A DNA stretch of 43,736 nt. It comes from a virus. Location of the stretch: the IMG/VR virus record IMGVR_UViG_3300027832_000037, positions 1 through 43,736 of that record; one strand, written 5' to 3'. Below the pieces are notes generated by a model. That model had not been told where the DNA came from. It worked only from the letters and a program-made list of their open reading frames with translations, and did no database searches. Below are positions 1 to 43,736 of the stretch, piece by piece. Position numbers and translations under genes: made by a program. Every line of letters begins with the position of its first letter. The stretch's first letter is position 1.

Positions 1-160
1 CCGTTTGAACCCAGAGCAATTAACCAACCTACAAGGCCGCGTCGGCCACCTAGATCGCGAAGTATCAGGACTTGTCCAGGGGCAGGCATCGCTCCAGGCA
101 ACGGTCGTCGGTCAAGGAACAGAGCTAAAGCGACTAAGCGCAGGCATCGACAAGCTGATA
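1..160. repeat. Terminal direct repeat, left copy
   Basis: These 160 bases recur at 43577-43736 with two differences: C17 against G43593 and A34 against C43610. The gene reading through the right copy continues in frame into the left copy, so the repeat marks closure of a circular or circularly permuted molecule of about 43,576 bp. True packaged terminal repeats would normally be identical, so strain variation or assembly error at contig ends is the likelier source of the mismatches. Confidence 0.93.
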
Positions 161-547
161 GACCTCTACGGCGCGCCTAGACCGCAAATACAGGTATGGG
201 CCACACTAGGCGGCTTCTTCGCCATACTAGGCATCATGCTAACGTTCATAGAGCTAAAATCGGACCCTATAGAAAAAGCGGTCCTCAACATCACCGAGCT
301 AAACCAGACTCAGAACAAAATACTCGGCGAGCGAGCCGTCACCCTGGGCAAGTTCGAAGCATGGCAGCACGAGCACACCTACAACGCAAGGCTCACAGAT
401 CAATACCTCATAGAACTACGGCAGCGAGTCAACGCAGCGGAAATAAAAGCAGCCGGAAACGAAGTGGCAGTCGAAAAGCTATCTAGCTATCTAAGCGACG
501 TGGACAAACTAGGATCTCGATCATGGATAAACAAACCCAGCGAATGA
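5..547 (+). CDS. XhlA/holin-like membrane protein, 3' part (5' end lies at 43548)
   Basis: The frame opens here at a TTG, but on the circular molecule it starts at GTG 43548, giving about 191 residues. The N-terminal half is a predicted coiled coil. It is followed by one hydrophobic segment (about residues 62-82 of this partial protein, containing WATLGGFFAILGIML) and a second charged helical region. One membrane span beside a coiled coil, directly ahead of lysis genes, resembles haemolysin XhlA-like phage proteins that work with holins at the inner membrane. The stop TGA (545-547) overlaps an ATG at 544 in the next gene. The lysis role is inferred from position; a structural role is possible. 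Confidence 0.7.
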   Translation: MNPEQLTNLQGRVGHLDREVSGLVQGQASLQATVVGQGTELKRLSAGIDKLIDLYGAPRPQIQVWATLGGFFAILGIMLTFIELKSDPIEKAVLNITELNQTQNKILGERAVTLGKFEAWQHEHTYNARLTDQYLIELRQRVNAAEIKAAGNEVAVEKLSSYLSDVDKLGSRSWINKPSE

Positions 548-1128
548 GCGGACTAACCTACGAGCACCTCCGGAAGGTGCAGGCCCAGCTCGGCCATGCA
601 TTCTTCGATAATGGAGATTTCAATCTAAATATCATCGGCGTTCGCACCGACGATAATCGGAGCAACCTATTCAACGACTGGATCGTGCTCGCCTTCCGGC
701 AGTTCGACCACCCGCAATTGATGGTCTTTGCCGCCACCACCGACCCAGGCACCTACTGGCGGCAGAACCCCATGAACGTAAAAGGCACCGCGATAGTGGT
801 CCCAGGGCAATACCGCAGCGTTTGGAGCATAGGCAAGCACCGCGGGAAATACGAGGCGCTAGTCCAGCGCGGCCCAATCAAGGTCTACAGGGACAACAAC
901 AAAGACGAAGTGCTCGACTTCACCCAGGAGGAGACCGGCTACTTCGGAATAAACCTCCACGAAGCCAGCGCCGAGAGCAACGAGATCGGAAAGTGGAGCG
1001 CCGGCTGCCAAGTCATATCCCGACGCGCCGACTACAGCCTTCTAATGGCTATCGTAAACCGAGCGGCAAAGGAACATGGGCCCAAATTCTCCTACACGCT
1101 ACTCACCGAGCGCCACCTTTGGGGTTAA
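523..1128 (+). CDS. L,D-transpeptidase (YkuD)-like protein, candidate endolysin
   Basis: This 201-residue protein has a His near 146 (GINLHEAS) followed by KWSAGCQVI with Cys 162. That recalls the His...S-x-GC active-site pattern of YkuD-type L,D-transpeptidases, which act on peptidoglycan stem peptides through a catalytic Cys. There is no signal peptide. It sits between an XhlA-like gene and holin/spanin genes, where a phage lysin is expected, and no lysozyme, amidase or peptidase fold is visible elsewhere in the lysis cluster. I infer it attacks cell-wall cross-links or stem peptides. Two starts are possible: ATG 523, used here, or ATG 544, which overlaps the previous stop as ATGA. The fold assignment is by motif only. 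Confidence 0.6.
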   Translation: MDKQTQRMSGLTYEHLRKVQAQLGHAFFDNGDFNLNIIGVRTDDNRSNLFNDWIVLAFRQFDHPQLMVFAATTDPGTYWRQNPMNVKGTAIVVPGQYRSVWSIGKHRGKYEALVQRGPIKVYRDNNKDEVLDFTQEETGYFGINLHEASAESNEIGKWSAGCQVISRRADYSLLMAIVNRAAKEHGPKFSYTLLTERHLWG

Positions 1129-1132
1129 ACCA

Positions 1133-1408
1133 GTGCCACCACATGACGACAAGTTCCGGTCGCGCAAATGGCAGCTATCAGCAGGCACCCAGGTATTCAG
1201 CACCATAGCGCTGGTATTTGGCTGGCTAGACGGAGCCGACTATAGCGCCATCACCCAGGCCAACATTGTCGCCTACAGTTTCGCCAACGCAGCCGAGTAC
1301 TTCACCGACGTCAAAAAAGCCCAGGCCGAAGCCGAGCTATTCAGCCAGGAGCCAAAGAAGGGCACCGACGAAAGCTGGGACCCCGAGGACGACGAAAAAC
1401 CACAATGA
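1133..1408 (+). CDS. Holin-like small membrane protein
   Basis: I chose GTG 1133, four bases after the upstream stop, because longer in-frame starts would lie inside the preceding gene. The 91-residue product has a short basic N terminus (KFRSRKWQ), one hydrophobic stretch (about residues 17-33, around VFSTIALVFGWL), a second moderately hydrophobic segment after an Asp turn (about 41-56), and a highly acidic C terminus. Phage holins commonly look like this. It overlaps the Rz-like gene by ATGA at 1405. Holin is the best guess from size, membrane segments and neighbours. Confidence 0.6.
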   Translation: MPPHDDKFRSRKWQLSAGTQVFSTIALVFGWLDGADYSAITQANIVAYSFANAAEYFTDVKKAQAEAELFSQEPKKGTDESWDPEDDEKPQ

Positions 1409-1779
1409 TCGCCGGCGTGCTAACATTCTTCTCCGGAGCAAAATGGTGGATCGCCGCCATAGCCGCAACAGGCCTGGGCCTCTACGGCTACGGATACCAC
1501 CAGGGAACAACAAACCAACTCCAGAAAATCAACATCGCCCAGGCCGGACAAATGGCAGAAGCCATAGAAACACTCGAGTCTTTCCAGAAAAAGACCATCG
1601 GCATCATGCGCGACGTACAGCAGACCAACGAGGAGCTAAACCGCAATGTCCAGAATATCAAGCGCCCTAGCGTTTCTAATTGCGACCTCGGGCCTGATTG
1701 GTTGCGCGCAGTCACCGCCAGCGTGCGTGAAGCTAACAGTGCCGGAGCCGCTGCTAGAGCCGACGCCGCCGCTAATTGA
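1405..1779 (+). CDS. Rz-like inner-membrane spanin (i-spanin)
   Basis: This 124-residue protein has an N-terminal membrane anchor (about residues 12-30, WWIAAIAATGLGLYGYGY) followed by a periplasmic helical region rich in Gln, Glu and Asn. That is the arrangement of Rz i-spanins, which span the periplasm and fuse inner and outer membranes in the last step of lysis. The Rz1-like gene begins inside it in another frame, the classic nested spanin layout, which strongly supports both calls. It starts by ATGA overlap with the holin-like gene. The C terminus is Ala-rich. Confidence 0.82.
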   Translation: MIAGVLTFFSGAKWWIAAIAATGLGLYGYGYHQGTTNQLQKINIAQAGQMAEAIETLESFQKKTIGIMRDVQQTNEELNRNVQNIKRPSVSNCDLGPDWLRAVTASVREANSAGAAARADAAAN

Positions 1780-1918
1780 ACCACCGACCGACAACGACCT
1801 AGACGTACTCGACGCAATGATTGAAAATAACCGGCGCGCCGGTATTTGCTTCACCAGGAACGCGGAGCTCGTCCGAACGATCAAAGCGATCCAGTCCGAG
1901 CCCGCACCCGCCAAGTAA
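1646..1918 (+). CDS. Rz1-like outer-membrane spanin lipoprotein (o-spanin)
   Basis: This 90-residue product is encoded largely within the Rz-like gene in a different frame and runs 139 bases past its end. The N terminus is a lipoprotein signal peptide (MSRISSALAFLIATSG) ending in a lipobox LIGC with Cys 20 as the lipidated residue. A proline-rich stretch (PEPLLEPTPPLIEPP) follows, typical of Rz1. As the outer-membrane partner of the i-spanin it completes Gram-negative lysis. Its C-terminal extension of about 45 residues beyond the proline-rich part is longer than in classical Rz1. It implies a host with an outer membrane. Confidence 0.85.
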   Translation: MSRISSALAFLIATSGLIGCAQSPPACVKLTVPEPLLEPTPPLIEPPTDNDLDVLDAMIENNRRAGICFTRNAELVRTIKAIQSEPAPAK

Positions 1919-1976
1919 TACACCGCAGCACCCAAACCCATAACCTCGCCGGAACCACCGGCCTGCAGGAGCCCGC

Positions 1977-4292
1977 ATGACCGACTGGAAAAACAGAATC
2001 ACCGGAAGCGGCACCGAGGACCCCGAGCAGCTACTAGCCAACCCGCACAACTTCCGCTACCACCCAAAGCACCAGCAAGATGCGCTAGCCGGCGTGCTAA
2101 ATGAAATCGGCTGGATTCAGGACGTCATAGTCAACACCACCACCGGCCACATCATCGACGGCCACCTCCGCGTTCAGTTAGCCATGAGCCGGAGCGAGCG
2201 CGTGCCGGTAAAATACGTCGAGCTATCCGAGAACGAGGAGCGGATCGCGCTAGCAGCAATAGACCCAATATCAGCACTCGCCACCCAGGACCAGGGACTA
2301 CTAGACGACCTAATCGAAGGCATACACAGCGTCGGCGATATGGCCGCGAACGCATTTCTCCAAAGCCTACTATCCGACGACGGTCCGGACTTCGGAGGCG
2401 GGCAGCAGGAGGAAGCGCGCCAAGGACTACAGCAGCGCTTCCTCGTCCCGCCATTCAGCGTGCTAGACGCCAAGCAGGGCTACTGGAAGGACCGCAAGAA
2501 CCTATGGCTACAACTAGGCATCCAGTCAGAACTAGGCCGCGGCAACGAGGGCGACAAAACAGAGCGCGGCCTAACCTACGCCGTCAGCAGCCAGCCTCCA
2601 GGCGTTTACGAATTCAAAAACAAGGTAGAAGCCCAGCGCGGGCGCAAGCTAACCTGGCAGGAGTTCGTCGAGGAATTCCCCGAGGAGATAACGCTAACCG
2701 GAACAAGCATATTCGACCCGGTGCTAACCGAGATAAGCTACTCATGGTTTTGCCCTCCAGGCGGCGCGATCCTAGACCCGTTCGCCGGCGGCAGCGTCCG
2801 CGGATTGGTCGCAGGATTCCTCGGCTACAACTACACCGGCATCGACCTACGCGGCGAGCAGATACAGGCTAACCGACAACAGGCCTTCAAAATACTCGGA
2901 GCCCAAACACCAGGGAAGCCGGCGGCAGACCTACCACCAACCAGAATCCAGGAGCACGACGGCATCCGAGTACTCCGCGACGACGATGTATTCGGCGGCA
3001 CCAAACGAAGGGCGCTAGAGCGAGTGCTCGCCGCCTCTCCCGAGACCACCTTCGTGTACGCCACACCGGCCTATGGTTTCGCGCAAATAGCGCTAGCGGC
3101 CGCAGCCAGGGCAACAGGGAAGCAAGCGCATATATTCGTCGCAGGCCGACGCAAAAAGCCGCACGCCAGGACCGAAGCCGCAGCGCGAGCCGGAGCAGTA
3201 GTCCACGAAGTCGACGCGAGATACCTAATCGCCACCCAAAAGGCCGCCCGAGACTTCGCCGAGGAGACCGGCGCGCACTACATCGAATTCGGCCTAGATA
3301 ACCAGGACTTCATCGACGCCATAGCGGCCGTCGCGCTAGAGACCGGAGAAACACCGACCGAAGTCTGGACCGTAGCAGGAAGCGGCGTCCTAACCAGGGC
3401 GCTACAGCAGGCTTGGCCTGACGCTGAATTCCACGCGGTAGCCATAGGCAAAGACCCCCAGGTCGGAAGGGCTAAGCTATACGAGGCTCCGGAAAAGTTC
3501 GAGGACCCAGCAAAACAGCCGCCGCCTTTCGAGTCATGCAACAACTACGACGCCAAAGCCTGGAGATTCATCAAGGAGCACGCCAGCGAAGGCGCATTAT
3601 TCTGGAACGTAGCAGGCGACGTCGGCACATTCGATATAATGCGACAGGCCCAGGGAGAGCCGCGATGGATCGAAGGCGACTCCAGGGAAGTCCGAAAACA
3701 CGCCCCAGGCGAATACGATATGGTTTTTAGTTGCCCTCCATACGCCGACCTGGAAGTCTACAGCGACGACCCGAAGGACCTATCGACCCTCGAATATCAC
3801 GAATTTATAGCGGCCTACACCCACATAATCGGCGAAAGCTGCAAAATGCTAAAGGACAACAGATTCGCGGTATTCGTAGTCGGCGAAGTACGAGACCCCA
3901 AAGGGCGTTACAGGGGTTTCGTCCAGGATACCATTGCGGCCTTCCAGGCGGCCGGCCTTCACTACTACAACGAGGCGGTGCTGCTTACCAACATAGGAAG
4001 CAACGCCATGCGCGCCGGCGGTATGTTCAGCAGCAGCCGGAAGCTAGCGAAAGGGCACCAGAACGCGCTGGTATTCGCAAAAGGCGAGCCCAGCCTGGGC
4101 GACATAAAGGGACTCAGCAAAGCGGTCGCAGACCACTTCAAAGTGCACCGCACAGTATTTCAGGCATACGACAACGTCATGGTATTTTGTAAAGGAGACC
4201 CGAAGCTAGCCACCGAGACCATCGGCGAAGTGAAAACCGTAGACCTAGAGGCGCTGCAGCTAGCGGCGATGGATTCAGAACTTAACCTATAG
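1977..4292 (+). CDS. ParB-like domain / DNA methyltransferase with an inserted PLP-type-II-like domain
   Basis: The 771-residue protein appears to contain three units. Residues about 14-100 are a ParB/Srx-like N-terminal domain (TGHIIDGHLRVQLA at 56-69). An AdoMet-methyltransferase core follows, with motif I (LDPFAGG, 266-272) and, far downstream, a CPPY catalytic motif (586-589), then a long C-terminal part shared with methylase-like phage proteins. Between the motifs, about 325-550, lies a region resembling fold-type-II PLP enzymes such as ACC deaminase and threonine synthase: GGTK (Lys 343, possible Schiff-base lysine), an alternating region YGFAQIALAAAARATGKQA, and a glycine loop TVAGSG (465-470) like the phosphate-binding loop. 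The methylase part fits adenine-N6 or cytosine-N4 chemistry. The PLP-like unit suggests amino-acid-derived base modification, which is inference. RBS AGGAG precedes ATG 1977. Confidence 0.72.
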   Translation: MTDWKNRITGSGTEDPEQLLANPHNFRYHPKHQQDALAGVLNEIGWIQDVIVNTTTGHIIDGHLRVQLAMSRSERVPVKYVELSENEERIALAAIDPISALATQDQGLLDDLIEGIHSVGDMAANAFLQSLLSDDGPDFGGGQQEEARQGLQQRFLVPPFSVLDAKQGYWKDRKNLWLQLGIQSELGRGNEGDKTERGLTYAVSSQPPGVYEFKNKVEAQRGRKLTWQEFVEEFPEEITLTGTSIFDPVLTEISYSWFCPPGGAILDPFAGGSVRGLVAGFLGYNYTGIDLRGEQIQANRQQAFKILGAQTPGKPAADLPPTRIQEHDGIRVLRDDDVFGGTKRRALERVLAASPETTFVYATPAYGFAQIALAAAARATGKQAHIFVAGRRKKPHARTEAAARAGAVVHEVDARYLIATQKAARDFAEETGAHYIEFGLDNQDFIDAIAAVALETGETPTEVWTVAGSGVLTRALQQAWPDAEFHAVAIGKDPQVGRAKLYEAPEKFEDPAKQPPPFESCNNYDAKAWRFIKEHASEGALFWNVAGDVGTFDIMRQAQGEPRWIEGDSREVRKHAPGEYDMVFSCPPYADLEVYSDDPKDLSTLEYHEFIAAYTHIIGESCKMLKDNRFAVFVVGEVRDPKGRYRGFVQDTIAAFQAAGLHYYNEAVLLTNIGSNAMRAGGMFSSSRKLAKGHQNALVFAKGEPSLGDIKGLSKAVADHFKVHRTVFQAYDNVMVFCKGDPKLATETIGEVKTVDLEALQLAAMDSELNL

Positions 4293-4302
4293 AGACTGAA
4301 CG

Positions 4303-4782
4303 ATGGCGCAAACCATGAAGCAGAAATTCACAATGGCGCAAAAGCGAGAAATGGCCGTGAGCCTAATGCTGGCGGGCCTTTCATTGAAACAGATAGGCGA
4401 GCAGATAGGCGTCAGCAAGACCCGAGCGCATCAGCTCGTTCAGGAGGCGTTCAGCGAGTACGAACTACGGACACAGCAGACCATCGACAACCTACGAACC
4501 CGCCAATTGATGAGAATAAACATCCTCATGCAGGCGATATGGACGAAGGCGAAAGGCGGCGCGCTAGAGCATATCGACCGATGGGAAAAGCTAGCACGCC
4601 AGGAGGCCGCAATCGGAGGATTCAAAGCGCCGGACAAGATCGCAAACACCGACAGCAAGGGCCGCGACCTACCCAGGCCCGAGGACGATTACGACAACAT
4701 GACCGTCGAGGAGCTAGAGAATCGGATCAAGGAACTAGAGGCCAAAACGATAGGACGCCATGACGGCCCAACAACGCACTGA
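4303..4782 (+). CDS. Terminase small subunit-like, helix-turn-helix
   Basis: This 159-residue protein carries an N-terminal helix-turn-helix (about residues 17-50, with LSLKQIGEQIGVSKTRAHQL), a helical middle that could oligomerise, and an acidic C terminus. It lies immediately before the large terminase subunit and overlaps it by 23 bases in another frame. Small terminase subunits bind phage DNA and present it to the motor. Sequence conservation in this family is weak, so the call rests on the HTH plus position. Confidence 0.78.
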   Translation: MAQTMKQKFTMAQKREMAVSLMLAGLSLKQIGEQIGVSKTRAHQLVQEAFSEYELRTQQTIDNLRTRQLMRINILMQAIWTKAKGGALEHIDRWEKLARQEAAIGGFKAPDKIANTDSKGRDLPRPEDDYDNMTVEELENRIKELEAKTIGRHDGPTTH

Positions 4783-6376
4783 TTCGCTTGTCCAGATAGT
4801 AAAGGCAAAGGAGGCGCTATACAGAAAGCAGGCCGCGAGCCACCTCGACACCTTTTGCCGATACGTCAAAATCCCAGGCGCGCCGCTTAACGACGACGAG
4901 GACTGCGAGGAGTTCTATCCGGACAGAGTAACGCCCGCGGAGCACCACACCCTACTCAACAGCAAGCTCCAGGAAGTAAACGACGGAACCATAAAGCGCC
5001 TAATGGTATTCATGCCACCAGGGAGCGCCAAAAGCACCTACGTCAGCGTAACTTTCCCGCCGTTCTACATGGCAAACCACCCAAACGAGCCGGTCATTCT
5101 AACCAGCTACGGCAGCCAGCTAGCGGACAAGTTCGGCCGGAAGGGCCGGCAGCTAACCAGCTCGCCTGAGTTCAAAAACCTCTACAAGACCGAGCTCCGC
5201 TCCGGCAACAGGGCAGCCAACGACTGGAGCCTAACCAACGACGCCACGTTTATGTGCGGCGGCATACTATCCGGCCTAACCGGCAACAGGGCCAAGCTAA
5301 TCATCGTAGACGACCCCGTCCAGGGAAGGGAGCAGGCCGACTCGCAGGTCATACGGGACAAAACGTGGGACGCCTACCAGGACGACCTCACCACCCGACT
5401 AAAACCGGAAGGCGCAATCGTTATCGTCCAGACCCGCTGGCACGAGGACGATCTAAGCGGCCGAATATTGCCGGAGGAGTGGGATGGGCAGAGCGGCTGG
5501 ATCGAAAGCCGCACCGGCGAGCCCTGGTACGTCCTATGCCTAGAGGCCGAGTGCACCAGGGACGACGACCCGCTCGGGCGTGAGGCAGGCGAATATCTAT
5601 GGACCGACTGGTTCACGCCGGCGCATTGGCAGCGTGAAAAGCGCAACAGGGGCAGCAGGAATTGGGCCGCCCTATACCAGCAACGACCGAAGCCAGCGGA
5701 AGGATCGCTCATACAGCGATCATGGATTCAGCGTTATGGCACACCGCCGGCCGAATTTTTACGAATAGTTCAATCCTGGGACACCGCGTACAAAGACAAG
5801 GAAATCAACGACCCGAGCGTCTGCCTAACCTGGGGCGAAACGCGGCAGGGCTACTATTTGCTAGACGTATTCAGGAAGCGCCTGCTATATCCAGACGTCA
5901 GGCGTTCCATGTACAGTTTGGGCATGAAGTGGAACCCGATAGCCGTTCTCATAGAGGACAAGGCAAGCGGGCAGTCGCTAATCCAGGAAGCACGCGAAGG
6001 CGTCAAAATACAGGAGGGGGAATGGTACACGCCGCCGGCCATTGCAATAGACCCGAAATCGCTCAACAAGACCGAGCGGCTAGTAGCAGTCTCCTCGATA
6101 GTAGAGGCCAAGCTCGTATATTTGCCCGAGTGGGCAGAGTGGCTGGTCGACTTCGAAAGCGAGCTATTCGGCTATCCGCTGGTTTCCAACGACGATCAAG
6201 TGGACGCATTCAGCCAATTCCTGAAATGGGCTCACAGTTCGAAAATGGCAGTAGACAGCCACAGCAGCGGAACGACCAGGGCAGGCTTCTCCGACACAGG
6301 CAGGAGCAGGCATTCAGCAACGGACGACCTAGACCTGGGCGTGCGCAGTAACAACGACTTCGGAGGGTACGAGTAA
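4760..6376 (+). CDS. Terminase large subunit (ATPase and nuclease)
   Basis: The 538-residue protein has the standard packaging-motor layout. The ATPase Walker A is PPGSAKST (residues 86-93) and Walker B is LIIVDDP (180-186). The C-terminal RNase H-fold nuclease has acidic residues at QSWDTAY (Asp 341), VLIEDKASG (Asp 400) and NDDQVDAF (Asp 478/479/482). It pumps DNA into the prohead through the portal and cuts it. The start overlaps the small subunit. The last 45 residues are Ser/Arg/Asp-rich and look disordered. The stop overlaps the portal start as TAATG, implying translational coupling. Confidence 0.95.
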   Translation: MTAQQRTDSLVQIVKAKEALYRKQAASHLDTFCRYVKIPGAPLNDDEDCEEFYPDRVTPAEHHTLLNSKLQEVNDGTIKRLMVFMPPGSAKSTYVSVTFPPFYMANHPNEPVILTSYGSQLADKFGRKGRQLTSSPEFKNLYKTELRSGNRAANDWSLTNDATFMCGGILSGLTGNRAKLIIVDDPVQGREQADSQVIRDKTWDAYQDDLTTRLKPEGAIVIVQTRWHEDDLSGRILPEEWDGQSGWIESRTGEPWYVLCLEAECTRDDDPLGREAGEYLWTDWFTPAHWQREKRNRGSRNWAALYQQRPKPAEGSLIQRSWIQRYGTPPAEFLRIVQSWDTAYKDKEINDPSVCLTWGETRQGYYLLDVFRKRLLYPDVRRSMYSLGMKWNPIAVLIEDKASGQSLIQEAREGVKIQEGEWYTPPAIAIDPKSLNKTERLVAVSSIVEAKLVYLPEWAEWLVDFESELFGYPLVSNDDQVDAFSQFLKWAHSSKMAVDSHSSGTTRAGFSDTGRSRHSATDDLDLGVRSNNDFGGYE

Positions 6377-7890
6377 TGGCTACCAAAAAGAAACCAGCAA
6401 AACCGCTGCAGCAGGAAATGGCGCACGACGATCACGGCTTCGCCATGAGCTACGCCTACACCCACATGCTAATCCAGAATCCGGACAGCGTGCTCAAAAG
6501 CCGCGGGCCCGACTTCAAGGTATACGACGAGCTCCTACGCGACGATCAGGTCAAGTCATGCTTTCAGCAGCGCCGCAGCGCGCTAACAAGTTCCACATGG
6601 AAAATTGATTCGGAAAGCGAATCGGCAACAGACAAAGCGGCCGCGGAATTCCTCCGGCAGCAGCTAGAGAAAGTTGGCTGGGACGACATAACCGACAAGA
6701 TGCTATACGGCGTATTCTACGGATTCAGCGTAGCGGAATTCATGTGGGGCATGACCGAGGACAACAAAGTCGGCCTCGACGCGATAAAGGTCCGCGACCG
6801 CTCCCGCTTCAAGTGGAACGTCGACAACCAGCTAATGCTAATGGACGACCTAAAGCACTCGCAGGGCCTCGTCATGCCGGAAAACAAGTTCTGGACCTAC
6901 GCCGCCGGCGCAAGCCACGACGACAATCCCTACGGCCAGGGCCTCGCGCACTCGCTTTATTGGCCGGTATTTTTTAAGCGCAACGACATAAAGTTCTGGC
7001 TCGTATTCCTTGAGAAATTCGGGATGCCAACCACCGCCATCAGAATACCCGACGGCCAAATGAACGACCCGGTACAGATACGCAAAGCCAAGTCGGCCCT
7101 CCAATCTATTCAGCAGGACAGCGGCGTCGTAATACCCGACAGCATGGTCATAGAGCTAATCGAGGCCGCCCGATCCGGAACCGCCGACTACGCCCAGCTA
7201 GCCGGAAAGATGGACGGCGCAATATCGAAAGTAATCCTATCGCAGACCATGACCACGGACAGCGGCAGCAGCCGATCCCAGGCCGAGGTGCACCAGGGCG
7301 TCGCCAACGACCTAACCGACGCAGACGGCGACCTAATAGCCGACAGCTTCAAGAGGACCGCCGGCAAGTGGCTAACCGAGTGGAACTTCCCAGGCGCAGG
7401 CGTGCCCTCGATAGTACGGGACACAGCGCCGCCGGAGGACCTCAATCATCGCGCCGAGCGCGACGCCAAAATCTACGCACTAGGCTACGACCCGACCCTC
7501 GAATACATCGAGGACACCTACGGCATGGGCTGGGAAAAGCGCAAGGAAGCCGTTGTCCCGCCGGCACTAATGACCGGAGGGCAAGGACCTATGCCCGCGG
7601 AGTTCGCCGAGATAAGCAGCCTCCTGGCAGCCAGGGCAGGGCACCGGAACGACCAGCAACTACTAGCAGACGCCGCGGCAGGGCTCGCCACCAAATACAA
7701 AGAGCTTTACGGCAAGCGGGTCGAGCAGCTCCTCGGATACCTAGAGGAGAACCAGGACTTCGAAACATTCAAAAAGCACATCGCCGACATGATGGAGGAG
7801 ACCGCGCCCCAGGAGATAGTCGACACCGTACAGCGGGCCACCGTAATGGGCAGGCTCCTCGGAATGCTCCGCGGAGAACGCAAAAATTAA
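6376..7890 (+). CDS. Mu gp29-like portal protein (DUF935)
   Basis: This 504-residue protein matches Mu-type DUF935 portals in length and character: a basic N terminus, an early region around DELLRDDQVKSCFQQRR typical of the family, and the core YGVFYGFSVAEFMW. The portal dodecamer forms the DNA channel at one capsid vertex and docks the terminase. It is flanked by TerL and MuF, the expected Mu-like order. The start ATG overlaps the TerL stop by one base. Confidence 0.92.
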   Translation: MATKKKPAKPLQQEMAHDDHGFAMSYAYTHMLIQNPDSVLKSRGPDFKVYDELLRDDQVKSCFQQRRSALTSSTWKIDSESESATDKAAAEFLRQQLEKVGWDDITDKMLYGVFYGFSVAEFMWGMTEDNKVGLDAIKVRDRSRFKWNVDNQLMLMDDLKHSQGLVMPENKFWTYAAGASHDDNPYGQGLAHSLYWPVFFKRNDIKFWLVFLEKFGMPTTAIRIPDGQMNDPVQIRKAKSALQSIQQDSGVVIPDSMVIELIEAARSGTADYAQLAGKMDGAISKVILSQTMTTDSGSSRSQAEVHQGVANDLTDADGDLIADSFKRTAGKWLTEWNFPGAGVPSIVRDTAPPEDLNHRAERDAKIYALGYDPTLEYIEDTYGMGWEKRKEAVVPPALMTGGQGPMPAEFAEISSLLAARAGHRNDQQLLADAAAGLATKYKELYGKRVEQLLGYLEENQDFETFKKHIADMMEETAPQEIVDTVQRATVMGRLLGMLRGERKN

Positions 7891-7903
7891 GATCGTCAAC
7901 TTC

Positions 7904-10900
7904 ATGGAGGTAAGCGCGCAGTTCGACCTAGAGCCGGTCGACGCCGTCAAGTTCATCCAGGCTAAAGGGCTATCCCCAACCTTCAACTGGTACGAAATGC
8001 TGGGCGACGAGCACGACGCCGCGTTCACCGTAGCCAAAATGATGGACACCGACCTGCTAGCGACGGTCCAGGAGCGGCTCGGCAAAGCGCTCCAGGAAGG
8101 TAAGACCTTCGCCGACTTTCAGAAGGAGCTAATCCCCGAGCTACAGAAGGCCGGATGGTGGGGCAAAAAGGACGTCATAGACCCGAGCACCGGCCTAGTC
8201 GTAAAGGCCCAGCTCGGCAGCGCCACGCGCCTAGAGACCATATTCAGAAGCAACCTGCAAAGCGCCTACAGCGTAGGCCATTGGGACAAGATAGCGAAAA
8301 ACGCCAAAGACGCACCGTTTCTCCTATACGACGCCGTGGACGACTTCAGGGTCCGGCCGGAGCACGCAGCGCTCGACAATCAAGTGCACCCCGTATATTC
8401 CGATTTTTGGAAAACGCACTTCCCTCCCAACGGCTGGAATTGCCGCTGCGGCGTGATACAGCTAGACGAGGACGACATAAAAGACCTCGGGCTCACGCCA
8501 ATCAAAAAGCCGGACATTAAAACGAAGGACTGGACCAACCCGAAGGACGGAACGCTCCACAAAGTACCCATCGGCACCGACCCAGGCTGGGACCACAACC
8601 CAGGCCTCGCCAGGATGAAAAATCTGCTAGTCCAGGCCGACGACAAAGCCAAGAGCCTCCTGGAGCGGCAGCGCAAGGCCGTCAAAGCAGCCCAGGGCAA
8701 ACAGGCAGTGATGCAAGCAGCCTACAAGGCCGATATAGCGAAGGACCTAGAGGTTCAGAAACTCAGCACCGTAAAGGCCCAGGCACAGCAGGCCATAGAC
8801 GACGCGCTAATCAGCAAGGAGCCATACCTCGCGCCCGAGCTCAAAAAGATAATCGCAAAGAATCCAGGCATCGACCCGACCGAAGCGCTCGCCAAGGCCC
8901 AGGGGAAAGCGGCGTACTACAAAGGAAAAGCCCTGGAAGCCAATTACAAAAAGGCAAAGATCGCCGGAAAGGAACCGAGCCCAGCATCAGCGGCGCACGT
9001 TGCCACGCTATCGGACGAAGCGAAAGGCGTCCTAGAGTACGACATAGACGTCAAGAGCGGGCAGGCAGCAGCGCAGGAAGCAATCCTCGCCATTGCCACC
9101 GGCAAAGCGCCCAAGCAGATGAAGCTGCAGCAGACCTTATTCGAGAAGTTCAGCATCGACGGAACAGCCGCGGGCTTCGGAACCGACTACAAGGGCCTCG
9201 TCAAAGCGATCCAGGACGAAGCCGACGCGCAAATGGCAACGGGTAAGATCTCCGCGGTAATCAGCGGCTATAAGAAAAAGGTCCTCGAAGGCAAAATCCC
9301 GAGCCCGCAACAGCAGACCATATTCAACGGCCTAGACGACGCAGCGAAGGCGAAGGTCCTCGCCGATATAGATGCGAAAAAGGCGAAGGCGAACAAGGCC
9401 ACATCAACAATTGAGCCCTCAAATGAGGCGGCAAATATTGATCCGGCCGCACCGGACGCACCAGTCGTCCAGGCCAAAGTCGTATCCGCAGAGACCGAAT
9501 TCAATCCCGACAGCATGACAAAGATCGGCGGCCAGGGAGGATCGAACCCAGGCGGGCTATACCAGGACACCGACACCGGCGTGAAGTGGTACATCAAGGA
9601 ACCGAAGTCCATCGACAACGGCCGCAACGAAGTACTCGGCGCTAAGATATACGAAGCTGCCGGCATAGACGCGCCCCAGGTTCAAATGGTCAACTTCCAG
9701 GGCAAGGACCAGATCGCCAGCAAGATCATCGACGGCCTGGAATCAAACAGCGCAGCACTCAAGGCCGGCGCGCCAGGAGCGGCCGAGGGTTTCATGGTCG
9801 ACGCATGGCTAGCCAATTGGGACGTCGTAGGTCAGGGCTTTGATAATCTACTACTCAAGGGCGGCAGAGCGGTACGCGTAGACACCGGCGGCACGCTCCG
9901 TTACAGGGCCCAGGGAACGCTTAAGGGCACAGAGTGGGGCGACATAGTCCAGGAGATAGAATCATTACGCAGCCCGCAATATAACTCCCAGTCCGCCTCG
10001 GTATTCGGGAGCATGACACAGGAGCAATTGATCGAAAGCGCCCGCAAAGTCGCGCTATTCACCGACGACAAGATCGACGACCTCATCAAGAACTACGGGC
10101 CCCTGGATAGCCGAGCCAGGAAAACGCTCGCGGCCACGCTCAAGGCGCGCAGGGAGTTTATCCTCGAAGCCTTCCCCGAGGCCAGGACCAGGACGCCGGC
10201 GGCAATAGTAGACACCGGAGAGCGAGTCACGCGCATCGAGCTAGAGAACGTCAACAACAGCCGAATCAATGGCTACGCAGTACCGACTGACAAAGACAGC
10301 ATCGAGGACCAGAGCGTTCTCGTTTGGCATAAAACGGACGCAAACAAGAACGAAATCACCGCAGCCTATTTCAAAGTGAAGGGCGAAGCCGCCGAAAGGA
10401 TGCTCGCGCAGACCACAACAGCGCCAGCGAACTACAACGACGTCCACGAAAAGATAAAAAAAGCGGCTACCTCCATCCGGCACCGCATAGATAACAACGA
10501 GACCAGCCTCGGCTCGGCCATAAGCAAGCTACAGATTGCCGCCAACAGCTACGACGAAATGATCGCCGGACTCAAAGCCGAAGTGGCAGCAGGAACAAGG
10601 GCGCAGAAATCGGTCACAGAAATACAGAAAAAAATAGAGCCATATATAAAGCAGATCAAGGACAGCATCGCCGCATCGGCTCCAGTGTGGGATAAAAATC
10701 TCACTGAGCTATACGAGGAGTTCAATATTGGGGCCGCCAAGCTAAAAGCGCCAGAGGCCGGCACGATTAGATGGTTGGAAAAAGAAAACCACACCTACAA
10801 CCTCAATCAACTTGATAAGTCTTACCACCGCGAAACCAGCAGCCGAGCGGTCGTTCAAACTAAGGTATTCGAGGCCGAAATAGACGGCGTCAAGATACGC

Positions 10901-11875
10901 TACTTCCCTGACATTCCAGAAGTCAAAGCAGCGTTGCGTGGGCGCGTAGATATAGAGGTCCCAGGGAACGGCCTGCCAGCATCCAGCAAGATATTCGAAA
11001 CAATAGAGCAACTAGGAATAGACAGCACCAGGGCAAGCGCCGCATCCCAGGAAATGCTCTATCTGCAGCAGCTCGGATATATCCACCGGCTGGACAAAAA
11101 AGCCGATTTCATCGCAGCGATAAAGGCCGGAGACACCGCGAAAGCGAAGGCGCTAATCAGCAAGGCGTCAGGCGTGGACATAGACAACGTGCACTACCGG
11201 CCGGAAGGCGAGCATCAAGCCTTTGAGCATGGACGCAGAACACGCTACCGGCCTGAACTATTAGGGCACCCTGAATGGGAGGGATTCGAAAAGAACCACC
11301 GTGTTATTCACCGATTCACATCGAACGGAAGCGTGCTCAATAACATCAAAATACTCGTCAACGGCGGCGGCCAAATGGCACCGACGGCAGACAAAATAAG
11401 GCGCGGCGTCAGCATAGACGGAATGAGCCCAGGGCCCGACTTAAACAGCGGAGGCGCTACCTATTTCTTCACCAGGATAAAAACCGCAGAGCAGGCAAAG
11501 GTTGGGAGCATCGTCTGGAAGGCGAAGGTCGCCGCACGAAGCGACGCCATAAGCTACGATGGCGACAAGTACGGCCGAACGTTCGACTACGTCCCCAACG
11601 CGCAAGAATCAAGCGGCCCTGATTTTGTTCAGGACTATGTCCAGACGAACAGGCAAACAAAGGTCCAGGACCTAATGGAGATAGCTAGATCGACGAACGA
11701 AACCATCGTCAAAGACACCCTATCAATCTTCGACGACCTAGATTACATTAACGCCGCAAACAATCGGGAGCGAATAGAGATAATCAAGTTCCTAAAAAAC
11801 GAAGGCTACAGCACATGGCCGGACGGCAGATCAGTCACTGAAGTAGTTAGAGTCAACGGAGAGCTAGTCAGATGA
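7904..11875 (+). CDS. MuF head protein fused to a kinase-like domain and an unidentified C-terminal domain
   Basis: This protein has 1323 residues, several times longer than a plain MuF protein. Residues 1-190 form the MuF head-morphogenesis domain, ending in the signature PPNGWNCRCGV. Residues about 240-530 are Ala/Lys/Gln-rich helices with recurring KA and AQ blocks, probably a linker. Residues about 533-765 resemble a protein- or lipid-kinase fold: GGLY, then KWYIK (Lys 565), RNEVL (Glu 576), NWD (Asp 640), DN (Asp 647, Asn 648) and RVDTGG (Asp 660). A helical stretch follows (about 840-960). The last 200 residues include GMSPGPDLNSGGATYFFTR and look like a separate compact domain that I cannot name; an ADP-ribosyltransferase-like effector is one guess. 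Long MuF proteins can carry toxins injected with DNA. The RBS before ATG 7904 is weak. Confidence 0.85.
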   Translation: MEVSAQFDLEPVDAVKFIQAKGLSPTFNWYEMLGDEHDAAFTVAKMMDTDLLATVQERLGKALQEGKTFADFQKELIPELQKAGWWGKKDVIDPSTGLVVKAQLGSATRLETIFRSNLQSAYSVGHWDKIAKNAKDAPFLLYDAVDDFRVRPEHAALDNQVHPVYSDFWKTHFPPNGWNCRCGVIQLDEDDIKDLGLTPIKKPDIKTKDWTNPKDGTLHKVPIGTDPGWDHNPGLARMKNLLVQADDKAKSLLERQRKAVKAAQGKQAVMQAAYKADIAKDLEVQKLSTVKAQAQQAIDDALISKEPYLAPELKKIIAKNPGIDPTEALAKAQGKAAYYKGKALEANYKKAKIAGKEPSPASAAHVATLSDEAKGVLEYDIDVKSGQAAAQEAILAIATGKAPKQMKLQQTLFEKFSIDGTAAGFGTDYKGLVKAIQDEADAQMATGKISAVISGYKKKVLEGKIPSPQQQTIFNGLDDAAKAKVLADIDAKKAKANKATSTIEPSNEAANIDPAAPDAPVVQAKVVSAETEFNPDSMTKIGGQGGSNPGGLYQDTDTGVKWYIKEPKSIDNGRNEVLGAKIYEAAGIDAPQVQMVNFQGKDQIASKIIDGLESNSAALKAGAPGAAEGFMVDAWLANWDVVGQGFDNLLLKGGRAVRVDTGGTLRYRAQGTLKGTEWGDIVQEIESLRSPQYNSQSASVFGSMTQEQLIESARKVALFTDDKIDDLIKNYGPLDSRARKTLAATLKARREFILEAFPEARTRTPAAIVDTGERVTRIELENVNNSRINGYAVPTDKDSIEDQSVLVWHKTDANKNEITAAYFKVKGEAAERMLAQTTTAPANYNDVHEKIKKAATSIRHRIDNNETSLGSAISKLQIAANSYDEMIAGLKAEVAAGTRAQKSVTEIQKKIEPYIKQIKDSIAASAPVWDKNLTELYEEFNIGAAKLKAPEAGTIRWLEKENHTYNLNQLDKSYHRETSSRAVVQTKVFEAEIDGVKIRYFPDIPEVKAALRGRVDIEVPGNGLPASSKIFETIEQLGIDSTRASAASQEMLYLQQLGYIHRLDKKADFIAAIKAGDTAKAKALISKASGVDIDNVHYRPEGEHQAFEHGRRTRYRPELLGHPEWEGFEKNHRVIHRFTSNGSVLNNIKILVNGGGQMAPTADKIRRGVSIDGMSPGPDLNSGGATYFFTRIKTAEQAKVGSIVWKAKVAARSDAISYDGDKYGRTFDYVPNAQESSGPDFVQDYVQTNRQTKVQDLMEIARSTNETIVKDTLSIFDDLDYINAANNRERIEIIKFLKNEGYSTWPDGRSVTEVVRVNGELVR

Positions 11876-12195
11876 CACCAGGACAATACAGCGCCCAGGG
11901 AAAGTCTATCCAGATAGGGGCCGGTGACTACTACGCCGCGCACGTTTTCGACCTGCCGGACGGCATAGCATTCATCGACCACGGCTGGGCAAACAACTAC
12001 CCAGGATCAGGGCAGCCATGCCACAAAGTATCCGGCACCTTCGAGGAGCACAAAATCCAGGGAGGCGGCTGGATAGCGTTAGACGCCGACGATTTCCAGA
12101 TATATAAGAACCAGGGCCCATCACCGGACGGCACCAGGGACGAAGCCAGGAAGGTTCTTCAAGACAGCCTCGATATCGTATTACCGGCAGACTAA
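11872..12195 (+). CDS. Small ORF coupled to the MuF fusion; candidate immunity or partner protein
   Basis: The 107-residue product is acidic and contains Gly-rich turns and aromatic residues (GAGDYYAAHVFDLPDG, GGGWIALDADD), suggesting a compact beta-rich soluble protein without signal or membrane segment. I do not recognise a family. Its ATG overlaps the stop of the giant MuF gene (ATGA at 11872-11875), so it is probably translated with it. A small gene tightly coupled to the 3' end of a polymorphic-toxin-like protein is the usual place for an immunity protein. That role is inferred from context only. Confidence 0.72.
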   Translation: MTPGQYSAQGKSIQIGAGDYYAAHVFDLPDGIAFIDHGWANNYPGSGQPCHKVSGTFEEHKIQGGGWIALDADDFQIYKNQGPSPDGTRDEARKVLQDSLDIVLPAD

Positions 12196-12214
12196 AGCCT
12201 TCGCCGGTAATTGT

Positions 12215-12223
12215 TGGTATAAT
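12215..12223 (+). promoter_or_regulatory. Extended -10 promoter for the zinc-ribbon moron gene
   Basis: TGG followed by a consensus TATAAT (12218-12223) forms an extended -10 element 36 bases ahead of ATG 12260. No good -35 hexamer is seen 16-18 bases upstream, as is usual for extended -10 promoters. Since the gene ends at its own terminator, this promoter could allow expression separate from the late operon. Confidence 0.6.
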
Positions 12224-12259
12224 GCGCCCAGGCAAATAACACCAAAAATAGGCAACGCC

Positions 12260-12838
12260 ATGTGGGTATTCACCAGCAAAGGATTCATCAGCGCAGTAAG
12301 GCACCGGAACAAGCCGGACGATTTTATGATCCGAGCCCGACGCCAGGAGCACCTCAAGGCGCTATTTCCAGGCAAGCAGGTCACTCAGCTAAACAACGCC
12401 GATTACAAATACCGCGTCACGGTAAGCGACGGCGACTTCAAAGAAATGATGCTCGGCGAAATCAACGCGCTAACCTACGACAACTTTAAGAAAAGCATCC
12501 CCGACGCGGAATACCACGACGCCTGCAGCGACGTATGGCAGGTCATGCACCGGCTACAGCCAGGGAGCTATATGCCCGCGCTATTCCAAAGCGACCAGGA
12601 GCGGGACCATTCGCCAGCCGACTACCCAACGTGCCAGGACTGCGGCAGCTTCGCCTTTGAGAGTTACATAGAGCAAGGCGAGGAAAAGCTCATTTGCGAG
12701 GACTGCGGCGAGCAGCACCAGGAAGGCCGCGCCTGGATCACAGCAATCGCGCAGCACGAAGCAGATCAGGCAAGGCTATGGCCGGACCTACCCTGGGACG
12801 ACGGCGCTAGCGACCAGCTACCGGCCGGGTTAGAATAA
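12260..12838 (+). CDS. Hypothetical protein with zinc ribbon (moron)
   Basis: The 192-residue product has an N-terminal part beginning MWVFTSKGFISAV, a start that seems familiar from phage and prophage hypothetical proteins of unknown function. Its C-terminal part holds a four-cysteine zinc-ribbon pattern: Cys 125/128 (CQDC) and Cys 146/149 (CEDC). The RBS is weak. It has its own extended -10 promoter and a strong terminator immediately after it, so it looks like an independently expressed accessory gene within the late region. A DNA-, RNA- or protein-binding role is possible but not shown. Confidence 0.8.
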   Translation: MWVFTSKGFISAVRHRNKPDDFMIRARRQEHLKALFPGKQVTQLNNADYKYRVTVSDGDFKEMMLGEINALTYDNFKKSIPDAEYHDACSDVWQVMHRLQPGSYMPALFQSDQERDHSPADYPTCQDCGSFAFESYIEQGEEKLICEDCGEQHQEGRAWITAIAQHEADQARLWPDLPWDDGASDQLPAGLE

Positions 12839-12880
12839 CCTTCCCCTGCGAGAGCGCTCACCCAAGCCGCTCAAGCCTTT

Positions 12881-12918
12881 AGCCTCGACGGTTAACCCCT
12901 AGCGTCGGGGCTTTTTTT
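12881..12918 (+). terminator. Rho-independent terminator after the moron gene
   Basis: AGCCTCGACG pairs with CGTCGGGGCT (10-bp stem with one G-U pair) around a 12-base loop and is followed by seven T. It would stop both the moron transcript and read-through from the terminase/MuF operon just before the next virion-type genes. Confidence 0.88.
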
Positions 12919-12923
12919 CGCCC

Positions 12924-12940
12924 GAAAAATCCCAATTAGT
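12924..12940 (+). promoter_or_regulatory. Copy 1 of the GAAAWATCCCAAYTAKT motif
   Basis: GAAAAATCCCAATTAGT lies just after the terminator and 72 bases before ATG 13012. Near-identical copies occur at 19904 and 23795, each in a gap ahead of virion genes. It is a candidate promoter element or activator site that restarts transcription. No convincing -10 box is seen downstream. Confidence 0.55.
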
Positions 12941-13011
12941 AAAGCGGCAGCACCGGCGCGACACTAGCCACCTACGCAAAACAGCAAACACCCCAGCACC
13001 GGAGTACAACA

Positions 13012-13368
13012 ATGGCACACTACATCCAGCTAGACGACTTCGTCCAAAGTCCCGAGGGCCGCGTATTCATGCAGCGTGTACGCACCGCAATTAAGATCGC
13101 AGCGCAGGCAATAGTCGATCAAGCTATCCTCGACATTGCCGCCGGAGACCAGCCAACGCTCGACGCAGCGAAGGGCGACCGTATATGGGCTCAGGTATTC
13201 CTGCGCGACACCACCAACGTGCACGAGACCGCCAGGGTCACGAATATCCTACTCGCCGACAACAAGAGCAAAACGATCCAGGAAATAATCGACCTCACCG
13301 ACAACAACATCAAAAACCGAGTGGACGCGATAACGCCGTTCCTAATCCAGTCACGCCAGGATCGCTAA
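13012..13368 (+). CDS. Hypothetical protein, first gene of the accessory virion block
   Basis: This 118-residue, mostly helical soluble protein has no cysteine, signal or membrane segment. I do not recognise the family. It follows a terminator and the repeated motif at 12924, has RBS GGAG before ATG 13012, and is one base from the next gene. Position suggests a small head, neck or tail component expressed late, but this is inference. Confidence 0.75.
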   Translation: MAHYIQLDDFVQSPEGRVFMQRVRTAIKIAAQAIVDQAILDIAAGDQPTLDAAKGDRIWAQVFLRDTTNVHETARVTNILLADNKSKTIQEIIDLTDNNIKNRVDAITPFLIQSRQDR

Positions 13369-13800
13369 ATGTACGACCGCAACTCGCCGAGCGCGGAAGT
13401 TGCCCTGGCGATACTAAAAGAGTCCTTCCTCCGCGGGCATAGCCTAGACAGTTGTGCCTTCGAGGACCACGTTATGTCGTTCGTCCTAGACAACGCCGGA
13501 GCCGACACCGTAGGCGGCTGGATAACAGCCAGCCTGGAATTTAAGCCAGAGTATTGCTGCTACGTCGGCGCGTTTATCTATTGCCACCGCTACCTCCGCG
13601 AAATGTTTGACCCCGAGCTATGGGACGACCTCGCTCGCATGGGCATGGAATCATTCGGCGGCAATAGGTTCATAAACTTCGTCGCAAAGGGCTACGGCGT
13701 TCTTCCAGACGACCTAGAGGAAAAGCTAAACACCCTCGACCCCGTATTTGCAGCGCAGATGCAGGCCGAGTATTTCGCCGAACTAGTCGGTGACTTCTAA
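13369..13800 (+). CDS. Hypothetical protein
   Basis: This 143-residue protein, rich in aromatic and acidic residues, has several cysteines (for example YCCYVG) and a C-terminal helix. No family recognised. It abuts the genes on both sides (previous stop 13368, next ATG 13801), so the three are surely one operon. Its product may assist assembly or form part of the structure made by the long repeat protein encoded next. Confidence 0.72.
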   Translation: MYDRNSPSAEVALAILKESFLRGHSLDSCAFEDHVMSFVLDNAGADTVGGWITASLEFKPEYCCYVGAFIYCHRYLREMFDPELWDDLARMGMESFGGNRFINFVAKGYGVLPDDLEEKLNTLDPVFAAQMQAEYFAELVGDF

Positions 13801-15504
13801 ATGGCTTTTACAGCATGGAGGAGACCGACGGCCGCAGCATTCAAATCCGCGTCCGCAACATCAATAAACAACGGCGGCAACGTCACCGGTGAGCCCGACT
13901 CCACATACGCCACAAACACCGAGCCGCTGACAAAGGGCGGTGTATTCACCGGTCAAATAACCGATATATGGTCTATCACCGGATTCGGCTTTGCTTCCGA
14001 CTCAATACCAGCGGGCCGCCGAATAGAAGAAATACAGTGGCGCGTCAAAGGCTACAGCGAAGCGGTATCGGCCGGCGGTATCATCCAGGCGCAGGTATTC
14101 GGAAAAAGGAACGCAGCCGCACCAATAAACCCCAATTTTTTTGGCCTTGCGCCCCTAATAAACACCGGCAACGGCGGCACAGGAACAACCCAGCAAAGCC
14201 CTCCCGTATACGGAATGACCAACCTCACCATCGCGGAAGTTGAATCAGCAGACTTCGGCCTTTTTTGGCTCCTCACAAACAACAACGTCCAGAATTCATC
14301 GGGCAACGGATACATAGACAGCTTCGAAGTGCGGCTCCGCTACAGCGATATAGTCACAGTAAACGGCAGCGACCAGAACCACGAGCAAGGAACCACCACG
14401 CTAGCGCAGAACGACACCCACGGACCAAACGACTCAGCCACAGTGCAGCAGTCGGGCGTTCCGGCGATCACGCAAAAGCATCAGCTAGCAGGCACCGACG
14501 CGGCGCAGGACCAGGACAGCGCCCAGGTAACGCTCACGCAAAAGCATCAGCTAGCAGGCACCGACGCGGCGCAGGACCAGGAGCAAGACGAGGCGGCGCT
14601 GACTCAAAAGCACCAGCTAGCGCCGGAAATCTCAGAACAGCCGATCAATTTTGTATCGGTAGTCCTTACTCAGCGTAGCAACCTCGGACCGCAAGCCACA
14701 GACCAGGAGCAGGCCACAGAAACCGCGGCCCTCACCCAGGCAAGCGCCCTTGCGCCTGCCGTCACATTGCAGGAGCAGCAAGCCCAGGAGCCGGCGCTAA
14801 CGCAGCAAAGCCAGATAACAGCAGACGCAGCGGACCAACTACAGACCTCAGAAGCACCGAACCTCACCGAAGCAGGAACGCTATCGGCAACCAGCAGCGA
14901 GCAGGTCCAGGAAGCGCAAGCAGCAGCGATCACCCAAAAGCACCAGCTCACCATCCAGGGAAGCGAAGCCGAGCAGTTCATAGACAGCACCGCATTCACG
15001 CAGGGCTACGTCCTAGTCGCCAACCAGAGCGAAGGTATAGCCATAAGCGACAGCGTCGCCCTCACGCAGCGCAGCAGCCTCCAGGCCGACGGATCAGACG
15101 CCAGCCAGGAACTATCGGCAGCCACAATCACGGTCGCCGGCCTAATAGCACCAGACGCGCTCGGGCAGCAGCAGCTATCCGACACCGCAGCGCTCACGCC
15201 AAACTACATCCTCGCCATAAACGACGCCCTACAGGCGCAGCTAGCGGAGACCGTCACGCTAGCGCTACAGGCGACCACAGTCGCCCCGGGCGATAGCAGC
15301 CAGGACCAGGAAGGCGAGCAGGCGAACATATACGAATACTCAGTGCTAGCGATAAGCGATACAACGCAAGCTCAACTATTGAGTTTGGCAGCCAGCGGCG
15401 CGCTGGTATTCGTTGAGCTAGACGCCACGATTACCCTCGTCGCCCTGCTAGGCTCCGGCGAGCTAATAGCGATCCCATTGATCGACGGCACCATAGAAAC
15501 TTAG
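13801..15504 (+). CDS. Repeat protein with about fourteen 22-residue repeats; probable virion fibre or decoration
   Basis: The 567-residue protein has an N-terminal globular, beta-rich region (about 1-190). From about 220 to 540 there are roughly fourteen tandem 22-residue units with consensus ALTQKHxLxxxDAxQxQxxx. The regular length, Gln/Ala/Thr-rich composition and strictly spaced LTQ and Q positions suggest an elongated fibre, possibly a beta-solenoid or helical rod. Similar LTQ repeats occur in phage virion proteins of uncertain role. The C terminus turns hydrophobic (VFVELDATITLVALLGSG). Two neighbouring repeats are nearly identical at the DNA level, showing recent duplication. I infer a capsid-surface or tail fibre. 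Confidence 0.75.
   Translation: MAFTAWRRPTAAAFKSASATSINNGGNVTGEPDSTYATNTEPLTKGGVFTGQITDIWSITGFGFASDSIPAGRRIEEIQWRVKGYSEAVSAGGIIQAQVFGKRNAAAPINPNFFGLAPLINTGNGGTGTTQQSPPVYGMTNLTIAEVESADFGLFWLLTNNNVQNSSGNGYIDSFEVRLRYSDIVTVNGSDQNHEQGTTTLAQNDTHGPNDSATVQQSGVPAITQKHQLAGTDAAQDQDSAQVTLTQKHQLAGTDAAQDQEQDEAALTQKHQLAPEISEQPINFVSVVLTQRSNLGPQATDQEQATETAALTQASALAPAVTLQEQQAQEPALTQQSQITADAADQLQTSEAPNLTEAGTLSATSSEQVQEAQAAAITQKHQLTIQGSEAEQFIDSTAFTQGYVLVANQSEGIAISDSVALTQRSSLQADGSDASQELSAATITVAGLIAPDALGQQQLSDTAALTPNYILAINDALQAQLAETVTLALQATTVAPGDSSQDQEGEQANIYEYSVLAISDTTQAQLLSLAASGALVFVELDATITLVALLGSGELIAIPLIDGTIET
14468..14582 (+). repeat. 49-bp direct repeat, 66-bp period, within the repeat protein
   Basis: Bases 14468-14516 are identical to 14534-14582, an offset of 66 bases or exactly one 22-codon unit. 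A third, diverged unit follows. This marks a recent in-frame duplication and a place where repeat number could change by recombination. Confidence 0.95.
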
Positions 15505-15515
15505 GAGAACACCAC

Positions 15516-15878
15516 ATGGCTAAGAAAATCCCCGTTACAGTACTCGACGCAATGCTCACGCTCACCGAGGGCGACGCAATCCATATTTGCTCCGCAGAGC
15601 CGGCAAACTACGCAGGCATCGCCGCGGTAATGCTCGCGCAAAAGCTTACCGGCGTAGGCGCGCACACCAAAGCCAACGGTGACGTCAGCGGGCGCAAGAC
15701 AACCTGCCCAGCGCAGACCGGCATCAGTATTACGAACACCGGAACCGCAAACCATGTTGTAATAAGCAACGGCACCGATGCGATTCGTCGGATCACTACA
15801 TCAGCATCCCAGGCATTGACCGCCGGAGGCACCGTCGATACGGCCGCCTTCAAACATGAACTCCGCGACCCGACCTAA
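15516..15878 (+). CDS. Hypothetical small virion-type protein
   Basis: The 120-residue product is rich in Thr, Ala and Gly and predicted to be beta-rich (GISITNTGTANHVVISNG, a 22-bladed pattern is not visible). I recognise the general type, small proteins beside virion fibre genes that hint at a capsid or fibre-associated role, but no named family. RBS GGAG precedes ATG 15516. It shares the operon of the repeat protein and the two small genes after it. Confidence 0.72.
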   Translation: MAKKIPVTVLDAMLTLTEGDAIHICSAEPANYAGIAAVMLAQKLTGVGAHTKANGDVSGRKTTCPAQTGISITNTGTANHVVISNGTDAIRRITTSASQALTAGGTVDTAAFKHELRDPT

Positions 15879-15893
15879 TAGGAGACCGCAAAC

Positions 15894-16106
15894 ATGGCAA
15901 AACGTAAGATAGAATTTGTGACTACCGTTCGCATCAATCACGAGGAATACGAGGCCGGAGACAGCCGAGGCTTCCCCGAGGACGAAGCGCAGCGTTACAT
16001 CGACCTGGGATGGGCAAAGGACCCCGAGACCGGCGAGCAGGGCGAATTGGTCCCAGGCGCAGTCGCGCTGAACGTGGCCGACACCGCACAGGACTTGCCC
16101 GAGTAA
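15894..16106 (+). CDS. Small hypothetical protein, N terminus resembling the protein after the capsid
   Basis: The 70-residue product begins MAKRKIEFVTTVRINHEEYEAG. That is similar in layout to the start of the protein encoded at 22515 (MAKKSYTVVSAVRVNGKRYAEG): a V-x-x-VR-(I/V)N...Y-x-x-G pattern. The two may share a small fold used on the virion surface or in head completion. The C terminus is acidic. RBS GGAG before ATG 15894. Confidence 0.7.
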   Translation: MAKRKIEFVTTVRINHEEYEAGDSRGFPEDEAQRYIDLGWAKDPETGEQGELVPGAVALNVADTAQDLPE

Positions 16107-16110
16107 TCGA

Positions 16111-16413
16111 ATGAACCCGCTGCAGCTCTACATCGGCAACGACAACCTCCTCACCGTCAGCAACGTAATCAATCAGGCCGACGGTGAGCCGGTAACCGGG
16201 GCCACCATAACCGTCACCATCAAGGACACCGACGGCACCGCCCTCGGCGAAGCCTTGGTATTGACGGAGCGAGACCCAGGCTTCTACCAGGGAACGCTCG
16301 CGCATACGCTAGACCTCCCAGCGGGAGAGCACCGAGCGCACATCAGCATCCTATCGGCCATCGGCGAAGTCGCCTACTTTGAGAAGCGCGTAGCAGCACG
16401 CGTGCGAAGCTAG
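16111..16413 (+). CDS. Beta-sandwich (Ig-like) hypothetical virion protein
   Basis: The 100-residue product alternates hydrophobic and polar residues in strands (ATITVTIKDTDGTAL) and contains DPGFYQGTL and LPAGEHRAHI, patterns common in Ig-like or BppU-like beta-sandwich modules on phage virions. It is the last gene before a strong terminator. A decoration or fibre-base role is inferred from the operon. Confidence 0.7.
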   Translation: MNPLQLYIGNDNLLTVSNVINQADGEPVTGATITVTIKDTDGTALGEALVLTERDPGFYQGTLAHTLDLPAGEHRAHISILSAIGEVAYFEKRVAARVRS

Positions 16414-16449
16414 CAACGCCGCCGGCGTACCATTCTGAGAATACCCCTC

Positions 16450-16474
16450 GGGCCCATATAGGGCCCTTTTTTTT
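16450..16474 (+). terminator. Rho-independent terminator closing the accessory virion block
   Basis: GGGCCC, loop ATATA, GGGCCC, then eight T. It cleanly separates the accessory virion block from the SSB operon promoter region. Confidence 0.92.
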
Positions 16475-16483
16475 GCCTCGAAC

Positions 16484-16596
16484 ATACCGGACAGCACAGA
16501 GCGATCCTGGGCCCATCCCAGCGATACCGGCATAAACATTGATCTACTTCCGGTATTCAGAGCATTAAATACCGGCTACGGCTTGCTTAATACCGG
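16484..16596. promoter_or_regulatory. Cluster of five ATACCGG operator-like sites
   Basis: ATACCGG occurs at 16484, 16524, 16569 and 16590, and inverted (CCGGTAT) at 16550. The pair 16550-16557/16568-16575 forms an inverted repeat CCGGTATT-N10-AATACCGG. The same heptamer occurs in the repressor control region and the annealase promoter, so these are probably binding sites of the phage repressor controlling the SSB operon. The whole gap 16414-16671 otherwise holds a terminator and one candidate promoter. Confidence 0.72.
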
Positions 16597-16610
16597 AGAC
16601 TTGGTAGTCT
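16583..16610 (+). promoter_or_regulatory. Candidate sigma70 promoter of the SSB operon
   Basis: TTGCTT (16583-16588) and TAGTCT (16605-16610) with a 16-base spacer. The spacer contains an ATACCGG site at 16590, a position where bound repressor would block RNA polymerase. The hexamers are only moderate matches. Confidence 0.45.
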
Positions 16611-16671
16611 AAGCCCCAGGCAACACCGAACACCAACGACATAGACCAGACCAACGAAACGGAGAACGACC

Positions 16672-17151
16672 ATGACCATCGAGCTAAACATCGGCGACAA
16701 AATAACCTTTTCAGTACCTACCCGCGACGGCCAAGATCGAATGCGCCGACGTAGCCTGCTACGTTTGGGCAGGGTCTCAAGGATAATCAACGGTTTCCAC
16801 AACGGAGACAAAACGAAACCGACGGTCCAGTTCCAGGGATCGAGCAAATTCATAGTCAACGCCGCGGAAATAGAAAAGCGCGTCCCCTTCGCCGAACTAG
16901 AGACCGAATCCGATGCCGCCCGCATTAGCCGCTTCAACGCCCAGCTAGACGCCTACGACAAGCGGCAGCTACCCGAGAGTATATCCATAGGCTACGTCGG
17001 GACCCTAGACTCAAGAGGCGACGACCGAAGCTGGCGCTTATTTAAAAAGCGCCCAGGCCAAACGGCGGTGAGCTTCGGCGACTTTTCGACAGCAGAGCGA
17101 TACAAGCTCCTCCCCCTGATCCGCGCTATAACCTTCGCAACCAAAGCATGA
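16672..17151 (+). CDS. Hypothetical early protein, first of the SSB operon
   Basis: The 159-residue basic product opens with a beta-rich region (IELNIGDKITFSVPT) and has RMRRRSLLRLGRVSRI, possibly nucleic-acid binding. The C-terminal half is mixed. No family recognised. RBS GGAG before ATG 16672. The gene follows the operator-rich promoter region and overlaps the next gene by ATGA, so it is probably expressed early under repressor control. Confidence 0.75.
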   Translation: MTIELNIGDKITFSVPTRDGQDRMRRRSLLRLGRVSRIINGFHNGDKTKPTVQFQGSSKFIVNAAEIEKRVPFAELETESDAARISRFNAQLDAYDKRQLPESISIGYVGTLDSRGDDRSWRLFKKRPGQTAVSFGDFSTAERYKLLPLIRAITFATKA

Positions 17152-17384
17152 GCGCCCTAACCAGGGCGATAGCCGCCACGATGGCCGAGGAGGCCCGCAT
17201 CAAGGCGCTACCCAGGAGCATCCCGCGGCAGGAATACCTCAAGTCGGTAAACTCCTACCTCGGGAAGCTAGCCACCAACAGCCCAGCGGCATACGACGCC
17301 GCAGTAGACCTCCGGCACGACGCCGGAAAAGCATCATCGGCCAGGGCAAAAAAGACTAGACTCACCGCCCGCCTTTCGTATTAG
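17148..17384 (+). CDS. Small basic hypothetical protein
   Basis: This 78-residue, Ala/Arg/Lys-rich helical protein has no recognised domain. Its ATG overlaps the upstream stop (ATGA). The high positive charge could fit nucleic-acid or host-protein binding, but nothing specific is visible. Confidence 0.65.
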   Translation: MSALTRAIAATMAEEARIKALPRSIPRQEYLKSVNSYLGKLATNSPAAYDAAVDLRHDAGKASSARAKKTRLTARLSY

Positions 17385-17426
17385 AATCAGCGGGCACCAC
17401 CAACGATATGAGAAAAGGACAACGAC

Positions 17427-17636
17427 ATGAAAATAACCATAGAAGTGGTTAACCGATACCACGCCGCAATATACGACCTCACCGACCAGGAGCTAGCACG
17501 CCAGCTCCTACATCAAGCAAGTTTCTGTCCAGACTTTACCGACCCGCCGCCCTTGCGCGACGAGAACGGCAACACCATCGCACGCCTAACCCTCGACGTT
17601 TCCGACGAAGCGCCGCAGGAAGCGTGCGACCAATAG
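17427..17636 (+). CDS. Small acidic hypothetical protein
   Basis: The 69-residue product starts with a beta strand (MKITIEVVNRYH), then a helix and acidic tail. It has RBS AAAGGA before ATG 17427. No family recognised. Small acidic early proteins often bind host factors or mimic DNA; no specific evidence here. Confidence 0.68.
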   Translation: MKITIEVVNRYHAAIYDLTDQELARQLLHQASFCPDFTDPPPLRDENGNTIARLTLDVSDEAPQEACDQ

Positions 17637-17671
17637 CACCACAACAATAACTACCAAAAAAGGGGAGCACC

Positions 17672-17965
17672 ATGAACAGAGCAGAGCAAAACGAACTACG
17701 CAACATCACGCTAGCTTTGGCCGACAAGCTAGACGCACACCGCGACGCCTTTAGGGCCCGCCTTGCTAATAAGCCGTGGGCCTCCACGAAAGCCGGAGAC
17801 AAGGGTGAGCGATTCACGCCGCTTCGAAACTTCGCACCGGTAAACCCGCTCGACGAATGGGTAAACATAACAAAGGAGCCGATGATTGCGGTAGCGCGCC
17901 TCCACGCACGCGACTGCATCGAGGTAATAGAGCTAAACGGGTCCTACTATGCGAGGACCAAATAG
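17672..17965 (+). CDS. Hypothetical early protein
   Basis: The 97-residue product has a helical N terminus and a C-terminal beta section (CIEVIELNGSYYART). Good RBS AGGGGAG before ATG 17672. No family recognised. The stop shares bases with the GTG of the next gene (TAGTG), indicating coupling. Confidence 0.7.
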   Translation: MNRAEQNELRNITLALADKLDAHRDAFRARLANKPWASTKAGDKGERFTPLRNFAPVNPLDEWVNITKEPMIAVARLHARDCIEVIELNGSYYARTK

Positions 17966-18183
17966 TGAGCGGGCCAATAGCGCCAGTATTCACCCACGAC
18001 CCCGAGGACGAGCTCCACGACCTGCAAGGCCGGTGGTTCACGCTAGCGGCAGACGCCAGGGACGCGGAAAAGCGAGGCGACCGAAACGTCGCCAGCGCGC
18101 TCCGGCTAGAGCTACGAGGCCTCGAATCCGACATACAGACCCTCCGGAGAATCGTCCGCAGCGGGAGATACGAAACGTTATGA
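17965..18183 (+). CDS. Small hypothetical protein, GTG start
   Basis: I chose GTG 17965 over an ATG at 17857 because the longer form would lie mostly on top of the previous gene, whereas the GTG has GAGG at a good distance and overlaps that gene's stop. The 72-residue product is a charged helical hairpin (RSGR, many Arg/Glu/Asp). No function visible. Confidence 0.68.
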   Translation: MSGPIAPVFTHDPEDELHDLQGRWFTLAADARDAEKRGDRNVASALRLELRGLESDIQTLRRIVRSGRYETL

Positions 18184-18410
18184 GCCAGTCGCCTGCAGAA
18201 CGATACGCCGCGCTTTGCTGGGAGGACCCCGACGCCTTCGTCGAGTTGCTAGAGGACGAATTCATGGACGAGGCGATCCTCCGCACGCTACACGTTGCCA
18301 TCGAGTATTCATTCAGCATAGACGAGGAGCTGCGTCGCAAAACAGACGAGGCGCTGCTCGTACTACGAAACCAGCTCACGCATCTAATAATAAAACGGGT
18401 CGAGGAATAA
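18180..18410 (+). CDS. Small acidic helical hypothetical protein
   Basis: This 76-residue protein starts at ATG 18180, overlapping the preceding stop (ATGA). It is acidic (AFVELLEDEFMDEAIL) and fully helical in appearance. A longer frame upstream is a shadow of neighbouring genes. No known domain. Confidence 0.68.
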   Translation: MSQSPAERYAALCWEDPDAFVELLEDEFMDEAILRTLHVAIEYSFSIDEELRRKTDEALLVLRNQLTHLIIKRVEE

Positions 18411-18412
18411 GC

Positions 18413-18664
18413 ATGAACCAGTCAACCAATCCCAGGACAATAGCCAGCGGACTCATCCGGCAATTCCTTCGAGGCGAAGCGCCTACACTAACGCTCGCCG
18501 ACGAGAACTTGCACCTGGAGGACCTAGCCAGGGCGCACGCCAGGAACACCGCGGCAATAACCATCCACCACGCCAGGAGACTAGAGGCCGACCCGAATTA
18601 CAGGGTCCCCAGCAACGTCTACCCGCTAGCGCGTGAATACCTAAAATCCCGCGGCCGCCGATAG
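18413..18664 (+). CDS. Small hypothetical protein upstream of SSB
   Basis: The 83-residue product from ATG 18413 is helical with basic C terminus (YLKSRGRR). RBS GAGGA lies just upstream. It directly precedes the SSB gene, so a DNA-transaction role is possible but unsupported by motif. Confidence 0.68.
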   Translation: MNQSTNPRTIASGLIRQFLRGEAPTLTLADENLHLEDLARAHARNTAAITIHHARRLEADPNYRVPSNVYPLAREYLKSRGRR

Positions 18665-18689
18665 GCCGCACCACCAGGAGAGCAACAGA

Positions 18690-19121
18690 ATGAACAAAGC
18701 AATGCTAATAGGAAACCTCGGGCGCAATCCCGAAATGAGATCCACCCAGGCCGGAATCGCAGTATGCAACCTCGCCCTAGCAACCTCGGAGCGATACCGC
18801 GACAAGACCACCGGCGAGCAGCGCGAAGTCACCGAATGGCACAACGTCGTATTCTTCGACAAGCAAGCCGAGATCATCGGGCAGTATGCGGGCAAGGGCG
18901 ACAAGCTCTACATCGAGGGCCAACTAACGCTCCGGAAGTGGCAGGACAAGGACGGAAACGACCGCTATAGCACCGAAATCAAGGGCCGGAACTTCGAGTT
19001 CCTAACACCGAAGGACAGCGGCAGCCAGGGGCACGCCAGCGCAGCGCCATCAACGCAAAAGGCTAGTCCACCGGCAGCCCAGGACCCCGAGGAGTGGCTA
19101 GACGACGATATCCCGTTTTAA
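18690..19121 (+). CDS. ssb: Single-stranded DNA-binding protein
   Basis: The 143-residue protein has the complete bacterial-type SSB pattern: MNKAMLIGNLGRNPEMR at the N terminus of the OB fold, ATSERYRDKTTG, then TEWHNVVFFDKQAE. A Ser/Ala/Pro/Gln-rich linker follows, ending in the acidic tip DDDIPF that recruits partner proteins. It coats ssDNA during phage replication and recombination and likely works with the Beta/RecT annealase and exonuclease encoded on the other strand. RBS AGGAG precedes ATG 18690. Confidence 0.96.
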   Translation: MNKAMLIGNLGRNPEMRSTQAGIAVCNLALATSERYRDKTTGEQREVTEWHNVVFFDKQAEIIGQYAGKGDKLYIEGQLTLRKWQDKDGNDRYSTEIKGRNFEFLTPKDSGSQGHASAAPSTQKASPPAAQDPEEWLDDDIPF

Positions 19122-19133
19122 AGGAGAGCGACC

Positions 19134-19616
19134 ATGCAGTACACGCTAGCAGAAGCGCGAGAGCAGCTATTCAAGGAGGCCGCCACGAAGGATGGCGGCA
19201 TCTGCCCATGCTGCGACCGGTTCACCAAAATATACAATCGGAAGTTCAACAAAGCAATGGCGTTTAGCCTTTGCTGGCTATACCGAGAAAACATACACCG
19301 CGGTCAGGTTTGGGCGAGCATAGGAGACAAAGCGCCCAGGAAAGTCGTCCGCAACGGAGGCTCCCTGGCGACCTGCGCGTGGTGGGGCCTTGTAAGGCAA
19401 AGAACCAGCGACAGCAATCCCGAAAAGCGAACCAGCGGGTTATGGCAGATAACAGAGCAAGGCATCCAATTCGTAGAGTGCCGCATTACTATCCCAAGCC
19501 ACGCAACGACCTACAACGCACAAGTGATAGAGTTCAACCATAAGCAAAAAATATCCATCGCCCAGGCTCTAGGTCGACCATTCCACTACACAGAACTAAT
19601 GGAGGCATTACCATGA
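19134..19616 (+). CDS. Hypothetical protein with CxCC motif
   Basis: This 160-residue basic protein has an N-terminal CPCCDRF cluster (residues 24-30) that could bind zinc with other cysteines, followed by an Arg/Lys-rich, possibly winged-helix region (LWQITEQGIQFVE). It follows SSB by 12 bases with a strong RBS (AAAGGAGAG). A nucleic-acid-binding role is likely from charge and fold but unproven. It overlaps the next gene by ATGA. Confidence 0.75.
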   Translation: MQYTLAEAREQLFKEAATKDGGICPCCDRFTKIYNRKFNKAMAFSLCWLYRENIHRGQVWASIGDKAPRKVVRNGGSLATCAWWGLVRQRTSDSNPEKRTSGLWQITEQGIQFVECRITIPSHATTYNAQVIEFNHKQKISIAQALGRPFHYTELMEALP

Positions 19617-19846
19617 ACACCGGAAGCAGGGACGAACAGAAAGCGCTCGCGGATTTCAGCGCTATAGCGCAGGGATTTAGAGACTACTCCCGCAACAGGA
19701 AAGCCGACCGGCTAGAGAAAATGACCGGCACCATACTCGCCGCAATGGTATCCAACCCCGACTATTTCAACACCCCAACGCCGTACCTCATAGAGCAGGC
19801 AATCAAGATCGCCGGCGAGACCTTATACCAACTCAAAATACGCTAG
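19613..19846 (+). CDS. Small hypothetical protein, end of the SSB operon
   Basis: This 77-residue helical protein's ATG overlaps the upstream stop. Charged N terminus (FRDYSRNRKADRLEK) and helical C terminus. No family recognised. It is the last gene of the early-type operon; no T-rich terminator follows, only a GGAGCC...GGCTCC hairpin at 19860-19884. Confidence 0.7.
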   Translation: MNTGSRDEQKALADFSAIAQGFRDYSRNRKADRLEKMTGTILAAMVSNPDYFNTPTPYLIEQAIKIAGETLYQLKIR

Positions 19847-19903
19847 CGCGCCAATAATCCGGAGCCCGCCGCCCAGGCAGGCTCCACCCTCCCCGTACCA
19901 TAG

Positions 19904-19920
19904 GAAAAATCCCAACTATT
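19904..19920 (+). promoter_or_regulatory. Copy 2 of the GAAAWATCCCAAYTAKT motif
   Basis: GAAAAATCCCAACTATT lies 66 bases before ATG 19986, where transcription of the head genes must restart after the early operon. The copy is nearly identical to those at 12924 and 23795. Candidate late promoter or activator site. Confidence 0.6.
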
Positions 19921-19985
19921 ACTCCGCCCGACAGTGGGCAAGGATAGCGCCGAGGTTTACAAAAACCAGGACGCAATCCCGAACC

Positions 19986-21125
19986 ATGAAGCCTATCCAC
20001 ATATTTAAGTCCGGCAGCCACACCGCGATGAGCGGCGTCAAGCTCGACTTTACCGACGCGATGCTCCAGCAAGCAGCGAACGGCTACAGCGCCGCACTGC
20101 ACGAAGCGCCAATCGTCGTCGGACACCCAAAGGATAATGCCCCAGCATTCGGATGGATCAAGGGCCTGGAGTTTGTCGAGGGTAAAGGGCTATTCGCCAT
20201 CCCCGACCAGTTAAATACCGACTTCGCGGATCAAGTAGCCAACGGCGCATACAAGAAAGTGAGCGCCAGCCTCTACACGCCGGACGCACCAGGGAACCCC
20301 ACGCCAGGACACTACTACGTCCGGCACGTCGGGTTCCTCGGAGCGCAGCCGCCCGCCATCAAGGGACTAGAAGCCGTCGGCTTCAACGACAACGACGAAG
20401 GAACCCTGGAGTTTGCCGCCGATTGGGAAACAGCATCCCTGGCGCGTCGACTCCGCGAATTCTTTATCGAGAAATTCGGACTAGAGGACGCCGACAAAGC
20501 GATCCCAGGCTACCTCGTCGAAGGCATCGAGGACGCGGCCCGAGCACCCAAATCAGAGCCCGCAATGTCGGCCTCATATTCAGAAGCCAATAGTGGAGAC
20601 AGCACCATGATGACCGAAGAACAAATCATTGCCGCACAAGCCAAGCTCGAAGCCGACGCAGCCGCCCTCGCAACAGCGCAGGCAAAGCTCGACACCGACG
20701 CCGCTAGTTTCTCAGAGCGCCAGGAAGCGGCCGCAGCGGTAGCGCTTGCGACGCACAAGAAAGCCATTGGTGACCGAGTAGACGCCCTGGTTTCAGCCGG
20801 CAAAGTGCTCCCCGCAAAAGCCGAGGCCATCAAGGATTTCGCAGAAAAGCTGGACACCGAATCCGTAGTCGAGTTTGGCGAAGGCGACGACAAGAAATCA
20901 CTCAGCGCTACCGACTTTTTCTTCGGCCTCATTTCCGAAGGCAAAACACCGGTCGAGTTTGGTGAGCATGGCGCTCCAGGCGAGGGCACAACCCTGGAGG
21001 ATATCGGAGACTCACGAAAGCTCGCAGCTAAAGCGCTGGAGTTCCAGGAGTCCGAGAAAGCAGCAGGCCGCACAATTTCAATCACCCAAGCAGTCAACCT
21101 CGTCCAAAAAGGCGAGCAAGACTAA
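19986..21125 (+). CDS. Mu gpI-like prohead protease with fused scaffold
   Basis: This 379-residue protein has an N-terminal Mu I-type prohead protease domain (about 1-180; landmarks PIVVGHPKDNAPAFGWI, VSASLYTPD, HYYVRHVGFLG). Its C-terminal half (about 200-379) is Ala/Glu/Lys-rich coiled coil and serves as scaffold. In Mu the protease gene I contains an in-frame internal start producing scaffold Z, and the same seems true here at ATG 20607. The protease matures the prohead and removes scaffold. It is the first gene of the capsid operon, after the second motif copy. Confidence 0.9.
   Translation: MKPIHIFKSGSHTAMSGVKLDFTDAMLQQAANGYSAALHEAPIVVGHPKDNAPAFGWIKGLEFVEGKGLFAIPDQLNTDFADQVANGAYKKVSASLYTPDAPGNPTPGHYYVRHVGFLGAQPPAIKGLEAVGFNDNDEGTLEFAADWETASLARRLREFFIEKFGLEDADKAIPGYLVEGIEDAARAPKSEPAMSASYSEANSGDSTMMTEEQIIAAQAKLEADAAALATAQAKLDTDAASFSERQEAAAAVALATHKKAIGDRVDALVSAGKVLPAKAEAIKDFAEKLDTESVVEFGEGDDKKSLSATDFFFGLISEGKTPVEFGEHGAPGEGTTLEDIGDSRKLAAKALEFQESEKAAGRTISITQAVNLVQKGEQD
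20607..21125 (+). CDS. Scaffold protein from internal start (gpZ-like)
   Basis: ATGATG at 20607-20612 is in frame with the protease and preceded by GGAG at 20595-20598 with 8-base spacing, a strong RBS inside the gene. The 172-residue product would be MMTEEQIIAAQAKLEADAAA onward: acidic, helical, fitting a scaffold. This parallels Mu I/Z. The internal RBS is seen directly; its use is inferred. Confidence 0.62.
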   Translation: MMTEEQIIAAQAKLEADAAALATAQAKLDTDAASFSERQEAAAAVALATHKKAIGDRVDALVSAGKVLPAKAEAIKDFAEKLDTESVVEFGEGDDKKSLSATDFFFGLISEGKTPVEFGEHGAPGEGTTLEDIGDSRKLAAKALEFQESEKAAGRTISITQAVNLVQKGEQD

Positions 21126-21155
21126 TCCACCGGATCGCAGCAGGAGAAACATGAA

Positions 21156-21509
21156 ATGGCAAATCCGACACTAATCAAATCATTCGTCTGCCTCGCGGCC
21201 GTTGCAGGACGCAAGCTAGTGACCTTCGGCGCAGCCGACGGGCAGGTAGCAACAGCGTCAGCAGTAAGCGACCCGCTGATCGGCGTATCGGAGCAGATCG
21301 GCTCGCGTGACAATCAGCGCGTGGACGTAATCGTCAACGGCATCGCGGAAGTGACAGCCGGCGGCAACATCACCCGAGGCGCAGCTTTAACGAGCGACGC
21401 TAGCGGCAACGTAGTCGCTTCTGCAGCAGGAACCGACCGCATCGTAGGACTCGCAATGCAAAACGCGGTCGCCGGCGATGTTATCGACGTACTAATCGCC
21501 CAGGGCTAA
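21156..21509 (+). CDS. DUF2190-type capsid decoration/stabilisation protein
   Basis: The 117-residue Gly/Ala/Val-rich beta protein has a pattern of LIGVSEQ and GIAEVTAGGNITRGAALTSD, typical of DUF2190-like small proteins encoded between scaffold and capsid, many of which decorate or cement capsids. RBS AGGAG precedes ATG 21156. Codon use is less extreme than in neighbours, fitting high expression. Confidence 0.8.
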   Translation: MANPTLIKSFVCLAAVAGRKLVTFGAADGQVATASAVSDPLIGVSEQIGSRDNQRVDVIVNGIAEVTAGGNITRGAALTSDASGNVVASAAGTDRIVGLAMQNAVAGDVIDVLIAQG

Positions 21510-21542
21510 TAGGCCGGCAACGGACCACAGGAGAACAGCAGC

Positions 21543-22463
21543 ATGAACGCACCTTTCACAACCGACCCGATCCGAACAGCAATCGCCCTGGCATACATGA
21601 ATCGGGCGTTCATCGCCGATATGGTATTGCCTCGCGTAGGCGTAGGAGCCGAGGAATTCAAGTGGACGTCCTACAACAAGGCCGACCGCTTCACGATCCC
21701 CGACACCACCATCGACCGCAAGGGCCGCATGAATCAGGTCGAATTCGGTGGCACCGAGTTGGCGAGCATGACCCAGGACTACGGCCTGGAGGACGTTATC
21801 CCGCGCAAGGATATTGAGAACGCTCGAAACACCAACTTCGATCCCGTAGGCAACGCCACGGAATTGCTCATGGAGCTAATCATGCTCCAGCGCGAGCAGC
21901 GAGTAGCCGCAGTCGTTCACAACGCCGCGACCTACCCGACCGGCTACAAAGAAACGCTGTCCGGAACGGACCAGTGGGACGACGCAGCCAGCAAGCCAAT
22001 CGTCCAGATCAGCGACGCCCTGGAGGTGCCGTTCATGCGCCCCAATGTTTTGGTTACTAACGGAGCCAGTTTGCTGGCGCTGCGACGCAACCAGAACGTG
22101 GTCAAGGCGTTCCACGGCAACACCGGTGACGACGGCATGGTTCCGGTTTCATTTTTGGAGCAGCTATTTGAGCTCACAATTCTGACCGGCCGCGCACGCT
22201 ATAACTCGGCCAACAAAGGGCAGACGCTCGCGTTGTCCGAATTGTGGGGCAACAACGCAGCGCTGCTTTACCTGAACCCGAGCGCCGCACCGAGCAAGGG
22301 CCTGACTTTCGGACTCACGGCAGAGTACGAATCGCGCATCGCCCGCAGCAAAGAGGACAGCGACATCGGCCTCCGCGGCGCGACAGTGCTCCAAGTAGGC
22401 GAGTCCGTGAAGGAATTGGTCATGGCAGCCGACTGCGCCTATTTCTTCAGCGCCACGCTGTAA
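21543..22463 (+). CDS. Major capsid protein
   Basis: The 306-residue protein lies directly after protease/scaffold and decoration genes and has the size and composition of a Mu/B3-like major capsid protein (HK97 fold expected). Landmarks are the N-terminal MNAPFTTDPIRTAIALAYMN, DMVLPRVGVG, QDYGLEDVIPRKD, and VLVTNGASLLALRRN. It uses more CTG, TTG and GTG codons than most genes here, consistent with very high expression. A perfect hairpin follows its stop. Confidence 0.88.
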   Translation: MNAPFTTDPIRTAIALAYMNRAFIADMVLPRVGVGAEEFKWTSYNKADRFTIPDTTIDRKGRMNQVEFGGTELASMTQDYGLEDVIPRKDIENARNTNFDPVGNATELLMELIMLQREQRVAAVVHNAATYPTGYKETLSGTDQWDDAASKPIVQISDALEVPFMRPNVLVTNGASLLALRRNQNVVKAFHGNTGDDGMVPVSFLEQLFELTILTGRARYNSANKGQTLALSELWGNNAALLYLNPSAAPSKGLTFGLTAEYESRIARSKEDSDIGLRGATVLQVGESVKELVMAADCAYFFSATL

Positions 22464-22477
22464 GACAAGCCCAACCA

Positions 22478-22495
22478 GGGCTCCCGCAGGAGCCC
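22478..22495 (+). other. Hairpin after the capsid gene
   Basis: GGGCTCC-CGCA-GGAGCCC is a perfect 7-bp stem with a 4-base loop and no T run. It is better read as an mRNA-stabilising or attenuating hairpin than a full terminator. The following gene's ATG is at 22515. Confidence 0.65.
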
Positions 22496-22514
22496 GCCAC
22501 CCAGGGAGCCAATC

Positions 22515-22796
22515 ATGGCTAAAAAATCTTATACAGTAGTTTCAGCGGTACGAGTAAACGGCAAGCGATACGCGGAAGGCGCGCAGCTCCAGTGCGAACC
22601 CGAAGCCATCGACGGCATCGAGCATTGCGTCACCGAGGGCAAGCGCTCAACGAGGCAGGCCGAGCTAGACGCCACAGCAGCCAAAGAGGCGGCCGAGGCA
22701 GAAAAAGCCGCAGCAGTAGCAGCAGCCGCCCAGGAGCAAGCCGACAAGGAAGCAGTAGAGGCCGAAGCAGCAGCAGCCGCAGCAGCTAAAGGCTAA
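22515..22796 (+). CDS. Small head protein with Ala/Glu-rich tail
   Basis: This 93-residue product has an N-terminal beta-rich region (MAKKSYTVVSAVRVNGKRYAEG) similar to the protein at 15894, followed by a long low-complexity Ala/Glu/Lys helix. It occupies the Mu gp35-like slot between capsid and gp36-like connector. Function unknown; perhaps head completion. Confidence 0.75.
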   Translation: MAKKSYTVVSAVRVNGKRYAEGAQLQCEPEAIDGIEHCVTEGKRSTRQAELDATAAKEAAEAEKAAAVAAAAQEQADKEAVEAEAAAAAAAKG

Positions 22797-22818
22797 CAGC
22801 CGCAACGCAAGCCAGGAG

Positions 22819-22847
22819 GCCGTCGGGATAAACCCTGGCGGCTTTTT
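22819..22847 (+). terminator. Weak terminator or attenuator before the gp36-like gene
   Basis: GCCGTCGGG-ATAAA-CCCTGGCGGC forms an interrupted stem followed by five T. It would attenuate expression between the abundant capsid products and the low-copy connector genes. Confidence 0.6.
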
Positions 22848-22864
22848 GCGTAAGGAGACAACGA

Positions 22865-23287
22865 ATGTATTGCACAAAACAGGACCTACTAGACCGCTTC
22901 GACGAGGCCGAGCTACAGACCCACGCCTGGGATCAAAACACTAACGACTTCGACGATGAGAAAATAACGAAGGCGTGCCAGGACGCGACCGACGAAGTTA
23001 ACCTCTACATCGGCAGCGTAGCGGTAATCGACCCGCAGGCCATACCAACAATCATCGCCCGGATAGCCGCCGACATTGCCCGCTACCACATCCAGGCGCG
23101 CCGGCCGCTCGACGAGACCAAAGAGCGATACAAGACCGCCATCAAGATACTCCAGGACATAGCCGCCGGCAGGGCGACGCTACCCGTAGAGGCGCAGCAG
23201 GACACCAGCGGCAGCGTCGAGGCGCTAAAGGGCTACGACGACCGCGTATTCACCGACGAGACACTAGACGCGTTCGTGGGCGACTAG
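22865..23287 (+). CDS. Mu gp36-like head-tail connector (DUF1320)
   Basis: The 140-residue protein begins MYCTKQDLLDRFDEAEL, characteristic of DUF1320, and has a helical body (CQDATDEVNLYIG, IARIAADIARYHI) and an acidic C terminus. Family members are adaptor proteins at the head-tail joint. RBS AGGAG precedes ATG 22865; the next gene starts one base after its stop. Confidence 0.9.
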   Translation: MYCTKQDLLDRFDEAELQTHAWDQNTNDFDDEKITKACQDATDEVNLYIGSVAVIDPQAIPTIIARIAADIARYHIQARRPLDETKERYKTAIKILQDIAAGRATLPVEAQQDTSGSVEALKGYDDRVFTDETLDAFVGD

Positions 23288-23794
23288 ATGGCCGCGAACC
23301 TAGAGCTAGACGCGAGCCAGATCAACGAGCTAGTCAACAAGCTACTGCAGAACCAGAACGGCTCAGGGCTACTAGACCGGCTCGGGCAGATCATGGTCGC
23401 CGATACGCAGTTCAACTTCCTCGGGCAGAAGAGCCCAGACGGGATCCCCTGGAAGGGCATCAAGCGGAAAGGGCAAATACTTAGGGACACCAGCAGGCTC
23501 CGGAACAGCATCACCTACGACGTAGCAAACAACACCTCAGTCCGGATAGGCACCAACGTCGAATACGGACGCCTTCACCAATTCGGATTCAAAGGAACCG
23601 TCCAGGTAGCCGCTCACGCCCGACTAATAACCCAGGCATTCGGGAAAAAGCTCAAGTTCCCCGTTTACCAAAGCGTCGGCGCTCACACCAAATACATGAA
23701 CGTCGCGGCAAGGCCATACATGGGCTTCGGGCCCAGGGCGATCCGCAAAATCGACAAAGCGGTCAAGCAGTACGGAGACGAGCTCATCGAGTAG
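23288..23794 (+). CDS. Mu gpG-like virion morphogenesis / tail completion protein
   Basis: The 168-residue basic protein matches the phage virion morphogenesis family (gpG / tail completion): landmarks SPDGIPWKGIKRKGQILRD, RNSITYD and YGRLHQFG, with RPYMGFG near the end. In Mu this gene sits between F and I; here it lies between gp36-like and gp37-like genes. It likely completes the tail end or joins head and tail. Confidence 0.88.
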   Translation: MAANLELDASQINELVNKLLQNQNGSGLLDRLGQIMVADTQFNFLGQKSPDGIPWKGIKRKGQILRDTSRLRNSITYDVANNTSVRIGTNVEYGRLHQFGFKGTVQVAAHARLITQAFGKKLKFPVYQSVGAHTKYMNVAARPYMGFGPRAIRKIDKAVKQYGDELIE

Positions 23795-23811
23795 GAAATA
23801 TCCCAACTATT
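23795..23811 (+). promoter_or_regulatory. Copy 3 of the GAAAWATCCCAAYTAKT motif
   Basis: GAAATATCCCAACTATT begins at the end of the gpG-like gene and lies 51 bases before ATG 23862. It differs from copy 2 by one base. Candidate promoter for the tail operon. Confidence 0.58.
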
Positions 23812-23861
23812 GCAGGCCACAGCTATGACGTACAAATACACCAGAAGCAGGAAGGACCAGC

Positions 23862-24311
23862 ATGGGATTGTTTAACGATGCGCTCGACACAGTCACCCAA
23901 GCGCTAGACACCGCGCTCGGGAACGACATAGAAGTGCGGGACCACCCGGGCCGGTTTACCGACGACGAGTTCGGAAAAATATTACTAAAGCCGCGAAGCG
24001 TGCGAGTAGCGATAGAGCAGATTCCAGACGTAGAAGTCGAAGGCGACGGAGTCCGGAAAGCAACAGTCAGGTTCGTCGCATTCATATTGTGCGCCGACAC
24101 CCGAGGAGAGGACCGCCACAAAGCGGCCCTCGAAATAGTAGAGCAGATCACAGGGATCGTCGTCTACAACAGGTGGGGCAAGCCCGAGCAGTTCAGGTCC
24201 GTCGCACCAGATACGATCACCGCCGAGAACCTTTACAGCGGCGAAATAGACAACGGAAAGGGGCTGGCTTGGTGGGCAGTTTCCTGGACACAAGCCATCC
24301 AGAGGAGATAG
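23862..24311 (+). CDS. Mu gp37-like tail terminator (DUF1834)
   Basis: The 149-residue protein has the DUF1834 pattern: an N-terminal helix (DALDTVTQALDTALG), beta strands (VRVAIEQIPDVEVEG, VRFVAFILCADTRG), and ENLYSGEIDNGKGLAWWAVSW. Members cap the tail tube and join it to the head. RBS AGGA precedes ATG 23862. It opens the tail gene set after the third motif copy. Confidence 0.87.
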   Translation: MGLFNDALDTVTQALDTALGNDIEVRDHPGRFTDDEFGKILLKPRSVRVAIEQIPDVEVEGDGVRKATVRFVAFILCADTRGEDRHKAALEIVEQITGIVVYNRWGKPEQFRSVAPDTITAENLYSGEIDNGKGLAWWAVSWTQAIQRR

Positions 24312-24314
24312 ATC

Positions 24315-25064
24315 ATGGCACGAGTAGATCGCAGTTACATCGGTAAAGGCCCGCTTTATATTCGGGACCGAGCCGCCGGAGGCTTCGCGCCAATGGGCAA
24401 CACTTCCGTTCTCGCCGTCTCATTTGACGAGGAGAAAAAAGAGCTCAAAGACTACACCACCGAGGGCGGCGGTAACGCCAACGTGCTCACCTCGATTACC
24501 GGCATGACCGGATCGGTCACGGTGCACGACGTCAGCGTAGCAAACCTCGCGTTGTTCCTTCGCGGCACAGAAGGCGGCCAAACGGCCGGCTCACAGCTTG
24601 ACGAAGCACACCCGACCACCGGAATCGGCGGCGAGTTCATCCCTTTTGATTCGCTTGTTAACAAGGCGGCACCAGGGCTCACAGTTACGCTTACCGGCGG
24701 CACAGCCTGCGTTTTAGGCACCGACTACCAGCTTGAGAACAACGGCATCGTGACCATCGACGGCGGCAACATCGACGCCACCGGAATTCTGGTCGACTAC
24801 ACCAAAGACGACGCCGAAGTGCTCGAAGCATTAACCGCGTCCGGAGCAGAGTACGAACTCTACTTCAACGGCGTAAACGAAGCCCAGGGCGGCGACCTCA
24901 TCACCCTGCGAATGCACCGCGTGAAGTTCAGCCCAGCCCAGGACTTGAACTTCATCGGTGACGAGTTTGGAGAAATGACCGCCGACTTCGAAGTGCTATC
25001 CGACGGTAATATCTCCGGCGCAGGCATCTCGAAGTTTATGAGGGTGCAGCAAAAAGCCCCATAA
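24315..25064 (+). CDS. Major tail tube protein
   Basis: This 249-residue beta-rich protein lies directly before the tape measure. It has strand-turn patterns (GSVTVHDVSVANLALFLRG, EYELYFNGVNEAQGG, RVKFSPAQDLNFIGD) and an internal Gly/Thr-rich insert (LTVTLTGGTACVLGTDYQL) that may be an extra surface domain. It forms the flexible tail tube. RBS AGGAG before ATG 24315 and a terminator after the gene fit high expression. Confidence 0.87.
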   Translation: MARVDRSYIGKGPLYIRDRAAGGFAPMGNTSVLAVSFDEEKKELKDYTTEGGGNANVLTSITGMTGSVTVHDVSVANLALFLRGTEGGQTAGSQLDEAHPTTGIGGEFIPFDSLVNKAAPGLTVTLTGGTACVLGTDYQLENNGIVTIDGGNIDATGILVDYTKDDAEVLEALTASGAEYELYFNGVNEAQGGDLITLRMHRVKFSPAQDLNFIGDEFGEMTADFEVLSDGNISGAGISKFMRVQQKAP

Positions 25065-25117
25065 GCCAGAGCAGTAAGCAGGACCGCGACGCCGCTAACC
25101 TGTAGCGTCCAGATCAA

Positions 25118-25146
25118 GGGGCAGGCCAATCGGCCGCCCTTTTTTT
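25118..25146 (+). terminator. Rho-independent terminator between tail tube and tape measure
   Basis: GGGC(A)GGCC-AATC-GGCCGCCC with one bulged A, then seven T. Partial termination would keep the tape measure low relative to the tube protein. The gap 25065-25165 contains no ORF for the usual frameshifted tail chaperones. Confidence 0.85.
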
Positions 25147-25165
25147 ATACCCCAGGGAACACCAA

Positions 25166-28100
25166 ATGGCCCTAAAAGAAACCGCGCTCAATATCATTAT
25201 CCGTTTAAAGGACCTCACGAAGCAGGGCCTCGATAAATTCAGAACGGAGATCAAGGACACCAACGTCGAGGCCGAAAAGGCCGGAGGCGAATCAGGTGGC
25301 CTAGCCAAAATGGCAAAGCGGGTCGGTGCGCTAGTAGGCGCGGCCGTGGGGTTTGCCGCAGTAAAAAACGCCTTTACAGCAGTGCTATCCACCGGCGACA
25401 AGTTCGAAAAGCTCGCCATTCAGATGCGCGCAGTCATGGGCAGTATCGAGGAAGGCGACAAGGCCACCGGCTGGATAAAGGACTTCGCAACTAATACACC
25501 GCTCCAGCTAGAGGGCGTGACCGACGCATTCCTGCGGCTCAAGAACTTCGGCCTCGACCCAATGGACGGCACCCTACAGGCGATCGTCGATCAGAACGAA
25601 AAGCTGGGCGGCGGCCAGGAGAGGTTAATTGGTATCGCCAACGCGCTCGGGCAGGCTAACGCAAAAGGAAAGCTCCAGGCCGAGGAAATGCTCCAGCTCA
25701 TAGAGCGAGGCGTCCCCGTATACGAGCTACTCAGCAAAGCCACCGGCAAGACGGCCGCCGAAATCCAGGACATGAGCGCCGCCGGAGCGCTCGGAAAGGA
25801 CGCCATAAAGGCCCTAATTGACGAAATGGGCAAGTCGTCCACCGGCGCAGCCGCGGCCAACATGAGCTTGTTGAGCGGCCTCGTATCGAACCTAAAAGAC
25901 ACCTGGGTCAATTTCTTAAACGCCATCTCCGAAAGCGGCGCACTAGAAGATTTCAAGAATCGCATCGCCTCCGTTTCCGAACGAATCAAAACGCTATCAG
26001 ACGACGGCACGCTCCGGCGCTGGGCGCAGCAAGTAAGCGACGGAATGGTAGCGGTATTCTCCGCTATATCCCTATTCACCCAGGCGGTCGTCGCCTCCAT
26101 ACCAGCGATCAAATTGCTAGGCGCGGCCTGGTTAGGACTAAAGCTATCCGAGGGCATCAAAAACGTAACCAGCCTGGGCGCGGCATTCGGCGGCACACTA
26201 ACCGGCGGCGTATCTAAAGCAACCGTCGCATTGCGAGCGCTAGGCCCCCTTGTGACAGGCCTCGCGTGGGCGGGATTGATTCAAGCGGTAGCCCTCACCG
26301 TCAGCAGATTTCAGGACCTAATAGCCGCGAGGAAGGAGCTAGACAAATCGCTCCAGGGGAAAGCGGGCCTGGAGGACGAAGCAGCGCAGCGCATGGCGCA
26401 ATTCGCCGAGCAGACCGGCATAGCCGTCACCAGCCTCGACGATATGATCAAAATGCAGGAGGAAGGCACCGCAGTATTCGATCGAGCCAACGAAAAATGG
26501 ATCACCGGCACAGACGCTATCGCCGAATACAACGCCTCGCTCGACCTAACATCCCGCGCAGTAAGCGACACCGCGGACGCAATAAAATCCGAGCTCGAAT
26601 TAGCAGTCGAATCGGCCACTACAAAGTTCCAGGCGCTAACAGCGGAGGGCGAAAAGTCAGGCGAGGCCCTAGACACAATATTCAAAGACTACGACCTCAC
26701 CGTCACCCAGGACGTCGGCGAAGTAATAGCGATCCTAGCGGACCTCGCAGAGCAGGGCCTCATCACAGCGGACACCATCAAGGAAAGGCTCGGCGCGGCG
26801 TTAAAGGACCTAAGCGCGAACGAGCTATCGGCATTCGCAATAAACGCGCAGTTTGCCTTTGAGCAGGGCATAAACGGAGCCGACGAATTCGCCACCACGA
26901 TAAACGAGACCGTTACCGCGGCGCTAAAAAACCTCAACGTAGACCTCGGCCTAGTAACCGACGGAATCAGCGACGTCGGCCAGGAGGCAATCCGCAACTT
27001 CGGCGTGGTAGCGGACAACATAGCTCAGAGCGGTGACGCGGCTGACATAGCCGGCAAAAAGATCATCGCCGCATTCCAGGCCGCCTTTGCAAAAGTCAAA
27101 ACCGACGCAGGGAAAAAGCAGCTACTAGAAGCGCTCAGAGCCCAGCTAGTAGCGGGAACCATAGACGCCACGCAATACGCCGCGGCGTTGAAATCAGTAG
27201 GCGACGATGCCGAGGCAAGCGACGCAAAGATCAACGGGCTCACCGAGCGCCTGCGCGTCCTCCGTAGCGAAATGGCCGGAGCCGGTGAAGCGGGCGCGGG
27301 ACTAGGCGACGGCGTGGAGGCTGGAGCAGCCAAAGCCGGCAGCGCAATGGCATTTCTAATCGACGCGATAGAAGGCTACAGGGCACAGCTACAGGAACTC
27401 TCCTCCGGCGCGGCCCAGGCATTCGACCAGCTAGCGCTTGGCGCGGCAGAGCCAATGGACGAGCTAGAGGCCCTACAGTCTCGGCTCAAGCAGGTATCGC
27501 TCGAAATAGGCAACATCCGACTGGAAGGGCTTGCTCTCGCCGACACCAGCGGAATGCAAGGCTATCTCAAAACATTGCGAACCGAGGCCCGAAAAGTAGA
27601 GGAAGCATTCCTAGAGCAGACCATCGCAGCGCGGCGGCTATTCCAGAGTTTCGAGGACGGCAGCGTCACCCAGGAGGATTTCATCCGTCGGGCGCAGCAA
27701 ATGGTCGAAAGCAGCGACCTGCTAAACGACCAGGACCTCAGCAACCTAACGCAAGGAATACAGCGCGCCAGCCAGGAAATGGACCGGCTATCCGACTCCA
27801 CAGACCGAGCCCTGGGCGCGCTACAAGACAAGCTAGACCGACTCAGGGGCAACATAGAAGCCGTCGAGCAGCGCAACCTGCAGCGCGATATAGCGACCCT
27901 AGAGGCCGAGCTAGAGCAGGCCCGCTTCTTCAAAAACAAGGACTCCATCGCAGACCTAGAGGCGTCGCTGAAATTAACCCGAGAAATATACGACCTGGAA
28001 GCCAAAAACAGGGCCGAGGACAAAGCGCAAAAAGCCGCCCAGGATCAGGCGAAATCACGCACCGCAGCCTCCCAGGAGCCGAACGCTACAAAGCCGACAG

Positions 28101-28222
28101 CAAACACCGGAGCCCAGCAAGTCATAGAGCTAAAGCTCGGCGGGCAATCGGTCAACGTAAGCACCGATAATCCCTCGCAACTACTAAACCTGCTAGCGCA
28201 GGCCGGACTGAGGACCAGCTAA
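25166..28222 (+). CDS. Tape measure protein
   Basis: At 1018 residues it is the second longest helical protein here. An N-terminal tape-measure region (DLTKQGLDKFRTEIKDT; ANALGQANAKGKLQAEEMLQ; RGVPVYELLSKATG) matches the lambda/TP901-type tape measure signature. Two hydrophobic segments (about residues 50-70 and 290-330, LLGAAWLGL) may insert into the host membrane. A long coiled-coil C terminus (about 760-980) follows. It sets tail length and helps DNA entry. Its size predicts a tail of roughly 150 nm by the usual 0.15 nm per residue rule. RBS AGGGAAC before ATG 25166. Confidence 0.94.
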   Translation: MALKETALNIIIRLKDLTKQGLDKFRTEIKDTNVEAEKAGGESGGLAKMAKRVGALVGAAVGFAAVKNAFTAVLSTGDKFEKLAIQMRAVMGSIEEGDKATGWIKDFATNTPLQLEGVTDAFLRLKNFGLDPMDGTLQAIVDQNEKLGGGQERLIGIANALGQANAKGKLQAEEMLQLIERGVPVYELLSKATGKTAAEIQDMSAAGALGKDAIKALIDEMGKSSTGAAAANMSLLSGLVSNLKDTWVNFLNAISESGALEDFKNRIASVSERIKTLSDDGTLRRWAQQVSDGMVAVFSAISLFTQAVVASIPAIKLLGAAWLGLKLSEGIKNVTSLGAAFGGTLTGGVSKATVALRALGPLVTGLAWAGLIQAVALTVSRFQDLIAARKELDKSLQGKAGLEDEAAQRMAQFAEQTGIAVTSLDDMIKMQEEGTAVFDRANEKWITGTDAIAEYNASLDLTSRAVSDTADAIKSELELAVESATTKFQALTAEGEKSGEALDTIFKDYDLTVTQDVGEVIAILADLAEQGLITADTIKERLGAALKDLSANELSAFAINAQFAFEQGINGADEFATTINETVTAALKNLNVDLGLVTDGISDVGQEAIRNFGVVADNIAQSGDAADIAGKKIIAAFQAAFAKVKTDAGKKQLLEALRAQLVAGTIDATQYAAALKSVGDDAEASDAKINGLTERLRVLRSEMAGAGEAGAGLGDGVEAGAAKAGSAMAFLIDAIEGYRAQLQELSSGAAQAFDQLALGAAEPMDELEALQSRLKQVSLEIGNIRLEGLALADTSGMQGYLKTLRTEARKVEEAFLEQTIAARRLFQSFEDGSVTQEDFIRRAQQMVESSDLLNDQDLSNLTQGIQRASQEMDRLSDSTDRALGALQDKLDRLRGNIEAVEQRNLQRDIATLEAELEQARFFKNKDSIADLEASLKLTREIYDLEAKNRAEDKAQKAAQDQAKSRTAASQEPNATKPTANTGAQQVIELKLGGQSVNVSTDNPSQLLNLLAQAGLRTS

Positions 28223-28615
28223 ATGCTAATCGACGGAATAACGCTATCCAACCAATTTGACTGGCGCAACGAGTTTGAATGGTCGCCAGTAGCGCAGACC
28301 CAGGACCGGAGCGTCACCGGCGCATTTCTCGTACAGGAGCAGCAAAAGACATACGGCCGACCGATTGACCTAGTAGGAGGCGAGGACGCCGTCTGGCACG
28401 ATAGAGCGACCGTGGCAGCGCTAAAAGCAAAGGAGGATATCGTCGGCCACCAATTCGACGTTACACTACCCGACGGGCAGACCTTCAAGTGTATTTTTAA
28501 CCGAGACACCGGCGCAGCTATCCAGGCGCGCCGGCTCACCCGATACGGCGGCACGCCCCAGGCGACCACCGATTACGTTATCGAAATAATCCGACTAGTG
28601 ACCGTGGAGCCATAA
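28223..28615 (+). CDS. Tail tip-associated protein
   Basis: This 130-residue protein starts one base after the tape measure stop. It contains W-rich beta segments (FDWRNEFEWSPVAQTQDRS) and FDVTLPDGQTFKCIF. It occupies the distal tail slot following the tape measure in Mu-like siphophages, where small tip adaptor proteins lie. Role inferred from position. Confidence 0.78.
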   Translation: MLIDGITLSNQFDWRNEFEWSPVAQTQDRSVTGAFLVQEQQKTYGRPIDLVGGEDAVWHDRATVAALKAKEDIVGHQFDVTLPDGQTFKCIFNRDTGAAIQARRLTRYGGTPQATTDYVIEIIRLVTVEP

Positions 28616-28616
28616 A

Positions 28617-31600
28617 ATGTCTATCAATCCCGAGGACGTCAAACTATACGAAAGCCAGCGACTCAGCGACGAGAACGACGGCGGCGGCAGGGCGACAGGC
28701 CGCGAAGTAATCGACGGGAATATAAATAATCTATTCGAGGACATAAGCCGCCTCGATAGGACCGTCGGTGACGTAGCGCTCCGGAAGGCGTTTGTCGGCG
28801 TAGACACTAACAATAGCGATCTTTACCTGGGCGCGCACGCTATCATCACAGAGCCGCCAGCGGACCCGCTAGTCAACGTCCTCATATTCGACGCGGGCAA
28901 CGAGTACGACGAGCGGGCGAGCGCCCAGGACCGTATAGAATCATACGTCGTCCAGGGAGCGGCCGCGCAGTTTGAATTCATAGGCAACCAGTTCGAAAAC
29001 CAGCGTCAGATCGTCTGCATCCAGCGACTAGAGACCGCGCTGCCGGCTACAGGCGACGTCTACCTTATCAAAGAGGGCAATGACGAGCAGTACGTCCGGA
29101 TCACCCAGGTAGACGCGGAACCGACAGTATTTAGCTACGAGACCAGCAGCGGCTTCGTTGACTTCACCCGTATGCGGCTCGTCCTATCCATAAGCGCACC
29201 GCTAGAGCAAACCTTCACCGGCGGGCAGCCGACACCAGGAACCACCACCGGCAACAATAACGCCAAAATATTTGGCACCGAAGTCGCCGACGCGGCCCGC
29301 TATTGGGGCGTCAAAAAAAGCGAGGAGCCGGCATCTGTAGGCGACCTCAAGATCAAAGTCGACAGCATATACAGCAGCCTAGTCCCGAGCGCGCAAAGCG
29401 AGCAGCCGCTACTCAATCAGGTGGCAGGCTACGAGTCCCTGATCGTAATAGCAGGACGAGCGAACGCTATTAGCGAGGCCATCACCGGCACCTACACCAG
29501 CGGAACAAACTTCCAGGTATTCACCAACAGGGCCTGCGTGCGGCGCAGCCTATCGCTAATCATCGGCGGCAGCTCGTACACCGACAACGGCAGCGGCATC
29601 CTAACCAGGGCGAGCGGATCATTCCCATTCGCTACACTCAACGTCGACTACGATAGCGGCGCAATATTCGGGACCAGGGACAGCGGCACCGGCTCGGGCA
29701 ACGTCACCGGAACAGCCAGCTACATCCCAGGCGCAGGCTTCACCGGCCGAGCGGTATCGCTCCAAAGAGAAATCACAATCAACAACCGCGGCTACAACTG
29801 GACGTACACCTTCGCCCAGGATAAACCGCGACCAGGAACCATGATCGTAAGCTACATGGCGCAGGGGCGCTGGTACGAACTACGCGACAACGGCACCGGA
29901 CAGCTAATAGGGACCGGCACCGGTTCAGTCGACTACGCAACGGGCACCACGCTAGTCACCACCGAGGCGCTCCCCGACGTAGGCACCGCCATAATCTACA
30001 ACTGGATAATGGATATCGACGAGGAATACGAGACGCACGAAGGCACCATCGCCGACTGGATACCAGAAATCCAGGTCCAAATGGACGACGCCCTAGTCCC
30101 AGGCACCATCACGATCACATACACCAGCGGCGGCAACCTAAAAACCGTCACAGACGACGGCGCAGGAAACCTCCAGGGCGACGGCGAAGGCACGATCAAC
30201 TACACCAGCGGGCTCGCAAAGCTCAAGCCGATAACAATCCATGACGACGGCACGACCTTCGACGCCACCTACACCAGCGGCATCGCCTTCAACGAGAATT
30301 ACGAAAACTATAGCGCCGGCACCAGGATAACATCGGGCACCTTTGACAACGTGCCGGTCTCGCCAGGAACCGTCGAGATAATGATGGCCCAGCGCCAAAC
30401 TGGGCGCGGCGTTGACTATCTGTCCGCACGCGTCCTTGTGCGCGACGACGGTGCCGGCGGCTGGCTTGGCGGCATAGGCGGATCTATCGACTACCAAACC
30501 GGCTATTGGGAAATAGTAAAAGCGGAAAACTACGCCTACAGCTATCAAGAATGGTATCGCTGGGAGGCACCAGCAAGCGGATGGGAAAGTAGCATCCGAA
30601 CAGTAAACGTCACCGGGCTCAGATACCTAAAAGAGAGCTATTACGCGAAGTATCGACAGGCGGGCGACCCGAACATCCCAAGCGCGCTTGTCGGATACAA
30701 TCCTGGAGCGCTAGAGGTAAAGCTAGTCCCAACAGGCGACGACATAATCATCGAGGACAGCGTCCTCTTTGTGTTTGGCGGTCAGAAATACTACGACCGC
30801 GACGGCATTATATACCGCGGATTTGACAGCAAAACAGGAGCCGGAACAGCAGTCGGTACCATCGACTACCAGGAGCGGATCGTCACACTAAACACCTGGA
30901 CAGGAGGAGCAGCCCCAGGCGTGAACATACTAAGCCTCACGACCGCAGGCAAAACATCCTTCGCAACCAGCATGGTATTCAGAACACCAGGGGCACCGAT
31001 ACGGCCAACATCGCTTCAAATAATTGTGACCGACTTAGAAGGCAACATCATAAACATCACCAGCGACAGCGAAGGCGACCTCATAGCGCCAGGGGTTATC
31101 GGAAAAGTCAACTACCAGACCGGCATCGTCGCGCTCAGTTTCACGACCGACGAATCAGACGCCACCGGAGCGAGCATGACGCCGGTCCAGGGAAACGGCA
31201 TCTACAACGCCGTTCTATTCAGCTTCCTACCACTAGACGCCGAGCTAATAGGCCTCGATCCGGTACGCCTGCCATCCGACGGCAGAGTCCCGATATACCG
31301 AACAGGCGACGTCGTAGTCATAAGCAACAACCAGGAAGTTGATATAGGCACGCCGGCAGACAACGCCGCAATCGACCTGGGCGATACCTTCATAGCCTCA
31401 GCGATCGTTTACGACAGCACCGGCAAAGCAATGGACCCAGCGCAGTACACCGTCGCCAAAGAGCAGGGCATCGTGCAATTCGCCGACCCCGTTCTACTGC
31501 AGGACGCGAACACCAATCCCATCACCGCGCCGCTAACGATCAAATATCGCATAGAGCACATGACGCTGCTCAACGACGTACAGATCACCGGCGAGCTATC

Positions 31601-32120
31601 ATTCATAGCGCCGCTAGCGCACGACTACCCAGCGGGATGCTCGGTAAGCTCGGCCTTGCTTTGGGGCGACTTGAATAGCCGCGTCTATTCGGAGTTCACG
31701 CAAAAAGTCTGGAACAGCGGAGACCCCAACTGGACCGACCAGCGCCAGGGCGATGAAACGACGGCGCAATACAACAACATCGACAATCCAATCGAGTACG
31801 CCAACAACGGCGCAATCACTGAAAAATGGGCGCTGTGGTTCTACAGCAGCACTTCATTTTACATAGTAGGCGAGCAGCTCGGCGTCATAGGCCAGGGGAA
31901 CATCAACGGCGACACCGCGCCAATGAACCCCAACAAAAACGAGCCATACTTCGTCGTTCGACAGGCCGGCTGGGGAATAGGCTGGGCAACCAATAACGTA
32001 TTGCGGTTTAATACCGAGGGCTGCCTCGGACCTATATGGCTATCCCGCACCACGCTATCCGGACAAGCCACCCAGGCCAACGATCAGTTCACCCTACAGC
32101 TACGAGGCGACGCAGACTAA
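28617..32120 (+). CDS. Large tail-tip protein with about six GSIDYxTG beta repeats
   Basis: The 1167-residue beta-rich protein has an N-terminal part with DISRLDRTVGDVALRKAF and then a recurring DGxGxLxGxGxGSIDYxTGxxxL motif at about residues 341, 437, 525, 622, 747 and 830. These mark six stacked beta modules of roughly 90-125 residues. The C-terminal 250 residues differ and may contact the next protein. Order suggests a baseplate or tail-tip component, possibly a stalk. RBS GGAGCC before ATG 28617; stop overlaps the next ATG. Confidence 0.8.
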   Translation: MSINPEDVKLYESQRLSDENDGGGRATGREVIDGNINNLFEDISRLDRTVGDVALRKAFVGVDTNNSDLYLGAHAIITEPPADPLVNVLIFDAGNEYDERASAQDRIESYVVQGAAAQFEFIGNQFENQRQIVCIQRLETALPATGDVYLIKEGNDEQYVRITQVDAEPTVFSYETSSGFVDFTRMRLVLSISAPLEQTFTGGQPTPGTTTGNNNAKIFGTEVADAARYWGVKKSEEPASVGDLKIKVDSIYSSLVPSAQSEQPLLNQVAGYESLIVIAGRANAISEAITGTYTSGTNFQVFTNRACVRRSLSLIIGGSSYTDNGSGILTRASGSFPFATLNVDYDSGAIFGTRDSGTGSGNVTGTASYIPGAGFTGRAVSLQREITINNRGYNWTYTFAQDKPRPGTMIVSYMAQGRWYELRDNGTGQLIGTGTGSVDYATGTTLVTTEALPDVGTAIIYNWIMDIDEEYETHEGTIADWIPEIQVQMDDALVPGTITITYTSGGNLKTVTDDGAGNLQGDGEGTINYTSGLAKLKPITIHDDGTTFDATYTSGIAFNENYENYSAGTRITSGTFDNVPVSPGTVEIMMAQRQTGRGVDYLSARVLVRDDGAGGWLGGIGGSIDYQTGYWEIVKAENYAYSYQEWYRWEAPASGWESSIRTVNVTGLRYLKESYYAKYRQAGDPNIPSALVGYNPGALEVKLVPTGDDIIIEDSVLFVFGGQKYYDRDGIIYRGFDSKTGAGTAVGTIDYQERIVTLNTWTGGAAPGVNILSLTTAGKTSFATSMVFRTPGAPIRPTSLQIIVTDLEGNIINITSDSEGDLIAPGVIGKVNYQTGIVALSFTTDESDATGASMTPVQGNGIYNAVLFSFLPLDAELIGLDPVRLPSDGRVPIYRTGDVVVISNNQEVDIGTPADNAAIDLGDTFIASAIVYDSTGKAMDPAQYTVAKEQGIVQFADPVLLQDANTNPITAPLTIKYRIEHMTLLNDVQITGELSFIAPLAHDYPAGCSVSSALLWGDLNSRVYSEFTQKVWNSGDPNWTDQRQGDETTAQYNNIDNPIEYANNGAITEKWALWFYSSTSFYIVGEQLGVIGQGNINGDTAPMNPNKNEPYFVVRQAGWGIGWATNNVLRFNTEGCLGPIWLSRTTLSGQATQANDQFTLQLRGDAD

Positions 32121-35080
32121 TGCCACTAGGACAGGACTCAGGGAAAGTTTCGGGCGTCATAACGCTACTAGGCGAGCCGGTCGAACGGAACGTCATAGCA
32201 CTAAGCTATCACCCGATAGACCTCGCAGGCAGCGACGACGGAGCCGGCTTTCCGCTCAAGATACGGCAGGTCATGGGCACAGCGCGATCCAACGCTCTAG
32301 GCGAATACCAAATCGACCTAGAGGGCTTCCTCGGCGAAGTAATCATCATCGCACTAGACGATTACGGCGACCGATGGACGCCGGGCACCGCGTTCAGCGT
32401 AGGCGATATTATTCGCCCGACACCAGGAAACGAGACCGGCTACGTTTATCGCTGCCTCGTCCCAGGCGGCAGCTTTCCAACAGAGCCCGCATGGTGGATT
32501 AACGCCGGCGGCAACGAAACCGGAAGCGTGGGCAGCGCCACCTTCGAGGCCATAGAATCCTGGTGGCCGCTCGCGCACGCGCCAGTCGTTCCGGAATTTA
32601 TAGCCTACGACGGCGTTTTGATCGACGAATACTTTAATGACATAGTCCTGCTGACGCACGCGGAGACCAGCGACATAGACGTTTTACTAGACCCGTTTTT
32701 CAGCGACGTCGTATTCATAATGACCGGAGACCCGCAGGTCGCAGCCAACGCCCAGGACATTACCGACCAGGGCCCAGTCGGCTACGCGCTCAACCTTCTA
32801 GGCACGCCGGCGCTAACAGCGATAGAGAAGCCTCCAGGAAGCTACACCGGCAGCATCGCATTCGACGGCAACGGCGATGAAATAAAAACCGCAGTCGCAA
32901 GCACCGACTTCGGATTTCACCCCAACGCAATGACGGTCGATTTTTGGATCAAGCTCCGCCCGGACGCAGACCCAAACTATATCGTCACAAACCGCGACGG
33001 CACGAATACAGCAAACCGCTGGAACATAGAGCGCCGGACCGACAATAGGCTGGCGTTTTACATGAGAAACGCCGCAGCACAGCAGAGCTCATCGATTACC
33101 GATATAGCGCTCACAGACGACACATGGCACCACGTCGCCTTCGTTCTCCAGGGCACCAACGGCACATGGTTTATCGACGGCGTGCAGCGGAACACCACAG
33201 CCAGCATGATCCGCAAGCCCAGCGAGGTATCCGACAACCTCCAGATCGGAGCATCCTCTCCCGACCCATTATGGGACTTTAACGGCTGGCTCGCGCAGCT
33301 AAGAATCACCAGGGCCGCAAGATACACCGAATCATTCACGCTACCCAGCGCGCCGCTGCCGCTACAGAGATCGACCTACTACAACGGCATCGTCAATCAG
33401 ATAAGCAACGCCCTCCAGGTCGCGCCAGCGCGCTACGCCTACCTCAAAGAGGACGCAGGAGCGGCGCAGTTTGGCACCGGATCAATCGACACAATAGATT
33501 CCTGGATCGACATACTAAGCAGCACCCAGGACCAGCCCCTATATTTCAGCACCGCGGACTACACTTTAGAGTTTGCCATCAAGCTAAACACCCACTTCGA
33601 TGGCAAGACGATCTTGGACACCGCTTTCAACGGCGTAAGCAACGGCATCGCGCTACGGCATAACACCGGAGGCGGCCTAGTCGTCACAATAGGCGGCGTC
33701 GCCCGTTTTACTACAAGCCCACTGACAGCCGGACCCTACTATCACCTCGCATTCAGCCGAAACTCAGGCGTCACGCGCTTTTTCCTGCAAGGAATAAAGC
33801 AGGGCAACGACATAAACGACGGCAGCAACCTACTACTGCAGCAGATAAGGATCGGCGCTAACGCCTCAGGGCTAGAGCGAATCAGCGGCAACATAGACGA
33901 AATCAGAATCACTAAAGCCGGCAGGTATACCGAGAACTTCGCGCCACCAATAGAGCAATACCCCGACTCCAAATACGAGATCGGCCAGGGCGACGCAGCA
34001 GTATACGAATGGATCGACGCGCTAATCCTAAACCACAACTTCATGCAGGGCAGTGGCTTCGACAATTGGATACGGGTCGTCTACGGCGGCCTCACTGCCG
34101 ACTTCCCCATCGTCATCACCGTCATGGTCGACGACAGCGACCAGCCGGCCTCCGGAACCAGAGGCTGGAGAGGCGGCGGCGTAAACCGGCAGGTCAACTT
34201 TGAGCAGACCATAGCGATACCCAGCAACATAGAGCTAATGAACCTTAGGGCTTTTCTATACCACGACGCCGGCGACCAGGACTGCAGCGGCATATTCGTC
34301 CAGTACTTCGACGACCAGGGCCAACGGATAAAAGGATTCGGCGACTACCACCGAACTACAAGCGGAAACGCTAGCCACAGCGTAAACGACGACGAAGAGA
34401 CAGTAGGGCCGCTCAAAGAATATATCGACAACACCACCTGGGTCCCGCCAGGAGCCGTCACAGCAAAGATCGGCTGGTTCGCTACCAGGCAAGGACTAAC
34501 CACCCATATTCTAAGCGCCGGAGGCGACAACGTCCGCATCCGATGGGGCCGCGACACCAATAGCGGATACAGGCCCGCGATTACTAAGCTACCCATTGCA
34601 AACGAGGACTTCTGGCTGGGCAATTTTGCGGGATGGGAGATAACCGGCAATCCCTACCTAGACACCGGAAACGAATATGTGGACACCGGCAGCTATGCGA
34701 TGGTCGGCGGATCAAACTCCCTGCAATCGGATGCCCGCCAAACCGTCGCAATGCCCGCCGGCGAGTTCAACTACGCGAACTGCATAATCCACGGTACAAA
34801 CGGAGGCGAGGATTGTGATCAAGCGACCGGACATTTCCTATTTAAAAACATCAACGACACCGTTTTGCTCAAAAAAGTAGTCCCAGGCGCAAAAGGTGGC
34901 TCCGAGAAAGTCACCGGCAACAGGCTCGTCGCAATACCGCCAGGAACCGCAAAAATCGAGGCAATACTCAGCTACAGAAGGGTGGCGGGAGCCGTACTAA
35001 ACGCCTCCGTCGATTGGGTCAGGGTCGACCTGATGTTTCTATACCCGCCGCAAATAGAAGCGCTCACCCCGAACGCCTAA
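32120..35080 (+). CDS. Putative receptor-binding protein with two LamG-like domains
   Basis: I chose ATG 32120, overlapping the previous stop (TAATG), rather than an upstream in-frame ATG inside the preceding gene. The 986-residue product contains two concanavalin A/LamG-3-like domains: about residues 240-415 (MTVDFWIKL, DTWHHVAFVLQG, RITRAARYTESF) and about 470-620 (YTLEFAIKL, YYHLAFSRN, EIRITKAGRYTENF). The N-terminal 200 residues probably attach to the tip; the C-terminal 330 residues form more beta domains. LamG-like domains bind glycans, so this is the best candidate receptor-binding protein. Confidence 0.78.
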   Translation: MPLGQDSGKVSGVITLLGEPVERNVIALSYHPIDLAGSDDGAGFPLKIRQVMGTARSNALGEYQIDLEGFLGEVIIIALDDYGDRWTPGTAFSVGDIIRPTPGNETGYVYRCLVPGGSFPTEPAWWINAGGNETGSVGSATFEAIESWWPLAHAPVVPEFIAYDGVLIDEYFNDIVLLTHAETSDIDVLLDPFFSDVVFIMTGDPQVAANAQDITDQGPVGYALNLLGTPALTAIEKPPGSYTGSIAFDGNGDEIKTAVASTDFGFHPNAMTVDFWIKLRPDADPNYIVTNRDGTNTANRWNIERRTDNRLAFYMRNAAAQQSSSITDIALTDDTWHHVAFVLQGTNGTWFIDGVQRNTTASMIRKPSEVSDNLQIGASSPDPLWDFNGWLAQLRITRAARYTESFTLPSAPLPLQRSTYYNGIVNQISNALQVAPARYAYLKEDAGAAQFGTGSIDTIDSWIDILSSTQDQPLYFSTADYTLEFAIKLNTHFDGKTILDTAFNGVSNGIALRHNTGGGLVVTIGGVARFTTSPLTAGPYYHLAFSRNSGVTRFFLQGIKQGNDINDGSNLLLQQIRIGANASGLERISGNIDEIRITKAGRYTENFAPPIEQYPDSKYEIGQGDAAVYEWIDALILNHNFMQGSGFDNWIRVVYGGLTADFPIVITVMVDDSDQPASGTRGWRGGGVNRQVNFEQTIAIPSNIELMNLRAFLYHDAGDQDCSGIFVQYFDDQGQRIKGFGDYHRTTSGNASHSVNDDEETVGPLKEYIDNTTWVPPGAVTAKIGWFATRQGLTTHILSAGGDNVRIRWGRDTNSGYRPAITKLPIANEDFWLGNFAGWEITGNPYLDTGNEYVDTGSYAMVGGSNSLQSDARQTVAMPAGEFNYANCIIHGTNGGEDCDQATGHFLFKNINDTVLLKKVVPGAKGGSEKVTGNRLVAIPPGTAKIEAILSYRRVAGAVLNASVDWVRVDLMFLYPPQIEALTPNA

Positions 35081-35089
35081 AGGGCCGCC

Positions 35090-36973
35090 ATGTATACAGC
35101 GCCGCTCGGGACAATCGTAGATTTCAATCTAGCGGTCCCAAACTACAAAACGCCGGCATCCTCCAGGGTAAACTTCTACCTCGGGCAATCCGGGGTGCCG
35201 CCCCAGGCGACCGCTGTCCCGAGCGCTATATCGACCATCAACCTCGCATGGGTAAAGCCGGAGCGGCACAACCAGGACAGGCGCGAGGGCTGGAACGACG
35301 CGACCGAGCGACAGCTATCCACCCGCATCAATATAGACAGCGCCAGCGTCATAACAGACCAGGGCCGGAGCGGCCGCTGGAAGCCCGCTACTCAACAGGA
35401 CAAGGGCCGCGGCATAGCCTGGGAGCCAGCCAATCCCTACGACCAAAGCGCGGCATTAGCCTACAAGCAAGCGATAGCGAAGGACCGCGACCGCGCCAGG
35501 ATACGGTGGCAGATAGCCGGCGTGATCCTCGATTACACAAAAAGCTCCGCTTTTTTAATCAAAACGCCCTACAAAGACACCAAAAAAAGCGAGCAATGGT
35601 TCACCACCGACGACTTCGGGCCGCTATGGCGCAGGCCGCAAAACCTGCCGGCAGAGCTAGCCAACCCCGTAATCGGGCGCGCCGACTTCGGCTTCCTACA
35701 GCTCCGGAGGGCCGAAATTGGAACGCCTACGAGGATGCCAATCGCCCCAGCCTTTCAGCCTCACCCATCGCAGCCAAAGGAGTACATCGTCCAGGGGCCG
35801 TGGCTAGTAGGCGCGCCGGTTAATTCACGCTACCAGATACCCTGGGGCCCTGGCGGGCAGCGCGATAAAACGCTTAACTTCGATTACGAGGATTACGAAG
35901 GACCGATCACCGACCCAGGCGATACAATAATCGCCATCGAACTGGAGACCCACCTCACCATGAACACCGTCAACGTGAAGCGAGTAAGCGACCAGACGCC
36001 GATAGATATGCAGGACATTACTATCGCGCTCGACACCGACTCATGGGCTTGGGCAATCACCGGCCAAGTGCTAGGGACCGCCGGCCTAGCGATGATCGAA
36101 CCGACCGCCCAGGGATTGATAGACATAGAAGTCGAGATCAACGGCCACACCTGGATATTTATGATAGAGAGCTACAGCGGGAACCGTAAGCACTCAGACG
36201 AGCGCTTCAACGTCCGCGGCGTAAGCCGGACCCAGATACTAGCCTATCCATACGCCAGCCAGATAAGCGGCAACGTCAGCAGCACAGCCCAGGCCACCCA
36301 GGTAATCGACGACGCGCTATTCGGCACCGGATTCACCATAGGATGGCAGACAACACCCTCCTGGGCGATTGAGGCCGGCGCATTCAGCTACCAGGACCTA
36401 TCGCCGCTAGCACTAGCCAAGCGCATAGCAGACGCCGCAGGAGCTATCCTAGTGCCGCACAAGGCAAACCAATCGCTCACCCTACAGCCGAGGCTACCCA
36501 TATCGCCCTGGGCGCTGACAGCGGCCACATTGGGGCAGCTAGACGCTCAAATACCCATGAGCATGGTCAACCAGCAAAGCCTCAACTACGAGCCGGCACC
36601 GCTATACGACAGCATCTACCTATCCGGCACGACGAAGGGCGTCGCCAATCTAGTAGAGCTATTCGGCTCCGGAGGGCTACTACAAGCGCCGGACGTATTC
36701 GACGACCTACTCACAGACACCGACGTCACCCAGGAGCGGGCGCGCCAGGAGATAGGCAACAGCGGCGCGAAGGGTATCTATTCAATAACGCTCCCGATAC
36801 CCGAGGCGCTAATAGCACCAGGGCTGCTGGAGCCAGGAATGATGATCGAGACCGTAGAAGGCAACACTACATGGCGAGGATACGTCCTCGGCGTTAGCAT
36901 AAGCGCGCCCAGGAGCGGAGCGGCGAAGGTTGAACAGACAGCTACAATCGTGAGGTTCTACGAACATGAGTAA
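35090..36973 (+). CDS. Tail hub / distal tail protein
   Basis: The 627-residue protein has an N-terminal beta region (PLGTIVDFNLAVPNYK), a middle with many Trp and Pro residues, and a C-terminal half with DPGDTIIAIELETHL and GAKGIYSITLPIPEALIAPG. Length and place near the end of the tail genes fit a tail hub or tip protein. It overlaps the following small gene by eight bases in another frame. Role by position. Confidence 0.72.
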   Translation: MYTAPLGTIVDFNLAVPNYKTPASSRVNFYLGQSGVPPQATAVPSAISTINLAWVKPERHNQDRREGWNDATERQLSTRINIDSASVITDQGRSGRWKPATQQDKGRGIAWEPANPYDQSAALAYKQAIAKDRDRARIRWQIAGVILDYTKSSAFLIKTPYKDTKKSEQWFTTDDFGPLWRRPQNLPAELANPVIGRADFGFLQLRRAEIGTPTRMPIAPAFQPHPSQPKEYIVQGPWLVGAPVNSRYQIPWGPGGQRDKTLNFDYEDYEGPITDPGDTIIAIELETHLTMNTVNVKRVSDQTPIDMQDITIALDTDSWAWAITGQVLGTAGLAMIEPTAQGLIDIEVEINGHTWIFMIESYSGNRKHSDERFNVRGVSRTQILAYPYASQISGNVSSTAQATQVIDDALFGTGFTIGWQTTPSWAIEAGAFSYQDLSPLALAKRIADAAGAILVPHKANQSLTLQPRLPISPWALTAATLGQLDAQIPMSMVNQQSLNYEPAPLYDSIYLSGTTKGVANLVELFGSGGLLQAPDVFDDLLTDTDVTQERARQEIGNSGAKGIYSITLPIPEALIAPGLLEPGMMIETVEGNTTWRGYVLGVSISAPRSGAAKVEQTATIVRFYEHE

Positions 36974-37214
36974 AAAAGCGACGATCAATCCAGTCCAGAA
37001 ATTCAAAGAGCTACTCCCAACAGGCTCCAGGACCTACGGCACTATCGCCAGCGTAAACACCGGAGACAACACCAGCATCGTAACGCTCCAGAGTACGAGC
37101 CAGATCGTGGTCAAGGGAAGCGCCTACACAGTAAGCGACCGCGTGCTAGTAGTGGACGGAGAAATCAGGCAAAAGGTCCCGACGCTACCCTTCAACGCCA
37201 TCACGATATTCTAA
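36966..37214 (+). CDS. Small tail-tip protein, OB-like
   Basis: This 82-residue basic protein has five predicted strands (YGTIASVNTGDNTSIVTLQS, VVKGSAYTVSDRVLVVDG) resembling an OB-like module. It is the last plus-strand gene before the convergent recombination operon. I infer a role at the tail tip, perhaps capping the hub. No clear terminator is visible in the 50-base gap after it. Confidence 0.68.
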   Translation: MSKKATINPVQKFKELLPTGSRTYGTIASVNTGDNTSIVTLQSTSQIVVKGSAYTVSDRVLVVDGEIRQKVPTLPFNAITIF

Positions 37215-37264
37215 AATGATCCACGCGCCGAGCGACGCGGGAGGGTAAAGGTTTATCCGGTCGA

Positions 37265-37486
37265 CTAGGGATTCACGACCACCCGAACATGGCAGCGGGA
37301 GCTCAAGAACACCACGCCACCACCCTTGCGAGGGCGATCCAGGGGCACGACGGCAACCTGACCGACGCGCACCGGACCTCCACGATAGAGCGTTTTGATA
37401 CCTACGCGCCGGAAAGTCTCATCGGTACGCAGGAGAACAAACACTTCGCCCGAAACCACCTCTCGCAACTCAATAGTATCGCTCAT
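37265..37486 (-). CDS. Small hypothetical protein, end of recombination operon
   Basis: This 73-residue beta-rich basic protein (VSGEVFVLLRTDETFRRVG, GQVAVVPLDRPRKG) starts at 37486 by ATGA overlap with the 54-residue membrane gene. No known family. Translational coupling supports reality. Confidence 0.6.
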   Translation of the reverse strand: MSDTIELREVVSGEVFVLLRTDETFRRVGIKTLYRGGPVRVGQVAVVPLDRPRKGGGVVFLSSRCHVRVVVNP

Positions 37487-37647
37487 GGCAGGTAATCCCC
37501 GCGGCGCAGATCACGTTTGCCGCGCAAAGCATTGTGATACCTACGCCGCCGCCGGAAGCGAATAATCGAGGCGGCAACAATAAATCCGCCAAAAATAACA
37601 AAGAACCCAACGAGGAGAGCCTCCCAATAATAGCCAGCGATATTCAC
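37483..37647 (-). CDS. 54-residue single-pass membrane protein
   Basis: This short gene reads from GTG 37647 to TGA 37483. RBS GGGAGG lies seven bases upstream, the start overlaps the PrtN-like stop (TAGTG), and the stop overlaps the next ATG (ATGA). The product begins MNIAGYYWEALLVGFFVIFG, continues hydrophobic to about residue 29, then has RFRRRRR and a basic tail: a membrane anchor with a positively charged cytoplasmic tail. Function unknown; candidates include superinfection exclusion or an early membrane regulator. Confidence 0.75.
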   Translation of the reverse strand: MNIAGYYWEALLVGFFVIFGGFIVAASIIRFRRRRRYHNALRGKRDLRRGDYLP

Positions 37648-37955
37648 TAATCGACCTCCCCAGGGCTACCGGTAGCACGAGACACATGGACCGTCGCCCA
37701 GGCATCGACCGCATCGCAATGGCGCAGCACAATATGCCTCGCTAGATCCCCGACCCAAACAAACCAGGGAGACTTCTGGCTCCCCAGCTTGAAGGCGGCG
37801 ACCGGCAAAGAGCACGCGGCCGCACGTTCGCTCGCAACGTCCTGGGAAAGGCCCCAAAAGCGGTCGCAAACATCGAAAAGCGGAACGATAGCGCCCAACT
37901 CGGCCGACAGCACCGCTGTCGCTAGCTCAACGTTTTGATCCAATTCCGGCCTCAT
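37647..37955 (-). CDS. PrtN-like (pyocin activator family) protein
   Basis: The 102-residue product fits the PrtN-type pattern: AIVPLFDVCDRFWGLS, LPVAAFKLGSQKS and WVGDLARHI match in order the I-P-L-x-x-V-C...L-P-V...QKS...V-x-x-L-A-x-(Y/H)-I pattern of the pyocin activator family. PrtN turns on pyocin genes in Pseudomonas after DNA damage. It lies in the recombination operon, overlapping YqaJ by ATGA. It may regulate phage or host genes; what it binds is unknown. Confidence 0.72.
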   Translation of the reverse strand: MRPELDQNVELATAVLSAELGAIVPLFDVCDRFWGLSQDVASERAAACSLPVAAFKLGSQKSPWFVWVGDLARHIVLRHCDAVDAWATVHVSRATGSPGEVD

Positions 37956-39505
37956 TTTGGGCCTCCAATTTGAGCAATCCAGGACAAGGCTACGGAAGCC
38001 GGACAGTTGAACGCCTTAGCCACAGCCAGAACAATATCCCGATCCGAAGGCCGAGGGCTACCAGAAGCAGCGGAAGGAGCCTCCGCAATTGCAGTCTCCG
38101 GACCCGCAATTGCAGCAGGGACAACAGGGACCGCGGGCTCACTAACCGGCGTATCGACCACCGGAACAGCAGCAGCGGCCTCGCGGCGATCTCGCTCGGC
38201 ACGCTCCTCGGCGCGGCGCTTGCGCTCGTTTTCCTCATATTCAGCAATACGCCCTTGGACCAGCCGCAGCAGATCGTCTTTATCCTTCAAGACAATATCC
38301 CGCAGATCAGCAAACAGCGGATCGAAACCGGCCGCATGGGTACGGAGCAGTTCCAGGTTAGCGGCAATTTTGGCAGCGATAGACGACGCCTCGACCTTCA
38401 CCCGAGCCAACTCGACGCCGCAGGCATCGCGCAAGCTATCGAAATTACGCTTACCCTTCATAGCACCAGCGAAATCCGGAGAGAGGTGAGGGATAGAGAC
38501 ATTGCCCTGCAGGCCGCTATTCAGTTCGTCCACATAATCGACCCAGGCCGCCTTGTGCTCATTCAGGATTTCAGAGCGCAGCGCTTCCTTCCGCGACTTC
38601 ACTAGCTTTTCTAATTCCAGGCGCACCGACCGAGCCTCGGCATCAATTTCATCGATAGCCAGGAACAACGACTCGATGCTAGAGGTTTGGGATAGCGCCT
38701 GGGACTTGGCCGATTTGAGTTTATCCTCCGCGCCCTTGCACCACTTGATGGTCGACTCGGCATTAGCGAAGTCGGTATCCGTAACCAGGGTCCGATTGAT
38801 GCCACCAAACACCGCCAGAGCGTGCTCACGGAACGCATCAAGGTTTGAAGCCGTCACCATACCGGTAACGTCGATGCGTAGCGTAGGCAGTTGATCTGGA
38901 GCCCTACCGACGACCACCGGAGCAGCCTCGCGGTGTTCGTAAGTAGCCACCTCGGCATCAAACAGAGCCCAGGAAGCTAGCAGTTTCTCCTCGTCAGCGG
39001 GATCGAGCACGAATTTCAGCGTGACCGTATTCTCCGGCGCGCCATCCGTAACCATATAAACGCAGTATTCAGCGCGGGAAACGACGAGTTGCTGGACGAC
39101 CTGCCAGTAGTCGACCTCCGGCAATACGCCGGCAAGAACATCGGCGGCCTTCGATTCATTCCAGGACTTGCACTCCCAAATAATAGACTCGCACATCGTA
39201 ACGCCATCAAACGACGCGGACAGATAGCCATCATCATCGGTAGCAGTAACAGGAAAAAGCTCATCACCCAGGAAGCCCTCGGCAATAGGGCGAGCGAGCG
39301 CCTCAATATCGTGGCCGGACTGGAACAGCACCTCCAGGACCCAGCGCGAATATTCAACTGATTCGCCAGTAGCCCGCAGCCGGATCAGGTCCGACCGTTT
39401 AGTATGGCCGACGCCCATCATACAAGGAGCCTCGGAAGCAGGCCGGCAGGAGGAACGCAAAGCGCTCCATTCAGCAGAGCCCTGGACTACGTTCGCAATT
39501 CTCAT
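37952..39505 (-). CDS. YqaJ-type phage exonuclease with long C-terminal extension
   Basis: The 517-residue protein has an N-terminal YqaJ/lambda-exonuclease fold (about 1-200): QGSAEWSALRSS at the start, SASFDGVTM and WECKSWNE holding the metal-binding Asp and Glu-x-Lys. It would degrade 5' strands to make ssDNA for the Beta/RecT partner. About 300 further residues form a DUF1351-like helical/coiled-coil domain, then an Ala/Pro/Val-rich linker and a short C-terminal helix. The fusion is much longer than lambda Exo (226 residues). It overlaps the annealase by ATGA. Confidence 0.88.
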   Translation of the reverse strand: MRIANVVQGSAEWSALRSSCRPASEAPCMMGVGHTKRSDLIRLRATGESVEYSRWVLEVLFQSGHDIEALARPIAEGFLGDELFPVTATDDDGYLSASFDGVTMCESIIWECKSWNESKAADVLAGVLPEVDYWQVVQQLVVSRAEYCVYMVTDGAPENTVTLKFVLDPADEEKLLASWALFDAEVATYEHREAAPVVVGRAPDQLPTLRIDVTGMVTASNLDAFREHALAVFGGINRTLVTDTDFANAESTIKWCKGAEDKLKSAKSQALSQTSSIESLFLAIDEIDAEARSVRLELEKLVKSRKEALRSEILNEHKAAWVDYVDELNSGLQGNVSIPHLSPDFAGAMKGKRNFDSLRDACGVELARVKVEASSIAAKIAANLELLRTHAAGFDPLFADLRDIVLKDKDDLLRLVQGRIAEYEENERKRRAEERAERDRREAAAAVPVVDTPVSEPAVPVVPAAIAGPETAIAEAPSAASGSPRPSDRDIVLAVAKAFNCPASVALSWIAQIGGPK

Positions 39506-40284
39506 ACAATTTCTCCTTCAACAGGCGCGCAGTTGGATATAGCCACCTTTTGCTTTTCAGTAAGCGATCCCTTCGACTGCACCGTAGCGATAACCTCGGC
39601 AGGCGTTCGCTTGCCGGACTCGATCAAAACGCGCCATTTAGGCAAATTGGAATCGAACAGAGCGACCGGATAGAACACCTCCTCCGGCTCACTAGCGACA
39701 GCAGGAGCTACCTCGCGCTCGCCGCCCAGCGCTTCGATGGCCTCGTCATGCTCAACAATACCGCCCAGGCCGAAAGCATAGCGGGAGCATTGAATAGCGG
39801 TCTTGTGGCGCAGCATACGACGAGGGCGATCACGCCAGGGGTCCGTAGATTGCTTGCACTCGGACAGCCACTCGGTAACGACCGTGGGATGCTCACGATC
39901 CTTGCGGTAGATAGTACAAGTGACCGAAACGAAGGTACCGGCCGAGTCGTCGTTCTCGACCAGCTCCATGCCGTCAAATTGGGGGTGGGCATTGATAATC
40001 GACATCCAGCCGTCGATAGACACCACCGCTTGGATACCGCCACCCTTCGCAGGAAAGGCATAGATTTCCTTCTTGAGCGGGTCCAGTTGATAGTTGTTAG
40101 CAACAGCCAGGAAGGCAACGAACAGCTCATTCGTAACAACCAGCGGGTTTTTGTGGGCATCTTTCGCCGGCATAACCGTCGCCTTAATAACGGCCTCCAG
40201 CTCCCTGGCCTCGATCCCCAAGCGCTCGGACATAGCCGCCAGAGGCGAGCCAACGACCGCAAGCGTTTTAGTATTGGCAACCAT
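39502..40284 (-). CDS. Beta/RecT-type single-strand annealing protein
   Basis: The 260-residue protein has the RecT/Bet landmarks NNYQLDPLKKEIYAFPAKGG, AVVSIDGWMSIINAHPQFDG and PRRMLRHKTAIQCSRYAFGL. It anneals complementary strands in phage recombination and works with the adjacent exonuclease. RBS AAGGAG precedes the ATG at 40284. It is the first gene of the operon, controlled from a promoter holding two ATACCGG sites. Confidence 0.93.
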   Translation of the reverse strand: MVANTKTLAVVGSPLAAMSERLGIEARELEAVIKATVMPAKDAHKNPLVVTNELFVAFLAVANNYQLDPLKKEIYAFPAKGGGIQAVVSIDGWMSIINAHPQFDGMELVENDDSAGTFVSVTCTIYRKDREHPTVVTEWLSECKQSTDPWRDRPRRMLRHKTAIQCSRYAFGLGGIVEHDEAIEALGGEREVAPAVASEPEEVFYPVALFDSNLPKWRVLIESGKRTPAEVIATVQSKGSLTEKQKVAISNCAPVEGEIV

Positions 40285-40287
40285 AAG

Positions 40288-40330
40288 GTCACTCCTTTTT
40301 ATATACCGGAGAATACCGGCTTGGAGTGAC
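40288..40330. repeat. Inverted repeat covering the annealase RBS
   Basis: GTCACTCC (40288-40295) and GGAGTGAC (40323-40330) are an exact 8-bp inverted repeat with 27 bases between. On the minus strand one arm is the ribosome binding site of the annealase and the other would act as anti-Shine-Dalgarno. If the proposed promoter start near 40303 is used, the anti-arm is not transcribed; in read-through RNA from the repressor gene it would be. Confidence 0.7.
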
Positions 40331-40339
40331 TATAAACAA
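40303..40339 (-). promoter_or_regulatory. Promoter of the recombination operon with two ATACCGG operators
   Basis: On the minus strand TTGTTT (40339-40334), 18 bases, TATTCT (40315-40310). ATACCGG sites at 40303-40309 and 40313-40319 overlap the -10 and likely start point. A repressor bound here would block the operon. The hexamers are moderate matches; the operator pair is exact. Confidence 0.6.
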
Positions 40340-40415
40340 TAACGTGGGGCATTGGAAGGCAAAATAGAAGGTAAATGAGCGTCGTGTAGCATTGCCGCGC
40401 ATACCGGATGAAAGG

Positions 40416-41066
40416 CTATAAAAGCGCCGAGCGGCCCATAAATACCACGACCCCAGCGACCAATAAAGCATCCTCACGATCAGAGGACAAGTAATCACTA
40501 GCAGCGCGGTAAATCGTGCACCCGAACCGATCCTGGAAGTTGTCCAGCGACAAATACGTTTGACCCCGTATCTCGCTCACCACCCGAAGCTCGGCGCGAT
40601 TCCACCCAGGGGCAACGCAAACAACCAGGGAGCCCGAGACCACAGCAGCAGCAGGATCAGCAAACACCACATCGCCCACGGATACATCGAACCCCATACT
40701 GCACATCGTAGTATCGACCAGCATCGTAAAAGCAAGGCGGGAGACCGGCACCGGTGACGAGTAGCGAGGATCATTCTGCGGCGCAGCATCAAGACCATCC
40801 AGCACGCCAACAGCAACCTCGAAAGGCGTCAGGCATGGCAGCAGATCGCCCGAAGGACCACCGGCCGGCGATCCGATACCGTTCTGGATATAGGACATTT
40901 CCTCACCGAGCGCGGAAACGATAGCCGGCAGGTAACGCGAGGAAGGATCGGGCCGGCCCTCAATGTCGACAATAGTTTGCTGGGAACAGCCAGCCAGGGC
41001 AGCCAGATCCTTTTGAGTAAGCCCCTGGGATTTCCGCGAGGATCGTATTCGTAAACCGGCTGACAT
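40416..41066 (-). CDS. XRE/S24-like phage repressor
   Basis: The 216-residue protein has an N-terminal HTH (about 13-38; GLTQKDLAALAGCSQQTIVD) and a C-terminal LexA/CI-like fold. The usual catalytic serine is present in CSMGFDVSVGDVVFAD (Ser 123, eight residues before Gly 131 as in the family). The lysine position reads VVSEIR (Ser 164), so the Ser/Lys dyad seems incomplete. It is the likely master repressor, transcribed away from the replication genes. The promoter overlaps an ATACCGG site, implying autoregulation. Confidence 0.88.
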   Translation of the reverse strand: MSAGLRIRSSRKSQGLTQKDLAALAGCSQQTIVDIEGRPDPSSRYLPAIVSALGEEMSYIQNGIGSPAGGPSGDLLPCLTPFEVAVGVLDGLDAAPQNDPRYSSPVPVSRLAFTMLVDTTMCSMGFDVSVGDVVFADPAAAVVSGSLVVCVAPGWNRAELRVVSEIRGQTYLSLDNFQDRFGCTIYRAASDYLSSDREDALLVAGVVVFMGRSALL

Positions 41067-41133
41067 AAACGGACTCCAAATTATTCAGAAAATATTCTCG
41101 TGGCAATGGACCAAAACACCGACCCAGGGCGCT

Positions 41134-41162
41134 ATCATATCGCGCAAGGGAATACCGGTCAA
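41134..41162 (-). promoter_or_regulatory. Repressor promoter
   Basis: On the minus strand TTGACC (41162-41157), 17 bases, TATGAT (41139-41134): a good sigma70 promoter reading into the repressor gene. ATACCGG at 41152-41158 overlaps the -35, fitting autoregulation. Confidence 0.8.
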
Positions 41163-41193
41163 ACATATAGCGAAAGTATAAATACGCCGGTAT
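41152..41193. promoter_or_regulatory. Repressor control region with two inverted ATACCGG sites
   Basis: ATACCGG at 41152-41158 and CCGGTAT at 41187-41193 face each other, with a TATAAA and a TATAGT (41191-41196) between or on them that could serve rightward transcription toward the replication genes. No good rightward -35 is seen. Confidence 0.65.
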
Positions 41194-41213
41194 AGTCGGG
41201 GTCCGAAAAAGCT

Positions 41214-41241
41214 CCCTATGTAAATCGCAAAGTACATAGGG
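41214..41241. repeat. Perfect 9-bp inverted repeat upstream of the O-like gene
   Basis: CCCTATGTA (41214-41222), 10 bases, TACATAGGG (41233-41241). Spacing is one DNA turn, so it could bind a dimeric regulator distinct from the ATACCGG repressor, or form an RNA hairpin in the leader of the replication transcript. Confidence 0.8.
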
Positions 41242-41277
41242 ATGGTTTCGGGCAATAAAAACGAACAGGGGAAAGCC

Positions 41278-42054
41278 ATGCCAATAGAAAAGACCACGCC
41301 AACCACGCTCAAGAACGCCGGAGGAACCTACGTCGTTATCCCGAGCAGCACCATCGAAGCAATACAGAGCCCGCAGGCGCTCGCTATTCTCATCTACCTA
41401 CTAGACCGGCCACCCAACTGGATAATCCGCAGGGACCACATCCGGCGGCGCTTCAAAATAGGAAAAGAGGGGTACGCCAAAGCGCTCAAAGAGCTAGCAG
41501 CCATCGGCCTAGCCTGGAGGGAGCACGAGCGGAACGAGGAAGGGCAAATTACCGGCACGCAGCTATGCGTATCAGCGGCACCACGGACGACACCGAACGC
41601 TACTAAACCAACCAGGACTACCGAAAGTCCGGAAAACCGGACAGTCGGTGAAATAGCCAGTACCGAAAGTCCGGATTGCCGGACGGTCGGGAAAACCGGA
41701 CACTTACACAGGACAGAGTTAACTAATACACATGACAAAGTTGGTCCCGCCGAGGAAAAGGCGGGCCCACGACGATTAAAAAATGAGTGGTATCCAAGCG
41801 AAAAAACGCTCCAGCAAGCCATCGATATAGGCTACCAATTCGACGACATAGACCACATCATTAACGAATTCAGAATCTACTGGATAGGGCAGGAAAAGCG
41901 GAGAAAGGAAGCCGGCTGGAATAAGACATTCCTAAACAGGCTCCACGCGCTACACAACCAACAACAGGGGAAAGGAAGTTATGGGAAACGAAGCGGATCA
42001 CAAGTCATTGCAGACGACCTCACAGCCATGCTCAGACAGCAAGGGGCCCTATAG
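41278..42054 (+). CDS. Replication initiator, lambda O-like with DnaT-like C terminus
   Basis: I chose ATG 41278 (RBS AGGGGAAA) over ATG 41242, which has no RBS and sits on the inverted repeat. The 258-residue product has an N-terminal winged-helix region (ALAILIYLLDRPPNWIIRRD, FKIGKEGYAKALKEL), a Thr/Ser/Arg-rich linker encoding the repeats at 41620-41701, and a C-terminal DnaT-like helical domain (EWYPSEKTLQQAIDIGY, WIGQEKRRKEAGWNKTFLNR). It would bind the origin and recruit the P-like helicase loader. The next gene overlaps its 3' end by 74 bases. Confidence 0.82.
   Translation: MPIEKTTPTTLKNAGGTYVVIPSSTIEAIQSPQALAILIYLLDRPPNWIIRRDHIRRRFKIGKEGYAKALKELAAIGLAWREHERNEEGQITGTQLCVSAAPRTTPNATKPTRTTESPENRTVGEIASTESPDCRTVGKTGHLHRTELTNTHDKVGPAEEKAGPRRLKNEWYPSEKTLQQAIDIGYQFDDIDHIINEFRIYWIGQEKRRKEAGWNKTFLNRLHALHNQQQGKGSYGKRSGSQVIADDLTAMLRQQGAL
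41620..41750. other. Putative replication origin inside the O-like gene
   Basis: Two extended inverted repeats lie at 41620-41649 and 41662-41691: ACCGA-N2-GTCCGG-N4-CCGGAC-N2-TCGG(T/G). A further half-diverged copy is GTCGGGAAAACCGGAC at 41686-41701. They are followed by an A/T-rich stretch at about 41702-41745. This mirrors lambda, where iterons bound by O lie in the O gene beside an AT-rich melting region. Inferred from layout. Confidence 0.68.
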
Positions 42055-42559
42055 AGCCGCGGCCGACCTACTACAAGGCGGTCCGGAAGCACTAGCCAGG
42101 AGACTGCAGCGCAGCCACCAGGACGAAGGAGGCCCCAGGATAGGAGACATAAGTCCCGAAGCGCAGAAGCTAATGACCGGCGTATTCATACGGATGAAAT
42201 CCATCTACGGCCACCTCTGGAGCAGCAACTTTCCCGACGACCGAACGCTACGAATAGCACAACTTGAGTGGTGCGCGGCGTTCCAAAGCCAGGGATTCAC
42301 CGACCGCGACGTAGGTGCAGCCCTCGACCATTGCCGCGACAGCGAGCCAAAAATGCCCAACCTCCCGCAGTTCGTAGGCATAGCAGTGCACCACCGGCAA
42401 AAGAAACGCGACCGACAGCGCAGGGAGCGCCTCGGACTACCGCAGATCGAGACCGAGGAGCAGCTAGCCATCAGGACCGCAGAAGCGAAGGCGGCAGCAA
42501 AGATCAGGGCCGAGGAAGGGCTACCCCATATCCAGGCATTAAGGGCGCTACTAGGGTGA
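41981..42559 (+). CDS. Lambda P-like replication protein (helicase loader)
   Basis: The 192-residue protein overlaps the O-like gene and carries, from about residue 60, a P-like domain: FIRMKSIYGHLWSSNFPDD, AQLEWCAAFQSQGFTDRDV and PKMPNLPQFVGIA, matching the W...L...G..P.LP.FV pattern of phage P proteins that load the host helicase. A charged C-terminal helix follows. RBS GGAAG before ATG 41981. It has no Walker ATPase motif, so it is P-like rather than DnaC-like. Confidence 0.8.
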   Translation: MGNEADHKSLQTTSQPCSDSKGPYRAAADLLQGGPEALARRLQRSHQDEGGPRIGDISPEAQKLMTGVFIRMKSIYGHLWSSNFPDDRTLRIAQLEWCAAFQSQGFTDRDVGAALDHCRDSEPKMPNLPQFVGIAVHHRQKKRDRQRRERLGLPQIETEEQLAIRTAEAKAAAKIRAEEGLPHIQALRALLG

Positions 42560-42588
42560 TTGTGAGAGCGCTCCGGCCAATGTAGTAT
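42560..42588 (+). promoter_or_regulatory. Candidate sigma70 promoter before the resolvase gene
   Basis: TTGTGA (42560-42565), 17 bases, TAGTAT (42583-42588), each 4/6 to consensus. The spacer contains the palindrome GAGCGCTC. It would drive the resolvase, the Mor-like activator and, by coupling, the lysis genes. Confidence 0.5.
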
Positions 42589-42620
42589 CAACGCCCGAGA
42601 CCAATAGCAAGGGAACGGGC

Positions 42621-43109
42621 ATGGCTAGCACCGTAATCGGTATCGACCCAGGCGTCACCGGAGCCATCGCAGTAATCAAAGACGGCAAGCTAGTCGGCCT
42701 AATTGATATGCCAACCATCCAGGGGGTGGACGGCAAGCGCCACATCAATGCGACCGCGGTTTTCAACTACCTAAAGCAGCACACCGCACTCTGCGCTATA
42801 GCCAAAATCGAGCGCGTAAACGCCATGCCCAACGCCGCCCCAGGCAAAGACGGCAAGCGCGCAAAAATGGGATCGCAAAGCGCCTTCAATTTCGGCGAAG
42901 GATACGGAGCGGTGAAAGCCGCGGTCCACATAGCAGGATTCTCCCTCCAGGAGACCACGCCAATCGTCTGGAAGCGCAAGGCCGGCCTCATAGGAACGCC
43001 CAAAGACCAGAGCCGGTTACTAGCCAAGCGACTACACCCGAACGCCGAGCTACACCTCAAGAAACACCACGGGCGCGCAGACGCCATCTGCATAGCGATG
43101 TACGGCTAG
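42621..43109 (+). CDS. RuvC-like Holliday-junction resolvase
   Basis: The 162-residue protein has the RuvC/RNase H-fold pattern: GIDPGVTG (Asp 9), KIERV (Glu 64) and HHGRADAICIAMYG (Asp 154). It would resolve branched DNA before packaging. RBS GGGAACGGGC before ATG 42621. It abuts the Mor-like gene. Confidence 0.88.
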   Translation: MASTVIGIDPGVTGAIAVIKDGKLVGLIDMPTIQGVDGKRHINATAVFNYLKQHTALCAIAKIERVNAMPNAAPGKDGKRAKMGSQSAFNFGEGYGAVKAAVHIAGFSLQETTPIVWKRKAGLIGTPKDQSRLLAKRLHPNAELHLKKHHGRADAICIAMYG

Positions 43110-43110
43110 C

Positions 43111-43551
43111 ATGGCAACAACTTACGACCTAATAAGCATCCTCGGCAGGACGCAGCTCACCGAGCTACAGCGCGCCGTCGGACCCTCCCAAACATACATC
43201 CCGACCGAAGCCACGCCGGAGCACCTAATAGCGGAAGTCGTAGGCTTCAAAGCAATGCAATCGCTATGCCAGGAGTTCGGCGGTTCAAGTATTTGGATCG
43301 GCAATGGGTACGCCAACCAGATGAGAAACGAGGAAATTCTCCGATTAGTCCTAGCAGGAATATCAAAGGACAATATCGCAGCTTGCTACGGAATAACCGC
43401 CCGTTATGTACAGATCATTACCCGAGCCGACACCAGGGAAGTCTACGGACGCAGATGCCGCCACGCCCGCCGACTACAAGCGACTGCCGCCTTTGGGCAC
43501 CGCGGAGTTAAACGCAGGGCAAAAGTGCAAAGCCTCCAGGAGCCACAGTGA
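43111..43551 (+). CDS. Mor-like transcription activator
   Basis: The 146-residue protein contains a Mor/C-like domain: TPEHLIAEVVGFKAMQSL, FGGSSIWIGNGYANQ, then an HTH at about 84-104 (GISKDNIAACYGITARYVQ) and a basic C terminus. Mu Mor and C activate middle and late transcription. Lying between the replication genes and the lysis/packaging operon, it is the natural late activator of this phage and may recognise the 17-base motif at 12924, 19904 and 23795. The stop overlaps the GTG of the XhlA-like gene. Confidence 0.78.
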   Translation: MATTYDLISILGRTQLTELQRAVGPSQTYIPTEATPEHLIAEVVGFKAMQSLCQEFGGSSIWIGNGYANQMRNEEILRLVLAGISKDNIAACYGITARYVQIITRADTREVYGRRCRHARRLQATAAFGHRGVKRRAKVQSLQEPQ

Positions 43552-43736
43552 CGGAACAGAACAAACAAGGGAGTATCCGTTTGAACCCAGAGGAATTAAC
43601 CAACCTACACGGCCGCGTCGGCCACCTAGATCGCGAAGTATCAGGACTTGTCCAGGGGCAGGCATCGCTCCAGGCAACGGTCGTCGGTCAAGGAACAGAG
43701 CTAAAGCGACTAAGCGCAGGCATCGACAAGCTGATA
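43548..43736 (+). CDS. XhlA/holin-like membrane protein, 5' part (continues at position 161)
   Basis: The true 5' end of the first gene: GTG 43548 overlaps the Mor-like stop. The frame runs 11 codons to the repeated region and on to the window end. N terminus: MTEQNKQGSIRLNPEELTNL. Compared with the left copy it reads E instead of Q and H instead of Q at the two mismatches. Joined to 161-547 it makes about 191 residues. Confidence 0.9.
   Translation, partial: MTEQNKQGSIRLNPEELTNLHGRVGHLDREVSGLVQGQASLQATVVGQGTELKRLSAGIDKLI
43577..43736. repeat. Terminal direct repeat, right copy
   Basis: Copy of bases 1-160 with differences at 43593 and 43610, both changing an amino acid in the XhlA-like gene. 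It shows the contig is circular or circularly permuted. Confidence 0.93.

Follow-up and report, generated by a model that had tools for sequence, protein, structure and literature searches.

The closest published analogue of the locus described here is the CmoX/CmoA/CmoY system of Synechococcus phage S-B43, in which a phage DNA methyltransferase (MTase) fold works with a SAM derivative from a linked phage enzyme to install a handle, and this is then tailored further (PMC12783734). PLP enzymes are also associated with phage DNA hypermodification: one is listed as part of the M6-like cassette (PMC9476957), and the DNA of phage M6 contains 5-(2-aminoethyl)deoxyuridine (PMC6449724). ParB-fused m6A/m4C MTases of phages are known from the ParB-Tls locus; they have the same ParB-MTase architecture as the protein considered here and are likewise encoded upstream of the terminase (PMC6536676). 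Outside DNA modification, spermidine synthase and putrescine N-methyltransferase (PMT) show that motif I residues of an MTase fold help to set the use of decarboxylated SAM (dcSAM), for aminopropyl transfer, or of SAM (PMC3725402).

We analysed a 43,736-nucleotide stretch of viral DNA, IMG/VR record IMGVR_UViG_3300027832_000037 (the window), in which one open reading frame combines a ParB-like domain, an MTase and a putative PLP domain. Comparative evidence suggests that what enzymes of this family add to phage DNA is an amino-acid-like arm and not simply methyl.

Architecture of the open reading frame

The ORF at 1977-4292 lies directly upstream of terminase genes (Table 1). The motifs that an initial annotation had named from the letters alone are all present in the 771-aa product at the positions claimed: LDPFAGG (motif I) at 266-272, GGTK ending at Lys343, ALAAAARATGKQA at 372-384, TVAGSG at 465-470 and CPPY at 586-589. 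Profile matches indicate that these motifs are not due to chance. Pfam PALP (PF00291) matched at 342-490 (E 3.8e-8; 33.5 bits, just below the 35-bit cut-off), Pfam N6_N4_Mtase (PF01555) in two stretches (E 3.3e-7), and PHROGs 498 ('DNA methyltransferase') and 12517 with E-values of 3e-99 and 4e-98. PHROG 7093 ('threonine dehydratase') matched aa 327-546 (E 5e-29) and PHROG 620 ('ParB-like') aa 17-143 (E 4e-11), the latter bearing out the ParB-like start that had been claimed. Motif I and the Rossmann-type fold of amino-MTases are both present (PF01555, phrog_498). The (D/N/S)PPY form of motif IV typical of amino (N6-A/N4-C) DNA MTases is not; the motif reads CPPY in 147/147 relatives. In the C-terminal tail (window 4060-4240, aa ~695-755) the last MTase strand is repeated (HQNALVFAKGEP ... 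YDNVMVFCKGDP), as it also is in L182, L186 and phage ZRG1.

Table 1. Features of the ORF and of the genes downstream, in window coordinates
Feature	Position	Strand	Basis and remarks
Whole ORF	1977..4292	+	771 aa in one open frame: ParB-like domain, MTase N part, PLP domain, MTase C part
ParB/Srx-like domain (aa 1-161)	1977..2459	+	phrog_620, E 3.9e-11 at 17-143; model confident for ~aa 1-90
MTase N part (aa 244-310)	2706..2906	+	SIFDPVL segment, motif I, motif II and next helix, by alignment; PF01555 at 259-297
Motif I DPFAGGSVRG (aa 267-276)	2775..2804	+	The AdoMetDC-linked clade has D and F in place of G272 and R275
Inserted compact fold-type-II PLP domain, predicted (aa 316-548)	2922..3620	+	PF00291, phrog_7093, AlphaFold model, Foldseek against PDB
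Lys343, predicted PLP Schiff-base lysine	3003..3005	+	Invariant (77/77); aligns with the KxR lysine of CysK
TVAGSG loop (aa 465-470), predicted PLP phosphate loop	3369..3386	+	G470 77/77, S469 76/77
YDAKAW (aa 524-529)	3546..3563	+	Y524 and K527 invariant; counterpart in M6 gp52 is YDLKAW
MTase C part (aa 560-706)	3654..4094	+	Motif III-like WIEGDS, motif IV CPPY, later motifs to HQNALVFAKG
Motif IV CPPY (aa 586-589)	3732..3743	+	Invariant in 147 relatives; Cys where amino-MTases have D/N/S
Terminase genes directly downstream	4303..6376	+	ParB-Tls locus context (PMC6536676)
Probable terminase small subunit	4303-4782	+	By position; PHROG label 'Rnase E'
Terminase large subunit	4760-6376	+	

The inserted PLP domain

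Sequence and model agree that the insert is a complete and compact PLP domain of fold type II. AlphaFold was run on a 43-row alignment of the window protein and viral contigs, checked column by column before folding. The resulting model (pTM 0.52) gave the insert (~316-548) pLDDT values mostly of 90-98, with low confidence in the linkers on either side (311-315 and 551-559); folding the domain from its sequence alone gave a poor model (pLDDT 58.7), which was set aside. The best 50 Foldseek matches in the PDB were all fold-type II PLP enzymes (best E 3.2e-10), including diaminopropionate ammonia-lyase, serine racemase, an ACC deaminase homologue, D-cysteine desulfhydrase and CysK. Both the early Schiff-base lysine and the glycine-rich phosphate loop of this class are present, and a profile search of the PDB placed Lys343 opposite the KxR-motif lysine of O-acetylserine sulfhydrylase. 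Among 77 distinct homologues, Lys343, G367, A369, G406, G439, G470, R474, Y524, A526, K527 and W543 are invariant, and S469 is conserved in 76. The span of 325-550 proposed initially therefore covered nearly the whole domain, and homologues and model refine it to ~316-548. The claim of a type II PLP enzyme between MTase motifs also stood up when set against a mere target-recognition domain: the predicted fold is of type II, Lys343 is invariant, and the insert lies between motifs II and III.

Alpha-class MTases carry a target-recognition domain near the place of the PLP insertion, and the PLP fold might accordingly be no more than a non-catalytic scaffold or target-recognition domain. We regard this as hardly credible, given that Lys343 is kept in 77/77 homologues, that the SG loop, YDAK and W543 are invariant or nearly so, and that the PLP domain is also found as a separate gene. 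The type II fold and the invariant residues together rule out a mere target-recognition domain as the fold, if not, strictly, a loss of activity.

By hhalign the domain has a relative in Bordetella phage CN2, annotated 'threonine dehydratase' (97% probability, E 6e-11). Neighbours of the CN2 gene encode an amino acid:DNA transferase (PF18724), a 5hmdU kinase (PF18748), HMUDK_hel (PF18723), Nmad5 (PF18757), a dUMP hydroxymethyltransferase and a protein that matches radical SAM weakly. In Pseudomonas phage M6 the same gene recurs as gp52, 81% identical and in an equivalent cassette, and the signature K..GA..SG..YDxKAW..FWN is common to M6 gp52, the CN2 protein and the window domain. In pathways of this kind, Lee et al. 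(NAR 2021) have reportedly assigned a PLP-dependent step that decarboxylates the amino acid attached to the base. No thymidylate synthase (PF00303) was detected in the window record, which may be incomplete, while the controls matched; the handle must then come from elsewhere, and the MTase is the obvious candidate. PF18723 had no match in the window record, nor in its controls.

Insertion site and linkage to the methyltransferase

ParB-MTases that lack the insert occur in Listeria phage B054, Enterococcus phage phiFL3A, halovirus HCTV-2 and Pseudomonas phage ZRG1, and in the alignment they close up exactly at the insertion point, where the helix that follows motif II meets the W-x-GDS strand. 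The insert is present in Erythrobacter phages R6L and ZS04 and in Pseudanabaena phage Pam4, while in Microcystis phage Mae-JY30 ParB, MTase and PLP are three adjacent genes. No residue clearly sets MTases that have PLP apart from those that lack it. A related ParB-MTase (L191:4764-6839) carries at the site of the PLP domains an unrelated insert of ~139 aa with several cysteines and no Pfam match. Near the PLP-MTase gene of R6L and ZS04 lies a PAPS-reductase-like gene (L003:5532-6575).

The same PLP/MTase pair, fused or side by side, is found in hundreds of other phages. Scanning viral contigs with the PLP domain alone gave 191 relatives, from which 80 loci were kept; a CPPY MTase lies within 1.5 kb in 72 of these, mostly tens of bp away, and one more locus has a split MTase. 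The linkage recurs in 10 of 12 PLP loci on genome contigs. Among relatives of two host genomes, 289 from the same class and 301 from the same family, searches yielded no further strong member beyond the seed genomes, and hence no independent cellular sample. A second PLP subfamily (type-B; GGK, SPQ, VGSG, YEAK) comprises 79 classified loci. Its PLP domain occupies the same MTase insertion site in 42, is C-terminal in 5, N-terminal in 7 and ParB-fused in 1, and is separate but within 1.5 kb in 13; 10 type-B loci, like L001, have no CPPY MTase nearby. Some PLP genes share their locus with non-CPPY PF01555 MTases (L035:2231-3769, where the two are directly adjacent, and L043:5138-6382).

Fusions thus occur in three orders, and two different PLP subfamilies are inserted at one site. 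A quick FastTree tree of 157 MTases has 19 changes of the PLP label among R-type enzymes (defined below) and 5 of the label for insertion. Units that fuse again and again in varying order, and are repeatedly gained or lost, are what one would expect of functional partners, and the initial proposal that the three units act jointly is strongly supported by the three fusion orders and the near-universal adjacency. The same pattern bears on a counter-defence role, in which PLP or AdoMet decarboxylase (AdoMetDC) would drain SAM or amino acids and starve a methylation-based host defence. SAM depletion by phage enzymes has been mentioned (PMC12783734), but fusion inside an MTase, conserved MTase motifs and near-exclusive linkage to one MTase family point to a common substrate and make such a role very improbable.

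Four MTase operons include an aspartyl/asparaginyl beta-hydroxylase-like 2OG oxygenase gene (L130:3227-4381, L136:2995-4272, L027:1461-2735, L166:5745-6947; PF05118 match in L166), and PLP is present in three of the four. These genes fit an amino-acid side chain on the base.

The AdoMetDC-linked sister clade

In ZRG1, Croceibacter phage P2559S and the uncultured L205, a ParB-MTase without PLP is followed directly by an AdoMetDC gene. A dedicated scan gave 219 distinct MTases with a readable motif I, which fall into two types. The GDxVFG type (62, two reading GDTIFG) has an adjacent AdoMetDC in 57 cases, with a typical gap of 11-14 bp, and PLP in none; two of the five exceptions are near a contig end (1 and 532 bp left). 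The GGSVRG or R-type (157, one reading GGSIRG) has PLP in 98 cases and AdoMetDC in none, and 59 are without PLP. D272/F275 are found in 62/62 of the AdoMetDC clade and G272/R275 in 157/157 of the others, a split that follows the clades, so that it reflects one or a few evolutionary events and p-values drawn from it are inflated. R275 is kept in all 98 readable PLP-linked MTases, and the readable MTases of type-B loci comprise 62 G/R, 1 E/K and 0 D/F. The window MTase has G272/R275, and not the Asp and hydrophobic residue expected of a dcSAM aminopropyltransferase, and no AdoMetDC was found in the window record. One phage has both types, an R-type MTase without PLP and, 1.6 kb further on, a GDSVFG type with AdoMetDC (L192:1607-5742).

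The AdoMetDC of P2559S restores spermidine in Escherichia coli lacking speD (PMC9992855), and decarboxylated SAM is therefore made beside such a transferase. Phage AdoMetDC homologues may also be ornithine or arginine decarboxylases (PMC10407285); here, the P2559S enzyme is a proven AdoMetDC, and the HTxPE proline and ESH are conserved in 56/56. The remaining sister-clade genes are predicted to encode AdoMetDC from these conserved residues. A gut contig encodes, in one chain, an MTase-fold part (DPPY) and a C-terminal AdoMetDC-like domain (L207:1606-3270); considered as a further AdoMetDC-MTase pair, it was dropped as a different MTase-fold/AdoMetDC fusion.

In our own gapless alignment of the glycine loops (FAG-G/D-S-V-R/F against GGG-D103-G-G-V106), positions 272 and 275 correspond to D103 and V106 of plant spermidine synthase. 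D103 forms a salt bridge with the amino group of dcSAM and is assumed to repel the carboxyl group of SAM, and D103I, together with Q79T and V106T, makes spermidine synthase a SAM-using methyltransferase (PMC3725402). From this motif alignment and analogy we infer that the switch at the two positions agrees with use of dcSAM by the AdoMetDC-linked clade and of SAM by the PLP-linked one.

The partner gene also raises the question of a substrate other than DNA. The proteins could be small-molecule aminopropyl or methyl transferases of polyamine metabolism, to which AdoMetDC would deliver dcSAM; a polyamine role is known for phage AdoMetDCs (PMC9992855), and the gut-contig fusion would agree with this. 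The ParB-like domain, the match to PF01555 and to the PHROG of DNA MTases, and the place beside the terminase make a polyamine enzyme distinctly improbable. A DNA-directed alternative is an ordinary N6-A/N4-C MTase, the PLP domain making from a free amino acid a reactive intermediate that is added to the base in a separate step, for example aminoacrylate derived from serine or cysteine by chemistry of the TrpB/CysK kind. The PF01555 match, the presence of CysK, TrpB and ACC deaminase among the nearest solved sequences or folds, and the frequent absence of PLP beside R-type MTases are in keeping with it. We nevertheless consider it unlikely, as it leaves unexplained the AdoMetDC partner and residue switch of the sister clade and the tight tie of PLP to a CPPY MTase, and as motif IV is CPPY instead of (D/N/S)PPY.

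Proposed mechanism

The best explanation as a whole, with a probability of roughly 0.4, is a phage DNA base-hypermodification enzyme that transfers an arm of SAM and then tailors it with PLP. The ParB-like domain would probably direct the enzyme to phage DNA. The CPPY MTase fold would bind complete SAM, its carboxylate held by Arg275, and would move the 3-amino-3-carboxypropyl arm to a DNA base, rather than or besides the methyl group. The PLP domain would form a Schiff base with the base-linked alpha-amino acid and tailor it; the most likely reaction is decarboxylation, which would leave 3-aminopropyl. The sister clade would make dcSAM first, through its linked AdoMetDC, and so arrive at the same product, an aminopropyl base. 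Resistance to restriction would be the likely benefit. PLP-linked MTases keep R275, so PLP should act after transfer and not before; SAM-first decarboxylation by PLP would be expected to favour the D/F type.

For the family, we tentatively propose movement of the propyl arm of SAM, as aminopropyl from AdoMetDC-made dcSAM in one branch, and in the other as aminocarboxypropyl followed by the action of PLP, which is built in in dozens of phages. Plain methylation is conceivable, since the 59 of 157 R-type MTases without PLP are not sharply different from the PLP-linked ones; these enzymes could be simple methyltransferases or could leave the arm untrimmed. Two further counterpoints concern chemistry. 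Fold-type-II decarboxylases are unusual. The change of spermidine synthase/PMT to SAM led to methyl transfer (PMC3725402).

The initial reading is thereby partly supported. Its base hypermodification gains indirect support from the M6/CN2 relatives and the AdoMetDC partner clade, and the amino acid may well derive from SAM itself, a source absent from that reading.

Comparison with known systems

If our proposal is correct, a large set of phage genes whose annotation is simply ParB-MTase would yield amino(carboxy)propyl bases in DNA, for which we know of no precedent. It would give a use for phage AdoMet decarboxylases encoded directly after such an MTase, and a single-chain transferase-plus-PLP enzyme would be useful for labelling DNA. 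Isolated phages with family members are P2559S, ZRG1, R6L, ZS04, Mae-JY30 and Pam4.

The phage domain has its fold in common with the ACC deaminase, D-cysteine desulfhydrase and CysK group, from which it differs in being compact (~233 aa) and without the usual asparagine-loop residues; its YxxK motif resembles that of ACC deaminase. As for the ParB-Tls MTases, the part of the published account considered here gives predicted functions and does not mention a PLP domain or decarboxylase partner (PMC6536676). The CmoX system consists of a C5-cytosine MTase, carboxy-SAM and an amide ligase, whereas the window enzyme matches the amino-MTase family; no CmoA-linked candidates of the N6/N4 type turned up in the CmoX study (PMC12783734). 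In spermidine synthase/PMT the same two positions switch as in the phage family, but these are small-molecule polyamine enzymes without a ParB domain or CPPY. The M6/YuA-type PLP enzyme resembles the window domain in its type II fold and its signature, and belongs to a phage DNA-hypermodification cassette; in M6 and CN2 it sits with genes for a 5hmdU kinase, an amino acid:DNA transferase, radical SAM and a hydroxymethylase, whereas in the window it lies inside the MTase.

What the first reader, a model, noticed from the sequence alone, without database searches (positions are those of the whole stretch)
7904..11875. MuF head protein carrying a kinase-like domain and a separate C-terminal domain
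Seen: MuF domain with PPNGWNCRCGV, then kinase-like landmarks Lys 565, Glu 576, Asp 640, Asp 647/Asn 648, Asp 660, then a compact final 200 residues with SGGATYFFTR. Known: long MuF proteins can act as polymorphic toxins carried with the virion. Inference: the phage packages an effector delivered with DNA, able to phosphorylate a host target or itself, plus a second activity.
Basis: partly seen in the sequence, partly recalled or inferred. Interest (0 to 1): 0.78.

Follow-up and report, generated by a model that had tools for sequence, protein, structure and literature searches.

The report
Phage head protein with two enzymes
A minor head protein of a probably temperate phage carries two built-in enzymes that modify other molecules, a HipA-like kinase and an ADP-ribosyltransferase of an unnamed family, and sits beside a fast-changing small gene that looks like its antidote; the same three-part design recurs in many phages, but nothing has been tested at the bench.

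Summary
The 1323-aa ORF (7904-11875) follows terminase and portal and is a MuF head protein. Residues 533-762 form a HipA-like kinase: AlphaFold2 pLDDT 96.5, best PDB match the HipA-like kinase CtkA. It matches no Pfam model, and its sequence profile does not match DarT's. MuF-kinase-ART proteins recur in dozens of viral contigs and prophages. Where this ART is missing, an unrelated R-S-E ART usually fills the same slot. The small gene overlapping the stop codon (11872-12195) belongs to a fast-evolving family found beside 147 of 158 copies of this ART, never elsewhere in the loci and never beside kinase proteins lacking it. It also covaries most tightly with the ART, as a cognate immunity protein would. 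Best reading: a virion-carried MuF effector with two modifying activities and its own antidote. Injection, targets, toxicity and immunity are untested. I rate it a new variant of a known kind (MuF-ART toxins such as Bxa).

The parts
7904..11875 (+). Whole gene: MuF minor head protein with kinase and ART domains, 1323 aa
   Evidence: Open frame; follows terminase large subunit and portal
7913..8626 (+). MuF head domain, residues 4-241 (Pfam core 54-184)
   Evidence: Pfam Phage_Mu_F E 2.8e-19; PHROG_220; profile hit in the survey
8627..9499 (+). Linker between MuF and kinase, residues 242-532; poorly conserved
   Evidence: Partial matches only in relatives
9500..10189 (+). HipA-like kinase domain, residues 533-762; K565, E576, D640, D647/N648, D660
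   Evidence: AF2 pLDDT 96.5, pTM 0.93; Foldseek CtkA, HipA, HipT; HipA_C in 52/66 members; hhalign to HipA_C E 6.6e-7; conservation
10214..10411 (+). MID segment, residues 771-836; unknown fold, nearly always precedes this ART
   Evidence: Architecture survey
10859..11872 (+). C-terminal domain of the ADP-ribosyltransferase fold, residues 986-1323; H1136, Y1187, E1266 as proposed active site
   Evidence: AF2 pLDDT 90.3; the first 13 PDB structure matches are all ARTs, DarT first; H 81/84, Y 81/84, E 84/84
11872..12195 (+). Small partner gene, 107 aa, start overlaps the MuF gene's stop (ATGA); candidate immunity protein
   Evidence: Family found next to 147 of 158 ART genes, nowhere else in the loci, 0 of 56 kinase genes without this ART; covaries most with the ART
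4760..6376 (+). Terminase large subunit (context)
   Evidence: PHROG_38 E 9e-105
6376..7890 (+). Portal protein (context)
   Evidence: PHROG_113 E 4e-113
40416..41066 (-). Repressor-like regulator (context; suggests a temperate phage)
   Evidence: PHROG_4 transcriptional repressor E 5.7e-9

Best explanation
This is a MuF-family effector built into the phage head. The MuF part places it at the portal/head (inferred from the family). On infection it, or its C-terminal part, enters the new host with the DNA (inferred). There the HipA-like kinase phosphorylates one or more host proteins, possibly after autophosphorylation as in HipA, and the C-terminal ART transfers ADP-ribose from NAD+ to a host macromolecule; together they disable or redirect the host early in infection (fold and intact active sites shown by prediction and conservation; activity and targets inferred). 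In the cell that makes the phage, or in a lysogen, the small protein encoded by the overlapping downstream gene binds and holds the ART in check (inferred from strict linkage and covariation).
For: Gene order and MuF family. Confident kinase model, HipA/CtkA fold match and near-invariant catalytic residues. ART fold and conserved H/Y/E. Same architecture in dozens of other viruses and prophages. A different ART class in the same slot in most kinase proteins that lack this one, so an ART partner is the rule. Partner gene tracks this ART only and covaries with it at r = 0.89 against 0.73 for the kinase and 0.68 for MuF. One relative with kinase and ART is annotated as particle-associated. Precedent: Bxa, a MuF-ART toxin with two adjacent immunity proteins (PMC11699363).
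Against: No activity, target, toxicity, packaging or injection has been shown for this protein. The ART match to solved structures is weak (best E 6e-3, TM by target about 0.5) and there is no sequence-profile match to DarT. The partner could be a chaperone or a co-packaged protein. Proteobacterial phages carry many long MuF proteins whose extensions have no known role (PMC5576092).
Confidence: 0.5

Rival explanations
1. The enzymes act inside the producing cell during late infection (for example on the portal, on host takeover, or to block superinfecting phages) and are not injected; the MuF fusion only localises them.
For: The gene lies among late head genes. A HipA-like kinase encoded between portal and capsid genes in Gratiaviridae was proposed to act late in immunity to other phages (PMC8008677).
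Against: MuF-linked ARTs and T4 Alt are the usual head-carried type (PMC9503650). A dedicated partner gene restricted to this ART suggests the activity must be held in check in the producer.
Confidence: 0.2
2. The kinase is a regulator of its own protein rather than a second weapon: it phosphorylates the ART or linker and so times activation.
For: The kinase is fused to, or lies close to, ARTs of two unrelated classes, which fits a shared control module. HipA-family kinases are known to autophosphorylate (own knowledge).
Against: Pan1 has the MuF, MID and ART parts with no detectable kinase, and some kinase domains are in proteins without an ART, such as a NUDIX-kinase protein, so the two are separable.
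Confidence: 0.15
3. The C-terminal ART modifies DNA, as DarT does, for example to mark or protect DNA entering the cell or to stop host replication.
For: DarT structures are the best fold matches, including complexes with NAD+ and with ssDNA; a viral match is an ORF30 protein of a granulovirus, and baculovirus ORF28-family ARTs are described as DarT-related (PMC9503650).
Against: Weak structural score and no profile match to DarT; other top fold matches modify proteins or small targets.
Confidence: 0.12
4. The extensions are structural or degenerate remnants without catalysis.
For: MuF extensions without known function are common in phages of Proteobacteria (PMC5576092).
Against: Catalytic residues are nearly invariant across 84 and 108 divergent relatives, which decay would not leave.
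Confidence: 0.04

Closest known systems
Bxa, MuF-ADP-ribosyltransferase toxin of a Bacteroides stercoris prophage (PMC11699363)
   Same: MuF head domain, C-terminal ART, encoded among head genes, small adjacent genes; in Bxa two of them are shown to be immunity proteins
   Different: No kinase is mentioned for Bxa (the word does not occur in the paper); Bxa is described as arginine-modifying, whereas this ART has an H-Y-E-type signature and no Pfam match
MuF polymorphic toxins of temperate phages (PMC5576092)
   Same: N-terminal MuF, variable C-terminal effector, probably temperate phage
   Different: Kinase is not among the toxin domains named there (0 occurrences), and known-toxin MuF proteins were mostly in Firmicutes
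HipA family and HipA-like kinases CtkA and HipT
   Same: Fold, ATP-site Lys/Glu and catalytic Asp/Asn/Asp pattern; a bridging prophage class keeps the NHDGH motif
   Different: Embedded in a head protein, no HipB or HipS-type partner seen; NWD replaces the usual NHD; Pfam HipA_C scores are below the curated cut-off in the members tested
DarT DNA ADP-ribosyltransferase
   Same: Best PDB fold match; H/N-L-x-x-I-L-x-x-G, RR and E elements look alike (by eye)
   Different: No Pfam DarT match and no significant profile alignment; no DarG macrodomain partner
Phage T4 Alt and MuF-fused Alt/VIP2 or N4-type ARTs (PMC9503650)
   Same: Head-associated ART acting early in infection (Alt), direct MuF-ART fusions
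   Different: Alt/VIP2 is the R-S-E class; here it is H-Y-E type, with a kinase in between. I could not test against the N4-ART/HYD2 profile
HipA-like kinase of Gratiaviridae (PMC8008677)
   Same: HipA-like kinase encoded between portal and capsid genes
   Different: Described as a kinase protein; no MuF or ART is mentioned in that paper

Membership tests
MuF head proteins | Phage_Mu_F domain above the curated cut-off | tested here: met
   70.4 bits against 29.6
MuF head proteins | Encoded next to portal and terminase | tested here: met
MuF polymorphic toxins | Interchangeable C-terminal toxin domain on a shared N-terminus | tested here: met
   MuF-kinase proteins carry either this ART or an R-S-E ART
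MuF polymorphic toxins | Adjacent cognate immunity gene | tested here: inconclusive
   Strict linkage and covariation shown; neutralisation not testable here
MuF polymorphic toxins | Toxic when expressed | not testable with these tools
   Needs an expression assay
HipA kinase superfamily | Kinase fold closest to HipA-like kinases | tested here: met
   CtkA E 3e-6 TM 0.65; HipA and HipT also match
HipA kinase superfamily | Pfam HipA_C above the curated cut-off | tested here: not met
   Window protein has no match; 52 of 66 relatives match weakly, best E 1.3e-5
HipA kinase superfamily | Catalytic Lys, Glu, Asp, Asn, Asp kept | tested here: met
HipBA toxin-antitoxin system | HipB-like DNA-binding antitoxin next to the kinase | tested here: inconclusive
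   None recognised upstream (portal) or in the 107-aa neighbour; no dedicated HipB search was run
ADP-ribosyltransferase superfamily | ART fold | tested here: met
   First 13 PDB matches are ARTs, but best E only 6e-3
ADP-ribosyltransferase superfamily | H-Y-E or R-S-E active-site pattern | tested here: met
   H1136 81/84, Y1187 81/84, E1266 84/84; assignment to active-site strands is by inspection
DarT | Pfam DarT match or significant profile match | tested here: not met
   No match; hhalign prob below 1%
DarT | DarG or NADAR partner | tested here: not met
   Partner family of about 105-170 aa has no macrodomain or NADAR match
Polyvalent-protein ARTs and kinases (ART-PolyVal, Kinase-PolyVal) | Match to those Pfam models | tested here: not met
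   No such match in whole-Pfam scans; a profile comparison could not be made (one search found no members)

The most novel reading that the evidence does not exclude
A phage head protein that is a two-enzyme modification machine: a HipA-like kinase and a DarT-fold ART of a new family, delivered with the DNA, in which the ART acts on DNA or the kinase licenses the ART, and which has its own small inhibitor family.
Probability: 0.15. Interest if true: 0.85.

Novelty: new variant of a known kind. Interest (0 to 1): 0.62.

Why it matters
If right, many tailed phages carry a kinase and an ADP-ribosyltransferase joined in one head protein, so two kinds of protein modification could reach the host at the moment of infection. 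It would add HipA-like kinases to MuF effectors, define an ART family absent from Pfam with its own candidate inhibitor, and turn the open question of what long MuF extensions in Proteobacteria phages do into something testable with a few constructs.

Tried and rejected
Single-sequence relatives searches in viral contigs found nothing, as did the two-sequence ART alignment; wider alignments worked. Sequence searches of the PDB were empty or chance. DarT membership was tested by profile comparison and not supported. A comparison with ART-PolyVal failed because no members were found. Literature searches for HipA with ART in phages and for MuF with HipA gave no relevant paper; this is not proof of absence, since many journals are not held. 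Pan1 was checked for a hidden kinase and none was found. The Pfam hits to apolipoprotein and other families in the linker are chance. One oversized Pfam call failed and was rerun smaller. A first attempt to hand in this report was rejected for missing fields.

Full report
What is there. The ORF at 7904-11875 is intact and encodes 1323 aa. It lies directly after terminase large subunit and portal genes. Further downstream come a head protease, major head protein, neck and tape-measure genes, then RecE/Bet-like genes and a repressor-like gene on the other strand, so the phage is tailed and probably temperate. The record is a 43,736-base virus contig; its host is not known to me.

MuF part. Pfam and PHROGs agree on a MuF domain. 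The closest isolated phages over this part infect Stenotrophomonas and Xanthomonas, and their MuF proteins, about 500 aa, lack the long extension.

Kinase part. No library named it in the window protein at a useful score. Relatives occur in 19 phage records and 398 viral contig stretches. AlphaFold2 gives a very confident model (pLDDT 96.5), and the best PDB matches are CtkA, HipA and HipT. Of 66 relatives, 52 match HipA_C weakly, and a profile comparison with true HipA_C domains gives E 6.6e-7 over the Lys/Glu region. A divergent prophage class with the classical NHDGH motif links the two: E 2e-21 to this family and 2e-7 to HipA_C.

C-terminal part. It matches nothing in Pfam in any of 30 relatives. 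The model (pLDDT 90.3) matches only ADP-ribosyltransferases among its first 13 PDB hits, DarT first, but weakly, with best E 6e-3. H1136, Y1187 and E1266 fit an H-Y-E active site by inspection and are conserved in at least 81 of 84 relatives. Profile comparison with DarT is not significant, so this is an ART-fold family, not a DarT.

How common it is. In a survey of fetched loci, 57 ORFs have all four parts (MuF, kinase, MID, ART); 49 were scored MID-ART only. At least two of the latter have a MuF domain by Pfam, and as a class their upstream region is a divergent HipA-like kinase. Some contigs appear twice, because two searches fetched them, so these counts are not independent. Kinase proteins without this ART usually carry an R-S-E type ART at the same end: 24 of 40 match ADPrib_exo_Tox and 13 of 40 match ART. 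In Gordonia phages an annotated ADP-ribosyltransferase gene lies two genes after the kinase gene. Pan1 has MuF, MID and ART without a detectable kinase, so the parts are separable.

The partner gene. The 107-aa gene starts inside the stop codon of the MuF gene. Its family was built by iterative search among downstream genes, which is partly circular; the check is that all 148 hits among 10,480 ORFs lie next to this ART, including 24 outside the downstream list that was checked (a few of these are other frames or a duplicate locus), and none lies next to the 56 kinase ORFs lacking it. Most of the 11 ART loci without a hit are at contig ends or are distant, ART-only relatives. Median pairwise identity is 18% for the partner against 35% for the ART, and partner divergence follows ART divergence (r = 0.89) more closely than kinase (0.73) or MuF (0.68). 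The Fisher value is not to be taken literally, since the sequences are related. This is the pattern of an immunity protein or a dedicated chaperone.

Mechanism. Shown: gene order, domain folds by prediction, conserved active sites, partner linkage. Inferred: packaging, injection, catalysis, targets, neutralisation. Particle association rests on one deposited annotation of a kinase-ART relative in Yersinia phage fHe-Yen8-01, whose paper I did not find. The nearest studied case is Bxa, a MuF-ART toxin with two immunity proteins.

Novelty. MuF-ART fusions, HipA-like phage kinases and MuF immunity genes are each known. The fixed combination of HipA-like kinase and ART in a head protein, this ART family, and its partner family were not found in the papers I could search. 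I therefore call it a new variant of a known kind.

Noticed in passing
L017 3331-8346 (same contig as L143): An in-frame insert of about 330 aa splits the MuF motif PPNGWN|CRCGV; it looks like an intein (TAQHPVLTTAGWV block, ends ...LSN before C).
   Followed up: partly
L063 5116-6663; also L074 4420-6693 and L082 4957-6660: A second gene with the same kinase domain lies just downstream of the first; in L063 it is fused to a NUDIX domain, again an ADP-ribose theme.
   Followed up: partly
L010 and L011 (Gordonia phages): Kinase gene directly after the portal, with a separate annotated ADP-ribosyltransferase gene two genes later.
   Followed up: no
window 1977-4292: ParB-like domain fused to a DNA methyltransferase upstream of the terminase genes.
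   Followed up: no
L032 8463-8783 (and duplicate L207): Partner-family gene on the opposite strand, facing the ART gene, so linkage does not depend on translational coupling.
   Followed up: partly
window 12260-12838: 192-aa protein with a zinc-ribbon-like cysteine pattern; relatives of about 100 aa occur in many of the related loci, function unknown.
   Followed up: no
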